NCBI RefSeq assembly: GCF_000230715.2 | Contig: NC_019792.1 | Coordinates: forward strand, 248,001-312,000 | DNA length: 64,000 nt | DNA from: Natronobacterium gregoryi SP2 | Lineage (GTDB): Archaea; Halobacteriota; Halobacteria; Halobacteriales; Natrialbaceae | Direction of reading: 5' to 3' | Shown here: positions 1 through 64,000 of the stretch, one piece after another | Numbering within the stretch: position 1 is the first letter of the stretch | Layout: every line of letters begins with the position of its first letter | The notes under the pieces: generated by a model | What the model was told of the DNA's origin: nothing | The model's input: only the letters and a program-made list of their open reading frames with translations | Database searches by the model: none | Position numbers and translations under genes: made by a program

Positions 1-96
1 CTCGTCGACCCACGCCTCCTGCCAGCGGTTCTCGACCGCTTCGGGGTCGTAGCCACCCTCGAGGGTCGGTTCTTCGCGCTCCTGTTCCATGCTCAT
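1..96 (-). CDS. valS: Valine--tRNA ligase, N-terminal fragment (cut by window edge)
   Basis: Only the first 32 codons are in the window, reading leftward off the edge. After a short acidic leader the peptide reads YDPEAVENRWQEAW, the opening block of class I synthetases of the Val/Leu/Ile group. In archaeal ValRS this YDP-x-x-VE-x-x-W motif comes just before the Rossmann fold that charges tRNA with valine. LeuRS has a similar start, so the Val assignment is likely but not proven from 32 residues. The start at 96 is used; an in-frame ATG two codons later (90) is an alternative. Confidence 0.6.
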   Translation of the reverse strand, partial: MSMEQEREEPTLEGGYDPEAVENRWQEAWVDE

Positions 97-406
97 GCTC
101 TCACCGCCCGTGACGGGCGTTGTCGGTGCGTCGATCGCGGAGTCGTCGGTGTTCGGTCGTCCATAGCTGATACTGGCCGTTGATCGGTGAATTTCGGTCT
201 GGAACAATACATCCGTCGAAACGGGGCGGGAAATGCGGGGCTACGAGGCCCCTACGAAGACGGCGTCACGCGGGCCGTCAAACGTGCCGGCCGCAAAACA
301 GATCATACTCACCTGTAGTAACGTGCAGCGTGTTAGATGTTTCGCGTGCTCGTTGCTCGCCCGCCGGCACATCACTAAGGAACTGCCCGGTATACGACGA
401 GGCGCT
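97..406. promoter_or_regulatory. Divergent intergenic region
   Basis: 310 bases between the leftward tRNA-synthetase gene and the rightward hydrolase. No convincing gene is seen: the open frames here have poor third-position GC and no recognisable motif. It must hold the promoters of both genes, but I cannot place a clear TATA element. Confidence 0.4.
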
Positions 407-1201
407 ATGGATCGACCTACTGCGGTCTCGACGGAGATTCGTGGCGTCGACGTCGTCGGTCCGCCCGACGCCCGCTCGATCGTCTTCGTCCACGGCGCGA
501 TGGTTACCCGGAAGATGTGGGGGCCACAGCGGGACGCATTGGCCGACGACTACCGCGTCGTCGCCCCCGACCTCCCGGGACACGGCAATCGGGCCGACGA
601 GTCGTTCGAACTCGAGTACGCACTGACGGTGCTCGACGACGTCGTCGACGAACTGGCCGACGGGAACGCGATCCTCGTCGGCCTCTCGCTCGGCGGCTAC
701 GTGATCACGGAGTACGCGAGCCGATACCCGAACAAGGTCGACGGTCTCGTGATCGTCGGGAGCAGTGCCAACCCCGTCCGGGGGATGAACCTCCTGACGC
801 GACTTACGGGCGGTGTCGCGCGGTTGGCGACTCGCAGCGACCTGGTCGAACGGGCTGTCGAGCGACTCGGCGAACGCTGGGTTCGCAACCGCGATCTCGA
901 CCCCGAACACGAACGAGAGATCCTCGAGTCGGGGATCTTCCCACGGGAGTTCGGCACGCCGGGACCGGACCTTGCGGGACGTGACGTCCGGGCGACGCTC
1001 CGGGCCTATCATGGCCCCGTCCTCGTGGTCAACGGCGAACGCGACGAGATCATGCGCCGTGGCGAGCGGGACCACGCCGCGGCCGCCGATGCGGACGTGG
1101 TCGTCCTCGAGGGCGTCGGTCACGTCTGTACCCTCCACCGGCCGGAGACGTTCACGAACCTCGTCGAGCAGTTCGTCCGGCGAGTCGACGCGTCGGCGTG
1201 A
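407..1201 (+). CDS. Alpha/beta hydrolase family protein
   Basis: 264-aa soluble hydrolase with the complete alpha/beta-fold signature. There is an oxyanion HG motif in VFVHGAMV near residue 28, a nucleophile elbow GLSLGG near residue 94, a late Asp in NGERDE near residue 209, and the catalytic His in GVGHV near residue 240. The overall pattern resembles esterases and haloperoxidase-like enzymes of bacterial type, and the substrate cannot be inferred. The frame is open further upstream, but the ATG at 407 is chosen because the first beta strand of the fold begins right after it and the upstream extension has no fold pattern and non-haloarchaeal composition. The RND exporter follows after 105 bp. 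Confidence 0.85.
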   Translation: MDRPTAVSTEIRGVDVVGPPDARSIVFVHGAMVTRKMWGPQRDALADDYRVVAPDLPGHGNRADESFELEYALTVLDDVVDELADGNAILVGLSLGGYVITEYASRYPNKVDGLVIVGSSANPVRGMNLLTRLTGGVARLATRSDLVERAVERLGERWVRNRDLDPEHEREILESGIFPREFGTPGPDLAGRDVRATLRAYHGPVLVVNGERDEIMRRGERDHAAAADADVVVLEGVGHVCTLHRPETFTNLVEQFVRRVDASA

Positions 1202-1306
1202 CCCGTCGTTCTGGGGGAAACCATTATCAGCGTCCGTGTTCGACCGGTATTCTAATGGAGCGGCTGCGAGCAGTCAGTCGAGATCACTGCGTCGACTGGA
1301 GTAGCC

Positions 1307-4300
1307 ATGCCAGGTGATCTCGCAGAGTGGTACGCCGACGGCCTGATTGCCCGAAGCAAACTCGTCGTCGTCGTCTTGCTACTCGTGACTGCCGGGATCG
1401 GTGCAGGAGCCGTCGTCAACGAGACCGAAGACGCCGGCATCGGCGAGTTCGAAACCGACTCCGACGCGCAGGCTGCCCTCGAGTACGTCGATGCCAACTA
1501 CGCCACGAACGACGCCGTCGTCACACAGATTGTCGTCCGCGACGAGGGTGGCGACGTCCTTACCCGTACATCGCTGCTCGAGTCGTTGTCCCTCCAGCAG
1601 GACGCCCTCGAGAACGAGTCGATAAACGAAACCGTCGGCGACGACGGCTTCGTCGGCCTCGAGAACGTGGTCGGGATCACAGCCCACACGGGGGATCGGA
1701 TCGACGAGTTCGAACAACGCGGGGAGGAACTCGGCGAACGCCAGGCCGAACTCGAGGCCAGAAGCGACGCACTCGAGGAGGGAATAAACGAGAGTCGCGA
1801 GATTCAACGCGAGTACGAAGAACTACACGCGACGACGAACGAAACCGACTCCGAGTACCAGGAGGGTGCCGCCGAACTCGAGGCGCAGTTCACGGGAGTC
1901 GTGGAGGAGACGACCGCGGCGGCCGACCTCGACGACGAGGAAGCCGACGAGTACGCACAGCTCGCAGCACAGGCCCGTGAGGTCGAATCGGGCCTGTTCG
2001 CGATCGAGCAGACGACCGACGATCCCGAAGCGGTCGACGAGTACGGTGAACTACAGGAGCGCCTCGAGGGCGTCTACGCCAGCGCGACGGTCGAATTGCT
2101 CGAGGCGGAGTTCGAGCAACTCGAAGACGACTTCGAAGCGCTCGAGGAGGACCGCGAGGAGTTCGAGGAGAGCGACGGACCGACGCTCGCAGAACAGGTC
2201 GACGCGCTCGAGGACCGCTCCGAGGATGAACTCGAGGAACTGCTCGCTGACGTGCTCGATCCCGACTCCGACGCCGGCGACGAGGACCCCGTGGCGTTTC
2301 TCCCAGCCGACTACGAACCCGGTGAGGTCGAAGCCGCCTCCCGAGTCACGTTTCTCTTCCAAGACGACGACAGTGGCGAGGACGAAGAGCCCGAAGCGGC
2401 CTATGCGGCACAACTCGAGGTCGAGTCGCTGTTCGACCAGCGATTCGACGACGGCTTCGTCTTCGGCCAGGGAATCACCGACGCCGCCTCCTCGAGTGCA
2501 GTCGGCGACAGTTTCCTCATCATCACGCCCGTCGCGCTCGTGCTCGTTCTGGGCATCCTCGCGATCACGTACCGCGACGTCGTCGACGTTTTGCTCGGAC
2601 TCGGCGGCATCGCGGTCGTGATGACCTGGCTCGCTGGGCTGATGGGCTGGTTCGAGATCCCGATGAGTCAGTTGCTGATCGCGGTCCCGTTCCTGCTGAT
2701 CGGGCTCTCGATCGACTACGCGCTGCACGTAATTATGCGCTACCGGGAGGCGAGAGCCGGTGTGCTCGCTGCCGGCGACGAACGGACGGACGGTGGCGTC
2801 GCTCGTGGGGTCCGGACCGGGATGGTCGCTGGACTGAGCGGCGTCGTCCTCGCGCTCGCCGCAGCTACGTTCTCGACGGGAATTGGCTTCCTCTCGAACG
2901 TCGTGAGTCCGCTACCCGCGATTCAGGACTTCGCGACCCTCAGCGCCGGCGGCATCCTCGCGACGTTCGTCGCGTTCGGCGTTCTCGTTCCCGCGCTCAA
3001 GGCCGAAGTCGACGGCATCCTCGAGAACCGGTTCGGCCGAGACCGAACGAAGTCGGCGTTCGGTGTGAGTGCGGGACCGATCAACCGCCTGTTGTCTGGC
3101 GGTGTCGTGCTGGCGCGTCGGGTGCCGCTCGTGGTCGTTCTGCTGGCAGTCTTGCTTGCCGTCGGCGGTGCTTACGGTGCGACGGGTATCGACACGGAGT
3201 TCAACGAGGCGGACTTCCTGCCCGAGGACGCCCCCGAGTGGACCAAGTCCTTCCCCGAGCCGTTCGCTCCCGGTACTTACACCATCAGCGACGACGCCGC
3301 GTACCTCGGGGACAACTTCCAGGACCCCGACTCACAGACGGACATACTGATACGCGGTGACGTGACCGATTCCGGGACGTTGACCGCGATCGAGGACGCA
3401 CGCGACGGCGAGGCCGTGGCCGGCAACAGTACGATCGACACCCGGCCTGACGGGACGGCCGCCGTCGACGGCCCGCTGTCGGTCCTCGAGGACGTCGCCG
3501 CGGACAACGAGACTGTCGCGGCGGCGTTCGAAGAGCGAGAGACGACCGGCGACGGCGTTCCCGACGAAGATCTCGAGGGGCTGTACGACGTGCTTTACGA
3601 CGCCGCGCCGGACGAGGCCGCGACCGTCATCGAGCGGACGGAAGGCGGAGAGTACGAGTCGGTCCGCTTGCTCGTCAGTGTCCGCGGCGATGTGTCCGCA
3701 CAGACGGTCGCCGACGACACCCGGACGTTCGCAGGAGAAATCGAAGACGACACAGCGGTGACGGCGATCGCGACCGGTGGGCCCGTGACGACTGCCGTCG
3801 TCCAGGACGCCCTGCTCGAGACGCTGGTCCAGGCGTTTGCCGTGACGCTCGTGGTGATTCTCGTCTTCCTCACGGTTCTCTACTGGGTGCGACACCGGTC
3901 GCTCTCGCTGGGTGCCGTGACGCTTGCTCCGGTCGTCGTTGCGCTGGCGTGGCTGCTCGGGGCGATGGCCTTGCTCGACGTTCCCTTCAACAGTGAGACA
4001 GCCGTCATTACGAGTCTCGCGATCGGACTCGGTGTCGACTACAGTATCCACTTCGGTGAACGGTTCGTCACAGAGCGAGAGCGGAGGCGGATCGGGGCCG
4101 ATCCCTCGAAACGAGGCCAAACGGACGAAGCGGCCCGGACCCGTCAGGAGTCGATCACCGACGTTCTTACCGCGACGATCACTGGAACCGGCGGCGCGTT
4201 GCTCGGCAGTGCGTTGACGACGGCCACCGGGTTCGGCGTCCTCGCGCTGGCACTCGCGCCGCCGCTTCGCCGGTTCGGTCTCGTGACGGGGCTAAGCATC

Positions 4301-4384
4301 GGTTTCGCGTTCCTCGCGTGTCTCACGGTGTTACCGAGTCTGCTCGTGCTCCGTGAACGATTGCTCGCACGCTTCGAGTGGTGA
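1307..4384 (+). CDS. RND superfamily (MMPL-type) membrane transporter
   Basis: 1025-aa membrane protein with the two-fold RND layout. A first TM helix lies near residues 17-37, followed by a large external domain to about residue 395. This domain contains a long Glu-rich coiled coil (about 130-300). Then come five TM helices, a second single helix (about 605-625), a second external domain, and five more helices. The proton-relay motif appears twice, as LSIDYALH near residue 466 and LGVDYSIH near residue 909. These Asp-Tyr pairs are typical of MmpL/HAE3-type exporters of lipids or hydrophobic compounds (family knowledge; the substrate here is unknown). The coiled-coil insertion in the first external loop is a common archaeal feature. 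It stands alone with no partner lipoprotein next to it. Confidence 0.88.
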   Translation: MPGDLAEWYADGLIARSKLVVVVLLLVTAGIGAGAVVNETEDAGIGEFETDSDAQAALEYVDANYATNDAVVTQIVVRDEGGDVLTRTSLLESLSLQQDALENESINETVGDDGFVGLENVVGITAHTGDRIDEFEQRGEELGERQAELEARSDALEEGINESREIQREYEELHATTNETDSEYQEGAAELEAQFTGVVEETTAAADLDDEEADEYAQLAAQAREVESGLFAIEQTTDDPEAVDEYGELQERLEGVYASATVELLEAEFEQLEDDFEALEEDREEFEESDGPTLAEQVDALEDRSEDELEELLADVLDPDSDAGDEDPVAFLPADYEPGEVEAASRVTFLFQDDDSGEDEEPEAAYAAQLEVESLFDQRFDDGFVFGQGITDAASSSAVGDSFLIITPVALVLVLGILAITYRDVVDVLLGLGGIAVVMTWLAGLMGWFEIPMSQLLIAVPFLLIGLSIDYALHVIMRYREARAGVLAAGDERTDGGVARGVRTGMVAGLSGVVLALAAATFSTGIGFLSNVVSPLPAIQDFATLSAGGILATFVAFGVLVPALKAEVDGILENRFGRDRTKSAFGVSAGPINRLLSGGVVLARRVPLVVVLLAVLLAVGGAYGATGIDTEFNEADFLPEDAPEWTKSFPEPFAPGTYTISDDAAYLGDNFQDPDSQTDILIRGDVTDSGTLTAIEDARDGEAVAGNSTIDTRPDGTAAVDGPLSVLEDVAADNETVAAAFEERETTGDGVPDEDLEGLYDVLYDAAPDEAATVIERTEGGEYESVRLLVSVRGDVSAQTVADDTRTFAGEIEDDTAVTAIATGGPVTTAVVQDALLETLVQAFAVTLVVILVFLTVLYWVRHRSLSLGAVTLAPVVVALAWLLGAMALLDVPFNSETAVITSLAIGLGVDYSIHFGERFVTERERRRIGADPSKRGQTDEAARTRQESITDVLTATITGTGGALLGSALTTATGFGVLALALAPPLRRFGLVTGLSIGFAFLACLTVLPSLLVLRERLLARFEW

Positions 4385-4528
4385 GCACGCAGGGCGGGCG
4401 GGGACTTCGTCGAGAGGCGGCTGCGTGGTCTCGGATGGACCGTCCGGTACGGGGGTTTCTTCCCGTCTCGAGGAGTGACCGGCGACGACGGTATCTGAGA
4501 GGGACGGCCGGGCACCGCTCGAGCGCGG

Positions 4529-5539
4529 TCACTCGTAGGTGAAAAGCAGTTGGATGGTCGCTTCCGGTCGCTTCTCGAGCAACTCGTAGGCTTCGGGGGC
4601 CTCGGAAAGCGGTCGTTCGTGGGTGAGAAGCGACGTAACCTCGAGGCGCTGAAGCCACTCCCAGGTGAGCTCGTGACGCCGTTCTCGCGACCACCTCCCC
4701 GAGAGGCGGGGATCGATCGTACTCACCTGGCTGCTCCGGACCTCGAGGCGGTCGCGATGAAACCGGCCGCCGAGTTCGACGCTCGCGGGGCGGGTGCCAT
4801 ACCAGGAACCGACGATCACGCGACCGTCGAAGCCCGTCGTCGAGATTGCATCGTCGAGCGCGTCCGGGTTACCCGAGAGTTCGTAGGTGAGGTCTGCCCG
4901 GTCGCCAGCGGTGTCGACGAACGCGTCCGGTAGTTCCCGGTCTGGATCGAGCGATCGGTCGGCACCGAACGCCGTCGATCGCTCGCGGCGTCGCTCGTAG
5001 GTGTCGAACGTGACGAGCGACTCGAGCGGCGTCTGCGAGAGGAGTGCCGTCGTCAACAGCCCGACGACGCCCTGGCCGAGAACGGCAACGCGCTCGCCGA
5101 GCAGCGGTTCGCCGTCCAGCAGGAAGGTGACGGCCGTCTCGAGGTTCGCAAACAGCGTCGCTTCGTGAGCCGAGACTCCGTCGGGAACTGGCAGGACGTC
5201 GTCGGGTCGGGCGAGGAAGTGACTCTCGTGTGGGTTGTACGCGAACACCTGTTGGCCGAGCCAGTCGTCGTCGACGTTCGAGCCGACGGCGGTAACTTCT
5301 CCGACGGCCGCGTAGCCGTAGGAGAGCGGAAAAGAGAGGTCACCGTCGAACGCCTCGAGTTGTTCGTCGGCGGGGAGTTCCGCCGGTGCGTCGCCACTGT
5401 AGATCAGGCGTTCGGTGCCGGCGCTGATCGCGGACGCAATTGTCCGAACCCGTAACTCATCGGGACCGGGGTCACAGACATCCCGACATCTAATCTCGAC
5501 AGTCCGCGGGCCGGTGAAATAAAGCGTCTGTGCGGTCAT
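4529..5539 (-). CDS. Zinc-independent MDR-family dehydrogenase
   Basis: 336-aa medium-chain dehydrogenase/reductase. The N-terminal GroES-like part carries SAGTERLIYSG where zinc alcohol dehydrogenases have the catalytic Cys, as in the BchC-like, zinc-lacking branch. The cofactor domain has the VLGQGVVGLL glycine motif near residue 159 for NAD(P) binding. The start was set at the MTAQTLYF methionine: the 54 codons open upstream show no fold pattern, and the residues after this Met align with the usual beginning of the family. Substrate is unknown. Calling it a chlorophyllide dehydrogenase would be over-annotation, since no pigment genes are nearby. Confidence 0.75.
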   Translation of the reverse strand: MTAQTLYFTGPRTVEIRCRDVCDPGPDELRVRTIASAISAGTERLIYSGDAPAELPADEQLEAFDGDLSFPLSYGYAAVGEVTAVGSNVDDDWLGQQVFAYNPHESHFLARPDDVLPVPDGVSAHEATLFANLETAVTFLLDGEPLLGERVAVLGQGVVGLLTTALLSQTPLESLVTFDTYERRRERSTAFGADRSLDPDRELPDAFVDTAGDRADLTYELSGNPDALDDAISTTGFDGRVIVGSWYGTRPASVELGGRFHRDRLEVRSSQVSTIDPRLSGRWSRERRHELTWEWLQRLEVTSLLTHERPLSEAPEAYELLEKRPEATIQLLFTYE

Positions 5540-6334
5540 CGTCCTGAGCCCTCGATCAGTCGATTGTCCGGTTTCCGATGCCGATAGTTCACGACGCAAA
5601 CCAGTTTCACGAGTGAGCACTTGATTGTTTAGCCAAACTGCACGAATTGTGAGGCAGTCACGCGGCGGGCCGAGGCCGACACGTCCGGTCACAGCGAGCA
5701 AATCCCGGCAGGAGGCACCTAGCCGGCACCAGAACGACGATCGCTGGGTCAGGTACCCACAACCTGTAAAGTCGTGGGCTTTCGCCTAGGTTCTCTGTGA
5801 GTGCGACCGCGAGAAACGCGGGTGAACAAGCCGTCACCGGGTCCGCCTACCGTCCCGACGAGGACGACCAGCGCGTCTCTCTTGACGGCCCTCGAACAGC
5901 GGGGTCCGTGCCCAGTCTGTAAAGACACAACTCCCGTGCCACGGTCACCCACGTCGCGCGTGTAAACGGCTGGTCGTTGCCGGTCTGGCGGGCTCGAGCG
6001 CCTGTTCGGAAAACGGCGACCGTTCGAACTCGGCGGTGGAGCGACTGCCAGCAGAGACTCGCTAGGTGATGGTTCGTCCCAGCAGTTCACCTACGACGAC
6101 GGTCACGGATCGCCCTCGAGAGCGTAGAGGACGACGAAGACACCGATCGACAGCACCCGTGTGGCCTCGACGACCGTGTTGCTCGAGAGATTCGCAATCA
6201 GCGATCAGTGACGGTCGTCGGCTCGAGCGTCCGCCGCCATGTGTATCGCCTCGAGGGCGATCGAAACCCGATGTGTGTCAGTTACTGGAGAGACGACCGC
6301 ATACGGTGGGGTGAGAACTCGCGTTGGTTTTCGG
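5540..6334. other. Gene-poor intergenic stretch with degraded coding traces
   Basis: About 800 bases with no intact gene. Two traces stand out. First, at about 5755-5790 a CCCAC/GTGGG hairpin lies at the end of a leftward open frame with a basic, Arg-rich C-terminus; this looks like the hairpin end and tail of a decayed IS200/IS605 (TnpB-type) element, but it is weak. Second, at 6103-6203 on the minus strand there is a short, hydrophobic, GC3-rich reading frame with no start codon, possibly the tail of a lost small membrane protein. Both are inferences from composition. Confidence 0.3.
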
Positions 6335-6943
6335 TTAGATCTCGTTTGCGGGCGGTACGGTCCGTTCGTCGGGCCGGGTCGTGCTACGGGTTCCGACCAG
6401 AACCCGGAGGGCAGCGCCGACGCCGAGGGAAGCGGCGACCGTGACCAGGATGACCGCGGCAGCGACCGAGAGAGAAGCGAGTCCGGCGAGGAGACTCCCT
6501 ACGACGACGCCGGCTCCCAGCCGGTCCTGGCCAAACCTGGCTGCGATCGACGCTCCAATCGCGACGAGTCCAAACGCCGTGAGCGTCGGGAGAACGAGCG
6601 CTCCGAGGACGACGAGCGGAACCCCGAAGAAGACGCCGATACTGTTTCCAGTCATGACCAGTCCGGCCGACGTGAGGCCGCCGGCCACAAACGTCCCAGG
6701 GAGCCCGAGACAGACCGAAATGATCGGGCTCCGGCGCGCTTTCGTCACCGAGCGGGGGCCGTGCTCTTGCAGGATTCCGAGCGCGATCACCGAGACGAGC
6801 AAAGCCCCGGACAACGCCGTCCCGGTACGGACGAGCGGATCGATGCCCGCGAACAACTCGAGCGCGTCACCGACGACCGCCGCCGTTGCGACGGACTCGG
6901 ACGCGACACTCGCCAGATATAAATTTACTGGCCACATACCCAA
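6335..6943 (-). CDS. Hypothetical membrane protein
   Basis: 202-aa very hydrophobic protein with about five predicted TM segments (around residues 35-58, 75-95, 100-130, 145-170 and a short last one) and a polar, Arg-rich C-terminal tail. No family is recognised. Codon use is haloarchaeal with strong third-position GC, so it is probably real. It is divergent from the ribosomal L1 operon. The start at 6943 is followed two codons later by another ATG (6937), either of which could be used. An AT-rich tract (ataaattta) lies within the first codons. Confidence 0.6.
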   Translation of the reverse strand: MGMWPVNLYLASVASESVATAAVVGDALELFAGIDPLVRTGTALSGALLVSVIALGILQEHGPRSVTKARRSPIISVCLGLPGTFVAGGLTSAGLVMTGNSIGVFFGVPLVVLGALVLPTLTAFGLVAIGASIAARFGQDRLGAGVVVGSLLAGLASLSVAAAVILVTVAASLGVGAALRVLVGTRSTTRPDERTVPPANEI

Positions 6944-7101
6944 CCTATAGACGTTCAGTACAGATAACGTTTTTGCTCAGAAATCCGTCGCTCGAGTCTC
7001 GAACGTGGCAAAATAGCCGTCTGGTGGCGACAGGTGTGGTGATCGTTCACTTGGGCCTTTCTTTCCCCAACGCGGCCCAATCCGCGCTCCAGTTCGACGG
7101 G

Positions 7102-7195
7102 TTTAAGTTTTCCATGCTACTCGATTCAACAGAGACAGGCATTGCCTGTTTCACTGACCCGTAGGAGCACACCCTGCGTACTACGGAGGTGAACG
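7102..7195 (+). promoter_or_regulatory. Promoter and structured 5' leader of the L1-L10-L12 operon
   Basis: A TATA-like TTTAAG sits at 7102-7107, so transcription should begin near 7128-7132, giving a leader of about 65 nt. The leader holds a tight hairpin, ACAGGC-ATT-GCCTGT (7135-7149), and a second stem, CGTAG/CTACG (7160-7164 with 7181-7185). The second stem abuts an exceptionally strong ribosome binding site, GGAGGTGA (7185-7192). In halobacteria and methanogens, protein L1 represses translation of its own operon by binding a 23S-like site in this mRNA (established for the family). That these hairpins form the binding site is my inference. Confidence 0.55.
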
Positions 7196-7828
7196 ATGGC
7201 AGATTCGGATATTGAAACCGCAGTGACTCGCGCACTCGAGGAGTCGCCCGATCGGAACTTCACCGAGACGGTAGACCTCGCGATCAACTTGCGCGACTTA
7301 GACCTGAACGAACCGTCGAACCGTGTTGACGAGTCCGTCGTCCTTCCATCCGGTACTGGACAGGACACGCGAATCGTCGTCATCGCCGAGGGAGAGACTG
7401 CAGTCCGCGCCGAAGAGGCTGCGGACGAAGTCCTCTCGGAAGACGACGTCGCCGATCTCGACGACGACGAGGCCAAAGATATGGCCGACGAGACGGACTT
7501 CTTCATCGCCGAAGAGGCGATGATGCAAGATATCGCCCGGCATCTGGGTACTATCCTCGGTCCCCGAGGGAAGATGCCGGACCCGCTCGCTCCAGACGAC
7601 GACGTCGTCGAAACCGTCAACCGGCTCAAAAGCACCGTGCAGCTTCGCTCCGGCGACCGACGAACGTTCCACACGCTCGTCGGCTCCGAAGAGATGGATG
7701 CCGAAGACGTCGCCGACAACATCGACGTCATCCTGCGTCGCCTGCACGCCGACCTCGAGAAGGGGCCCCAGAACATCGACGCCGTCTACGTGAAGACGAC
7801 GATGGGCCCGGCCGTGGAGGTGGCCTGA
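7196..7828 (+). CDS. rpl1: 50S ribosomal protein L1 (uL1)
   Basis: 210 aa, the normal archaeal length. It binds the L1 stalk of 23S rRNA next to the E site and, in archaea, also its own mRNA. The sequence shows the family pattern [17 protein letters not shown] near the N-terminus and [10 protein letters not shown] near residue 121, the conserved RNA-binding segment. First gene of the L1-L10-L12 operon; its stop is separated from the L10 start by one base. The start is fixed by a perfect GGAGGTGA six to seven bases upstream. L11 is not adjacent, as is usual in haloarchaea. Confidence 0.97.
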
Positions 7829-7829
7829 T

Positions 7830-8870
7830 ATGAGCGCTGAAGCTGAACGCAAAACCGAGAACCTTCCACAGTGGAAGAAAGAAGAAGTCGAGGAGCTCGC
7901 GGATCTCCTCGAGGATTACGAGAGCGTCGGGATCGTCGGTCTCACCGGCATTCCCTCGAAACAGCTTCAGGATATGCGCCGCGATCTGCACGGCAGCGCA
8001 GAGCTGCGCGTCAGCCGCAACACCCTGCAGATCCGCGCACTCGAGGAGGCAGGCTACGACGACCTCGTTTCCGACGTGGAAGGCCACGTCGGCCTGATCG
8101 CCACGAACGACAACCCCTTCGCGCTCTACAAGGAACTCGAGGCGTCGAAGACGCCGGCTCCGATCAACGAGGGCGAAGTCGCTCCGAACGACATCGTGAT
8201 CCCAGAAGGGGACACGGGCGTCGATCCGGGGCCGTTCGTCGGTGAGCTTCAGGGCATCGGCGCGAACGCACGCATCGAGGACGGCTCGATTCAGGTCATG
8301 GAGGACTCGACGGTTCTAGAGGCCGGCGAAGAAGTCTCTGTAGACCTGGCGAACGTTCTTAACGAGCTCGGTATCGAGCCCAAGGAAGTCGGGCTCGATC
8401 TGCGTGCCGTCGTCGCCGAAGGGGTTCTTTTCGACCCAGAAGACCTCGACATCGACATCGAGGCCTACGAGAGCGACGTTCAGACGGCCGCCGCTCGCGC
8501 ACGGAACCTCGCGGTCAACGCGGAGTTCCCGACTGCGTCGACGGTTCCAACGCTCGTCGCCAAGGCAACGGGCGAGGCCAAGAGCCTCGGCTTGCAGGCC
8601 GCTATCGAGGACGAAGCGCTCATGCCCGACCTCGTCTCCAAGGCAGACGCACAGCTTCGTGCGCTCGCGGTTCAGATCGACGACGAGGAAGCGCTGCCGG
8701 AGGAGTTGCAGGACGTCGAAGCGCCTGCAGCGCCGGCAGCTGACGAGGGCGATCGAGAAGACGAATCGGCAGACGACCAAGACGAGGCTGAGGCCGACGA
8801 CGCCGACACCGACGACGACGAAGACGACGACGGTGACGGTGCAGAAGGCCTCGGCGAGATGTTCGGATAA
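7830..8870 (+). CDS. rpl10: 50S ribosomal protein L10 (uL10, acidic P0)
   Basis: 346 aa. N-terminal rRNA-binding domain (about residues 1-110, with [17 protein letters not shown]) and the archaeal/eukaryotic P0 insertion domain follow each other. Next comes the helical spine that recruits L12 dimers, then a very acidic Asp/Glu tail ending in EGLGEMFG. The same C-terminal peptide ends L12, and in archaea this tail contacts translation factors (known of the family). It starts one base after the L1 stop and is co-transcribed with L1 and L12. Confidence 0.96.
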
Positions 8871-8888
8871 TCAACGGAGGATATAACA

Positions 8889-9236
8889 ATGGAATACGTT
8901 TACGCTGCACTCATCCTGAACGAATCGGGCGAAGAGATCAACGAAGACAACCTCACCGACGTGCTCGACGCTGCTGGCGTCGACGTCGAAGAGTCCCGCG
9001 TCAAGGCACTCGTCGCTGCCCTCGAGGATGTCGACATCGACGATGCCGTCGAGGAAGCCGCCGCTGCACCCGCCGCAGCCGCCGGTGGTGCCGCTGCTGG
9101 TGGTGCTGCCGCCGACGACGGTGGCGACGAGGATAGCGAAGAAGACGAGGAAGCCGACGTCCCGGACACGACAGACGAGGACGACGACGAAGACGAGGAA
9201 GCTGACGGCGAAGGACTCGGCGAACTCTTCGGTTAA
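8889..9236 (+). CDS. rpl12: 50S ribosomal protein L12 (P1, stalk protein)
   Basis: 115 aa. The N-terminal dimerisation domain [20 protein letters not shown] is followed by an Ala/Gly-rich hinge (about residues 57-78), a long acidic stretch and the terminal GEGLGELFG peptide that binds elongation factors. Multiple dimers attach to the L10 spine to build the stalk. An upstream GGAGG lies at 8875-8879. Last gene of the operon, followed by a T-run terminator. Confidence 0.96.
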
Positions 9237-9261
9237 CTCGGTTTCGACGACCTGGAAACGA

Positions 9262-9275
9262 TCGATATTTTTTGC
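9262..9275 (+). terminator. T-run terminator of the L1-L10-L12 operon
   Basis: Six consecutive T (9268-9273) lie 32 bases after the L12 stop. Oligo-T tracts without a strong hairpin are the usual intrinsic termination signal in archaea. Confidence 0.6.
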
Positions 9276-9310
9276 GTGACGCTTCGCCGATCAGTGGCAA
9301 CGCACTCACC

Positions 9311-9395
9311 TAGTACTCCGCCAAGCGTCGACTGCTGGGTGAACCCAGACGACCGCATTCGGTTTCACTCATCCGTTCAGGCTTGCCAAAGCACT
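9311..9395. repeat. TA-flanked palindromic miniature element, copy B1
   Basis: 85 bp, beginning TAGTACTCCGCCAAGCG and ending CTTGCCAAAGCACT. It is a near-identical inverted copy of the element at 53728-53813. The two ends are imperfect inverted repeats of each other, so it folds into a hairpin. Its right edge touches the terminal repeat of the neighbouring IS, so its flanking TA is lost there. Confidence 0.65.
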
Positions 9396-10231
9396 GAGGG
9401 TGTCATAGAACGAGTAGCACACTAAAGAGCAGGGTGAACGCTGAGGTGGATGAGTTCAGCGACCCTGCAAGATGACCCTTCGGTAGACTCGTTTTTCAAT
9501 GTCGTGGAGACCGAGACGCTAGCGCTGTTCGAGCACCTTTCCTTCGAGTTTCTCGAAGAGTTCGACGTGTTCGCCCCGGCGGAGACGGGGCGAACACGAG
9601 ACCACGAACCTCCAGAGCTGATGCGTGGCTTTCTCCACTGCTACTACAAGGACATCTACGGCATTCGCCCCGTTGAACGAGAGCTACGGAATACAGTTGT
9701 CTGGCTGAGCTGTGGGTTCGATCGACCGCCGTCGAGAGACGCGGTCGATCGCTTCCTCACCGATCTCGAACACGTCGTTGACGAGGTTTTCGACCACCTC
9801 GTCGAGCAGGCCGCCTTGCGGGGCCTGCTCGACTTGACCTACTCCATTGATTCAACTGACGTGAGGGCGATGCCTGCCGATCAAGACGCGTCGAAGTGCT
9901 ACGATCCAACCAACGACGAGTACTACCACGGCTACGGCTGTACAATCGTCTCGACCGGGCAAAAGATCCCGATTGCGGCGGAGTTCACAGAGAGTAAACA
10001 AGCGACAGAGGAGACGGCGATGCGCGTCACCCGTGACGCGCTCGCCGTCGCCAAGCCGATTTGGATGGTCGGTGACAGTGCCTACGACACGCTGGACTGG
10101 CACGACCACCTGCTGGCTGCAGGGGTCGTGCCAGTCGCCCCGTACAACGCGCGAAACACCGACGACCCGAAAGATATCGAGTATAGGGTCGAAGACCGTA
10201 TCGAACAACACAGCGAGGACGTTCAGTTGAA

Positions 10232-11232
10232 CGCTCTTCTGTAGGAGATTGTTGATACTGCTCAGCTGTCGCTGTAGAATCGAAGAGAGCAAGGACACCG
10301 CGTCAGCGGTGTCCGTTAGGCATGATCCCGCTAGATGTGTTTGGGTCGGAATCGGTCGCAGCGGACCTGTTAGAGCAGGTTCGCTGGCGTAACGGTGTTA
10401 CTTGCCCTCGCTGCCGTTCTGACCTGACGGTCAAGAACGGTAGCTATGGGCACTTTCAGCGCTATCTCTGTAAGAATTGCGACCGCACGTTCAACGACAA
10501 GACCGGCACAATCTTCGCCCATTCGAAAGTCGCACTCAGAAAGTGGCTGTTCTCGATTTACGCGTTTCTCCGGTTTAACACGAGTCTTCGTCAACTTCAG
10601 ATAGAGATCGACGTCCAGTACAAAACGATCTATCAGCGCGTCGAGCGCTTCACGAAGGCGCTTGATGCACCTTCGCTTGACCTTGTCGGACCGGTCGAAA
10701 TCGATGAAGTCTACGTTTCTGCAGGGCTGAAAGGCCGCGAGCGCGACCAAGAGTCGCGCTCGCGTGGCCTGTCCACGCGTGGGCGAGGAACGTACGAGCA
10801 GGACAAACCGCCGGTGTTTACGATCGTCGATCGTGGCACCGGCGACCGATACGTGATCCCAGCGAAATCAGCCGACGAATCGACGATTCGGCTCCTTCTC
10901 GAAAACCGTCAGAAGGAGCCACTGACCGTCTACACTGACGGATTTCGTGCCTACGATCCACTGGCCGAGGACGACGCATTCGACCGCGAATACGTCGTCC
11001 ACGGCGACGGCGAATACGCCAACGAAAACGTACACGTCAACACCTGCGAGAGCCACGGATCGCTGCTGCGACCGTGGCTCTCGCCTCATCGAGGCATCTC
11101 AAAAGACAAGCTCACACAGTATCTCCGAGCGTTCCAACTTCGACGAAAGCTACTGCGGAAACCAGGGAGAGAAGCGCTCAAACACGCTATCAAAGCGACG
11201 CTATGAGATCAACAAAGTGCTACACAAGAGCG
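10232..11232 (+). mobile_element. ISH4-like insertion sequence (IS1595 family)
   Basis: 1001 bp. Terminal inverted repeats run CGCTCTTCTGTAG at the left and, inverted, CGCTCTTGTGTAG at the right, with further matching to TTGTTGAT. A perfect 9-bp direct repeat, TCAGTTGAA, flanks it at 10223-10231 and 11233-11241; depending on the exact tip the duplication is 8 or 9 bp. Size, ends and transposase match the ISH4 group of IS1595. The perfect duplication and intact transposase indicate a recent insertion. Confidence 0.88.
10322..11206 (+). CDS. IS1595-family (ISH4 group) transposase
   Basis: 294 aa. An N-terminal zinc ribbon (CPRC near residue 24, CKNC near residue 46) is followed by the ISXO2-like DDE domain. 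The first Asp is in VEIDEVYVSAG, the second in VYTDGFRAYD, and the third acidic residue in the CESHGSLLRPWLSPH block. This enzyme would move the 1001-bp element in which it sits. Intact and apparently functional. The domain order zinc ribbon then DDE is diagnostic for IS1595. Confidence 0.92.
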   Translation: MIPLDVFGSESVAADLLEQVRWRNGVTCPRCRSDLTVKNGSYGHFQRYLCKNCDRTFNDKTGTIFAHSKVALRKWLFSIYAFLRFNTSLRQLQIEIDVQYKTIYQRVERFTKALDAPSLDLVGPVEIDEVYVSAGLKGRERDQESRSRGLSTRGRGTYEQDKPPVFTIVDRGTGDRYVIPAKSADESTIRLLLENRQKEPLTVYTDGFRAYDPLAEDDAFDREYVVHGDGEYANENVHVNTCESHGSLLRPWLSPHRGISKDKLTQYLRAFQLRRKLLRKPGREALKHAIKATL

Positions 11233-11472
11233 TCAGTTGAAGCAGTCCACGTTGGATGAGACGTACAACCGCCGTACTGGAGTCGAACGAACCAACGAAT
11301 CAGTGAAGGACTGCGGCCTCGGGCGAACGCACGCCCGAGGCCGCGTTCACGCACGATCGCAGGTGTTCCTCGCTCTGTGCCTTCGTCTCGTCATCGCAAT
11401 TACCAACTACGAACGTGGAGACAATCCGGGAAGCACCGTGATCACGGTGTGAGAACTCTTCTATGACACCCT

Positions 11473-11593
11473 TGAGACGTTTGACAAAGGTGAGCCGCTT
11501 GACGACCTTTGGATCGTCTGCTTCGTCCAGCAGACGATCCAACTCCTCCTCGCTCAGATGACGAACGAGCTCGCCCCGCCGGTCTCCTCCCAT
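11473..11593 (-). pseudogene. IS630-family transposase, N-terminal fragment
   Basis: About 40 codons remain, from MGGDRRGELVRHLSEEELDR to FVKRLKG, ending abruptly at the terminal repeat of the IS4-type element. The HLSEEELDRLLDEADD / VVKRLTFVKRL pattern is the helical start that precedes the HTH of haloarchaeal IS630-type transposases. The rest of the gene is not found on the other side of the IS, so this is a deletion remnant rather than a simple interruption. Confidence 0.55.
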
Positions 11594-11637
11594 TACCCCG
11601 TTCGTCTTAGCCCACGCCCAAAACTTCTGTCACTCAT

Positions 11638-11705
11638 TAAGTGGCGGGCCAAGCGTGGACTGCTGGATCGAACAGTGTGGCCCGTTTCTTTACGTCGATT
11701 CGGTC
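11638..11705. repeat. Degenerate TA-flanked element, copy B4
   Basis: Starts TAAGTGGCGGGCCAAGCGTGG and continues CTGCTGGATCGAAC, closely matching the left arm of the element at 53644-53729. The right arm is mostly lost; only GTCGATTCG is recognisable. It lies 45 bp from the IS630 transposase fragment. Confidence 0.45.
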
Positions 11706-11789
11706 ACAACTTGCGAGAAGACGAATGCGAAACACATCTCACACCGTCGCTTGTAGATCAGTCGGAATTGCGACTCGAGAGATGGACCG

Positions 11790-12554
11790 ATGACACCGCC
11801 GCTCTCGTATCTCGGATTTCACGCCGTCTTCGTTCTGCCGGCGATTGCCGTCCTCGGTTCGCTCGCCGCGTGGCGTTCCAACGCGTGGCTGACTCGTGAA
11901 GGCGTCACGGGGCTTGCGATACTGCTCGTTCTCGCGGTGGCGTACACGACGCCGTGGACCAACCACATGATTCCCGTCGGCGTCTGGTGGTACGGCGAGG
12001 ATGTGCTGGTGGGACGGATCTGGCACACACCGATCGAAGAGTACCTCTTTTTTATCTTGCAGCCGATTTTAACTGCGTTCGTCCTCTTCCAGTTCCCCGT
12101 GAAGACCGACCGCTCGCTCCGGATACCCGCAAGCCATCGACTCGTCGGTGCTCTCGGAGGGATTGCTATCTGTGTCGTCGGTTGGACGCTGCTCGAGGGC
12201 CAGACGTACTATCTCGGCTCGCTGTTGTTCTGGGCGGGGCCGATTCTCGCGATTCAGTGGTCGTTCGGGCTCACCTACCTGTGGCGCGTTCGCTACCCCG
12301 TGTCGCTTGCGGTCGCTCTCCCGACGCTGTACCTGTGGGTCATAGACCGGATCGCTATCGAGTGGGGAATCTGGGCTATCTCAGCGGTCCACACGACCGG
12401 CTACGAGATTGCGGGACTCCCGATCGAGGAGGCACTCTTTTTTCTCTCGACGAACGTATTTGTCGTCCAGGGAATCGTGCTCTACGTCTGGCTGATCGAC
12501 CGCATCGACGAACTCCCGCCACTCGAGTGGCATCGGAGGGTCGGGGGTAACTGA
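11790..12554 (+). CDS. crtY: Lycopene beta-cyclase (CrtYcd type)
   Basis: 254 aa, about seven TM helices. It consists of two tandem lycopene-cyclase domains, each with the PxEE active motif: TPIEEYLFF near residue 85 and LPIEEALFF near residue 212. In haloarchaea this integral membrane enzyme closes both ends of lycopene to make beta-carotene (established for Halobacterium CrtY). The start ATG is at 11790. The Brp/Blh gene begins two bases after its stop, so the two are an operon for retinal formation. No opsin gene is in the window. Confidence 0.9.
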   Translation: MTPPLSYLGFHAVFVLPAIAVLGSLAAWRSNAWLTREGVTGLAILLVLAVAYTTPWTNHMIPVGVWWYGEDVLVGRIWHTPIEEYLFFILQPILTAFVLFQFPVKTDRSLRIPASHRLVGALGGIAICVVGWTLLEGQTYYLGSLLFWAGPILAIQWSFGLTYLWRVRYPVSLAVALPTLYLWVIDRIAIEWGIWAISAVHTTGYEIAGLPIEEALFFLSTNVFVVQGIVLYVWLIDRIDELPPLEWHRRVGGN

Positions 12555-12556
12555 CG

Positions 12557-13603
12557 ATGGGAGCCGACGCTTCGCTCGAGTCGACGACCGCTCCAGAGCG
12601 GCGAGCGAGCCGACTCAGTCTCGGATTTGGCGGACTCACCGTCGTCTCTGGGCTCGTGATCGTCGCTGCCGTCGATTCGTTACCGCTGGTCTACCAGTAC
12701 CTTCCGCTGGTGGCGACTGTCGTTCTCTTCGGACTCCCCCACGGCGCAGTCGACCACCTCGTGCTCCCGCGTGCACGGAACAACCCCATTACGGCCCGAT
12801 CACTGGCGTTCGTCGGCCTGCTTTATCTCGTCGTCGGAGCGAGCTACGCTGTCGTCTGGTTCGTCGCTCCCGCGGCCGCGTTCGCTCTTTTCATCCTCGT
12901 GACGCTGTTTCACTGGGGGCAAGGTGACGTCTACGCCCTGCTCGAGTTCGTCGACGCGGATCACCTCGAAACCAGAGCTAGCCGTGTCCTCGCGCTTTTC
13001 GTCCGTGGTGGCTTGCCGATGCTCGTCCCGCTCGTCGCCTTCCCCGACCAGTACGCCTTCGTCGCCGAAACGTTGATCGGGCTGTTCGATCCGGCTGGGG
13101 CAGCCGCACTCGAGCCGGTGTTTGAACCAACGGCCCGGGCGCTCGTCGGCGTGGGGTTCGGTGTGCTCGTCGTCCTGTCGCTGGCGCTCGGTTATTACAG
13201 GGCGGACACGCTCGAGCCGTGGCTAATCGACGCCGGCGAGACACTGGGTCTCGTCGCGTTTTTCGCCGTCGTCCCGCCGATCCTCGCCATCGGGCTGTAC
13301 TTCGCGCTGTGGCACTCGATCCGACACATTCTCCGGACGCTACTTGTCGATGGGCCAGCGATCGCGGCTCTCGCGACGGGGAACGACCTCGCCGCGCTGG
13401 GCCGGTTCGCCCGCGACGCGGCACCGCTGACGGCTGGCGCACTCGTTGTCCTCGGCGGACTGGCGCTGCTCGTCCCGCAAACGCCCGCGACCGTTCCCGG
13501 AGTCGCCGCGCTGTACCTGGTCTGTATCGCGGTGTTGACTCTCCCTCACGTCGTCGTCGTTTCCCTGCTCGATCTCGAGCAGCGCATCTGGACAGTGGAC
13601 TGA
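12557..13603 (+). CDS. blh: Beta-carotene 15,15'-dioxygenase, Brp/Blh family
   Basis: 348-aa integral membrane enzyme that cleaves beta-carotene to two retinal molecules. Brp/Blh signature motifs with iron-binding histidines are visible: GLPHGAVDHL near residue 60, LFHWGQGDV near residue 118 and ALWHSIRHI near residue 251. Around eight TM helices. It begins two bases after crtY, so precursor and product steps are co-expressed. In Halobacterium, brp and blh serve bacteriorhodopsin. Confidence 0.92.
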   Translation: MGADASLESTTAPERRASRLSLGFGGLTVVSGLVIVAAVDSLPLVYQYLPLVATVVLFGLPHGAVDHLVLPRARNNPITARSLAFVGLLYLVVGASYAVVWFVAPAAAFALFILVTLFHWGQGDVYALLEFVDADHLETRASRVLALFVRGGLPMLVPLVAFPDQYAFVAETLIGLFDPAGAAALEPVFEPTARALVGVGFGVLVVLSLALGYYRADTLEPWLIDAGETLGLVAFFAVVPPILAIGLYFALWHSIRHILRTLLVDGPAIAALATGNDLAALGRFARDAAPLTAGALVVLGGLALLVPQTPATVPGVAALYLVCIAVLTLPHVVVVSLLDLEQRIWTVD

Positions 13604-13651
13604 TCGCCGCGCGCCCCGGGTTTAAGTACGAACGCGCGGCCAGATGGGGCG

Positions 13652-14893
13652 ATGACGCTCGGTCCAGTGGAGGTCGTCGCCGACCCCGCGCTGTCGGTCC
13701 GGTTGCTCGCGTGGCTGCTGGCCGGCGCGACTCTGGGCACGTTCAGCGGTCTCGTTCCGGGACTGCACGCGAACAACTTCGCGCTGTTGTTGGTGGGCGT
13801 TGCGCCTGCTGTTCCAGGGCCCCCGCTGTTCGTCGGCTGTGCGATGCTGGCTGCCGGCGTCGTCCACACGTTCCTCAACGCCGTCCCAGCGATGGCACTC
13901 GGCGTGCCCGACGCGGAGATGGCCGTCACCGCATTGCCGGGCCACCGGATGGTCCTCGAGGGCAGAGGGTACGAAGCGATCCGCCTCTCCGCGCTGGGAA
14001 GCGTGCTCGCGGTGCTGGTCGCCGTGCCACTTGCCGTTCCCGTTACCCGCGTCGTGACGTTCGCCTACCCGACCGTGCGCGCGAATCTGGCGCTCGTGCT
14101 GGCGACGATCGTCGTCGCCTTGATCGCGTCCGAACGGACCTGGCGCGGTCGTGTTGGCGGCCTGCTCTCGTTCGTGCTCGCGACCTGTCTCGGAGCACTG
14201 GCACTCGATCTCTCTCCCGACGCGCCGCTCGAGGCTGGCGGCACCCTCGCGCCGCTGTTTGCTGGCCTGTTCGGCGCACCAGTGTTGATCGACGCGATTT
14301 TCGGGAGCGGAATTCCCCGTCAGGAAGAGGCGACGATCACGCTGTCGCGTCCGCTGCTGGCGGCGACGGCGGTCGCAGGCGCGCTCGCAGGAGCCGTCGT
14401 CGGCTACGTCCCCGGTATCTCCGCCGCAATCGCCGCCGTCGCGGTGCTCGCAGCCGTTCCTGGCGGCGCAGGTGATCGGGGCTACATCGTCGCAACAAGC
14501 GGCGTCGATACGGCAAACACGATTTTCGCGCTCTTCGCACTGGTCGCGATCGGGCAACCGCGAACGGGCGTGATGGTCGCCTTCGAGAGCGCGGACGCAC
14601 CCCTCGAGTTACCCATCCTGGTCGTGGCCGTGGTCGTCGCCGGGCTGATCGGGTTCGTCCTCGTGATCGTCGTCGGGGACGCCTACCTCGAGTTGGTCGG
14701 CCGGCTGGCCTACTGGAAGATCTCGGCGACAGTCATCGGTCTGCTGATGGGTCTCTCGTACCTGTTTACTGGTCCGCTGGGAATCGTCATCTTCGTCGTC
14801 GCGGCTGCGATCGGAATGGTTCCCGTTCGGTTGCGGGCACGGCGCGTGCATCTGATGGGCGTGTTGATCGGACCGCTCATTCTCGGTGGCTGA
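13652..14893 (+). CDS. TctA-like permease (tripartite tricarboxylate transporter family)
   Basis: 413 aa with about eleven TM helices. It contains the glycine/proline-rich loops that mark the TctA family, GLVPGLHANN near residue 34 and GYVPGISAAI near residue 251, one in each half, showing the internal duplication. Archaeal homologues are shorter than bacterial TctA and usually lack TctB and TctC partners, as here; whether they move citrate-like acids is unknown. Starts 48 bp after the Brp/Blh gene, and the intervening cccgggtttaag may contain its own TATA. Confidence 0.75.
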   Translation: MTLGPVEVVADPALSVRLLAWLLAGATLGTFSGLVPGLHANNFALLLVGVAPAVPGPPLFVGCAMLAAGVVHTFLNAVPAMALGVPDAEMAVTALPGHRMVLEGRGYEAIRLSALGSVLAVLVAVPLAVPVTRVVTFAYPTVRANLALVLATIVVALIASERTWRGRVGGLLSFVLATCLGALALDLSPDAPLEAGGTLAPLFAGLFGAPVLIDAIFGSGIPRQEEATITLSRPLLAATAVAGALAGAVVGYVPGISAAIAAVAVLAAVPGGAGDRGYIVATSGVDTANTIFALFALVAIGQPRTGVMVAFESADAPLELPILVVAVVVAGLIGFVLVIVVGDAYLELVGRLAYWKISATVIGLLMGLSYLFTGPLGIVIFVVAAAIGMVPVRLRARRVHLMGVLIGPLILGG

Positions 14894-14952
14894 CGCCAAT
14901 CGTAGCTGCTCCCGGCTCCGACCGGCGGTCACGACTCTCGTACGGGCTCCTG

Positions 14953-15038
14953 TCATACGGACTGCTGTCCCGATGTCCCGGCGCGACCGCAGGCGGGCTC
15001 GCGGTCGCGCCGAAACTGACTGACAGCAAACCGTATCA
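14953..15038. repeat. Palindromic element A1 (TCA-flanked)
   Basis: 86 bp, TCATACGGACTGCTGTC ... CAAACCGTATCA. The inner stem CGGCGCGACCGC pairs perfectly over 12 bp with GCGGTCGCGCCG. Flanked by TCA on both sides; the right TCA is the stop codon (TGA on the minus strand) of the BtpA-family gene. Confidence 0.8.
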
Positions 15039-15860
15039 AGTGTCACTCGAGTACGCGTTCCGTGCTGCTGTGACGACGGCGTCAACTCGACTCGAATCCA
15101 CCGGGTTCGTCGTCTCCCCGTCCTCTTTCAGTGCCGTGCCGACGACGAGCGCGTCTGCACCCGCCTCGAGGAAGTCATCGGCCGTCTCTGCGGTCACTCC
15201 ACTCCCGACCAGTACTGGCGCGTCGGGGACGGCCGACGACACCCGGCGCACGTCCTCGAGCGCCGTCGCCGCGCCGGTTCCTGTTCCCGAGACGAGCACG
15301 CCGTCGGCCCGGCCGCGCTCGACTGTCTCCTCGGCGGCGCGCTCGATGGCTGTCTCGCCGACTGGCGTCGCGTGCTTGACGTGGACGTCGGCGAGCACCG
15401 CGACGTCGGCCTCGAGTCGCTCTCGGAGTCGGATCGTCTCGTGGGCTTGTCCCTCGAGGACGCCCTGATCGGTCGCGGCAGTCCCGACGTGTACGTTGAC
15501 CCGGACGAAATCGGCGTCGACGGCGGCCGCGATCGACAGCGCCGCTTCGGCGTCGTTCCTGAGGACGTTGATCCCCATCGGGAGGTCGACCTCGCGTCTG
15601 AGGGCCGCGGCGGTCGCGGTCATCTCGGCGACGACGTGTTTCGGCACCGACTCCGGGTGGAACGGGGCGTCACCGAAGTTCTCGAGGACGATTCCGTCGA
15701 CGCCGCTGGTCTCGAGTCGGTGGGCGTCTGCTAGTGCGCGCTCGCGGACGGCGTTGCGGTTGCCGTCGAATCCCGGTGCGCCGGGCAACGGCGGGAGATG
15801 TATCATTCCGAGGACGGGACGGTCGGCGTCGAACCGATCGAGAACGGGCATACTACCCAT
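15036..15860 (-). CDS. btpA: BtpA/SgcQ-family TIM-barrel protein
   Basis: 274 aa. Family signatures are PVLGMIHLPPLPGAPGF near residue 16, GVDGIVLENFGDAPF near residue 53, GINVLRNDAEAAL near residue 95 and VLADVHVKHATP near residue 154. BtpA is needed for photosystem I stability in cyanobacteria; archaeal members are of unknown function and are thought to be TIM-barrel enzymes. Start at 15860 (MGSMPV) or three codons in (15851). Its stop codon TGA is the last three bases of palindromic element A1. Confidence 0.85.
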   Translation of the reverse strand: MGSMPVLDRFDADRPVLGMIHLPPLPGAPGFDGNRNAVRERALADAHRLETSGVDGIVLENFGDAPFHPESVPKHVVAEMTATAAALRREVDLPMGINVLRNDAEAALSIAAAVDADFVRVNVHVGTAATDQGVLEGQAHETIRLRERLEADVAVLADVHVKHATPVGETAIERAAEETVERGRADGVLVSGTGTGAATALEDVRRVSSAVPDAPVLVGSGVTAETADDFLEAGADALVVGTALKEDGETTNPVDSSRVDAVVTAARNAYSSDT

Positions 15861-15972
15861 GGCGGGCGTCGTCCCTCGAGAGAGATATACTGTTCGTCAC
15901 GGCTCGAGGCGGCAAAGTCGTCCCCGTTCGCGGTCGTTTTTCCTCCGGCGTCGCTATCCTCGAGACGAGCAT

Positions 15973-17085
15973 ATGCCAGCACTCTTTTCGGAGCTTGCGA
16001 TACGGGACTGTGAGATACCGAACCGGATCGCGGTCTCTCCGATGTGTCAGTACTCCTGTGGTCCGGACGGGCTGCCGACGGAGTGGCACCGGGTCCACCT
16101 CGGCAGTCGAGCGGTCGGCGGCGCGGGCATCGTGCTGACCGAGGCGACCGCCGTCGAACCTCGTGGTCGGATCACGGCCCACGACCTGGGCATCTGGAAC
16201 GACGAACAGGCCGAGGCCCTGCGGCCGATCACTCAGTTCGTCCGCGAGCAGGGTGGGGTGCCGGCGATCCAGCTCGCCCACGCGGGGCACAAGGCCAGCA
16301 AGACGCGTCCGTGGGACGGGAACGATCCCATCGCGCCGGACGAGACCGACCCCGACGGCGCGACAGGCTGGGAGGTCCTCTCACCTTCGCCCGACGCGTA
16401 CCCGCCGTTCTCGGGCGACCGACCCGCGATGCGGAAAGCGACCCAGGACGACATCGAGGACGTGATCGACGACTACCGTAACGCCGCCGAACGCTCGCTC
16501 GAGGCAGGCTTCGAGATTGCGGAGGTCCACGCTGCACACGGCTACCTGCTCCACGAGTTCCTCTCGCCGGTCACCAACCATCGGGAGGACGACTACGGCG
16601 GGAGCTTCGAGAATCGGACGCGTCTGTTCCGGGAGGTCACCGCCGCAGTCCGCGACGTCTGGCCCGACGGGAAGCCGGTCTTCGTCCGACTCTCGGGAAC
16701 TGACTGGCTCGAGGACCGCCCGTCGTGGGATATCGATCAGTCCGTCCGGCTGGCCGACGATCTCGCCGACCTCGGCGTCGACCTGATCGACGTCAGTTCC
16801 GGCGGCATCCATCCCGCTCAGAAACCACCGGGCGGACCGAACTTTCAGGTCCCGCTGGCGGAGGCGATCCGAGAAGAGACCCAGACCGAGATCGCGGTCG
16901 GTGCCGTCGGTGGGATCACCGAACCAGCGCAGGCCGAGGCGCTCGTCCGCAACGACCGTGCGGATCTCGTGTTGGTCGGGCGGGAGTTCCTTCGCGAGCC
17001 GTACTTCGGACTCCGTGCTGCCGGCGAACTCGAGGACGACGCCCCCGCGAAGTGGCCGGTCCAGTACCGGCGGTCGGTACGGTAG
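15973..17085 (+). CDS. NADH:flavin oxidoreductase, Old Yellow Enzyme family (YqjM-like)
   Basis: 370-aa FMN-dependent ene-reductase. Visible motifs are MCQYS near residue 23 (the flavin-modulating Cys of YqjM-type enzymes), QLAHAGHKAS near residue 100 (substrate-binding histidines), and EVHAAHGYLLHEFLSP. These are followed by HREDDYGGSFENR, and a phosphate-binding end GAVGGI...LVLVGREFLREP. It would reduce C=C bonds of alpha,beta-unsaturated carbonyls with NAD(P)H. The ATG at 15973 is chosen because the family starts with LFSPL-like text immediately afterwards, although the frame is open for 159 more codons upstream, antisense to btpA. Confidence 0.92.
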   Translation: MPALFSELAIRDCEIPNRIAVSPMCQYSCGPDGLPTEWHRVHLGSRAVGGAGIVLTEATAVEPRGRITAHDLGIWNDEQAEALRPITQFVREQGGVPAIQLAHAGHKASKTRPWDGNDPIAPDETDPDGATGWEVLSPSPDAYPPFSGDRPAMRKATQDDIEDVIDDYRNAAERSLEAGFEIAEVHAAHGYLLHEFLSPVTNHREDDYGGSFENRTRLFREVTAAVRDVWPDGKPVFVRLSGTDWLEDRPSWDIDQSVRLADDLADLGVDLIDVSSGGIHPAQKPPGGPNFQVPLAEAIREETQTEIAVGAVGGITEPAQAEALVRNDRADLVLVGREFLREPYFGLRAAGELEDDAPAKWPVQYRRSVR

Positions 17086-17112
17086 CGCGATCGTTCGACC
17101 CGCCCCGCTCCG

Positions 17113-17685
17113 TTACTCCGATTCGGTTCCGGTCCACTTGATCGAACAGCCTCGGGAGGGGTGCCACTCGAGATCGACCGACTCGCCCTCGAGGACGGCG
17201 TCGATGGCCTCGCGGACGTGAAACCGGCTCGGCTCGTCGTCGGGGTTCGGGGCGTCGTCGAGACGGCCGTGGTAGACCAGCCGAAAGGTTCCGTCCGCTC
17301 GAGCGAACAGGAACGGGTCCGGCGTACACACCGCGCCGTAGGCCTCGGCGACCTCCTGACTTGCGTCCCGGAGGTAGGCGTCGTACTGGATGTGCCCGTC
17401 GGAGACGTACTCGCGCATCTTCTCCATGGAGTCTTCGGGGTACTCCTCGGCGTCGTTGGGGTTGATCCCGACGACTGCGACGTCGTCGTACTCGCTCGCG
17501 AGGTCGTTCAACAGGTCGAACTTCGCCTCGGCGTACGGACAGTGATTACAGGTGAAGACGATCAGCAACGCCTCCGCGTCGGCAAACGACTCGAGCGTGT
17601 ACGTCTCGCCGTCGGTTCCCTCGAGTTCGAACGCCGGTGGCTCGTCACTGGCCGAGAGTTCGGAGTCTGACTCTTTCGAGACCAT
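17113..17685 (-). CDS. Thioredoxin-like protein (AhpC/TSA-type, CNHCPY)
   Basis: 190-aa cytoplasmic thioredoxin-fold protein. The active site is FTCNHCPYAEAKF near residue 47, a CxxC arrangement typical of the RedB/ResA-like redoxin branch. A later conserved VCTPDPFLF holds the cis-Pro loop, and a third Cys is near the C-terminus (SRGCSIKW). Likely a thiol-disulfide reductase or peroxiredoxin-like enzyme; electron donor unknown. Convergent with the OYE gene, 27 bp apart. Confidence 0.85.
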   Translation of the reverse strand: MVSKESDSELSASDEPPAFELEGTDGETYTLESFADAEALLIVFTCNHCPYAEAKFDLLNDLASEYDDVAVVGINPNDAEEYPEDSMEKMREYVSDGHIQYDAYLRDASQEVAEAYGAVCTPDPFLFARADGTFRLVYHGRLDDAPNPDDEPSRFHVREAIDAVLEGESVDLEWHPSRGCSIKWTGTESE

Positions 17686-17807
17686 ACGGTGAGTTCGTCC
17701 CCCACCCTCAAAAACGGCGCTGGAAGCGACAGAGCGCTCGACGGGCGGTTCGGCAGTGGCGGGAGCGACGACCTACATATTTGTATCCCCCGCGATATTC
17801 ATCGAGT

Positions 17808-18260
17808 ATGAAAACGCTCGAGATAACTGACGAACAGTACGCGCTCATCCAGCAGGTCCGCGAAGAACTCTCCGAGGAGGTCGTGGGCAGGTACGGTCAC
17901 GTCCGCGACCGGGATGCGATCCAGTTTCTGATCGACAACGTCGGGACCGACGGTGACGGCGGCGTGTCGATCGACGCCGGGATCGACGGGGAGATCGATG
18001 CGAGCGAGTTCACCTACAATGTGGAGACCGACGACGCTGACGAGACGGAGTCGGACGACGACCGAGACGATGGCGGTAGCGAGGCAGACGACGACGAGAT
18101 GCTAGACGAGATGATGAGTCTGCTCGAGACCCACGACGACAAGTGGAACGAATCCTCCTCCGAAGACGCCAGATACGAGGTCGAACTCCCGGACGGGTCG
18201 ACAGAAGAGGCCCAGACAAAAGACGACGTCCGTGCGTTGCTGTTCAAGAACTACCGCTGA
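17808..18260 (+). CDS. Conserved haloarchaeal protein of unknown function
   Basis: 150 aa. Begins MKTLEITDEQYALIQQVREEL, a strand-helix start resembling ribbon-helix-helix or antitoxin-type DNA-binding N-termini, then a helix with RDRDAIQFLIDN. The middle is a very acidic linker (about residues 70-110), and a C-terminal segment reads RYEVELPDGSTEEAQTKDDVRALL. The start at 17808 is preceded by the AT-rich acctacatatttgtat at about -35, a likely promoter for a nearly leaderless mRNA. Function cannot be assigned. Confidence 0.65.
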   Translation: MKTLEITDEQYALIQQVREELSEEVVGRYGHVRDRDAIQFLIDNVGTDGDGGVSIDAGIDGEIDASEFTYNVETDDADETESDDDRDDGGSEADDDEMLDEMMSLLETHDDKWNESSSEDARYEVELPDGSTEEAQTKDDVRALLFKNYR

Positions 18261-18347
18261 CGGCCCGCCCCAGTCTGTAGACGACGTTCGAGAGCAGATA
18301 CCACGGGAAGAGCAACGCTTTTACTCGCGCTTACGCTTCGGAGTGGT

Positions 18348-18833
18348 ATGAGCGAACGCGAGGTGCTCGAGTTGCTTCGTGAGAACGCGCGATACTCGAC
18401 GGCGGACATCGCGCGAATGACCGGCCTCGAGGAGAGTGAGGTCGAAGCAGCCATCGAGGAACTCGAGGCGGCAGGCGTTGTCCGTGGCTACCGGGCGGTT
18501 GTCGACTTGGACAAACTCGAAGACGAGCGCGTCCGCGCAGAGGTCGAACTGAACGTCCGCCTCGACCGCGAAACCGGCTACGGTGATATCGCCGAGCGTC
18601 TCGCACGGTTCCCGCAGGTCAAGGCGCTACGGCTCGTCAGCGGCGACTACGACTTCGACGTGGAGATCGAAGGTGACTCCATCCGTGAGGTGTCGCAGTT
18701 CGTAAGCGAGAAGGTCGCGCCGATTCCCGAGATCACCCAGACGGTCACTCACTACGTGATGACCTCCTACAAGGAAAACGGGATCGAGTTCGACGACGGC
18801 GACGAGGACGACAGGCTTTCGATCTCACCATGA
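18348..18833 (+). CDS. Lrp/AsnC-family transcriptional regulator
   Basis: 161 aa. N-terminal winged HTH (about residues 1-50, with ARYSTADIARMTGLEESEVEAAI) and C-terminal RAM ligand-binding domain (about 60-140, with VKALRLVSGDYDFDVEIEGD). Such proteins sense amino acids and form oligomers on DNA. Its stop overlaps the start of an aminotransferase gene (ATGA at 18830), so the regulator and an amino-acid enzyme are co-translated, which suggests feedback control of that enzyme (inference). Confidence 0.9.
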   Translation: MSEREVLELLRENARYSTADIARMTGLEESEVEAAIEELEAAGVVRGYRAVVDLDKLEDERVRAEVELNVRLDRETGYGDIAERLARFPQVKALRLVSGDYDFDVEIEGDSIREVSQFVSEKVAPIPEITQTVTHYVMTSYKENGIEFDDGDEDDRLSISP

Positions 18834-19984
18834 CGTTCGACCCGGCAGAGCGTGTTCGCAAGGTCCCACCGTCTGGAATTCGAAGGTTCTTCGAGATTGC
18901 AGAGGAACGCGACGAGGTCATCTCACTGGGCGTCGGCGAACCCGACTTCTCGACGCCGTGGGCGGCACGCGACGCCGCGATAACCTCTCTCGAGCAGGGA
19001 AAGACCTCGTACACGGCGAACCGCGGCAAGCGAGAGCTCCGTGTCGCGATCGCAGACGATGTTGCCGACCGGTTCGACCTGGGGTACGACCCCGACGAGG
19101 AGATCATCGTGACTGCAGGAGCTAGCGAGGCAGTCGACCTGGCGTTCCGTGCGTTCGTCGACCCCGGAGACACCGTCGCGATCGCACAGCCATCGTACAT
19201 CTCCTACGAACCGGGCGTGACCTTCGCCGGCGGCGATGTCCTCTCGGTTCCGACGACCGAAGAAAACGAGTTCCGACTCACCGTCGAGGCGCTCGCGGAC
19301 GCCGGCGCGGCAGACGCCGAGATGCTCGTGCTCTGTTACCCGAACAACCCGACGGGTGCGATCATGCGCGAGGCAGATCTCGAGCCGATCGCCGAGTTCG
19401 CCCGCGAGCACGATCTGACGGTCCTGTCGGACGAGATCTACGCCGAGTTGACGTACGCCGGGGAACACACCTCGATCGCGACGCTCGAGGGGATGCGCGA
19501 GCGAACCGTCGTCTTCAACGGGTTCTCGAAAGCCCACGCGATGACCGGTCTCCGGTTGGGGTACGCGCTGGCTCCAGCCGACGCGGTCGGCGCGATGAAC
19601 AAGATTCACCAGTACACGATGCTGTCGGCTCCGACGACGGCCCAGTACGCCGCACTCGAGGCGCTTGACTCTTGTGCCGACGAAGTCGAGGGCATGGTCG
19701 AACAGTACGATCGTCGTCGTCGGTTCGTCCTCTCCCGGTTCCGCGAGATCGGAATGGACGTTTTCGAGGCAAAGGGTGCGTTCTACTGTTTCCCCGAGGT
19801 GCCCGGCGGCTGGACCGCAGCGGAATTCGCCGAGGAGTTACTGCGAGAACAGGGTGTCGCGGTCGTCCCCGGCGACGTCTTCGGCGAGGGCGGCGAGAGT
19901 CACCTCCGGATATCGTACGCGACCAGTCTCGCGGATCTCCGGGAGGCGCTGAGACGGATCGAGGCGTTCCTCGAGGAACACTGA
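18830..19984 (+). CDS. PLP-dependent class I/II aminotransferase
   Basis: 384 aa of the fold-type I aspartate aminotransferase group. The N-terminal block is ISLGVGEPDFSTP near residue 28. PLP-contacting motifs are YPNNPTGA near residue 168, SDEIYAEL near residue 200 and the Schiff-base lysine in FSKAHAMTGLRLGY near residue 228. The C-terminal Arg that binds the substrate carboxylate is in HLRISYATS near residue 358. Substrate may be Asp, aromatic or branched amino acids. Overlaps the Lrp-type regulator gene by 4 bp. Confidence 0.93.
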   Translation: MTFDPAERVRKVPPSGIRRFFEIAEERDEVISLGVGEPDFSTPWAARDAAITSLEQGKTSYTANRGKRELRVAIADDVADRFDLGYDPDEEIIVTAGASEAVDLAFRAFVDPGDTVAIAQPSYISYEPGVTFAGGDVLSVPTTEENEFRLTVEALADAGAADAEMLVLCYPNNPTGAIMREADLEPIAEFAREHDLTVLSDEIYAELTYAGEHTSIATLEGMRERTVVFNGFSKAHAMTGLRLGYALAPADAVGAMNKIHQYTMLSAPTTAQYAALEALDSCADEVEGMVEQYDRRRRFVLSRFREIGMDVFEAKGAFYCFPEVPGGWTAAEFAEELLREQGVAVVPGDVFGEGGESHLRISYATSLADLREALRRIEAFLEEH

Positions 19985-20170
19985 CTGGAGTCGCCACTGG
20001 AGACCAGCACTCGGTGCCGGCGGAATCGTACTCGAGGGATCGCCGCGAGGGAGAAACCATGCAGTGAATGGGGAGAAGCCCCGTAACAGTGTGATCGGTG
20101 TGCGAGCCGGTTGAGATTCCTCCGCGTCGTAAACGGCGCGATTTCTTGCTCGAAGAAAGATGAGACGACA

Positions 20171-20710
20171 CTACGACAGTCGGGCGGCAATATCGGCTTC
20201 CGTGATGATACCGACGGTTTCGCCGGCTTCCGTGATCATCACGGCCTTGTAGTGCTCGAGCAGATTGCTGATTTCGTCGAGCGTGGCGTCTTTCGAGACC
20301 GTCGGGAAGCTCTCGCCCATGTGTTCTTCGACGGGTTCGTCCCGGGCCTCCGAATCGAGGTGGACGAGGTCGCCCTGGCTGATCGATCCGACGGGAATCC
20401 CGTCCTGGATAACCGCAAGCTGTGAGTATGCCTCTTTTTCCATCTTCTGGGCAGCCTCGCTAACGGGGTCGTCCGGTGCGACGCTGACGACGGCCTCGTG
20501 CATGAGTTCCGCGGCACGGATGACGTCGCTTTCGGCTTGCTCTAAGGCGTTGACGATCCGCCGGAGCGTCGAGAGACGCGGGTCGACGTCGCCACCCTCG
20601 ATCCGGGCGATCAGCGGTTGGGAGACCTCGGCTCTCTCCGCGAGTTCGCTCTGGGTCAGCCCGAGTTCGGTGCGGTGCTGTCGAAGGTCCGCTGGCGTCG
20701 GAAGCTCCAT
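20171..20710 (-). CDS. HTH (XRE-type) and CBS domain regulator
   Basis: 179 aa. Residues 1-62 form a Cro/C1-type HTH (LRQHRTELGLTQSELAERAEVSQPLIARIEGGDVDP). Residues about 65-179 form a CBS pair, with VSVAPDDPVSEAAQKM and TVSKDATLDEISNLLEHYKAVMITEAG. CBS pairs bind adenine nucleotides, so this is probably an energy- or SAM-responsive DNA-binding protein; the fusion is widespread in archaea. A perfect 6-3-6 inverted repeat just upstream may be its own operator. Confidence 0.9.
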   Translation of the reverse strand: MELPTPADLRQHRTELGLTQSELAERAEVSQPLIARIEGGDVDPRLSTLRRIVNALEQAESDVIRAAELMHEAVVSVAPDDPVSEAAQKMEKEAYSQLAVIQDGIPVGSISQGDLVHLDSEARDEPVEEHMGESFPTVSKDATLDEISNLLEHYKAVMITEAGETVGIITEADIAARLS

Positions 20711-20745
20711 ACGATGTAATAACCAAGGGTTATAGAAATAGTTTG
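20711..20745 (-). promoter_or_regulatory. Promoter and putative operator of the HTH-CBS gene
   Basis: ATAACC-AAG-GGTTAT (20719-20733) is a perfect inverted repeat 8 bases upstream of the start codon. It overlaps a TATA-like TTTCTATAAC read on the minus strand. A repressor bound here would block TBP or the start site, fitting autoregulation by the XRE-type product. Confidence 0.5.
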
Positions 20746-21541
20746 GGTCGGCCCCAGTATTGCAACCGGTCTGGATCGCACTGGGACATGAGGACAGGGT
20801 GAGAGGTTTTCCACGCGGTCGTAGATTGTCCGATCATCGATGACTGGCAAACGGACGTGGACGATACTCGAAGGCTACATTCCAGAGAGAAATACCGGTC
20901 TCGAGCCGGAGATGTGCAGCCGCGACTCTCTCTGGGTGCTCATACTGCCGGACAGAACGATGTGACGATCGGTCGCTCTGTTGGGCCCGTCACCGGTGGA
21001 GACGGCCACGAATCCGCGACCGACTTCGTATTGAGTTCTGTCCGACAGTATCAATACGACCGACGAGGCGGCAACTCTCGAGATCACGGTCTACTTCAGC
21101 GATCGGCCACCGGCTGGTCCTTGTGAGCAGACGGGCCTCGCCGAACGGACGAAGCGCTTCCGGTTCGACGAGTTCGAAGATCCTGAGACGGTTTGCCGTC
21201 AGTCAGTTCCGGCGCGGCCACAGGGGGCTCGCGGTCGCGCCGGGACATCGGGACAGCAGTCCGGATGAATCGTTCCCGAACGGCAACCCGTTCGCGAGCG
21301 TCATCGAGTCGGACGTCCCCTGTCATCTGCCAACACACCCGACTCGACTCCCGCCAGGCCGAGAACGCGTTGCGTTCGACGATCGCGTACCACGAGTGAC
21401 GCTCTCGAGAGCCACGCGGTTGCCAGCGAGAACGTCCGTTGCGGTCGGGAACGAATGTCAGAGTGCGCATACCCCTCGAAGTGGTGGAAGAGCTGTAGAA
21501 CTGCCCAAAGTATTATCTCGATTTGGCAGCATCGGTTGGCT
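20746..21541. other. Gene-poor intergenic region with palindromic element A2
   Basis: About 800 bases. Apart from element A2 (21184-21268) I see no supported gene: the short open frames lack third-position GC bias and motifs. The last 30 bases before the transducer gene (gtattatctcgatttggc) carry a likely TATA element. Confidence 0.4.
21184..21268. repeat. Palindromic element A2 (TGA-flanked)
   Basis: 85 bp, TGAGACGGTTTGCCGTCAG ... GACAGCAGTCCGGATGA. Same family as A1, with TGA on both sides and the GCGCGGCC / GGTCGCGC inner stem. Confidence 0.8.
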
Positions 21542-22765
21542 ATGTCATCGGGCGAGGCCGCGAACGAGCTGAACCAACTCGTCGAACACACCGAACGGTT
21601 CCGCGACCGGATCGAGGAGACGACGGACGCGAGTCGTACGCAGGCGGACTACATCTCGAATCTGGCCAAAGACGTCAACGACGTCAGCGCGACCATGGAA
21701 GAGATCGCCTCGAGCGCGACCGAGATCGTCGATATGGTCGAGGAAGCCTCCGAGACGGCGGAGTCGGGGCTGGAAGCAGGACGCAGAGCCAGCGAGCAGA
21801 CACAGGAGACCGTCGACGACGTCGCCGACCTCGTTGCGGCGATGGAGCGAGTGAGCGAACAGATGGAAGAGATCGGAACGGTGACCGACCTGATCGCCGA
21901 CATCGCAGATCAGACGAACCTGCTCGCGCTCAACGCGAACATCGAGGCCGCACACGCCGGTGACGAGGGCGCTGGCTTCTCGGTCGTCGCCAACGAAGTG
22001 AAGTCACTCGCCGAGGAAACCGGCGAGAACGCCGACGAAATCCGGTCGCTGATCGAATCGCTCGAGGACGAGACCGAGACGGGCATGGACGCTGCCGAAC
22101 GCACTCACAGCTCCGTTATCGCGACGGCAGAGGACATAGAAACAGCTCTCGAGGCGATCGAAGAGGTCGTCTCGAGGGTTGAGGAAGTGATGGACGGAGC
22201 GACCGAAATCGCCGACGCAAACGACGTGCAGGCGGACTCGATCGAGGAGTTTGCCGCCCAGGTCGAAGATCTCGGCGAGGAGTCGGACGAGATCCGTGAG
22301 AACATGTCGGACGCAGCCGAACTCGTAGACCAGCACAACTCGGTGGTCGAACACGCAAGCGGCTTCCTGCATGGTTTTCCCGGTCTAGGCTACCGAACGC
22401 TTAACGAAGACGGCTGGCCGGTTGTGTTTGCGACGGACGGTATCGAAGAACTGGCGGGTTACACCGCCGAACAACTGGTCGAAGGTGAGATCGTGATCGG
22501 TGAAGACATCATTCACGAGGACGACCGGGAACTCGTCTGGGCGCAGATCCAGGATCTCATCGAACGCAGCGGGACCTCTTACGACATCAAATACCGCATC
22601 GTCACTCGGCGCGGAGAGCAAAAGACGGTCAGGGAACGCGGCCGTCCGATTTACGACGATCGGGGCGAACTCGAGGCGTTCGAAGGATACATCTGGGACA
22701 CCGACGAGTCGGGGACGCAGGTCTTGTTCGACGACGAGGTGGCGTCCTCGAACACCGACGGCTGA
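21542..22765 (+). CDS. Soluble methyl-accepting transducer with C-terminal PAS domain
   Basis: 407 aa, no TM helix and no HAMP. Residues about 1-275 form the long antiparallel coiled coil of MCP/Htr signalling domains. The highly conserved hairpin tip lies near residues 115-165 ([18 protein letters not shown], then [13 protein letters not shown]), where CheA and CheW bind. Flanking Glu/Gln/Ala-rich heptads could be methylation sites. Residues about 285-390 are a PAS domain ([22 protein letters not shown], with YRIVTRRGE). Cytoplasmic sensor domains of haloarchaeal Htr proteins are normally N-terminal, so the order is reversed here. Starts at 21542 because upstream residues do not fit the coiled coil. 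Confidence 0.88.
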
Positions 22766-22855
22766 CCAGCAGCAACTGACCAGCGGTATTAGGACGAACA
22801 GCGTAACGACCGAGCCAGCGTCGTCGTGAAGACGTTCGACGAGGCAAACTGTTCG

Positions 22856-23031
22856 TCACGCCGGATTCGGCGGCGAAGACGGGCTCGAGCCGGCGGCCGG
22901 CGTTCCCAGCACGACGACCAACGCGACGAACGTGGCAGTGCCGACCGCGAACTTGACGAAGGTCGCCACGCGAGGACCGGCATGCAGACGCTCTCGAATC
23001 CGACGACGGCCCCCGTCTCCCCGCAGTCCAT
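22856..23031 (-). pseudogene. Small membrane protein, apparently frameshifted
   Basis: Just downstream of the XPB-like helicase gene the minus strand shows strong third-position GC. It continues in one frame to about 22970 (MDCGETGAVVGFESVCMPVLA) and then in a second frame to the TGA at 22856-22858. The second frame encodes VATFVKFAVGTATFVALVVVLG, a clear TM helix, followed by a Pro/Ser tail. Neither frame alone makes a sensible protein. A single-base change near 22970 would join them. No standard start is seen upstream of 23031, though the coding signal extends to about 23090. It could be a real decay event or a sequencing error. Confidence 0.4.
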
Positions 23032-23096
23032 CGTCAGCCGGCCGCCCTCGAGCGAGGAGCCGACACGGAGACGATTCGACTCCGCGCTTCTTCTCG

Positions 23097-24608
23097 CTAC
23101 GCCGAATCGCTCCGGCGACGCCGGGCGACTCGCTCTTCGGAGGTGTTCTCGGTGATCACTTCGTACAGCAGTGCCCGCCTCCCGTCGTCTTTCGGCCGGA
23201 GAATCCGCCCCAGCCGCTGGGTGAACTCTCGCTCGCTGCCGCTGCCCGAGAGGACGACCGCGACCGACGCGTCGGGGACGTCGACTCCCTCGTCGAGGAC
23301 GTTCGAGGTCGCGATCCGGCTGTAGGTCCCCTCGCGGAACCGCTCGAGGACCTCCCGGCGCTCGACGGTGGCGGTCCGGTGAGTGATCGTCGGGAGCAGG
23401 AATCGCTCGCTGACCTCGTAGGCGAGGTCGTTGTGTGCGGTAAAGACGATCGTCCGGGCGTCGCGGTGCCGGTCGAGGATTCCCTCGAGCGCCTCGAGTT
23501 TGGCCCGTGCGCCACGAGCGGTCTCGCGTGCGCGCTGGCGGGCGAGCAGCGCTTCACGGGCGGCCGGGTCCGACCCGGAGCGTTTGACGAGTTCCTGGTA
23601 GTCCGAGCCACGTTGCATCCGGATGTTCGACCGCGCGAGGTAGTCGGTGAACGTCTCCTGGTTGCGCTCGTATGTTTCGCGTTCGTCGGAGGTGAGCGAC
23701 ACCTCGAGCCGCTTGAGGTCGTAGGATGCGAGGTGGTCACCGGCCAGTTCGTCCGCGTCGATCCGGTGGACCAGCGGACCGACGATGCGTTCGACGACTT
23801 CGTGGGCACCGTCGGGGCGTTCGAAGGTTGCTGTCAGACCGAGTCGTGCGGGTGCGGCGAGCAACCGGCCGATCTCGCGGTAGCCCTCGCCGCCGAGGTG
23901 GTGGACTTCGTCGAAGACGACGAGTCCGAACCGGTCGCCGATCGTCTCGGCCTTGAGATACGCCGAGTCGTACGTCGAGACGGTGAGCGGCTCGAGCCGT
24001 TGTTCGCCGCCGCCGAGACGGCCGATGGAGACGCCGTCGGTCGGTCCAGTCGGTCCAGCAGAGCCAAACTCCGCCTCGAGCTCCCGCTCCCACTGCTCGA
24101 GCAGGTCGATCGTCGGGACGACGACGAGCGTCGGCACGCCGAGGCGTTCGATCGCTTCGAGGGCGACGACGGTCTTGCCGCTCCCGGTCGGCAACTCGAG
24201 GACGCCCGCAGGCGCTTGCGCGAGGGCCGGAATCGCAGCCCCCGGATTCCAACGGTCGGTCTCGAGCCACGCTTCCAGGGCCTCGTGCTGGTACTCCCGG
24301 AGTTCGTACGTCGACTCGAGAGTTGGCACCGACGGCACGGAGAGCACTCGATCCTCGAGTGCAGCGGGAACGACGTGCTCGAGGAGCGACCGGCGAAACG
24401 GCGCGTAGCGAAACGCAGGCACGCGGTGGCCCGCTGTCCGGTGGTCGTCCTCGAGTGTGAGTGTCGGCGCTCGCTCGCGGAGCCCGCGGACGGTCGGCTC
24501 CTCGAGGCCGTCGATCCGGATCGTTCCGTCCTCGTATCGAATTTCGACTGGTGTCGACTCGGTGGAAGACGACCGCGTCACGGTCCGAATTGGGGGGTCG
24601 AGCGCCAA
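23097..24608 (-). CDS. XPB/Rad25-like DNA repair helicase (SF2)
   Basis: 503 aa. The RecA-1 domain has Walker A LELPTGSGKTVVALEA near residue 139, motif Ia VVPTIDLLEQW, DEVHH (motif II) near residue 226, and GLTATFERPDG (motif III). After a central insertion rich in Arg and Glu comes RecA-2, with TIVFTAHNDLAYEV near residue 387 and QRLGRILRPKD (motif VI). Archaeal XPB unwinds DNA in nucleotide excision repair together with the nuclease Bax1. No Bax1-like gene is adjacent; instead a decayed small membrane-protein frame follows. Confidence 0.9.
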   Translation of the reverse strand: MALDPPIRTVTRSSSTESTPVEIRYEDGTIRIDGLEEPTVRGLRERAPTLTLEDDHRTAGHRVPAFRYAPFRRSLLEHVVPAALEDRVLSVPSVPTLESTYELREYQHEALEAWLETDRWNPGAAIPALAQAPAGVLELPTGSGKTVVALEAIERLGVPTLVVVPTIDLLEQWERELEAEFGSAGPTGPTDGVSIGRLGGGEQRLEPLTVSTYDSAYLKAETIGDRFGLVVFDEVHHLGGEGYREIGRLLAAPARLGLTATFERPDGAHEVVERIVGPLVHRIDADELAGDHLASYDLKRLEVSLTSDERETYERNQETFTDYLARSNIRMQRGSDYQELVKRSGSDPAAREALLARQRARETARGARAKLEALEGILDRHRDARTIVFTAHNDLAYEVSERFLLPTITHRTATVERREVLERFREGTYSRIATSNVLDEGVDVPDASVAVVLSGSGSEREFTQRLGRILRPKDDGRRALLYEVITENTSEERVARRRRSDSA

Positions 24609-24664
24609 ATACTGTCGGGTCCTCGCGCTCCTTTATGTGCTCTCGGCTCGTGTGTCGTGTTCGA

Positions 24665-25687
24665 ATGTCGATCGAGTACGACGAAGTCGACCATCGGGTG
24701 AGTGCGACCGACGACGCCGTCCACAGCGACTGGGACAACAGCCGAGAGCCGATACGGACGGTCGAATCGGGCGACGTCGTGGAGTTCGAGTGCCGGGACG
24801 CCACGAACGGACAGATCGATCCGGATTCGACGGTCGCGGATCTGGCCGACCTGGACGTCGGGCAGGTCCATACACTGACCGGACCGATCGCGATGGAGGA
24901 CGCCGAGCCGGGTGACGTGCTCCAGGTGGACGTACTCGACCTCGAGCATCAAGGCTGGGGGTACACCCTCGTTCTGCCCGGCGAACTTGGGATGGGACTG
25001 CTCCCCGAGGAGTTCCCGGAGCCGGCGTTGCACGTCTGGGAGTTCGAGGACGACGCCGCTCACTTCGTCGACAGCGTTGCGTCGGAGACGCAACGAGAGG
25101 ACGGCTCCGCCGAAGGCGGATCAGTCGACGGGATCGAGGTGCCACTGCACCCGTTTCCCGGTACCGTCGGTGTCGCGCCCGCGGCGGACGGCCAGCACGA
25201 CACCAATCCGCCGCGGCCGGTCGGCGGCAACCTCGATATCAAGCAGCTCACCGCGGGGTCGACGCTGTACCTCCCGATCGCGGTCGCAGACGCCCTGTTC
25301 AGCATCGGCGACTGCCACGCCGCACAGGGCGACGGCGAGGTCTGTATTTCGGCGATCGAAGCTCCCATGTCGGTCACGTGTCGACTCGAGGTCCAACCCG
25401 AGATGGGCCTCGAGCGTCCGCAGTTCGAAACGGACGGACCGTTTACGCCGACCGGACGCGACGAACCGGCGTTCGGGACGACCGGGATCGGCGACGACCT
25501 CTCCGAGGCGGCTAGGGACGCCGTTCGCGGAATGATCGATCACCTCCACGAGGAGCGCGGACTCGAGCGCGAGCAGGCGTACGTGTTGTGTTCGGCCGCG
25601 GTCGACCTGAAGATCAACCAGATCGTCAACGCGCCGAACTGGACCGTCTCTGCGTATCTGCCCGAGAGTATCTTCCCCGAAGGGTAG
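24665..25687 (+). CDS. Acetamidase/formamidase family protein
   Basis: 340 aa of the FmdA_AmdA family (beta-rich amidases hydrolysing formamide or acetamide to ammonia). Family blocks are visible: VESGDVVEFECRDATNGQI near residue 36, LTGPIAMEDAEPGDVLQVDVL near residue 77, the GGNLDIKQLTAGSTLYLPI block near residue 190, and IGDCHAAQGDGEVC with probable metal-binding Asp and His. Start at 24665, immediately before the first family block; the open frame upstream lies antisense to the helicase gene. True substrate is not determinable. Confidence 0.88.
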   Translation: MSIEYDEVDHRVSATDDAVHSDWDNSREPIRTVESGDVVEFECRDATNGQIDPDSTVADLADLDVGQVHTLTGPIAMEDAEPGDVLQVDVLDLEHQGWGYTLVLPGELGMGLLPEEFPEPALHVWEFEDDAAHFVDSVASETQREDGSAEGGSVDGIEVPLHPFPGTVGVAPAADGQHDTNPPRPVGGNLDIKQLTAGSTLYLPIAVADALFSIGDCHAAQGDGEVCISAIEAPMSVTCRLEVQPEMGLERPQFETDGPFTPTGRDEPAFGTTGIGDDLSEAARDAVRGMIDHLHEERGLEREQAYVLCSAAVDLKINQIVNAPNWTVSAYLPESIFPEG

Positions 25688-25885
25688 CACCGTTCGCGGG
25701 ATCGCTGACGATCCGCCAGTCGAGCGAACGGTCACGATCTCTCACCGGTGGTAGACACTTATCCGTCGACGACCTACGGCACCCATGAGACGCCAAACCG
25801 AACAGCGACCGCCGCACCGAACTGCTCGAGGACGGCGAGAAACAAAACTGACCGTCCACTCGTTCGGACAGACGGTGGCCCGATA

Positions 25886-27034
25886 ATGGGCCGACCGAAC
25901 GCCGATTCGTCCGGGGACGAGACGATATCGGAGGCGCTCACATCGGGGGACGCCGACGAACTGCCGCCCGAGGACCTCGCACGTCGCGTGTTCGACGTCA
26001 GTCCAGTCAGTACGGTCGTGGTCGATTCGAACGGCTGGATCGCGTACGCGAACGAGCGAGCGACCGAGACGCTCGGGGCCTCACGCGAGGAGATCGTAAG
26101 CTGGCGGTACGGCGCGGCCGACTGGCGGATCTACGACGACGACGGCGCTCTCATTCCCGTCGAGGAGTATCCAGTAACGCAGGTGCTCGAGACTGGGGAG
26201 TCCGTCTTCGGATTCGAACACTGGCTCGAGCGGCCGGACGGATCGAAACGGTGGTTGACGCTCAATGCCGCACCCCTCACGAACGAGGACGGCGAGGTCG
26301 AGTACGTCGTCGTCGCGTTCGAAGACGTGACGGAACTAAAACGCCGCGAGGAGCAGTTGACCAGCGAGCAGATGCGACGGGTCGAGTTCCGGACAGACGA
26401 GTTGACAGTCCCACCCTCGCTCCGGGTCGACACCGGCGAGTGGCGGATAGAGGTCGAATCCGTCGTCTCGCTGGCAAACGACGGTGCGACCGTCCAGTAC
26501 ATGGGAACCTCGGACCTCTTGGCTGGCGAATTCGTCACCGCCGTCGAGGAGGTTCCTCACTACGTCGACGTCCGACTGCTCAGCACGAGCGACGGGTACA
26601 GCCGCGTCGAGGCACGGTCCGAATCGACGACCGTCTCGGAAGTGTTCCAGTCGCTGGGAGGCCATCCTCGCGCTGTCGTCATCGCCCACGACGAAGTCCG
26701 GTTTCTCGGCGTGCTACCGGGCGACGTCGACCCGCGGCTGGCCGCCGACGGCATCCGTGAGTTTCACCCCGACGTCGAACTCGTCTCCGAGGATCTCGTC
26801 TACTCGCCAGACTTGCTGTACGACGTCGTCGTCGACGAACTCACCGACCGGCAGTTCGCCGCCCTCGAGGCCGCGTACTTCAGCGGGTACTTCGACACAC
26901 CCCGGACCAGCACTGGCGACGAACTCTCCGATCGGTTCGACGTGACTCGCCAGACGTTCAACCAGCACCTCCGTAAAGCCCAGCGGGCCGTCCTCCAGCA
27001 ACTGTACGAACAGTCCGGTTCGACGGCACGCTGA
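25886..27034 (+). CDS. PAS and HTH regulator of the bacterio-opsin activator (Bat) type
   Basis: 382 aa. Residues about 30-155 are a PAS/PAC domain (FDVSPVSTVVVDSNGWIAYANERATETLG ends with YVVVAFEDVTELKRREEQ). Residues about 165-320 are the bacterioopsin-activator domain. Residues about 325-378 are HTH_10 (LTDRQFAALEAAYFSGYFD...SDRFDVTRQTFNQHLRKAQ). Bat homologues respond to redox or light and activate transcription. The target is unknown; the carotenoid and retinal pair is 13 kb away. A HalOD1-domain gene follows by 47 bp. The start at 25886 fits the family; the frame is open upstream. Confidence 0.88.
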   Translation: MGRPNADSSGDETISEALTSGDADELPPEDLARRVFDVSPVSTVVVDSNGWIAYANERATETLGASREEIVSWRYGAADWRIYDDDGALIPVEEYPVTQVLETGESVFGFEHWLERPDGSKRWLTLNAAPLTNEDGEVEYVVVAFEDVTELKRREEQLTSEQMRRVEFRTDELTVPPSLRVDTGEWRIEVESVVSLANDGATVQYMGTSDLLAGEFVTAVEEVPHYVDVRLLSTSDGYSRVEARSESTTVSEVFQSLGGHPRAVVIAHDEVRFLGVLPGDVDPRLAADGIREFHPDVELVSEDLVYSPDLLYDVVVDELTDRQFAALEAAYFSGYFDTPRTSTGDELSDRFDVTRQTFNQHLRKAQRAVLQQLYEQSGSTAR

Positions 27035-27081
27035 CTAGTCAGCGTCCGTTCTTACCAGTGTATCGGCCGTACAGAGCGATA

Positions 27082-27414
27082 ATGAGTGATAACCTGACTG
27101 AGCCCGAATCCAGCGTTTCGTGGCCGCTCGATAGCAGCGTCGACGACGACACCGTAACGACGGTCGCCCGCGCCCAGTACGAACCCGAACCGGACGCCGC
27201 CGTCGTCGCAGTCGTCGAGGCCGTCGCATCCGTCACCCAACAAGACCCTCTCGAGATGCCACCGCTTTTCGGGAGCGTCAACACCGAGGCCCTCGACGAA
27301 CTCGTCACCACGCCCAGGGAGAACCCGGTTACGGTGACGTTCTCTTACCAGCAGTGTCGTGTGACCGTCTCGAGTTGCGGCGACGTCGCAGTCGAGTGCC
27401 GAACCAACGAGTAG
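27082..27414 (+). CDS. HalOD1 output-domain protein
   Basis: 110 aa. Contains the compact HalOD1 domain (about residues 38-107: VVAVVEAVASVTQQDPLEMPPLFGSVNTEALDEL, then VTVTFSYQQCRVTVSSCGDVAVE). This halobacterial output domain is commonly found with Bat-type or two-component proteins; its molecular role is not known. Located 47 bp behind a Bat-like regulator, suggesting the two act together. Its own ATG follows the weak AT tract gcgataatg. Confidence 0.82.
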   Translation: MSDNLTEPESSVSWPLDSSVDDDTVTTVARAQYEPEPDAAVVAVVEAVASVTQQDPLEMPPLFGSVNTEALDELVTTPRENPVTVTFSYQQCRVTVSSCGDVAVECRTNE

Positions 27415-27606
27415 TTCACTCGATCGATACGGCAGAACGGGCGTGTCGCCGATCGCCCACGCGTTGGGTCGGACGGCTCACTCGTCGGTCTCCTGCCACC
27501 AGAAGGAATCGAACGCGGACGGAGTGTCTCATCAGTAATCCAACTGCTTTCTCCCGATTGGCCGGTGACCTCAACCCTTTTATTAGCGCTGTTCGTTGGT
27601 TCGAAC

Positions 27607-28683
27607 ATGAGCGAAGACGAGGGCACGAATCCGTCGGCCCAGGGTGTCCCGTCCGAGGAGCAATCCGACGACGGCGAGGCGACGTCTGGCGAGCAAGAGA
27701 CAGCGACGACGGACGAACCAGACACAACGGTGGAGTCCGGGACCCAGACCCAGTCCGACGATTCCGGAACAACCGAGACGGGCAACGCTTCGACCGAACC
27801 GGACGATCCGGCAGATGAGACAGACGGCGCTCCCGACACGGGGTCGGACGTCCAGACGATCCTCGAGCGCGTCAACGAGTACGACGACAGGCTCGCACAC
27901 AAAGTCAACTCGATCGTCGACCAGGCACGGGATCTCTCCGGGACCGTTCAGCACCAGCGAGAAGAGCTACAGGATCTGTCCGAACGCGTCGAGGCACAGG
28001 CCGACACGATCGAAGCTCTTCAATCGGAACTCGAAACCCACAGGCAGGCGGTCGAGGAACGCGACGAGCAACTCGAGGAGTACGAGGAAGAGATCGAGGA
28101 CCTGAAGAGCCGCCTCAAGCGCAAGCAGGCCGACTTCCAGAACTACAAGAAGCGCGCGAAGAAACGCCAGAAGCAGATCAAAGACCGCGCAACGGAGGAT
28201 CTCGTCGAGCGCCTCGTCGACGTCCGAGACAATCTGAAACGTGCTCTCGAGGAGGAAAGCGGCGACACCGACGGTCTCCGAGACGGCGTCGAGATGACGC
28301 TGCGGGAGTTCGATCGCATTCTCGAGGACGAGAACGTCACGGAGATCGAACCCGAACCCGGCGAAGAGGTCGATCCCCAGCGCCACGAGGTTATGATGAA
28401 CGTCGACAGCGACCAGCCAGAAGGGACGATCGCCGACGTCTATACGGCTGGCTACGAGATGGGCGACAAGGTCATCCAGAACGCACAGATAACCGTCTCG
28501 AACGGCGTACTCGAGAACGTCGAACAGGAAACCGAGAGTCAGGAGAGCAACAGTGGCACCGACGAGGAGCAACGCAAAGCCGACGCCGAGAACGATTCCG
28601 ACGACGAGGCGATCGAACTCGACGGTGACGTCGATGGTGACGGCGACGGCGACGGCGGCGAAGATACCGGCGACGATAGCTAA
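27607..28683 (+). CDS. grpE: GrpE nucleotide exchange factor
   Basis: 358 aa, longer than most GrpE because of acidic extensions at both ends. An N-terminal Ser/Thr/Glu-rich region (1-75) is followed by a long coiled coil (about 80-175) carrying KRKQADFQNYKKRAKKRQKQIKDRA, the GrpE hallmark. The beta-domain follows, with PQRHEVMMNVDSDQPEGTIADVYTAGYEMGDKVI, and then an acidic tail ending in Gly/Asp repeats. It releases ADP from DnaK. DnaK is not next to it in this window. The tract cccttttatta at 27575-27585 is a likely TATA promoter about 25 bases upstream of a near-leaderless start. Confidence 0.93.
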   Translation: MSEDEGTNPSAQGVPSEEQSDDGEATSGEQETATTDEPDTTVESGTQTQSDDSGTTETGNASTEPDDPADETDGAPDTGSDVQTILERVNEYDDRLAHKVNSIVDQARDLSGTVQHQREELQDLSERVEAQADTIEALQSELETHRQAVEERDEQLEEYEEEIEDLKSRLKRKQADFQNYKKRAKKRQKQIKDRATEDLVERLVDVRDNLKRALEEESGDTDGLRDGVEMTLREFDRILEDENVTEIEPEPGEEVDPQRHEVMMNVDSDQPEGTIADVYTAGYEMGDKVIQNAQITVSNGVLENVEQETESQESNSGTDEEQRKADAENDSDDEAIELDGDVDGDGDGDGGEDTGDDS

Positions 28684-29092
28684 CCGGCCGTTTCGACGTG
28701 GCACAGACCGATAGCGCAGACCTCCGTCTTCAGGCGGCGGTCGAGCGATAGGCTCGGTGCAACGCCCGGGGTCGATAGCCGAACTGGACGTCTCCCGTAA
28801 TCGTTTTGCCGTGGCTCGCGTGTCGAAAAGTGTGAGGATACCGTGAGAGGCCGTCACCGAACCACAAGGGAGAGCGGGCCAGCGGTGACTCGCACGGCGA
28901 CGACGTGGTATTCGACGGGGCCTGTTCGACCGGGGCACAGCTCTGTACAGGAGAAAACGAGAGTTCCGCCGGTGTCAAGGGAGAGCGAAGCTCTCGCGGA
29001 CCGTTGGAAGACAAGCCTCCCGAGATGCTGCCGGTTCCCCTCGAGTGTGGGTTGGAACCGTGAACGCGACACTCGGCGGAAATCCGATGGTC
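28684..29092. other. Intergenic region without a supported gene
   Basis: About 410 bases between grpE and the tandem palindromic elements A3/A4. Contains a short hairpin (GAGCGAAGCTCTC near 28982) but no reading frame with haloarchaeal codon bias. Marks the left border of the accessory region that carries the toxin-antitoxin remnant and the redox module. Confidence 0.4.
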
Positions 29093-29177
29093 TGATGCGG
29101 TTTGCTGTCAGGCAGTTCCGGCGCGACCGTGAGCACGTCTGCGGCCGCGCCGGGACATCGGGACAGCATCCGTCTGA
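29093..29177. repeat. Palindromic element A3 (TGA-flanked)
   Basis: 85 bp, TGATGCGGTTTGCTGTCAG ... GGACAGCATCCGTCTGA. Its terminal TGA (29175-29177) is shared with the next copy, A4, so the two are in direct tandem. Confidence 0.8.
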
Positions 29178-29260
29178 TACGGTTTACTGTAAGTCATTTT
29201 CGGCACAACCGCGACCCGGGCGGCGGTTGCACCGGTAAATCGGTACAGTAATCCGTCTGA
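29175..29260. repeat. Palindromic element A4 (TGA-flanked)
   Basis: 86 bp, TGATACGGTTTACTGTAAG ... CAGTAATCCGTCTGA. Almost identical to A5 (35343-35428) in inverted orientation. It makes up the 3' end of the relE-like toxin reading frame. Confidence 0.85.
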
Positions 29261-29516
29261 ATCGAGCAGCGATTATTCGGGACTTGTCTTTGTGAAAAGT
29301 GACTGCAAGACGGAACTCACCGATACGTACCTTACGGCGTGGACTGTTCTGGAGCGGTACGCCATAGTCTGGTGGGTCGCGCCACGGAGAGTCGATGATT
29401 TCGTCGGGTTTGTCGATAATGCGTTGCTGCTCGTTCGGATTGAGTGCATCGAGGTCGTCCTGTGCTTTCGATGCGAGTTTCCACGCCCACCCGTCCTCAC
29501 TCTTTCTCGTTGTCAG
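29184..29516 (-). pseudogene. RelE-type toxin, start codon lost and 3' end replaced by a repeat
   Basis: The minus strand downstream of the RHH gene encodes a RelE-family toxin body: WKLASKAQDDLDALNPNEQQ, then SPWRDPPDYGVPLQNSP and RRKVRIGEFRLAVTFHKDKSR. It overlaps the antitoxin end, as toxins usually do. There is no ATG, GTG or TTG in frame; the expected start is CTG (29514-29516), one base from ATG. After SRIIAARF the frame runs into palindromic element A4 and ends at a TAA inside it, replacing the conserved C-terminal basic residues. It therefore looks inactivated twice. Confidence 0.7.
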
Positions 29517-29775
29517 TGCCGAATTGCTCGCGTGTCTCTTGGGAACTCATCGTCCGTTGTTCACGAACGTCCTCTTCGGCTTGGAGAAGTGCAACGAGTT
29601 CGTCGCGGTCGAACGTGGGATGTTCGACGGCATCACGCAAGGTATACCGGATAAATTCGCTCCGGCTGTTGAATCCTCGTCCTTGCCACGTGTCTTCGAT
29701 CTCGTTGAGAAACGACCGTGTGACTTTGAAGTTTACCGTGACGATCTCGTCGTCGTTTGTGGCCGCTTCGGACAT
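29497..29775 (-). CDS. Ribbon-helix-helix antitoxin-like protein
   Basis: 92 aa. N-terminal RHH fold: EIVTVNFKVTRSFLNEIEDTW (beta strand and first helix), then RGFNSRSEFIRYTLRDAV (second helix). A charged C-terminal tail would wrap the toxin. It lies upstream of and overlaps a RelE-like reading frame, the standard antitoxin-toxin order. It should bind its own promoter as a dimer. The antitoxin frame is intact while the toxin is broken. Confidence 0.8.
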   Translation of the reverse strand: MSEAATNDDEIVTVNFKVTRSFLNEIEDTWQGRGFNSRSEFIRYTLRDAVEHPTFDRDELVALLQAEEDVREQRTMSSQETREQFGTDNEKE

Positions 29776-30268
29776 ACGTCTGTATTACTTGCGTATTACT
29801 GTGGGTGTTTCGGCGTCCACACGCTGAAGCTATTTTATAGGTGAGACGAGGCGGATGCACAGGTCGCGCCGGAAGCCGACACTCGATTCGACAAACCACG
29901 CCTGATGGCAAGGGCGTTGCCCCACCCGTCATCTACATTTCAGTAGTCACTGGTGTAAACGTGGGTTGTGTTATTCATCGCGGGCAGACGCCTGCGCGAT
30001 AGATGGGGCTACCAGTCGAATGGCCCTCGAGTCGGAGACGCTGAACGTGATAACGTTGTCGGACGAGCCGTGCCGTAACTGACGGACGTGCATTTATTTA
30101 AATGCACGAACAAGTTCGCACCCATTCTCATCATCTGGAAATCAGAATCGGGCTTCAACTCGATTTGGTCGTCAGTCACTGGTTAGAGGATAGATATGAA
30201 CATATTAAAGTGGGTGCGAACATGTTACTGCGCTACGAAAACGACGTGTCCAGGGGTGTTCTGACCTG
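29776..30268 (+). promoter_or_regulatory. Regulatory region of the redox module, rich in palindromes
   Basis: About 490 bases with no gene but several symmetric sites. CGTGCATTTA-TT-TAAATGCACG (30087-30108) is a perfect 10-2-10 palindrome. CGAAC-AA-GTTCG (30107-30118) overlaps its right end. GTTCGCACCCA (30114-30124) recurs inverted as TGGGTGCGAAC (30211-30221), followed by a second CGAACATGTT half site. A TATA element, catattaaag (30201-30210), lies 59 bases before the start codon, so the right-hand site covers the expected transcription start. This suggests tight control by one or more dimeric regulators, possibly redox- or oxygen-linked; that last part is inference. Confidence 0.6.
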
Positions 30269-31960
30269 ATGAGTACGGACGATGAATCTTTCCACCCACT
30301 CGGAAGCGAGTGGGAAGGCGACCTCGAGTCGATGCTCGACGATACCGAGTACGATACGGATCTCGGTATGGAAATGGCCAAAGACGCATTTCGCGTCACG
30401 AAAGGCGAGCTCTCGGAAGCTGAATTCCACGAAAAGTATCACGACGACGTGATGGAGGAATTTGGCGAGGACGAGCGCCCGACGAAGGCAGCCTACGAGG
30501 AGGCACAGGCTGCCGAGGACGGCACCGCCTCTCGGATGCTTTCGAAGTTCGAAGGCGACGGCGAAGAGAGCCGCAGAGGCGCCATGAAGAAGATGGGGGC
30601 TGGCGCGGCTGCGGTTGGACTCGGTGCGTGGGGAACCGTCGACGACGGCCCAACCGAACCCGACCCCGAACCGTCCGCCGCTGCTGCGCAAGACGAAGCG
30701 GAGGAAGACGAAGGCGTCCAGTGGGGAATGGCCATCGACCTCGAGCGCTGTGACGGCTGTCTTACCTGTGTCACCGGCTGTGCACGGGAAAACCAGCTCG
30801 ACTCGGGCGTCAACTGGATGTACGTTCTCGAGTACGACGACCCGAGCGCAAGCGGTGAAGGCTCGGAACTCGCTCGAAACGCTGGCGGTGCCGCCAACCG
30901 ACTGGTTCGGCCGTGTCAGCACTGCACCGACGCACCGTGTGAGAAGGTCTGTCCGACGACGGCCCGCCACACGCGCGACAAGGACGGCCTCGTTCTGACC
31001 GACTACGACGTCTGTATCGGTTGCCGATACTGCCAGGTCGCCTGCCCCTACGGCGTCAACTACTTCCAGTGGGACGAACCGGACGTCCCGGCCGACGCCA
31101 TCGAAGAATACCACCAGGAGAGAGACATGGGCGATCACATGACCGACGACCGCGGACGCTGGGTCGACAGTCGCGCACCGCGGGGAGTCATGAGCAAGTG
31201 TACGATGTGTCCGACCCGACAGGACGGCCAGATGGGCGAAAGTCACGTCGGAACGACCGCCTGTGAAGAAGTCTGTCCAACAGGGGCGATCCAGTTCGGG
31301 AACATGAACGATCCCGACAGCGACCCCCGAAAGTACGAGGACAATCCAGCCCGCGGCCGCACCCTCTGGCGGATCAACCCGCCGAGCGCGGCCGACTTCG
31401 AGGCGGACCTCGACGGCGTCGACGACGACCTCGACTCCGTGCTCGAGGCGACGGATCTCGAGGAAGAGGAACTGACGCTGTTGAAGGCCGTCGAGATCGT
31501 CTCCGAGGACGAACTGTACGATGGAGACGACGACGACCTCCACAGCCACGATCTGGACTACCACGAACACGCCTTCCGGGAAGCCCTGGAAGCGCTCGCG
31601 GACCACGGCCTCGACCACGACAGCGAGGAGGTATTGGTCGAACTCGGTCTCGCCGACGAGTCCGACGACGACGAGGAGTTCGACGGTCCAGACGAGGACG
31701 CGGCCCAGATCACTCTCGAGTCGTTCACCGGCAGCCCGGACTCGAATTTCCAACTGCTCGAGGAGTACGGCACGAACCCGAACGTCGTCTACATGGGTCA
31801 ACAGCCGGGTCCGAACGCAGAGCAGACGGAGCCGACCGGTACTGGCGTGCCGTACGAGCGGCTTAGTTACGAGACGGTGACCGAGGATCAGATCGACCTC
31901 GTCGACAACCGCAAGGACGTGCTTGACGAGGATACCGTCGACGGAGGGCTGTTCTCATGA
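30269..31960 (+). CDS. 4Fe-4S ferredoxin-type subunit of an NrfD-linked membrane oxidoreductase
   Basis: 563 aa. Residues 1-95 are an unusual acidic N-terminal domain. A twin-arginine segment (SRRGAMKKMGAGAAAVGLGAWG, about 96-118) follows, unusually far from the N-terminus. Four Cys clusters for [4Fe-4S] centres come next: CDGCLTCVTGC (about 161), CQHCTDAPCEKVCP (216), CIGCRYCQVACPYG (249) and CTMCP...CEEVCPTG (311-335). This is the PsrB/DmsB/ActB-type electron-transfer pattern. After residue 370 there is an extra acidic insertion of about 140 residues before the usual C-terminal PNVVYMG. It overlaps the NrfD gene by 4 bp. No molybdopterin catalytic subunit is encoded nearby. Confidence 0.88.
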   Translation: MSTDDESFHPLGSEWEGDLESMLDDTEYDTDLGMEMAKDAFRVTKGELSEAEFHEKYHDDVMEEFGEDERPTKAAYEEAQAAEDGTASRMLSKFEGDGEESRRGAMKKMGAGAAAVGLGAWGTVDDGPTEPDPEPSAAAAQDEAEEDEGVQWGMAIDLERCDGCLTCVTGCARENQLDSGVNWMYVLEYDDPSASGEGSELARNAGGAANRLVRPCQHCTDAPCEKVCPTTARHTRDKDGLVLTDYDVCIGCRYCQVACPYGVNYFQWDEPDVPADAIEEYHQERDMGDHMTDDRGRWVDSRAPRGVMSKCTMCPTRQDGQMGESHVGTTACEEVCPTGAIQFGNMNDPDSDPRKYEDNPARGRTLWRINPPSAADFEADLDGVDDDLDSVLEATDLEEEELTLLKAVEIVSEDELYDGDDDDLHSHDLDYHEHAFREALEALADHGLDHDSEEVLVELGLADESDDDEEFDGPDEDAAQITLESFTGSPDSNFQLLEEYGTNPNVVYMGQQPGPNAEQTEPTGTGVPYERLSYETVTEDQIDLVDNRKDVLDEDTVDGGLFS

Positions 31961-33360
31961 GTACGAAGACTCCAACCGAATCCGACATCCTGCGGCCGGT
32001 CGGGATCGAGAGCATCTCGAAAACGTATCTTGCCGTGTTTGGAGCCGCTACCGCGGCGTTCGGTATCTTCCTGGTCGGCTGGTTCTACCAGCTTTACGTC
32101 GGGATGAGCGTCACTGGCCTCTCGGATTGGGGGACTGGTGGCGGCGTCACTTGGGGACTGTACATCGGCGCGTTCATCTGGTGGGTCGGAATCGCCCACG
32201 GCGGGATCATCCTCTCTGCGGCAGTCCGTCTGCTCGGGATGGACCGGTATATGCCGGTCGCTCGGCTCGCTGAGATGTTGACGCTGGCTGGCCTTTCGGC
32301 GGCTGGTTTCTACATTATCGTCCACATGGGCCGTCCCGATCGAATGGTTACGAGTGTCATCGGCCACTACCACATCACGGTCAACAATTCGCCGCTGGTG
32401 TGGGACGTGACGGTTATCACGGCATACTTCGTGCTGACCGCGACCTACCTCGGGCTGACGCTCCGGTACGATGTCTCACGACTGCGCGACGACCTGCCGT
32501 CGTTCTCTCCGAAGATCGGTAGCTTCCAGGCACCGGACTTGCTCGCACCGATCTACAACGTCATGACCCTCGGTTACAGCGAGAAAGAAGACAAGGTCAT
32601 CGAGCGGATGGTCTGGTGGGTCGCGCTGGCGATCATCATCATGGCACCCCTGCTCTTGCACGGCGGCGTCATTCCGTGGCTGTTCGCCCTGTTGCCGACC
32701 TATCCCGGCTGGTTTGGGGCAATTCAGGGGCCGCAGTTCCTCACTATCGCACTGACCTCGGCGATCAGCGGCGTGATCCTGGTCTCGTACGCGTTCCGTC
32801 GCGCCTACGACTGGGACCACATCATCACTGACGACATCTTCCGTGGCCTGCTGCTGTGGCTCGGGTTCTTCTGTCTGCTCTTCCTCTGGCTGCAACTCCA
32901 GCAGCTCGTCTCCGGCACCTTCTCGCCGACGGTCGATCACGCGGCTGCGACGGCCTCGAAGCTCTCGCATCCTGCCTATATCGTGCCGATGCTGATGGTG
33001 CTTGGCGTTCTCGCGTACATCTTCGCGACGACGCTGCGACCGTCGCTGTTCAACAAGAAACGCGCGATCGGGGCAGCCGTGCTCGTGTTGATCGCGACGC
33101 TGGTCGAGAAGACGTACTTCGTCGTCGCCGGTCTCTGGTACCCGGCCTTCGACATCTACTCGGCTACGCCCGGCGAGTACTTCCCGAGTCTGATCGAGCT
33201 ATCGTCCGTGCTCGGAACGATCGGAATGGTGGCGCTTTTCTTCCTCGTCATCTCGAAACTCGTTCCGGTCGTCGAACTTCACGCGATCGAACACCTGCGT
33301 GACGAACACGGCCACGAGGAACACACTGAAACCGAAAGCGAACCGGAGGTGAAAGCATGA
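31957..33360 (+). CDS. NrfD/PsrC-family membrane anchor subunit
   Basis: 467 aa, about ten TM helices. It shows the NrfD-type quinone-site region WWVGIAHGGIILSAAVRL near residue 69 and HMGRPDRM near residue 125. The second half has the matching helical bundle and a His/Glu-rich cytoplasmic tail. NrfD proteins exchange electrons between menaquinone and the Fe-S subunit, as in polysulfide reductase or alternative complex III. Start overlaps the Fe-S gene stop (ATGA), and its own stop overlaps the next gene the same way, so the three are translationally coupled. Confidence 0.9.
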   Translation: MSTKTPTESDILRPVGIESISKTYLAVFGAATAAFGIFLVGWFYQLYVGMSVTGLSDWGTGGGVTWGLYIGAFIWWVGIAHGGIILSAAVRLLGMDRYMPVARLAEMLTLAGLSAAGFYIIVHMGRPDRMVTSVIGHYHITVNNSPLVWDVTVITAYFVLTATYLGLTLRYDVSRLRDDLPSFSPKIGSFQAPDLLAPIYNVMTLGYSEKEDKVIERMVWWVALAIIIMAPLLLHGGVIPWLFALLPTYPGWFGAIQGPQFLTIALTSAISGVILVSYAFRRAYDWDHIITDDIFRGLLLWLGFFCLLFLWLQLQQLVSGTFSPTVDHAAATASKLSHPAYIVPMLMVLGVLAYIFATTLRPSLFNKKRAIGAAVLVLIATLVEKTYFVVAGLWYPAFDIYSATPGEYFPSLIELSSVLGTIGMVALFFLVISKLVPVVELHAIEHLRDEHGHEEHTETESEPEVKA

Positions 33361-33671
33361 GTACACTCGCAAGCGCGATCGCAACCCTTCCACTGTACGC
33401 CGGCATCGGTGGTACCGAGGGCGTGACCGGCTTCCCGAACATCGGGACGTACGTCATCTTCGGGGTCGTCCTGGTCCCGGTCTACGTCATGATCGCCGCG
33501 TGGTTCATCGGTGAACCACGTAACACGAAGGCTGGTCTGATGGGCCTCGCCTACCTCGTCGGGATTACGGCCGCGATGTGGGTCCCGATGCTGTTCCTCA
33601 CGGCCATCATCGGGATCGTCTTCTTCGGTGGCATCCCCGAACCGCTGCCGTTCAGCGACCCCGGCCCGTAA
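33357..33671 (+). CDS. Small membrane subunit of the NrfD module
   Basis: 104 aa with three hydrophobic segments (about residues 5-17, 30-50 and 62-95). Contains the loop FIGEPRNTKAG, which is conserved in the downstream paralogue. Start overlaps the NrfD stop by 4 bp, so it is almost certainly part of the same complex. No known family recognised; by position it resembles the small accessory membrane subunits of ACIII-like complexes (inference). Confidence 0.75.
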   Translation: MSTLASAIATLPLYAGIGGTEGVTGFPNIGTYVIFGVVLVPVYVMIAAWFIGEPRNTKAGLMGLAYLVGITAAMWVPMLFLTAIIGIVFFGGIPEPLPFSDPGP

Positions 33672-33699
33672 CTCCCGGTGTCAGCTAACCGACCGGTCG

Positions 33700-33711
33700 A
33701 ATTATTTTTAC
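33700..33711 (+). terminator. T-rich terminator after the redox operon
   Basis: attattttta tract about 30 bases after the small-subunit stop; AT-rich in an otherwise GC-rich region and followed by a decayed duplicate. Confidence 0.4.
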
Positions 33712-33830
33712 ACTCGAGAACGCCGCGAGACTGTTATCCGTTCTACCGCTCCCGGACGCGAGTCGTGATCCTCGGTGGACATGCATTCGCATGCAGTATC
33801 GAAACTTCGACGAGAACGGTGCCGACGACC

Positions 33831-34137
33831 ATGCCGACGATCGCCGATGTCGTCACCGCGGCGTCGACGGTTCTGTACCACGGCTACGAGGGGACCGACG
33901 GTGTTTCCAAACACTGGTCGCTGGCTCATCTTCGGGGTGGTCCTGATCCCGGTTTACGTCGTGGTGATCGCGTGGTTCACCGGCGTGCCACGTGATACGA
34001 AGACGGGACTGCTCGGTGTCGGTTACCTGGTCGGACTGACGTCTGGAATGTGGGCCGAGATGTTCGTCCTCACGATACTCATCGGGCCCGTCTTTTTCGG
34101 CAGTGTGCCGGAACCGATCGGGTCGGTCGGGCCATAG
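33831..34137 (+). pseudogene. Frameshifted duplicate of the small membrane subunit
   Basis: Paralogue of the 33357-33671 gene. The N-terminal part (MPTIADVVTAASTVLYHGYEGTDG) is in one frame and the rest in another (VFPNTGRWLIFGVVLIPVYVVVIAWF, then GVPRDTKTGLLGVGYLVGLTSGMW...PEPIGSVGP). The switch occurs near 33900. Aligned to the intact copy it matches along its whole length, including the PRxTKxGL loop and the PEP C-terminus. A short deletion or one-base insertion would explain the break. Confidence 0.75.
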
Positions 34138-34253
34138 ACAGATTCTACCTGCGATGCGCCCGCCGAAATACGATCCGACAGCGCCCTAGCAGGGTGAACC
34201 GTCACACGTATCCCTTTCGGCACCGTCGATTCCCGTAGGCACATCGACCCACC

Positions 34254-35345
34254 ATGAGCATCACTGAACACGAACTCAAGATCAAACTCGAGGAGGTCGA
34301 AGATCCCGACATCGGCGAGGACATCGTCACGCTCGGTCTGGTCAACGACGTCACGATCGATGACGGTACTGCTCGTATCTCTCTCGCGCTCAACGCTCCA
34401 TACGCCCCATCGGAGATGGAACTGGGCAACCAGGTTCGAGAACTCTGTGACGAGGTCGGTCTCGAGGCAGACGTTCGAGCCAGCGTTGGTCGAGAGCACG
34501 GGTTCGACGACGAGGTTCTGCCTAACGTTCGTAACGTGATCGCAGTCTCCTCTGGAAAAGGTGGGGTCGGTAAGACAACAGTCGCAGCCAACCTCGCTGC
34601 TGGCCTCGAGAAACGCGGTGCGATGGTCGGGTTGCTCGATGCCGACATTCACGGCCCGAACGTTCCCAAGATTCTGCCAATCGAAGGCGAGCCTGGCGTG
34701 ATGCCCAACGAGGACATCGTGCCGCCTCGTTCTGACGGCGTCCGGATCATCAGTATGGGATTCATGATGGAGGAAGACGACGATCCCGCGATCCTCCGGG
34801 GGCCAATGGTCAACAAGTTCATGATGAAGTTTTTAGAGGGCGTCGAGTGGGGTCGACTCGATTACCTCATCGTCGACCTGCCGCCGGGGACGGGCGACGC
34901 GACGCTGAACCTGCTGCAGTCGATGCCCGTCACGGGGTCGGTCGTCGTCACGACGCCCCAGGAGATGGCGCTCGAGGACACCAGCAAGGGAATTCAGATG
35001 TTCAACAAACACGACACGCCGGTGTTGGGCGTCGTCGAGAACATGAGCTCGTTCGTTTGCCCGTCCTGTGACGATCAGCATGGCCTGTTCGGAACCGACG
35101 GTGCGGACGAAATCGTCGATAGATACGATACCCCGCTGCTGGGTAAGATCCCGATCCACCCTGACTTCGGTGCCGACGGGAGCAAGGGTCCGATCGTCAA
35201 AGATGACGAGAGCTCGGTTCAAGACCCCGTCGACGATATTGTCGACGAAATCGCCGATCGCGTCGGCAAGACGAACCGTCGCACAGTCGCCGAGAACACC
35301 TCCGACGAACCCGCAGACGTGTTACCGACCGAGACCGAAGACTGA
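34254..35345 (+). CDS. mrp: Mrp/ApbC (NBP35-type) iron-sulfur cluster carrier ATPase
   Basis: 363 aa. N-terminal MIP18/DUF59 domain (residues 1-85, VEDPDIGEDIVTLGLVNDV) precedes the P-loop NTPase. The deviant Walker A is SSGKGGVGKTTVAANLA near residue 99, followed by LLDADIHGPNVPK and DLPPGTGDATL. The CPSC pair (SSFVCPSCDDQ near residue 265) bridges the Fe-S cluster in the dimer. It transfers [4Fe-4S] clusters to apo-proteins, which fits its place just after a gene for a four-cluster subunit (inference). The TGA stop is the first three bases of palindromic element A5. Confidence 0.95.
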   Translation: MSITEHELKIKLEEVEDPDIGEDIVTLGLVNDVTIDDGTARISLALNAPYAPSEMELGNQVRELCDEVGLEADVRASVGREHGFDDEVLPNVRNVIAVSSGKGGVGKTTVAANLAAGLEKRGAMVGLLDADIHGPNVPKILPIEGEPGVMPNEDIVPPRSDGVRIISMGFMMEEDDDPAILRGPMVNKFMMKFLEGVEWGRLDYLIVDLPPGTGDATLNLLQSMPVTGSVVVTTPQEMALEDTSKGIQMFNKHDTPVLGVVENMSSFVCPSCDDQHGLFGTDGADEIVDRYDTPLLGKIPIHPDFGADGSKGPIVKDDESSVQDPVDDIVDEIADRVGKTNRRTVAENTSDEPADVLPTETED

Positions 35346-35428
35346 GACGGATTACTGTACCGATTTACCGGCGCAACCGCCGCCCGGGTCGCGGTTGTGC
35401 CGGAAATGACTTACAGTAAACCGCATGA
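35343..35428. repeat. Palindromic element A5 (TGA-flanked)
   Basis: 86 bp, TGAGACGGATTACTGTACC ... CAGTAAACCGCATGA. The left TGA is the stop codon of mrp. Near-identical inverted copy of A4; the pair brackets the toxin-redox region. The right TGA (35426-35428) is shared with A6. Confidence 0.85.
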
Positions 35429-35510
35429 GACGGTTTGCTGTCAGTCACGTTCGGCACGACTGCGGGGCGACTCGTGGTCGCGTGGAAACGACGGCCAGCA
35501 GTACGGTCGA
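35426..35510. repeat. Palindromic element A6
   Basis: 85 bp, TGAGACGGTTTGCTGTCAG ... CCAGCAGTACGGTCGA. Direct tandem neighbour of A5. The inner stem is more degenerate and the right flank has changed from TGA to CGA. Confidence 0.7.
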
Positions 35511-35567
35511 ACTGTCGGTTCGCAATCGGTCGCCAGGGTTTACGTCGTTCCCGTCGAACTATCGCGT

Positions 35568-35897
35568 ATGTCACTCGACAGCTACGGCGACGCGGTAGCG
35601 AACCTCGATCCCGACGACGGAGCGATCGAGAGCACGGAACTGGTCGTAACCGACGACGTACTCGTGAAAGCGTTCGCGCTCGGTCCCGGTGCAGAACTCG
35701 AGGCACACGACCATCCCGACAGTACGAACGTGTTCCACGTCCTCGAGGGGACGGTGACGGTCGTCCAGGACGACGAGGGCGAGCAGGTTGCAGCGCCGGG
35801 GGTCGTCCAGCACGACCGCGGGGCCGAACACGGTGCCCGAAACGAGACCGACGAGACGGTGGTTTTCACGGCGAGTCTGTGTCCGCTACCGTCCTGA
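35568..35897 (+). CDS. Cupin-domain protein
   Basis: 109-aa single cupin barrel. Metal-site motif 1 is partly visible in LEAHDHPDSTNVFHVLEGTV (about residues 44-63), and motif 2 is present in weakened form as GVVQHDRGAEHGARN. Small cupins bind metals and act as isomerases, dioxygenases or sensors; no substrate can be assigned. The start at 35568 is followed by the typical amphipathic N-terminus; the upstream open frame runs into palindromic element A6 and is not coding. Convergent with the next gene. Confidence 0.78.
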   Translation: MSLDSYGDAVANLDPDDGAIESTELVVTDDVLVKAFALGPGAELEAHDHPDSTNVFHVLEGTVTVVQDDEGEQVAAPGVVQHDRGAEHGARNETDETVVFTASLCPLPS

Positions 35898-35903
35898 ACG
35901 CGG

Positions 35904-36875
35904 CTACATGTAACCGAGGTCGCGCAGCCGTTCCATCAGGTCTTCTTTGTCCTGGGCACGTCCCGCGCGTTCGGTCGTTCCCTCGAGGTCTTGAAGCCAG
36001 GCGGGGTCGGTCTCGGTTTTCTCGGTGCTGATCTCGCTACCCAGCGACCGGAACCCTTCCCAGTACTTCGGTGAGACCGGGGTGTCGAAGGGGTCGAGGT
36101 CGTCCGGCAGGTCGTCTTTGCCTTCGGGGACGTAGCCGTCGTCCGGGAACTCGTCGACGGTATCGGGCACGACGAAGTTCCAGAACGTCTCCCAGACGGC
36201 AGCTTCGTTGAACTGCAGGATCGGCTGAACTCGATCGTGGGGTGGGTGGATGTCCGGGTCGTGACGCGGCGAGAAGAACGTCTCGTCGGCACGGGCCTCC
36301 TGTTCGTCCCAGCGGACGCCGGAGACGATGCCGTCGGTTCCGTACTCCTCGATGGCGTCGTTAAGCGCCACCGTCTTCAGCAAGTGGTTGCCGACGTAGG
36401 TATCGAGCAGGAACGGAAACGTGTCCTCCTCGTACTCGAGGATGTCCCGAACGTGGTGTCGGTTGTGTTCGGAGAGTTCCGAAATCTCGATCTCGTCGCC
36501 TGGGTCGAGGTCGTGGTCGGCGACGTATTCGCCGACATCTTCGTTGCGTGCGTAGATGACCTCGAGTCCCCACTGGTCGGCCCAGTGGTCGACGAAGTCG
36601 TGGATCTCGTCGAAGTGCTGGTAGTGGTCGATGAAGATCGCCGGCGGGACCTCGAGGTCGTGTTGCTCGGCAACCTGGGTGACGAAGTAGAGGACGAGCG
36701 TCGAGTCCTTCCCGCCGGTCCACATGACGGCGGGGTTGTCGTACTCCTCGAGGCCCTGGCGTGTGACCTCGACTGCCTTCTCGATTTTGTCGTTGACGTG
36801 GGGGTAGTCGTCGGGGGCTTCACCGCTTCCGTCGGCGTAATCGACATCGATGCGGTCTGAGAGGTTCTGGCTCAT
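35904..36875 (-). CDS. Phosphoadenosine phosphosulfate reductase-family protein
   Basis: 323-aa adenine nucleotide alpha-hydrolase. The PP-loop reads WTGGKDSTLVL near residue 52. It is followed by IFIDHYQHFDEIHDF, and a downstream SGVRWDEQEAR block typical of the CysD/CysH branch. The reductase CxxC pair of classical APS reductases is not evident, so a CysD-like or divergent nucleotide-activating role is possible. The promoter side shows GGTTTAAACC (36901-36910), a perfect palindrome containing TTTAAA at about -30, and an AT-rich region before the start. Confidence 0.82.
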   Translation of the reverse strand: MSQNLSDRIDVDYADGSGEAPDDYPHVNDKIEKAVEVTRQGLEEYDNPAVMWTGGKDSTLVLYFVTQVAEQHDLEVPPAIFIDHYQHFDEIHDFVDHWADQWGLEVIYARNEDVGEYVADHDLDPGDEIEISELSEHNRHHVRDILEYEEDTFPFLLDTYVGNHLLKTVALNDAIEEYGTDGIVSGVRWDEQEARADETFFSPRHDPDIHPPHDRVQPILQFNEAAVWETFWNFVVPDTVDEFPDDGYVPEGKDDLPDDLDPFDTPVSPKYWEGFRSLGSEISTEKTETDPAWLQDLEGTTERAGRAQDKEDLMERLRDLGYM

Positions 36876-37084
36876 CGGTCGTAATTAGATATAATTATCT
36901 GGTTTAAACCCTTTGGGGGTGCGGAAACCTCTGTCGGAAAATTGTCCGCGGCGATCTGACTGGAGTGTAGTATTGTAGGCTTAGATGGTGTCGAACGGTA
37001 GCTTTCTATTTGCTCCCTGGTCTGACGAGCGAAACGACATTTGCCGCTACCAACGTAAATTTCAAAGAAATTCATCGATAGTCG

Positions 37085-38194
37085 TTAGTCGAGCGGTGCA
37101 GCCTCGAGGCGTCGATCCGGATCGGAACCGTCTAGTTCCCGCTGGAGGAGACTGACGATTCGCCGGCTTGCAAGCCCGTCGCCGTACGGGCGGGGATGGG
37201 AGTCGGGCGTCCAGTCGGCGACGAGTGCCTCACGGATCTGATCTGCATTCGAGCCGACCAGCCTGTTCCAGCCGGCATCGACTGTCTCTTCCCACTCGGT
37301 CTCCGTCCGAAGGGTGACACATCGCGTCTCGAGGAAGAACGCTTCCTTCTGGACGCCACCGGAGTCAGTCGCGATCCGTTCGGCCGCGTCGAGCAGCCGA
37401 ACGAAATCGAGATAGCCAAGCGGTTCGATCACCTCGAGTTCGGCGGTTGCCCGCTCCCACAGGCCGTACGCCCGGAGTCGGTCGACCGTCCGGGGGTGAG
37501 CCGGGAAGACGACCGGGAGCGGAACGTCGGCCAACGCGTCGACGATCGACGCCAAGTTCGACCGAGCGTCGGTGTTTCGCTGCCGGTGGACCGTCGCAAG
37601 GACGAACTCGCCCTCGCGGAGACCGAGTTCGGCGAGGATCGACGACGCGCCGGTCGACTGGTTGCGGGCCTCGAGTAGGGCATCGTACATCACGTCACCG
37701 GTCCAGAAGACACCCTCAGAGATCCCCTCTGTGGCGAGATTCTCGACGGCGGCCTCGCTCGGCGCAAAGCAGAGATCGGAGACGTGATCAGTCAGGACGC
37801 GATTGATCTCCTCGGGCATCTCACGGTTCCCGCTGCGGAGACCTGCCTCGACGTGAGCGACCGTCGCGTCGCGTTTCGAGCCGACGATGGCACCCGCAAG
37901 CGTCGAGTTGGTGTCGCCGTACAGTAAGACAGCGTCGGGTTGGACCGACTCGAGCACCGACTCGAGGCGCGTCAGCATCGCTGCAGTCTGGCGGGCGTGA
38001 GTGTCGGAAGCGACACCGAGGTTGTACTCGGGCTCTGGAATGTCAAGTTCTTCGAAGAAGACGTCCGACAGCTCTTCGTCGTAGTGTTGGCCGGTGTGGA
38101 CCAGCACCTCCTCGCCGACATCGCGGATCTTCTGCGAGACGACCGCCGCCTTGACGAACTGCGGTCGGGCACCGACGACCGAGCAGATTCGCAT
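37085..38194 (-). CDS. wecB: UDP-N-acetylglucosamine 2-epimerase (non-hydrolysing)
   Basis: 369 aa, GT-B fold. Motifs: VGARPQFVKAA at the start, HTGQHYDEELS near residue 33, LLYGDTNSTLAG near residue 90, HVEAGLRSGNREMPEEINR near residue 110, and TDSGGVQKEAFFL near residue 285. It converts UDP-GlcNAc to UDP-ManNAc for cell-surface glycans, for example S-layer N-glycosylation or archaeal polysaccharides. Start at 38194 with GGGGTGA a few bases upstream; residues open further upstream do not belong to the fold. No other sugar genes adjoin it here. Confidence 0.93.
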   Translation of the reverse strand: MRICSVVGARPQFVKAAVVSQKIRDVGEEVLVHTGQHYDEELSDVFFEELDIPEPEYNLGVASDTHARQTAAMLTRLESVLESVQPDAVLLYGDTNSTLAGAIVGSKRDATVAHVEAGLRSGNREMPEEINRVLTDHVSDLCFAPSEAAVENLATEGISEGVFWTGDVMYDALLEARNQSTGASSILAELGLREGEFVLATVHRQRNTDARSNLASIVDALADVPLPVVFPAHPRTVDRLRAYGLWERATAELEVIEPLGYLDFVRLLDAAERIATDSGGVQKEAFFLETRCVTLRTETEWEETVDAGWNRLVGSNADQIREALVADWTPDSHPRPYGDGLASRRIVSLLQRELDGSDPDRRLEAAPLD

Positions 38195-38827
38195 CAGTTC
38201 ACCCCCTCGTATCCGTGGAACCGAACGTCCTGGCTGGCCGGCCTGCTGTGGAGGGACGATTTTCGTCGAGAGACGTTCACCTCGGATATCATGTAGCGGC
38301 CATTCCAGAATGCGGTATATCGTTATCGGCGCGCTAACCTCCGGAAGGTCGACGATGACTCGAGTTCGACGACTCGAGACTGCTGAAGCGTCGAAACGAG
38401 CCGGCAGAGCCGGCAACCCTTGTCACAAAGGGATGCGAGAAGCAACACATTTCGAACCGGCATTCACTCCGTACCGGACTCTCGCGTTCTTCCAAGACGA
38501 CGTACTGAAGATCAACGCGGATTCCCGACGGCTTCCAAGGACGACCACCGTGATCGAACGCTTCCTTCCCACCGACGGCCGAAACCGGGCCTGCAGTCGC
38601 TTCCGCAAGCGAAAGCGACGACCGCGTCGTCGTGACGACCACACAGGTCGCTTCACAACTCGAGGCGTGGCTCGACTACCGTCCGGACGAGGACAACCTC
38701 GAGCGAGTACTGTTCGAACTCGATCGTCGCGACAATCTCGAGTGAGAGACGATCACGCGAGACGGCAACTACTGCTACTGAATCATATGGGGGAGCATTT
38801 ATTAACCATTGCTGATACGTATCGGGT
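38195..38827. other. Intergenic region with a decayed gene fragment
   Basis: About 630 bases. One stretch (38554-38745, listed separately) still looks coding. The final 40 bases are AT-rich, and gcatttattaacc (about 38795) is a likely TATA promoter for the lipoprotein gene. Confidence 0.4.
38554..38745 (+). pseudogene. Truncated gene fragment, C-terminus of a possible winged-helix protein
   Basis: Open frame ending in a TGA at 38743. Its last 43 codons have strong third-position GC and read RVVVTTTQVASQLEAWLDYR, then DEDNLERVLFELDRRDNLE. This helix pattern looks like the end of a small haloarchaeal DNA-binding helix domain. A stop codon and absence of an upstream start indicate that the 5' part is lost. 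Confidence 0.4.
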
Positions 38828-39481
38828 ATGGAAAGAAGAGGACTTATCGCGTGTAGCAGTACAGCGCTTGCGACGGCTATAGCTGGTTGTCTCTCGGATG
38901 AAACTGCTGAGACAGGTGATGGATCTACTGGTGCCGATTCTAGAGATAGCGTCAGTACGTTCGAACCAATTGTGACTGATCTTCGTCATCCTGAGCCACA
39001 AGGGGTGTCAGTAGACGACGAAGTGGTAGGGACCGGACAACAGCATGAATTCAGTGCCACTGTTGAGAACACAGGTATAGCAGGCGATATTGAAGTGACG
39101 CTTGTCTTACTCGAGGACAGAGAACTCTCTATTTGGTCCCCTTTTGCGGACGAATCAGGCACTTACGAGCGATTTTTCTCCGAAGGTGAGCGCAGAACGG
39201 AGTCGTTTACTGTAGAGCAAGACGGCCAATACGAAGGGTTTGGGTTTCGACTGTTACCAGCAGAAGCAGAAGTCGACGTTAGAAACGACGGCGAGGGTGG
39301 CGAGGCCGAAGTACGACTACTGCAACGCGGCGGGTTAGGTGATGGAGTCGTATTGGAAAGTAAAACTATAACAGTCTCACCGGAAACGACACAGACGGTA
39401 CCGTTCAATATCGATGCATCGTTCACACTTGAAGAAGGGATCGATGACATTCAGATCGATGCTGAGGCGCGTGTTGCGTGA
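38828..39481 (+). CDS. Tat-dependent lipoprotein of unknown function
   Basis: 217 aa. MERRGLIACSSTALATAIAGC is a twin-arginine signal ending in a lipobox (AIAGC), so the mature protein is probably anchored outside the membrane by Cys21. The rest is predicted beta-rich: a Ser/Thr/Asp linker, then FEPIVTDLRHPEP, VENTGIAGDIEVTLVLLED and PETTQTVPFNIDAS. This pattern is like CARDB/immunoglobulin-type surface domains. Codon use is clearly more AT-rich than its neighbours, which suggests recent acquisition. Confidence 0.75.
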   Translation: MERRGLIACSSTALATAIAGCLSDETAETGDGSTGADSRDSVSTFEPIVTDLRHPEPQGVSVDDEVVGTGQQHEFSATVENTGIAGDIEVTLVLLEDRELSIWSPFADESGTYERFFSEGERRTESFTVEQDGQYEGFGFRLLPAEAEVDVRNDGEGGEAEVRLLQRGGLGDGVVLESKTITVSPETTQTVPFNIDASFTLEEGIDDIQIDAEARVA

Positions 39482-39622
39482 TTTAGCTCATACTTATCAC
39501 TCGCAAACACTAGTCTGGTGACTGTCTGCAGAACATTCGATGCAGTCTGTTCCGTCACTAGGGCTGGCTCAGTTGTCTGAAAAAATCATTATCGGAGCAA
39601 CTCAAGAGACCAATCCTGAGTG

Positions 39623-40207
39623 TCAGTCGCTGATGAATTTGTTGTCCCGCCAGTTGACGCCAGACTCACCGGAGCCGTGATCTCGAGGTCCTTCAACGAC
39701 TTCGACGTCGGCAGGTCGTGGCTCGCCGTCGACGATCCGGGTCGCCTCGAGTTCGCCGTCACGTTCGGAGATCGCGGTCAACGTCCCTTTCTCAGCGGCT
39801 TCCGCGATTTCACAGAGAACGAGGAACATCTGGTACTGCAGAAGCGAGTTCTGGAGAACGGTCTCCCGGTCACCCTTGAAAGCGGCGAACTCGACGAGTT
39901 CGGACTCGATCTCTTCTTCTTCCTCTTCGTCCCAGCTAAAGGACTGCTGGCGGCGCTCGTCAGGATCTTCCTCGTATACCCTGTTTTCGGTGACGCTGGC
40001 TTTGAGCTGGGCTGTCGGAGTGTACTTGCTGACCGACTGGTCCTCGGCGACTGCTTTAAGGATCAGGGTGTTGTTTCGTCGTGTGATCTCTACGTCGTCG
40101 ACCCCGTCGGGGAACGTCGCCTCGTCGATGTGGTCGTGGAGATCCTCGAGGGGGAGTTCGAGCGTCGAGTGCAACCGATAAACGTGTCTGGATTCCTCTG
40201 ATGACAT
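39623..40207 (-). CDS. Conserved haloarchaeal protein of unknown function
   Basis: 194 aa, acidic. The N-terminal half (VYRLHSTLELPLEDLHDHI, then VEITRRNNTLILKAVAEDQ) looks like an alpha/beta domain. A Glu-run linker (EEEEEEIESE near residue 95) precedes a helical part (VLQNSLLQYQMFLVLCEIAEAAEKGTL) and a disordered tail. No known function. Start at 40207; a G-run and AT tract lie upstream. Confidence 0.7.
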   Translation of the reverse strand: MSSEESRHVYRLHSTLELPLEDLHDHIDEATFPDGVDDVEITRRNNTLILKAVAEDQSVSKYTPTAQLKASVTENRVYEEDPDERRQQSFSWDEEEEEEIESELVEFAAFKGDRETVLQNSLLQYQMFLVLCEIAEAAEKGTLTAISERDGELEATRIVDGEPRPADVEVVEGPRDHGSGESGVNWRDNKFISD

Positions 40208-40321
40208 AGTGGGGGGGAGTACGAGAGTTCTTGTACGACACTACGCGCGGGTCACTTATATTACCTGCTATTAAATGCGTGAGATACCAGTAAGGACAAA
40301 TTTAAGTCGGGACCGGATCGC

Positions 40322-40666
40322 CTATTCGGCGTCGAGTGTCTCCGCCAGTTCACCACGCTCTTGCAGTTCTTCGAGGATGTCCGAGCCGCCGACGAACTCG
40401 CCGTCCACGAACGTCTGTGGAATCGTCTCCCAGCCGCTGTGTTCCTCGAGTGCGACGCGGTACTCGTCTAACGACTCGAGGACATCGACGGTCTCGTACT
40501 CGTCTCGATGCTGGTCGATCAGGCCAAGCGCCTTCCGCGAGTAGCCACACTGTGGCATGAGTTCGGTCCCTTTCATGAAGAGGACGACCTCGTTTTCCTC
40601 GAGGACGTCGGCGACCTGTTCGGTAACTTTCTCCTGATCGAGCCCCTGGTTCGGCGGGAAGTCCAT
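40322..40666 (-). CDS. Monothiol glutaredoxin (Grx4/CGYS type)
   Basis: 114 aa. The active site is GTELMPQCGYSRKAL near residue 33: CGYS is a variant of the CGFS motif that marks class II, monothiol glutaredoxins. GSH/cis-Pro features are WETIPQTFVDGEFVGGSDIL. Such proteins carry [2Fe-2S] clusters to targets and sense iron. Haloarchaea use gamma-glutamylcysteine instead of glutathione, so the thiol partner probably differs (family knowledge). Confidence 0.9.
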   Translation of the reverse strand: MDFPPNQGLDQEKVTEQVADVLEENEVVLFMKGTELMPQCGYSRKALGLIDQHRDEYETVDVLESLDEYRVALEEHSGWETIPQTFVDGEFVGGSDILEELQERGELAETLDAE

Positions 40667-40761
40667 ACTCCACTATATGGCGGTGATCGGGATAGGTTTT
40701 ACGTCATTAACGTCCCGGGAATCGACCTCGTCGCTCGGTGCCAACGTCACACGGTGTCCCG

Positions 40762-40847
40762 TCATACGGTTTGCTGTAGGCTATTTTCGGCGCGATCGCA
40801 GGAGGACTCGTGGTCGCGCCGGGACATCGGGACGGCAGTCCGTATCA
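40762..40847. repeat. Palindromic element A7 (TCA-flanked)
   Basis: 86 bp, TCATACGGTTTGCTGTAGG ... GACGGCAGTCCGTATCA, TCA on both sides. It lies between the glutaredoxin start and the end of the PQQ dehydrogenase gene. Confidence 0.8.
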
Positions 40848-40909
40848 GTCGGTGCCCGCGCGCCGTGACTCGAGGCGATTGCACCGGGCTGTCGGTACGA
40901 TATTCCGCC

Positions 40910-42226
40910 TCAGACCTCGATCCGGACGATCCGGTCGTCTCTCTCGAGCGGGAACGCACCGCTGGCGCGACCGTCCCGGTTCGAGGTCAGCACGTACAGC
41001 GAGCCGTCGGGGCCGGGTGCTGCGTGCCGAAGTCGGCCGTAGGTCCCCTCGAAGAGCGTGCTGACGGTCGCAGTGAAGCGGTCGTCAAGCCAGGGGCCGT
41101 CGTAGACGGCATCCGCGTCGTCTTCGTTTTCACCGCCCTCGTTTTCGTTTCCCGTCCGCAGCGTCACTCCGTACAGCGTCTCCGAGACGAGTCCACAGAC
41201 GAACACCCGGTTCTCCCACGGCTCGATTGCGTCCTCGTCGTAGAACGTCAGTCCCGACGGAGCCCACGTCGTCTCCGGGCCGGTGTTGACAAGCGGTGGC
41301 GTCACTGCCGTGTGCTCCTCGTAGTTCTCGTAGTCCGGATCGTTCGGCCCGCCACGCGTGACGTCCCAGCCGTAGTTGCTGCCCGGCCGGAGCATCGCGA
41401 CCTCGTCTCGAGCGACGGGGCCGTGTTCGGCGATCAACGGCGCTCCCTGGGGAGTGAAGTCGATCCCCTGTGGGTTCCGGTGGCCGAGCGTGTAGGTCCG
41501 CGGGTCGCCGTCAGCTCCCCAGTCGGGGTTGTCGGGTGCCGGCTCGCCGTCGGTATCGACTCGCAACACGGCACCCGCGAGCGAGCTCGGGTCCTGGGTG
41601 AGCGCAGGCTCTTCCGCGTCGCCGGTCAACACCCACAGGTAGTCGTCGGGACCGACGGTGATCCGCCCACCGTTGTGCGTTGTCGCGCCCGGAATCTCAT
41701 CGAGGATCGGCTCGAGGTCGCTGCTCTCGAGGTCGTAGCGAACCACGCGGTTCCCGACGCCGTCGTCGACGGTGTAATAGACGAACAGCAGGGGTTCGTC
41801 GGGGTAATCGGGGTGGCCCGCAACGCCCAGCGTCCCGCCTTCGCCAGGTGCAGCCCGATCTGGGAGATCCGTTCTCTCGAGGACGACATCCGCATCTGCT
41901 GGCACAAGATCCGACCTCGTCTCGAGGTCGGCTGCGTCGAACCGGAGCAGACCACCGTCTCGCTCGGTGACGAACGCGTCCGCGCCCGCGAAGGTGAGGT
42001 CCCACGGAATCTCGAGGCCGGAGACGACCGTCGTCGGCTCCACGTCGTCCTCGCTCGGTTCGCCGTCGGCGGGCTCCCAGTCGGGCGCTGTCCAGTCGTC
42101 GTCGGGGGTTGCTTCGGGCGTGGCGAGCTCGAGCGGGTCGGAGCTGAGTTGCTCGAGACAGCCGGCGGTGCCGACCACGATCGAGGCTCCAACGGCCGAT
42201 AGCAATCGGCGGCGGATCGGGGACAT
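40910..42226 (-). CDS. PQQ-dependent sugar dehydrogenase-type lipoprotein
   Basis: 438 aa. MSPIRRRLLSAVGASIVVGTAGC is a Tat signal with lipobox, so the enzyme faces outward and is lipid-anchored. The mature part is the six-bladed propeller of the Gdh-B/GSDH family: GLEIPWDLTFAG near residue 69, AGHPDYPDEPLLFVYYTV, TTHNGGRITVGPDDYLWVLTGD, LGHRNPQGIDFTPQG with its catalytic His region, and GSNYGWDVTRG. Members oxidise aldose sugars using PQQ; electron acceptor unknown. Start at 42226 because the signal peptide begins there. Confidence 0.9.
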   Translation of the reverse strand: MSPIRRRLLSAVGASIVVGTAGCLEQLSSDPLELATPEATPDDDWTAPDWEPADGEPSEDDVEPTTVVSGLEIPWDLTFAGADAFVTERDGGLLRFDAADLETRSDLVPADADVVLERTDLPDRAAPGEGGTLGVAGHPDYPDEPLLFVYYTVDDGVGNRVVRYDLESSDLEPILDEIPGATTHNGGRITVGPDDYLWVLTGDAEEPALTQDPSSLAGAVLRVDTDGEPAPDNPDWGADGDPRTYTLGHRNPQGIDFTPQGAPLIAEHGPVARDEVAMLRPGSNYGWDVTRGGPNDPDYENYEEHTAVTPPLVNTGPETTWAPSGLTFYDEDAIEPWENRVFVCGLVSETLYGVTLRTGNENEGGENEDDADAVYDGPWLDDRFTATVSTLFEGTYGRLRHAAPGPDGSLYVLTSNRDGRASGAFPLERDDRIVRIEV

Positions 42227-42291
42227 AGTCTTCCTACGAACCGGATCGTGGAGTGTCTTGGCCCGACACCCTTCGCCCGCTTTCGGGAGAA

Positions 42292-42531
42292 TTACTCCCC
42301 GGAACGGAACCAGCGATAGAGCCCGACAACTCCGAGAACGGCGAGAACGAGCCACGTACCGACGACGAGGGGCGTTCCAAGTTGGGCCGAAAGCACTCGA
42401 GGCGCGCCGGTCTCGAGACCGTCGAAGACGACGAGCCAGCCGACGATCGTGATCGCGGCGATGGCGAGTCCGGCCCAGAGCAACTCCCGGCGGAGCGAGT
42501 AGCCGCCAACGGAGTCGTCGGTTCCGCTCAT
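42292..42531 (-). CDS. Small two-helix membrane protein
   Basis: 79 aa. Two TM segments, about 16-36 (LLWAGLAIAAITIVGWLVVF) and 52-72 (PLVVGTWLVLAVLGVVGLY). The cytoplasmic N-terminus is acidic and the C-terminus short and basic. No family recognised. Start at 42531; it lies between dys and the PQQ dehydrogenase, all leftward. Confidence 0.6.
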   Translation of the reverse strand: MSGTDDSVGGYSLRRELLWAGLAIAAITIVGWLVVFDGLETGAPRVLSAQLGTPLVVGTWLVLAVLGVVGLYRWFRSGE

Positions 42532-42566
42532 GCTCGAAAAGCGATGTATTCCGTCGTACTGGATCG

Positions 42567-43553
42567 TTACGCGTTGTAGAACGCTTCCGCAACGAGCAGC
42601 GGGAAGACAAGTGTCGCCTCTGCTTCGACCTGCGTGTAGTTCGTCTCGGCGTCGTCTTTGATCTTGCCCCACGAGACGGCCTCGTTCGGCGGCGCACCGG
42701 ACAGCGAGCCGTCGCCTTCCATCCCCGTGGAGATGTAGACGGCGTAGTCGGCACCGCCACGGAAGAGGTTCGTCATGATGGCGTGGTGTTTTGGCACCCC
42801 GCCGCCGACGGCGATCAGACCAGTCGTGTCCGCGAACATCCCGTCCTCGATGATCTTCTCGTAGTCGTCTAAGATCTCGATGCCGATGTCCGAGTCCGTG
42901 TCCTGGCGCTGCCGGTAGTAGTAGAGGAAGTTGCCAACCTCGGCGTCGGTCAGCGCGGGACAGTAGACCGGGATGTCGTTGTCCGCTGCCTGCTTGAGCA
43001 CGGAGTCCTCGTCCTCGAGAGTCTCACCGAGTTCACGGGTGAACTCGGTCGGCGTCCGGATCGACTCCTCGGCGAAGAAGTCGTCGAAGAAGTCATAGAG
43101 GTACTCCTCGAGCCAGACGTACCGGTCGGAGGGAACGAAGATGTTGCCTAGGCGATTGATGCCGCGCTCGCGAAGTTCGGCCTCGTCGGCGTCCCACTCG
43201 CCCATCTTGAACGGCTTGGCTGTCTTGATGACGTCCTCTGTCAGCGAACCTGAGGTCGTGATGACGACGTCGACGTGGCCGTCGCGAACGAGCGCGGCGA
43301 CCGTCTCGCGCAGGCCAGAAGAGACGATGTTCGAGGTCAGCGTGAGGTAGACCTTCGCCTCTTCTTCTTGCATACGTTCGGTGACATCGATCGCTTCGGC
43401 CAGGTGGCTCGCCTGGAAACCGGTCGTCTCGTAACTCGACAGCAGCGACTCGAGGTCGAGGTCGCCGCGGAAGTCGTGGCCGCGAACGTCGGCCGTCTCG
43501 AGTTCCTCGTCGGACCCCGGGACGACGTGTTCGCGGGAGTCGTCGTCGGTCAT
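42567..43553 (-). CDS. dys: Deoxyhypusine synthase
   Basis: 328 aa. Family blocks are LTLTSNIVSSGLRETVAALV near residue 70, TTSGSLTEDVIKT near residue 99 and VGGGVPKHHAIMTNLFRGG near residue 250. The catalytic lysine region EAVSWGKIK is near residue 302; this Lys forms the spermidine-derived intermediate. The enzyme starts hypusine formation on aIF5A. In haloarchaea the aminopropyl-agmatine route is thought to supply the donor (family knowledge). Complete and of usual length. Confidence 0.96.
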   Translation of the reverse strand: MTDDDSREHVVPGSDEELETADVRGHDFRGDLDLESLLSSYETTGFQASHLAEAIDVTERMQEEEAKVYLTLTSNIVSSGLRETVAALVRDGHVDVVITTSGSLTEDVIKTAKPFKMGEWDADEAELRERGINRLGNIFVPSDRYVWLEEYLYDFFDDFFAEESIRTPTEFTRELGETLEDEDSVLKQAADNDIPVYCPALTDAEVGNFLYYYRQRQDTDSDIGIEILDDYEKIIEDGMFADTTGLIAVGGGVPKHHAIMTNLFRGGADYAVYISTGMEGDGSLSGAPPNEAVSWGKIKDDAETNYTQVEAEATLVFPLLVAEAFYNA

Positions 43554-43606
43554 ACACGATGGAACGGAGAGAAGCAGTTTAAGTCGTGTGATCCACCGCT
43601 ATTCGA

Positions 43607-44071
43607 TCAGTCGGCCGCCGTCGCCGGCGACTCGCTTCCGGCGCGGGCAGAGCGCCAGTACCCCTGGAGGTACGCCCCAACGAACATGCCGGCGATGCCA
43701 TAGAGGATGACGACGTTGCCGACGCCGAGGCTGGCGTAGGCCGCGCCGGGACAGATTCCAGAGAGACCCCAGCCGACGCCGAAGATGCCGCCGCCGAGGA
43801 CGACGTTCCTGTCGAGCGTCTTCAGCCGCCGGCCGTAGGTCGCTCCCGTCAGCGGGGCCGTCGTCCGGAACTGCCTGATCCCGAAGAACGTGATTCCGGT
43901 GACGACTGCGGCCCCGAACATGACGAACAGCAGGCCGAGGTCGTCGAACTGGAGGAAGTTCAACACGACTTCGGGCTGGGCCATGTGGCTGAACCCGAGG
44001 CCGAAACCGAAGATCAGCCCGCCGACGAAGACGAGTGGCAAGAACAGCGGGTGTTGGTCGTGTTCTGCCAT
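43607..44071 (-). CDS. YeeE/YedE-type membrane protein, half 2
   Basis: 154 aa, four TM helices. Carries GLGFSHMAQPEVVLNFL (residues 24-41) and GVGWGLSGICPGAAYASLG (near 100), the paired Gly/Cys loops of the YeeE/YedE thiosulfate-transport family. Its ATG overlaps the stop of the preceding half by one base (TGATG at 44069-44073), so the two halves are co-translated and presumably form one channel. Confidence 0.85.
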   Translation of the reverse strand: MAEHDQHPLFLPLVFVGGLIFGFGLGFSHMAQPEVVLNFLQFDDLGLLFVMFGAAVVTGITFFGIRQFRTTAPLTGATYGRRLKTLDRNVVLGGGIFGVGWGLSGICPGAAYASLGVGNVVILYGIAGMFVGAYLQGYWRSARAGSESPATAAD

Positions 44072-44628
44072 CAGAGGTTCACCCCCAGTGCCTGCACCAG
44101 TTGCGCGACCCCGATCGCCACCAGCAGGAAGGTCGCGACGCCGACGAACGACGCTCGAGAGGCCGAGCCGACGCCACAGACGCCGTGGCCCGACGTACAA
44201 CCCTTCCCGAGTCGGGTGCCGATCCCGATCAGGACGCCGCCGAGGAACAGTCGCCAGGGCTGGACCTCGGTCAGCCAGATCGTCAGCCCGCCGACCTCGC
44301 GGAGTTCGCCGGTCGTGGCCTGCTGGTGGAGGCCGCTCGAAACCAGTCCCGACTGGAACGTGACGGCGTAAATCGCCGCGCCGAGGACGATCCCGAGCGT
44401 GAAGACGACTCGCCAGTCCCGGGAGGGACGGTACTGCTGGAACCGCGAGAGGTTCGAGGCGTACGACAGCGTCGACTCGAGAAACGTACTCGCGCCGGCG
44501 GGGATGGCGGTCCCGAGGTAGATCACGACCACCCCGAGCCCGACCAGCAACCCGCCGACCGTGTAGTGACTGATCCCGTTGGGGAACAGTTCAGCGACCG
44601 ACGCGACGGTAAGCGCTGTGCTCATCAC
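44071..44628 (-). CDS. YeeE/YedE-type membrane protein, half 1
   Basis: 185 aa, about five TM helices. Contains the GGVLIGIGTRLGKGCTSGHGVCG motif (split here as GGVLIGIGTRLGKGC and TSGHGVCG, near residues 130-152), whose Cys residues guide sulfur-compound uptake in this family. In haloarchaea the pair often neighbours persulfide-handling genes; here the neighbours are unrelated. Ends with the TGATG junction to the second half. Confidence 0.85.
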   Translation of the reverse strand: MMSTALTVASVAELFPNGISHYTVGGLLVGLGVVVIYLGTAIPAGASTFLESTLSYASNLSRFQQYRPSRDWRVVFTLGIVLGAAIYAVTFQSGLVSSGLHQQATTGELREVGGLTIWLTEVQPWRLFLGGVLIGIGTRLGKGCTSGHGVCGVGSASRASFVGVATFLLVAIGVAQLVQALGVNL

Positions 44629-44699
44629 CTGCTGGAAGGAGATGCCGGGGTATCAATGCTGTCACTGCGGGGAAGATTGTGCGTATCTCGGAGACAGAC

Positions 44700-45497
44700 C
44701 TAATCGGCCGCCGTCGGCGCTTCGACGACCTCGAGTTTCTCTGCAGCGTAGCCGAAGACGTCCCGGTAGCCGTTCGGCGACATCAGGACGGGATAGAACG
44801 GCTCCTCGGCGACCTGCTGCTCGCCGTCGGCCGCTGCGAATGGGGTTCCGACCTCGACCTCGGTGAAGTTCTCGACGAATACCTCGTAGGTGTCTGCGGG
44901 TGCTTTTGGGACGACGTCGGTGAGCCGGAAGACCGGGAGGTCGCGCTCGACCGTGTCGCCCGGCAACGCGCCGACAGCCGTCAGGAACGCTCGCACGAGA
45001 CGGTTTGCGTTCTGGGCTGCCGTCTCCGAGCCTTGCTGGCCACACTCGACCTCGATCGTCTGGACCTCGGTGATCAGCCGCCCTTCGGCGAACGCGCCGG
45101 TCTCGACCATCGCCTCGACAGGAAGCTGTCGACACAGCTCCGTTGCGGTCTCGGTGACGCCGTCGACGATCGCGAACGGGTCCGCGTAGCTCTGTGTCGA
45201 GTGCATCGAAAACGTGAGACAGCCCTCGAGTTCGTCCGCCAGCCGATGGGCGAGCCGTCCTTCGTGTGTCTTCGCGTCCGGATCGCCCGGGAACGCCCGG
45301 TTCAGGTCCTCGTCGACGAACCGCACCCGTCGCTCGAGTGCCTTCTCGTTGGCGACGACGAGTTTGACTGGTCGTTCGACTGTCGGGTGCTCGTCGAGAA
45401 GCCGCTCGACGGCGCGAACGCCACAGGGCTCGTCACCGTGAACGCCAGCGAGAATCGCGACGTCGGGCGTCCCCGACCCGATCTGTGCGACTTTCAC
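44700..45497 (-). CDS. Succinylglutamate desuccinylase/aspartoacylase-family protein
   Basis: 265 aa from the GTG at 45497. Zinc carboxypeptidase-like fold: LAGVHGDEPCGVRAVE gives the HxxE metal site, FSMHSTQSYAD the third His, and TIEVECGQQG the catalytic Glu. An ATG at 45548 would add 17 residues, but that ATG lies inside a palindromic repeat (A8a) and its codons lack the family pattern, so a GTG at 45497 (VKVAQIGSG) or 45503 is preferred. Likely hydrolyses an N-acyl amino acid; exact substrate unknown. Confidence 0.82.
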   Translation of the reverse strand: MKVAQIGSGTPDVAILAGVHGDEPCGVRAVERLLDEHPTVERPVKLVVANEKALERRVRFVDEDLNRAFPGDPDAKTHEGRLAHRLADELEGCLTFSMHSTQSYADPFAIVDGVTETATELCRQLPVEAMVETGAFAEGRLITEVQTIEVECGQQGSETAAQNANRLVRAFLTAVGALPGDTVERDLPVFRLTDVVPKAPADTYEVFVENFTEVEVGTPFAAADGEQQVAEEPFYPVLMSPNGYRDVFGYAAEKLEVVEAPTAAD

Positions 45498-45544
45498 AGT
45501 CACTAGTTGGGCTGGGTGTGCAAAGGCGACACGGTTCGGTCCGT

Positions 45545-45626
45545 TCATACGATCTGCTGTCGGTTCGTTCCGACTCGTCTGCGACCCAAAGCGGTTGTAC
45601 CGAGACGCGTTACACCACTCCCCTCG
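45545..45626. repeat. Palindromic element A8a (degenerate)
   Basis: About 82 bp beginning TCATACGATCTGCTGTCGG; matches the family best in its first 30 bases and around GCGGTTGTACCG. Tandem with A8. It overlaps the only ATG available to the aspartoacylase-like gene, arguing for a downstream GTG start there. Confidence 0.55.
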
Positions 45627-45709
45627 TACGGTCTGCTGTCAGTCAGTTCCGGCGCAACCGCGAGCCTGCCTGCGGTTGCGCCGGGACAGCGGTACAGCGT
45701 TCCGTATCA
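45624..45709. repeat. Palindromic element A8
   Basis: 86 bp, TCGTACGGTCTGCTGTCAG ... ACAGCGTTCCGTATCA. Inner stem CGGCGCAACCGC pairs with GCGGTTGCGCCG; compared with A1 both strands of one base pair have changed (G-C to A-T). The right TCA is the stop codon of the DUF309 gene. Confidence 0.8.
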
Positions 45710-46201
45710 GTCCTCGAGCGCCTCGAGGGGCCTCCAGTCGATCGCACGCGCGGTTGGCCGCGTTCCGTCAAGACGGATCTGCCAGCCGTCGATCCGTTCG
45801 GGCTCTTCGAGTGCGTTCGTAATCGTCGTCCGGATTTCGAGGACGTCGACGCCGTAGTAGTCGTTGGGGGCTCCCCGGAGATACTGCAGTGCCGTCCGGA
45901 ACAACGATCGCATTCCGTCGTCGTTCTCGAAGTCGTGGCGTTTGTACGCGCCGGCGGCGACCTGAACCATTCCGTGGAGAAAGGCGCTTTCGGTCCGGCC
46001 GCGGCCGTAGTTGTACCACTCGTCCTCGAAACAGTCGTGGCTCTCGTGGTACGCTTCCGCGTTGAAGAGTCGAACACCGTGAATCGTCGCCTGTCGGAGC
46101 GTCGCGTGCTCCCACTGGTTTGCAGACTCGAGCCAGCCGGACGGCGGATCGTCGCGGTTCGGCGGTGGGCCGACGGTCGGGTCGGTCGTGTGCTCGTCCA
46201 C
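45707..46201 (-). CDS. DUF309 family protein
   Basis: 164 aa, all-helical. The DUF309 signature is [23 protein letters not shown] (in two parts around residue 50), followed by [20 protein letters not shown]. The conserved E-x(3)-E/D-W and H suggest a metal or ligand site, but no function is established for the family. The last codon before the stop is followed by TGA that belongs to palindromic element A8. Confidence 0.85.
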
Positions 46202-46321
46202 GGTCGTCGTTGGCGGCGCTCGCGGGTATGTCGTTTGCCGACTCCGACCCGCCGGAATCGTATAGAGAGCTTACATAGTGTCAGGAGAGGCCTTATTCGG
46301 CTGGGGACCCGTGTGTGAGGT

Positions 46322-46450
46322 ATGAACTATCCGGATGGGCGGTGTCGAAACTGCGGCCACCGTCTCTACGAACAACTCGAGGGACACTATCGCTGCCCAA
46401 ACTGCGAGACGGTCTACTCGCGGTCCACGTTCGACGAACCGTCGGCGTAG
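46322..46450 (+). CDS. Small zinc-ribbon protein
   Basis: 42 aa, MNYPDGRCRNCGHRLYEQLE continuing GHYRCPNCETVYSRSTFDEP. Two CxxC knuckles (residues 8-11 and 25-28) make a classic zinc ribbon. Almost all codons end in G or C after the first four. Such mini zinc fingers are common and often conserved in haloarchaea, and some affect motility or biofilm. Preceded by ggtATG with a CTTATTCGG tract about 30 bases upstream. Confidence 0.75.
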   Translation: MNYPDGRCRNCGHRLYEQLEGHYRCPNCETVYSRSTFDEPSA

Positions 46451-46734
46451 ACCATCGACGGGAACCGCCGTTCCCGAACGCGGACAGTCGTCTTCGCGGC
46501 CCACAGCCACCGTCGAGAAAGCCGCCCACGAAACGACGAATGCCGAGATGTCGTCCGACTCGTCTCGTTGCTCTTTCTGGTATCGTTCGATCGAACCGTC
46601 TGGAGAGTGGGTAAGTAGTCACAACAACCCGTATGGGCCGCCCAGCGTGAAGTGTCGGAACGATTGGAAAGTCTCTATCGGCGTTGCTAATTCCTTTGGA
46701 AACGAGGTTATGAAAGTCCTCGGCGTATCCGAGC

Positions 46735-47412
46735 GTGGAATCCATGACATCTATCGCAGACATCGAGCTTCCGGCGGACGGGGCCGGTCTCGACGAGTTA
46801 TTCGAAGCCGTACCGTCGCTGACTTGTGAGATGGAGCGCGTCATCGCCTCGAGCGGGCACGGACTCTGGCTGTCGGGGCCGTCCCAGGATGCGGTCGAGG
46901 ACGCACTCGACGACGCGTCCGCCATCAGCGAGTACGCACTAATAAACGGCGACGAGGATCGCTGGCTGTACGACATCGAGTTCGATCCGGACACGGTCGA
47001 TCCGCTCGAGGCCGTTCTCGAGGAACACGGGACGGTCCTCAGCGCCTCGGCGTCGAACGGGACGTGGCTGCTTAGCGTCCGTGTCGTCGAGCGTGAACAC
47101 GTCAGCGCGCTGTACGACCGGTTCGTCGACCACGACGTCTCGCCGACGATCGTTCGGCTGTTCGATCTGGAGGAAGACACTCACTCCCAGTGTGGCCTGA
47201 CCGCGCGTCAGTACGAGACGCTGGTCGCGGCGATCGACCACGGCTACTTCGAGATTCCACGAGAGGTATCGATGCAGGAGCTCTCCGACGAGCTCGACAT
47301 CTCCCACCAGGCCCTGTCAGAACGGCTCCGCCGTGCCTACCGGGCGCTCGTTACCTCGGAACTCGACGTCACCGAGGAAGAAACGAACCCGCCGCCGATG
47401 CTCTCGGACTGA
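46735..47412 (+). CDS. Bat-like HTH_10 regulator without PAS domain
   Basis: 225 aa. Residues about 30-150 form the bacterioopsin-activator alpha/beta domain (GTVLSASASNGTWLLSVRVVERE). Residues about 160-215 form HTH_10 (LTARQYETLVAAIDHGYFEIPREVS, then SDELDISHQALSERLRRAYRALV). A transcription factor of the halobacterial Bat group; ligand and targets unknown. Start may be 46735 or the Met three codons later (46744). Its TGA stop is the first triplet of degenerate palindromic element A10. Confidence 0.85.
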   Translation: MESMTSIADIELPADGAGLDELFEAVPSLTCEMERVIASSGHGLWLSGPSQDAVEDALDDASAISEYALINGDEDRWLYDIEFDPDTVDPLEAVLEEHGTVLSASASNGTWLLSVRVVEREHVSALYDRFVDHDVSPTIVRLFDLEEDTHSQCGLTARQYETLVAAIDHGYFEIPREVSMQELSDELDISHQALSERLRRAYRALVTSELDVTEEETNPPPMLSD

Positions 47413-47486
47413 TGTGACCGCCTGTCCCGGTGCAACCGTACGACGAGTTGCCGCTATACCAGTTCTGTCGTACAGTCGTCCGTTGA
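47410..47486. repeat. Palindromic element A10 (TGA-flanked, degenerate)
   Basis: 77 bp from the stop codon TGA of the Bat-like gene to a second TGA at 47484. Shares CCTGTCCCGGTGCAACCG and TACAGTCGTCCGTTGA with the family; the centre has diverged and shortened. Confidence 0.55.
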
Positions 47487-47576
47487 CGACCACCGTCCCG
47501 GACCGACCACTTCCAACACGTTCGCTGTTCTCGAAAAAAGAGCAGTATTAATATCGGCCCTCGTGACCCTCGAGTC

Positions 47577-48344
47577 ATGCACGTCGATACCGACGGCAGC
47601 GTGCTCGAGATCACGTTTGATCGACCGGGAGTTCTCAACGCGATCACGACCGAAACCGCCGAAGCGCTCGCGGACGCGCTCGAGGACGCTTCACCCGAGA
47701 AGTACCACGCGATCGTCATCACTGGCGAAGGCGACGCATTTAGCGCCGGCGGCGACGTCGAGGCGATGGCCGAAGAGCCCGCACCGCCGACGGAGTCGTA
47801 CGACGAGGTCACTGCGACGTTCGGCCGCGTCGTCGAGGCGATGCTCGAGTGCCCGGTACCGATCGTCGCGAACGTAAACGGCGACGCCGTCGGCGCTGGG
47901 CTCGCGATCGTCGCGCTGTCGGATATCGCCTACGCAGCCGAGGATGCGACCTTCTCGTGTGCGTTCGTCCGAGTCGGATTGATTCCCGACACGGGTGGGA
48001 CCTTCATGCTCCCACACCTCGTCGGCCTGCGGGCTGCGAAGAAACTCGCTTTCACCGGCGAGTTCTTCGACGCCGAACGGGCGGCCGAACTCGATCTAGT
48101 CAACGAAGCCGTTCCCGCGGACGAACTCGACGACCGTGTCACGGAGACTGTCGACCGACTCGGCCGGCGGCCGACTGACGTGATCGGTATGATGAAACAG
48201 GCGATGCACGAGAACATGGGTCGACGCTGGCCGGAGGCCCTCGACTACGAGAACCTGCTGCAGGTCCACGCCCGCTCGAGTGAGTCCCACGAGGAAGGCG
48301 TCTCGGCCTTCCTCGAAGGAAGAGATCCGGAGTTCAACGAGTGA
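47577..48344 (+). CDS. Enoyl-CoA hydratase/isomerase family protein
   Basis: 255-aa crotonase. Oxyanion-hole segments are AFSAGGDVEAM near residue 56 and NGDAVGAGLAIV near residue 100. The catalytic region CAFVRVGLIPDTGGTFMLP near residue 125 has Arg at the usual first Glu position and Asp at the second, as in PaaG/PaaB-like isomerases rather than classical hydratases. Probably acts in fatty acid or phenylacetate-type CoA catabolism. A clear TATA element, tattaatat (47546-47554), lies about 25 bases upstream of the start, consistent with a nearly leaderless mRNA. Confidence 0.9.
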   Translation: MHVDTDGSVLEITFDRPGVLNAITTETAEALADALEDASPEKYHAIVITGEGDAFSAGGDVEAMAEEPAPPTESYDEVTATFGRVVEAMLECPVPIVANVNGDAVGAGLAIVALSDIAYAAEDATFSCAFVRVGLIPDTGGTFMLPHLVGLRAAKKLAFTGEFFDAERAAELDLVNEAVPADELDDRVTETVDRLGRRPTDVIGMMKQAMHENMGRRWPEALDYENLLQVHARSSESHEEGVSAFLEGRDPEFNE

Positions 48345-48453
48345 CTACGGAACGGTAACGACGAAATACTCGTCGGCGTCACCGCTTTCGGCACCGCCGC
48401 AGGCCACCGCAAGCACCACCATCATAATCGAGTTCGTGGTCGTTCCGACCGCA

Positions 48454-48957
48454 ATGTCCCCACAGTTTACCGACGACGACATCGGAAAGACAGTAGTCAA
48501 CGCGAACGGCGACGACGTCGGTATCGTTGCCGACGTCGAGCACGGTACGGCACACGTCGAACCCGATCCCGGCATTACGGACACGATCAAGGCGAAACTC
48601 GGCTGGGGTGGGACCGACGAAGCGGCGTATCCACTCCAGGAAGACGCGATCTCACAGGTGACAGACGACGCGGTCCACCTCGAGAGCGACCTCTCAGGGA
48701 GCGGTGGAACCAGCGGGATGACTGACACTGGGTCGACTGGCACAGACACCGGGGCGACCGGAACCAGCACCGGTAAAGAGAGTGGCATCGACGACGACGA
48801 CGAATTGATCGGTGACGATGACGACACGATGGGTGACGACGAAGGACTGACGGACGACGACGAATTGATCGGTGACGATGACGACACGATGGGTGACGAC
48901 GAAGGACTGACGGACGACGACGAATTGATCGGTGACGATGACGACGATATCGTCTAA
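48454..48957 (+). CDS. PRC-barrel protein with acidic tandem repeats
   Basis: 167 aa. Residues 1-75 are a PRC-barrel-like domain (FTDDDIGKTVVNANGDDVGIVADV and the WGGTDEAAYPLQEDAI block). Residues about 76-112 are a Gly/Ser/Thr linker. Residues 114-165 are 2.6 copies of a 20-residue acidic repeat (DDDELIGDDDDTMGDDEGLT). PRC barrels bind RNA, proteins or photosystem parts; in archaea their role is mostly unknown. The acidic repeats look like Asp-rich cation-binding tails. Start at 48454, where the domain begins. Confidence 0.8.
   Translation: MSPQFTDDDIGKTVVNANGDDVGIVADVEHGTAHVEPDPGITDTIKAKLGWGGTDEAAYPLQEDAISQVTDDAVHLESDLSGSGGTSGMTDTGSTGTDTGATGTSTGKESGIDDDDELIGDDDDTMGDDEGLTDDDELIGDDDDTMGDDEGLTDDDELIGDDDDDIV
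48793..48948 (+). repeat. 60-bp tandem repeat inside the PRC-barrel gene
   Basis: Two identical 60-bp units (48793-48852 and 48853-48912) and a partial third (48913-48948, with divergence only at its end). Identity at the nucleotide level, including third positions, points to very recent duplication by slippage. Confidence 0.9.
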
Positions 48958-49465
48958 CGACTCGACCTGACCGTTCTCGAGTTCGAGACTTTCCGGAAAC
49001 GGTAGCGCTGGCACCGTTCCGACCTCGAAATGAACTGTTTTCCCGCTCGAGTGACTCCACGTTCGTCACTGAAAAGTCGATGTGGGCGATGTCTGATCTG
49101 GATTCCTGGACCGCTGTCCCGGTGCAACTGCTTCGGCGGCGTCGTTGCACCGGAACTGGCGAACAGGAAACCGTATGAGAGGGGAACCTCTGTCCAGTCG
49201 TTCACGACGCGGTCGTCCGAGAGCCGCCGTCTTTCGTGATCAAGCGAAGCGTTCGGCTTCGCGGACCTCGCAGAGCGTTACTCCGCTCGGTCACGAAAAT
49301 CTCCGATGGTCGAACGACTCGGTCCTCGGTTCCGACTGAGCGTCGGACCACTCGTCTCTCACGGGAAGGACGGAGTCTCTCGCTGTATGACGAGAGCTAA
49401 CTTCGAACAGCGAGAGAATCCCACCGTTTACGCTGGGCGTGAATCGCGTCGCTGGACGACACAAT
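48958..49465. other. Intergenic region with palindromic element A9
   Basis: About 500 bases. Besides A9 it has a hairpin CGAAGC-GTTCG-GCTTCG near 49240 and a CCCA/TGGG stem near 49425 that resembles the hairpin at the end of a decayed IS200/IS605 element; the latter is weak. No gene is supported. Confidence 0.35.
49094..49178. repeat. Palindromic element A9 (TGA-flanked)
   Basis: 85 bp, TGATCTGGATTCCTGG ... CAGGAAACCGTATGA. The inner stem CCGGTGCAAC pairs perfectly with GTTGCACCGG, again with paired changes compared with A1. Confidence 0.75.
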
Positions 49466-50584
49466 TCACTCCGACTCCTGTTTGGCTTGTGACTCCTCGT
49501 CGATCTCTTCCTGTTCTCGCTCGGGCGCTGCGTCCATGTCGGTCTGAGCCATACCTTCGCGTTCGGACTCGAGTCGTTCCGACTCGCCGTGTCGTTTTTC
49601 ACGTCTGTCTTGTTTTCCACCGTGTTGGGTCGGCTGCTGGTAGCTGCTCTCTTCGGGCCCGCGGTCGTCAGTATCGATCCGCTGAGTGGGTTGTTCCCTG
49701 TGCCGGCTTTCGCGGTCGGGTCCTCCCCGATCGTCCGCTCGTCGACGCGGTGGCTGCGAGGACTCGTCGCCTTCCTGGGCCTCCTGTCGACCCCGGCTAT
49801 CCCGTCGCTGCCCCTGACGGTGCGTTCGCCTCCCCCGACCACGACGCTGTCCCCCGCGCTCTCGGCCGGTCGTTCGCGTGGCCCGCTGGTCCCGTGGAGC
49901 CATCAGTTCCTGCGGGGGCATCGGCTTGCCCGTCTCGCCGCCACGCGACTGGGGGCGGTCAGTTCGGCCACGATCGTCACTTTGTGGCCTCTGTCGCCCA
50001 GCAGTCTCGCCACCGTAGGTGCCCTTGGTAACCCACTCGCCAGTCTGGGGATACTCCTGAGCCGTCACACCGTCCCGCCCAGGTGTCTCGCTATAGGGGC
50101 CGGCCGACTCGCCTCTCCGATGCAGGTCTTCGTGCAGCGCGACGAGGTCGTTATCGATCGCTCGCTCACCACGACTCAATCGACCGCCCTGCTCCATCCG
50201 ACCACTGCTCGAGTACTCGGCCGATCCCATCTGCCGACCGTGGCCGCTTGGCGGGTCGGGCTGTGAGGTATCCATCCCTCTCCCGATCGCTCGCTCCATC
50301 TCCGGCAGCATCGTTTGCATCCCCTCCAGGTAGTTTTCGAGCATCGATTGCGTGAGTTCCTGACCTGGGAACGACCGCATCAACTCCATTCCTTGCTTCT
50401 GGGCGGTATCCTGCCACTGCATCGCGCTCAGAGTTATCTGTGCCATGTTGCGCTGGAGGTCGAGCAACTGCTCTATCGCCTGCTGGCTCCGATCGATCGT
50501 CTCTCGTTGCATCTCCCTCGACGAACCGAAGTCGGATCGCTGGTCTCTCATAGTTTGAACGGTCTCGAAACTCGTGATCGCCAA
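49466..50584 (-). CDS. Haloarchaeal protein with helical N-terminus and disordered Arg/Gln/Glu-rich tail
   Basis: 372 aa. Residues 1-110 are amphipathic helices (MRDQRSDFGSSREMQRETID, QQAIEQLLDLQRNMAQITL, SAMQWQDTAQKQGMELM). The length and heptad-like spacing resemble phasin- or gas-vesicle-type coat proteins, but no family is proven. Residues 115-372 are low complexity, rich in R, Q, E, G and S, with many RGG-, RRG- and DR-type pairs, likely disordered and possibly RNA-interacting. Highly unusual for a haloarchaeal acidic proteome because the tail is strongly basic in places. Start at 50584. Confidence 0.6.
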   Translation of the reverse strand: MAITSFETVQTMRDQRSDFGSSREMQRETIDRSQQAIEQLLDLQRNMAQITLSAMQWQDTAQKQGMELMRSFPGQELTQSMLENYLEGMQTMLPEMERAIGRGMDTSQPDPPSGHGRQMGSAEYSSSGRMEQGGRLSRGERAIDNDLVALHEDLHRRGESAGPYSETPGRDGVTAQEYPQTGEWVTKGTYGGETAGRQRPQSDDRGRTDRPQSRGGETGKPMPPQELMAPRDQRATRTTGRERGGQRRGRGRRTHRQGQRRDSRGRQEAQEGDESSQPPRRRADDRGGPDRESRHREQPTQRIDTDDRGPEESSYQQPTQHGGKQDRREKRHGESERLESEREGMAQTDMDAAPEREQEEIDEESQAKQESE

Positions 50585-50853
50585 GCCAACTCACTCGTCC
50601 GTTCGGCACACCGATACGATCGCTGGCGAGTCGAGTCTCGATTGTTCCCGCTGCCAACCGAGACGCTGATAAATGCCGTCGTCGGTTCCGTCCGGTAGCG
50701 CGAACTCAATGCAGCGAAACGGTCGGAACCGAAAAAATCGACCGACTGCGCCAGGTGGACTTCGTCTCGAACACGGGAGTAATACGAGACGATACGACGA
50801 ACCGAACCCGAAAGACCGAGTTACGTGGTAAAACCTTTTACTTCGGTGATCAG

Positions 50854-51693
50854 TCAGGCCCCCGACTCCGGATCACCGTGTGAGACCCCCTCTCGCTCGT
50901 CGGCCTGTCGGCGACGCAACGCTGCCCGAGCGTTCGACGCCTCGTACCCAAACAGGACGTGTTCGCCGTACTCTTCGGCGACTTCGAGCGCGTGAATCAG
51001 GTTGTCGATCTCGACGTTGACCGCGTACAACTCGATACTGAACGGCGTCTCGAGTGCGCTCTCGAATCCTTTCGCGATCGTCTCGAGCCAGTACGTCGTC
51101 TCGTAGGCCGTATCGTACAGCGGGACGACGAACTCGTCGACGTGATCTTCGAGGGCCTCGAGGTCGAGGCCCGCGCGTTCGTAGAGGTGGCCGGGATACG
51201 GGTCAGGATAGAGCGTCAGGTAGACCGTGCCGGGGATTCGCTCGGCGGCTTCCTCGACGAACTCGGTAATGACACTGGCCCGCCAAGCAAAGCGGCCGTC
51301 GTGCTCGCTTTCCTCGAAACGCTGTTCACAGACGCCACACCGACAGTACTCGGCCCGTGGGAAGCCAACATCGTCGAGTCGAACGTCTTCGTTCGCGTCT
51401 ACGCAGTCGTCGATGACATCCAACAGCCCGTCACGGTAGTCCTGGCGGGACGGGCAGATATAGGCCCAGTCGAAGTACTTCCGATCTCGCGTGGCGGGAC
51501 GCCCCAGGTCGTCGACAGGGGCAAGCGACGGATCGGCGTCGACAGCCGCGTTGTCCCCGAAACAGGAGACCATGTTCACTCCGTCCTCGATCGGTTCGGC
51601 GGACCTACCAGTAACGTCTTTGACTTCGTAGAATCCGCGGTCGAACTCGGGCCAGCGAACTTCCGCAGCGTTGCGAGTGACGGCGCCGTGCAT
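50854..51693 (-). CDS. Conserved haloarchaeal protein, possible TIM-barrel hydrolase
   Basis: 279 aa. Contains DWAYICPSRQDYRDGLLDVI near residue 75 and RLDDVGFPRAEYCRCGVCEQRF near residue 105, with a C-x-C-x-x-C that could bind zinc. Later segments are PGTVYLTLYPDPYPGHLYER and FVVPLYDTAYET. The strand-helix order and acidic ends of strands resemble glycoside-hydrolase-like TIM barrels, without a clear family. Function unknown. Confidence 0.6.
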   Translation of the reverse strand: MHGAVTRNAAEVRWPEFDRGFYEVKDVTGRSAEPIEDGVNMVSCFGDNAAVDADPSLAPVDDLGRPATRDRKYFDWAYICPSRQDYRDGLLDVIDDCVDANEDVRLDDVGFPRAEYCRCGVCEQRFEESEHDGRFAWRASVITEFVEEAAERIPGTVYLTLYPDPYPGHLYERAGLDLEALEDHVDEFVVPLYDTAYETTYWLETIAKGFESALETPFSIELYAVNVEIDNLIHALEVAEEYGEHVLFGYEASNARAALRRRQADEREGVSHGDPESGA

Positions 51694-51745
51694 ACGTTCG
51701 CATACGACGCCGTCATCCTAAGCCGTTCGGAACAGGTGCGGTTCG

Positions 51746-51862
51746 TTACTCTGCCGGTTCGTACTCGAGTTCTTCGACGTCGGCGCCGGAACTGCTGGAT
51801 ACAACTTTCCAAAGGACGGCGACGACGAACAGGGCTGCCAGTATTTTGACGGTCCGTGACAT
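51746..51862 (-). CDS. 38-residue single-helix membrane protein
   Basis: Short gene, MSRTVKILAALFVVAVLWKV continuing VSSSSGADVEELEYEPAE. One TM helix (about residues 5-20) and an acidic C-terminal tail. Good third-position GC and a clean stop. The pattern (basic tip, helix, short acidic tail) is that of small regulatory membrane peptides. Function unknown. Confidence 0.6.
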   Translation of the reverse strand: MSRTVKILAALFVVAVLWKVVSSSSGADVEELEYEPAE

Positions 51863-52475
51863 GTACGGTCTAGCGAATGGCCGATAGATACTTAGCTATT
51901 CTGGATGGTTTTCTCCCGGTGAAAACCCAATCCAGCGTCGGCCGGACACGCGGCACTGACTCCATCGATCGTGCTACAGCAGGGCCACAACCCTTGTTTC
52001 CAGTGACGATCCAACCCTACCCCGCCTAGAAGTCAGTCGTCTGGGTCTGTTCGACTCGTCAGTCGACGAGTAGGATGGTACGCAGCCACGTCCACGACGT
52101 GACAGAGTCACCAGCGGGCGTCCGGTACAAACCAAGCGCTTTCGAGTCACCCGATTCCGTATTTTCGACTCCTCGCAGCCGCAAGCGGCGTCGATCGGCA
52201 GATCCAGTGCTGGCAACCGAAAGAGTTGATCTCGTCTCGTTCGACCCGCAACCTTCGACGACCATTTCTCTGACAGCCACTCGCGCCGACTGCAGTCGAA
52301 CATCTGATACGCGTCGAGTCTGCCGCCACTTCTCGTCCCGACACGTTCTCCAGTCGAGAGTTCGTGAGCCAGGCAACCGACCCGATACGCAAGCAAACGT
52401 GACAGTAACGAGAAACCGACTGTCGGTTCGAAGGCAAAGAATTATGCGGTCAGTACAGCAACCACTCATACTTGC
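51863..52475. other. Intergenic region without a supported gene
   Basis: About 610 bases. Contains a half-copy of the TA-flanked element family (about 52044-52081, matching GGTCGATTCGACCCGTCAGTCGAC in part). An AT-rich promoter-like aattatgcgg sits at about 52441, 30 bases before the next gene. Open frames on both strands lack codon bias. Confidence 0.4.
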
Positions 52476-53102
52476 ATGGTGGATCGGCTGGAAACGGGTA
52501 TCGACGTGTTGGATCGGAAACTCGACGGCGGGTTACCACCGGGCTGTATCGTCGCCTACACTGCCGCCCCGGCCAGCCAGTCGGAACTACTGCTCTACGA
52601 ACTGACAGCCGCGCGCGGAACCCTCTACCTGACAACCGAACGCTCCGACACCCTCGTCCGTCACGCCCTCGAGCACTCGCCATCCGCCGTCGGCAGTCCA
52701 ACTGTAAGACACGTAACCAGTGACTCACCGCTCGAGGAGACTGCACGGTTCGTCGATGCCCTTCCGGACGGTGCGAACCTCATTATCGATACGATGGACG
52801 TCCTCGAACGGACTGAGACGGACGACTACATCGCCTTCCTCAACGATCTCAAAGCGACAATAAACGAGACCGGTGGCATCGCAGTCTTACACTGTCTGAA
52901 AAGAGACACCGTTCCGACGAACCGTCCGCGAACCTACCACGCGGCTGACGCCGTCTTCGATCTCGAGACGAAACTCGCCGGCACCGAACTCGAGAACCAT
53001 CTTACGATCCCGAAATTTCGGAGTGGCGGACAACCGACCGAGGCGATCAAACTCGAACTGATCGAAGAGGTTGCAATCGACACCAGCCGCGACATCGCCT
53101 GA
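52476..53102 (+). CDS. RecA/RAD55-fold protein with degenerate P-loop
   Basis: 208 aa. Starts like KaiC/RAD55 ATPases (DRLETGIDVLDRKLDGGLPPG). Where Walker A should follow it reads CIVAYTAAPASQSELLLYEL, with no GxxxxGK[ST]; the lysine is absent. Walker B-like NLIIDTMDVLER (near residue 100) is present. Such proteins appear to be non-ATPase regulators or partners of KaiC-like proteins in haloarchaea. Near-leaderless start. The TGA stop is the first triplet of palindromic element A11. Confidence 0.8.
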   Translation: MVDRLETGIDVLDRKLDGGLPPGCIVAYTAAPASQSELLLYELTAARGTLYLTTERSDTLVRHALEHSPSAVGSPTVRHVTSDSPLEETARFVDALPDGANLIIDTMDVLERTETDDYIAFLNDLKATINETGGIAVLHCLKRDTVPTNRPRTYHAADAVFDLETKLAGTELENHLTIPKFRSGGQPTEAIKLELIEEVAIDTSRDIA

Positions 53103-62325: not shown

Positions 62326-62768
62326 GGTGAGTCACCATTCGTTTCCGTGCGTCGGGCGGGTCGTGAGAGCAGTCGCGAGCCATCGACCGTAACGTAGGCT
62401 ACGCCCTCGCCAGCTCCGTCCGACTCGTCCGAGTTGGACGAATCAGGTTGAGTGTTGGCCAGTTTGGACGTAGTCCCCGACTCCTTGGCGGAGTCGGCGG
62501 CGTCATCTGTGATCGCGAACTCGAACGTCGAGCCCGATTTCGGCACCATAACCACCCGAGACTCGCTGTCTTCGCGCTGCTCGACGGCGTCGCCGTCTCG
62601 CCATCGTTCCGCCTCCGGCGGAACGCAAACCTCGATCGAGAGGGTATTGGTCGTCTCGATGACGACACGCCCCTCTATACCGACCCGCGACGCGTCGTCG
62701 CTCTCGACGACGCGGACCGGTAATCCGTTGAGTTCGTGTCGCGGCAACGTCTCGGGTGTCAGTGCCAT
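62316..62768 (-). CDS. rnp1: Ribonuclease P protein component 1 (Rpp29/POP4)
   Basis: 150 aa. Sm-like barrel protein that with Rpp21 assists the RNase P RNA in cutting tRNA 5' leaders. The family start is [23 protein letters not shown], with [18 protein letters not shown] near residue 29. A 50-residue Ser/Asp-rich insertion precedes the final strand ([18 protein letters not shown]). Its position between L29 and S17 is the standard archaeal arrangement. Confidence 0.92.
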
Positions 62769-62771
62769 CGA

Positions 62772-62987
62772 TTAGTCCTCGTCTTCGAAGTCGCCTTCCT
62801 CGGTCTGGATCGTCTTGATCCGTGCGATGGTGCGGCTAATCTCGCCGATTCGACCCGGGTTCTCCGGAGCACCACCGGCTGCGAGGACGGACTTCTGGTT
62901 CAGCAGTTCGGTTTCGAGCTCTTCGAGTTCTTCCTGCCGTTCGGCAGGCGTCATGTCGCGGATCTCTTCGACGTGGAGAATCGCCAT
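62772..62987 (-). CDS. rpl29: 50S ribosomal protein L29 (uL29)
   Basis: 71 aa. Two-helix protein: [31 protein letters not shown], then [19 protein letters not shown]. Lies at the peptide exit tunnel, near SRP and Sec contact sites. Start overlaps the S3 stop by one base. Confidence 0.95.
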
Positions 62988-63940
62988 CAGGCGTCACCTC
63001 CCTCGTCTTCGTCTTCGTCTTCGTCTTCGTCTTCCGCTTCCATCTCTTCGACCAGCTCTTCAGCCTCGGCCTCGACGTCTTCCTCGAGTTCCTCGAGTTC
63101 TTCTTCGACGTCTTCCTCACCGCTGGGGACGTCGACTTCTTCGAACTCTTCGTCGGCGTCGGCGTCGGCATCGAGTTCTTCTTCGATAACTTCCTCGACG
63201 ACCGCTTCGTCGTCGGCCTCGTTGGCCGCCGCTTCGGCACTCTCTGGAGCCGCGTCGTCCTCGTCAGGCTCGCCCTCGAGCAGTTCCTCGACACCTTCGG
63301 CCTCGTTGGCCTCGACGGCGTCGGGAACGAGCTCTTCGGGATCGAGGTCCTCGTGGACGTGGAAGTCGTCGGGAAGCTGGGCGTTCGGCGGGATAATCTT
63401 GACCGTGACGCCGATCGTTCCGAGCTTCATAACGGCCGTCGCCTGGCCTTCGTCGACGATTTCCTCGGCTGGCTGGCCGTTGTGCTTGATGTAGCCCCGG
63501 TTGAACTTCTCGACGCGCGAGCGAGCGCCCGTGACCTTCCCGGAGAGGACGATCTCGGCACCCAGTGCGCCGGCTTCCATGATCCGGTCGATCGTCGTGT
63601 GACCGGCCTTCCGGAAGTACCAGCCACGCTCCAAGGCGTTGGCCAGGCGGTCGGCGACGATCCGCGCGTTGAGGTCGGGTTCGTCGACTTCCTGGACGTC
63701 GACCTGCGGGTCCTCGAGATCGAACCGTTCCTCGAGGGCGGTCGTGACCTTGCGGATGTTCTCGCCGCCTTTGCCGATGACCATCCCGGGCTTTTCGGCC
63801 TTGAGGACGATCTGGGTTCCCATCGGCGTCTTGGCGACGTCCATACCACCGTAGCCCGCGCGGCCGAGCTCTTCCTGGAAGAACTCGTCGATCTGGGACC
63901 GCTGCAGGCCGTTTTCGATGAACTGTTGTTCGTCAGCCAT
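62987..63940 (-). CDS. rps3: 30S ribosomal protein S3 (uS3) with long acidic tail
   Basis: 317 aa. KH domain with [29 protein letters not shown] near residue 47; the C-terminal S3 domain has [34 protein letters not shown] near residue 148. After residue 210 a tail of about 105 residues is almost entirely Glu, Asp and Ala. Start overlaps the L22 stop by one base (TAATG). Confidence 0.96.
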
Positions 63941-64000
63941 TAGTTATCACCCTCCTCGTCGTCGTCCTCTGAGTCAGAGTCGGTTTCCTCGACGACGATC
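63940..64000 (-). CDS. rpl22: 50S ribosomal protein L22 (uL22), C-terminal tail only
   Basis: The last 19 residues, IVVEETDSDSEDDDEEGDN, are present before the TAA at 63940-63942. An acidic tail upstream of S3, in an S10-type operon, identifies it as L22 by position and composition; the diagnostic part lies outside the window. Confidence 0.8.
   Translation of the reverse strand, partial: IVVEETDSDSEDDDEEGDN

Follow-up and report, generated by a model that had tools for sequence, protein, structure and literature searches.

A candidate heme- and molybdopterin-free complex III equivalent in haloarchaea lacking cytochrome bc

What does an iron-sulfur/NrfD redox module do when no molybdopterin gene accompanies it? 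Such a module occupies positions 30,269-34,137 of a 64,000-nt stretch of the Natronobacterium gregoryi SP2 genome (NC_019792.1, 248,001-312,000), hereafter called the window. The original prediction was that it could serve as an electron hub linking menaquinone to a separately encoded partner, in the manner of a reduced alternative complex III (ACIII). According to published genome analyses, about one-third of haloarchaea, especially Natrialbales, together with Natronomonas pharaonis, have no complex III equivalent, and their route from menaquinone to halocyanin is described as unresolved (PMC3403918, PMC8305020). To our knowledge of the open-licence literature, no paper names the FeS-NrfD-small cassette as complex III.

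Gene content and conservation of the cassette

As had been claimed, an Fe-S protein, an NrfD-type protein and a 104-aa membrane protein are joined by 4-bp overlaps; the junctions are ATGA at both 31957-31960 (FeS/NrfD) and 33357-33360 (NrfD/small). No molybdopterin gene adjoins the cassette, again in agreement with the earlier reading, and the seven Molybdopterin-family matches in the genome all lie at other loci. The downstream gene assigned to Mrp carries NUBPL/ParA and FeS_assembly_P domains. The small subunit has no Pfam match and retrieved no relative in a PDB search; its tandem copy, frame-broken in the window, is intact in relatives.

Table 1. Features of the cassette (window coordinates).
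Feature	Position	Strand	Remarks
Fe-S subunit (FeS)	30269..31960	+	563 aa; four cluster motifs; predicted Tat export
N-terminal PF16947 (Ferredoxin_N) domain	30293..30487	+	Residues 9-73, E=4e-35
Internal twin-arginine signal SRRGAMKKMGAGAAAVGLGAWGTV	30569..30640	+	R102/R103 invariant in 21 relatives
Four cluster-binding motifs	30749..31276	+	C161 to C336; motif III is CIGCRYC, all four Cys
Variable acidic linker	31304..31777	+	Residues 346-503; length lineage-dependent
NrfD-type, ActC-like membrane subunit	31957..33360	+	467 aa; ten predicted helices
His123	32323..32325	+	Aligned with ActC quinol-site His139
Asp150	32404..32406	+	Aligned with ActC quinol-site Asp169
Small membrane subunit	33357..33671	+	104 aa; no Pfam family
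Second tandem copy of small subunit	33832..34137	+	Frame broken near 33886
Mrp/NUBPL-type Fe-S cluster carrier	34254..35345	+	Conserved fourth gene of the cassette

The gene order FeS-NrfD-small-Mrp is conserved throughout Natrialbaceae and in other haloarchaea. It is shared by dozens of genomes that belong to several GTDB families, which puts the clustering far beyond chance, and given this conservation the cassette is not a recent remnant. In a phylum-wide sample, strong matches were confined to the same order. We looked for a molybdopterin subunit in the cassettes of close relatives and found none. The sole molybdopterin-bearing cousin that we found is a distant paralogue (L142; approximately 44-46% NrfD identity), which genome G128 carries in addition to the orphan cassette. 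In the operon of this paralogue, FeS and NrfD are accompanied by a molybdopterin subunit and by a small subunit from the same family as that of the cassette, and the FeS has no Tat signal. We therefore rejected the idea that a molybdopterin subunit was recently lost, and simple loss at this locus is unsupported. In this respect the cassette differs from complex iron-sulfur molybdoenzymes, whose operons include the molybdopterin catalytic subunit. EB_dh heme-domain genes adjoin distant cousins.

Likeness of the subunits to ActC and ActB

In a profile search of the PDB, the NrfD subunit retrieved the four ActC chains and nothing else (E 4e-34 to 8e-30); none of the other solved NrfD structures matched at E<=1. 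Foldseek with the predicted structure, which has ten helices, also ranked the four ActC chains first (TM 0.76-0.82 versus ActC), with ActF next. The quinol-site histidine is kept in 132 of 132 relatives but in none of six cousin NrfDs. The genome has a second NrfD copy, which lies next to an FAD oxidoreductase gene and has no FeS partner. We weighed whether this copy might be an equivalent of ActF and decided against it in view of its 77% identity and its retained quinol histidine.

All 16 cluster cysteines of FeS are invariant in a 21-sequence alignment except one, which is nearly so; the four of motif III are among the invariant ones. The best matches of FeS were the C-terminal domains of ActB and the arsenate-reductase subunit ArrB, and its matches to the NCBIfam DsrO and QrcC models fell below the curated cut-offs. 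Its N-terminus retrieved no relative in the PDB search, and the structure model was poor (pLDDT 50) and was left unused. The original prediction had called the acidic N-terminal domain before the internal twin-arginine motif odd; the order of domain and motif holds, but the domain itself is a known Pfam family. A free-standing 86-aa PF16947 ORF also lies elsewhere in the same genome, immediately upstream of a molybdopterin subunit. Similarly, the acidic insertion of about 140 residues described after the last cluster is present but less novel than it seemed: this stretch measures approximately 156-159 residues in the window's lineage versus 47-60 in most other families, and a stretch so variable in length is a linker, not a conserved domain.

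The cassette thus shares with ACIII (ActABCDEF; Rhodothermus, Flavobacterium, Chloroflexus, Roseiflexus) a ten-helix NrfD that resembles ActC and keeps its quinol His and Asp, and a four-cluster Fe-S protein that is similar to the ActB C-terminal domain and is predicted to be Tat-exported. There are also differences. Whereas ActB is a molybdopterin-like domain fused to the four-cluster part, the cassette protein has only the latter, with PF16947 at its N-terminus. ActB has a three-Cys motif holding a [3Fe-4S] cluster next to the quinol site, in contrast to the four Cys of motif III, and ActC Asp253 aligns with Leu242 of the cassette NrfD. The cassette has no counterpart of ActA or ActE, the multiheme and monoheme c subunits, and the surrounding loci contain no ORF bearing more than one CxxCH motif; ActD (PF11821) was found in 0 of 41 relatives, although a control Thermus genome matched. 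A tandem ActF is also missing, while the small subunit family and Mrp are additions relative to ACIII. Haloarchaeal DMSO/TMAO reductase-type modules likewise pair Fe-S with NrfD and have a PF16947 ORF in the operon, but they include a molybdopterin catalytic subunit, and the NrfD of this type in the host genome is 27% identical to that of the cassette and lacks the quinol His. Qrc, DsrOP and PsrBC share the general Fe-S/NrfD architecture with different partners.

Distribution relative to cytochrome bc

Across 392 haloarchaeal genomes, the cassette NrfD occurs in 93 of the 96 that lack petB and in 32 of the 296 that have it (Fisher p=7e-58, counting each genome as independent; since family f1 supplies 81 of the 93 petB-less carriers, this value overstates independence). 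The FeS gene follows a similar pattern (92/96 versus 44/296). The petB-less carriers span five taxonomic contexts, namely family f1 and genera g41, g60, g65 and g76. Every f1 genome has at least one of the two systems, and the 11 that are without the cassette all have petB. As for the three petB-less genomes without the cassette NrfD, G007 and G092 are devoid of heme-copper oxidases, and the G358 assembly, in 150 contigs, is 91% complete. Both systems occur together in 32 genomes; the sampled cassette copies that co-occur with petB outside f1 belong mostly to one mobile NrfD subclade, which may do something else there.

In 80 petB-less genomes, a second cytochrome b model, PF13631, produced no match that passed the cut-off. 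The host genome likewise has no cytochrome b above cut-off (PF00033 or PF13631) and no bc complex; a weak PF13631 match beside its cox genes coincides with a 114-aa ORF, which we did not accept as cytochrome b. The haloarchaeal cytochrome bc1/b6f (pet) and the cassette would catalyze the same reaction, menaquinol to halocyanin, with unrelated proteins, and the two are largely complementary across genomes. Together with the ActC-only PDB matches and the fold, this complementarity supports the electron-hub reading. ACIII itself is said to take the role of cytochrome bc in organisms without it (PMC8552683), and at least one ACIII is reportedly paired with a blue copper acceptor, auracyanin (Majumder et al. 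2013).

Electron acceptor and competing explanations

We consider it likely that FeS-NrfD-small is a heme- and molybdopterin-free menaquinol:halocyanin oxidoreductase, the complex III equivalent of bc-less haloarchaea. Judging from the ActC alignment, NrfD would bind and oxidize menaquinol near the outer membrane face via His123 and Asp150. Electrons would then pass to the external Fe-S subunit, whose export is suggested by the Tat motif and whose four clusters are suggested by the 16 cysteines, and from there, one at a time, to membrane-anchored halocyanin and on to CuA heme-copper oxidases. Mrp, the next gene in the operon, probably supplies the clusters, and the small subunit probably packs on NrfD. 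The complex may in addition pump protons, a function that has been proposed for ActC.

The separately encoded partner of the module is most likely halocyanin feeding the CuA oxidases. All three heme-copper oxidases of the host have the CuA motif and therefore need a one-electron donor; the CuA ligand motif was also found in all 30 COX2 loci sampled from 27 petB-less genomes. Genome G128 has the cassette without COX2. Type-1 copper proteins (PF00127 search) were found in 28 of 30 genomes, the exceptions being G007 and G092. In all four genomes of genus g60, which lacks petB, one or two Tat-lipoprotein halocyanin genes lie directly upstream of the cassette and co-directional with it, and in G128 one halocyanin gene is divergently adjacent.

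The complex could instead oxidize menaquinol and pass the electrons, with no role for halocyanin, either straight to a subunit of an oxidase with which it forms a supercomplex or to some other exported protein. No halocyanin gene adjoins the cassette in the window's own lineage, where the host's single PF00127 match lies at C1:921277; moreover, bacterial ACIII can form oxidase supercomplexes (PMC5928083), and the EB_dh genes beside distant cousins point the same way. Yet halocyanin genes occur in or beside the cassette in two lineages other than the window's, g60 and g65, and we regard this alternative as unlikely. Less probable again is that the module forms the quinone-facing part of a molybdoenzyme encoded elsewhere, for sulfur, DMSO, nitrate or arsenate chemistry for instance, and docks with its catalytic subunit. 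The seven Molybdopterin-family matches in the genome, the cousin operon of G128 and the closeness of FeS to ArrB speak for such a role. However, a molybdoenzyme partner would leave unexplained why nearly all aerobic petB-less genomes carry the cassette and why it is often missing where petB is present; cousin NrfDs lack His123, and the cassette FeS has its own Tat signal, unlike the molybdopterin-linked FeS of L142.

It is very improbable that bc1-less oxidases draw directly on menaquinol and that the cassette serves a minor or anaerobic pathway, as would follow from the quinol oxidases proposed for related natronoarchaea, the AArc strains (Sorokin et al. 2018, PMC6176080): AArc1 has annotated bd and bo3-type oxidases and no cytochrome c or recognized complex III, but with halocyanin as the carrier no cytochrome c would be expected, the CuA motif is present in all host oxidases and in all COX2 loci sampled from petB-less genomes, and the near-perfect complementarity with petB would be coincidence.

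A menaquinol:halocyanin oxidoreductase of this kind would assign a specific gene cassette to the menaquinone-to-halocyanin step and so answer the question left by the genome papers. No archaeal ActB turned up in a large survey (PMC10100899); if our reading is true, it extends ACIII-like enzymes to Archaea in a heme-free form and shows how a bare Fe-S/NrfD module can serve as the basis of a respiratory complex. More tentatively, and in our view less likely than not, a minimal heme-free and proton-pumping complex III, made only of NrfD, an Fe-S protein with four clusters and a small membrane protein, might have replaced cytochrome bc in several haloarchaeal lineages, with electrons going straight from its Fe-S clusters to a blue copper protein.

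Architecture and conservation of the cassette

The genes for an iron-sulfur protein (FeS), an NrfD protein and a small membrane subunit lie exactly where the original prediction placed them in this haloarchaeal genome of 3,788,356 bases, joined by two 4-bp overlaps and followed by mrp. No molybdopterin gene adjoins them, as had also been claimed; the genome's seven Molybdopterin-family matches are all elsewhere. NrfD matches PF03916 in Pfam, and the small subunit matches no Pfam family. In FeS, two adjacent Arg residues are invariant, and there are 16 cysteines, enough for four clusters. Two supposed oddities of FeS need revision: its acidic N-terminal domain is an already known Pfam family, PF16947, and the acidic insertion after the last cluster is a linker whose length varies among lineages (about 156 to 159 residues in the host and Natrinema, 47 to 60 in most other families, and 164 in G128, a genome of GTDB family f10). 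The second small open reading frame (ORF) does belong to the small-subunit family as a tandem copy; its frame is broken near 33886 in the window and intact in several close relatives.

We compared the cassette order across 80 named loci, plus additional ones from whole genomes. The order FeS-NrfD-small(-small)-Mrp is kept in Natrialbaceae and in GTDB families f2, f3, f4, f7, f9 and f11, with differing flanking genes; G128 keeps FeS, NrfD and the small subunit but has no Mrp behind them. The nearest gene 5' of the cassette in the window encodes a 92-aa ribbon-helix-helix-like protein. A 224-aa regulator-like gene, not found in the window, precedes the cassette in the loci of 38 relatives.

In Natrialbaceae, a second NrfD that is not paired with an FeS gene is frequent, as is a second FeS at another locus. 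In the host, this NrfD lies beside an FAD oxidoreductase, and the second FeS has Asp instead of a Cys in its fourth motif (KCIFD), which may therefore hold a [3Fe-4S] cluster. PF16947 (Ferredoxin_N) probably serves redox proteins exported by Tat as a leader or helper, since it also occurs in the host as a free-standing 86-aa ORF that immediately precedes a gene for a Tat-exported molybdopterin subunit and overlaps its start.

Coordinates of the cassette and related features (window positions unless a locus or the host chromosome, C1, is named)
Feature	Position	Strand
Ribbon-helix-helix-like ORF	29497-29775	-
FeS	30269-31960	+
NrfD	31957-33360	+
Small membrane subunit	33357-33671	+
Second small ORF	33832-34137	
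Mrp	34254-35345	+
Regulator-like gene, relatives (example)	L007:7174-7848	
Free-standing PF16947 ORF, host	L096:5283-5543 (C1 about 2450282-2450542)	
Second NrfD, host (L093)	C1:2074463-2075794	
Second FeS, host (L155)	about C1:715034	

Complementary distribution of the cassette and cytochrome b

With a cut-off of E<1e-130, set in the gap between 1e-98 and 1e-139, 125 of 392 haloarchaeal genomes carry the NrfD. It is present in 93 of the 96 genomes without a PF00033 cytochrome b, versus 32 of the 296 with one; the FeS gene behaves similarly (92/96 versus 44/296). Among 102 genomes of the host family, 81 have the cassette only, 11 petB only, 10 both and none neither. Several independent contexts are represented, since the petB-less carriers outside this family include genera g41 and g60 of f3 and one genus each of f10 and f11. 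By rough arithmetic, the chance that five of five petB-less contexts carry the cassette at the 11% background of petB-bearing genomes is about 1.6e-5, although such p-values overstate independence because the genomes are related. Two of the three genomes with neither petB nor NrfD have no heme-copper oxidase, and the third is a 91% complete assembly.

Outside the host family, NrfD copies alongside petB fall mostly into one separate subclade of the NrfD tree (support 1.0), with members from Natrialbaceae (g19), f2, f3, f4 and f7. Because this subclade crosses families, its sequences suggest horizontal spread, and these mobile copies may have a different role.

Likeness to alternative complex III

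By phmmer, NrfD groups with four structures of ActC, a subunit of bacterial alternative complex III (ACIII), and a profile of 23 relatives matched only these four chains in the whole PDB (E<=1). The predicted fold (pLDDT 75, pTM 0.80) has ten membrane helices and retrieves the same chains on top (TM 0.76-0.82), with ActF next. An NrfD survey that grouped haloarchaeal proteins labelled DmsC with ActC/ActF (PMC8076601) agrees with this assignment. FeS is closest to the C-terminal domain of ActB and to the arsenate-reductase subunit ArrB. The quinol site of ActC in the R. marinus structure includes His139, Asp169 and Asp253 (PMC5928083), which align by phmmer with His123, Asp150 and Leu242. His123 is present in 132/132 homologous loci, some redundant, and in 0/6 loci of distant NrfD paralogues, a set in which the host's own DMSO-reductase-type NrfD is counted twice. 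Yet several defining ACIII features fail: the cassette lacks the molybdopterin-like domain of ActB, c-type subunits and ActD, and its FeS motif III has four Cys. We therefore infer that it works like a reduced ACIII, rather than being ACIII itself.

Halocyanin and the proposed electron route

A complex III is called for because CuA oxidases depend on a one-electron carrier for their electrons. Each of the three heme-copper oxidases of the host has a CuA subunit, and CuA was found in 30/30 COX2 loci from 27 petB-less genomes. Of 30 genomes searched for type-1 copper proteins, 28 have them, and the two without are the oxidase-less ones. Natronomonas pharaonis is stated to lack bc1 (PMC3403918), and quinone-to-halocyanin transfer in bc1-less haloarchaea has been termed unresolved (Siddaramappa et al. 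2012, PMC3403918; Pfeiffer and Dyall-Smith 2021, PMC8305020). For related natronoarchaea, where Sorokin et al. 2018 saw no complex III and no alternative homologues, quinol oxidases were proposed instead (PMC6176080). No paper linking ACIII to halocyanin was found in the open-licence literature.

In g60, one or two co-directional Tat-lipoprotein halocyanin genes lie directly upstream of the cassette in all four sampled genomes (L148, L149, L199 and L200; Pfam check on L148 and L149). In G128, from a different family, a halocyanin gene adjoins it divergently (L141). Copper-type P-ATPase genes near the cassette in petB-less G217 and G128 (L140, L141) fit a copper-dependent electron chain. Separately, genes for EB_dh (ethylbenzene dehydrogenase heme-domain) proteins, another possible exported electron partner, adjoin distant Fe-S/NrfD paralogues (L152, L157).

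Gene content, conservation, complementarity with petB, the predicted fold and the halocyanin neighbours point to a menaquinol:halocyanin oxidoreductase. Menaquinol would be oxidised at His123/Asp150 of NrfD, and electrons would run along the four clusters of FeS, itself putatively exported via its Tat motif and supplied with clusters by Mrp, to be delivered to halocyanin.
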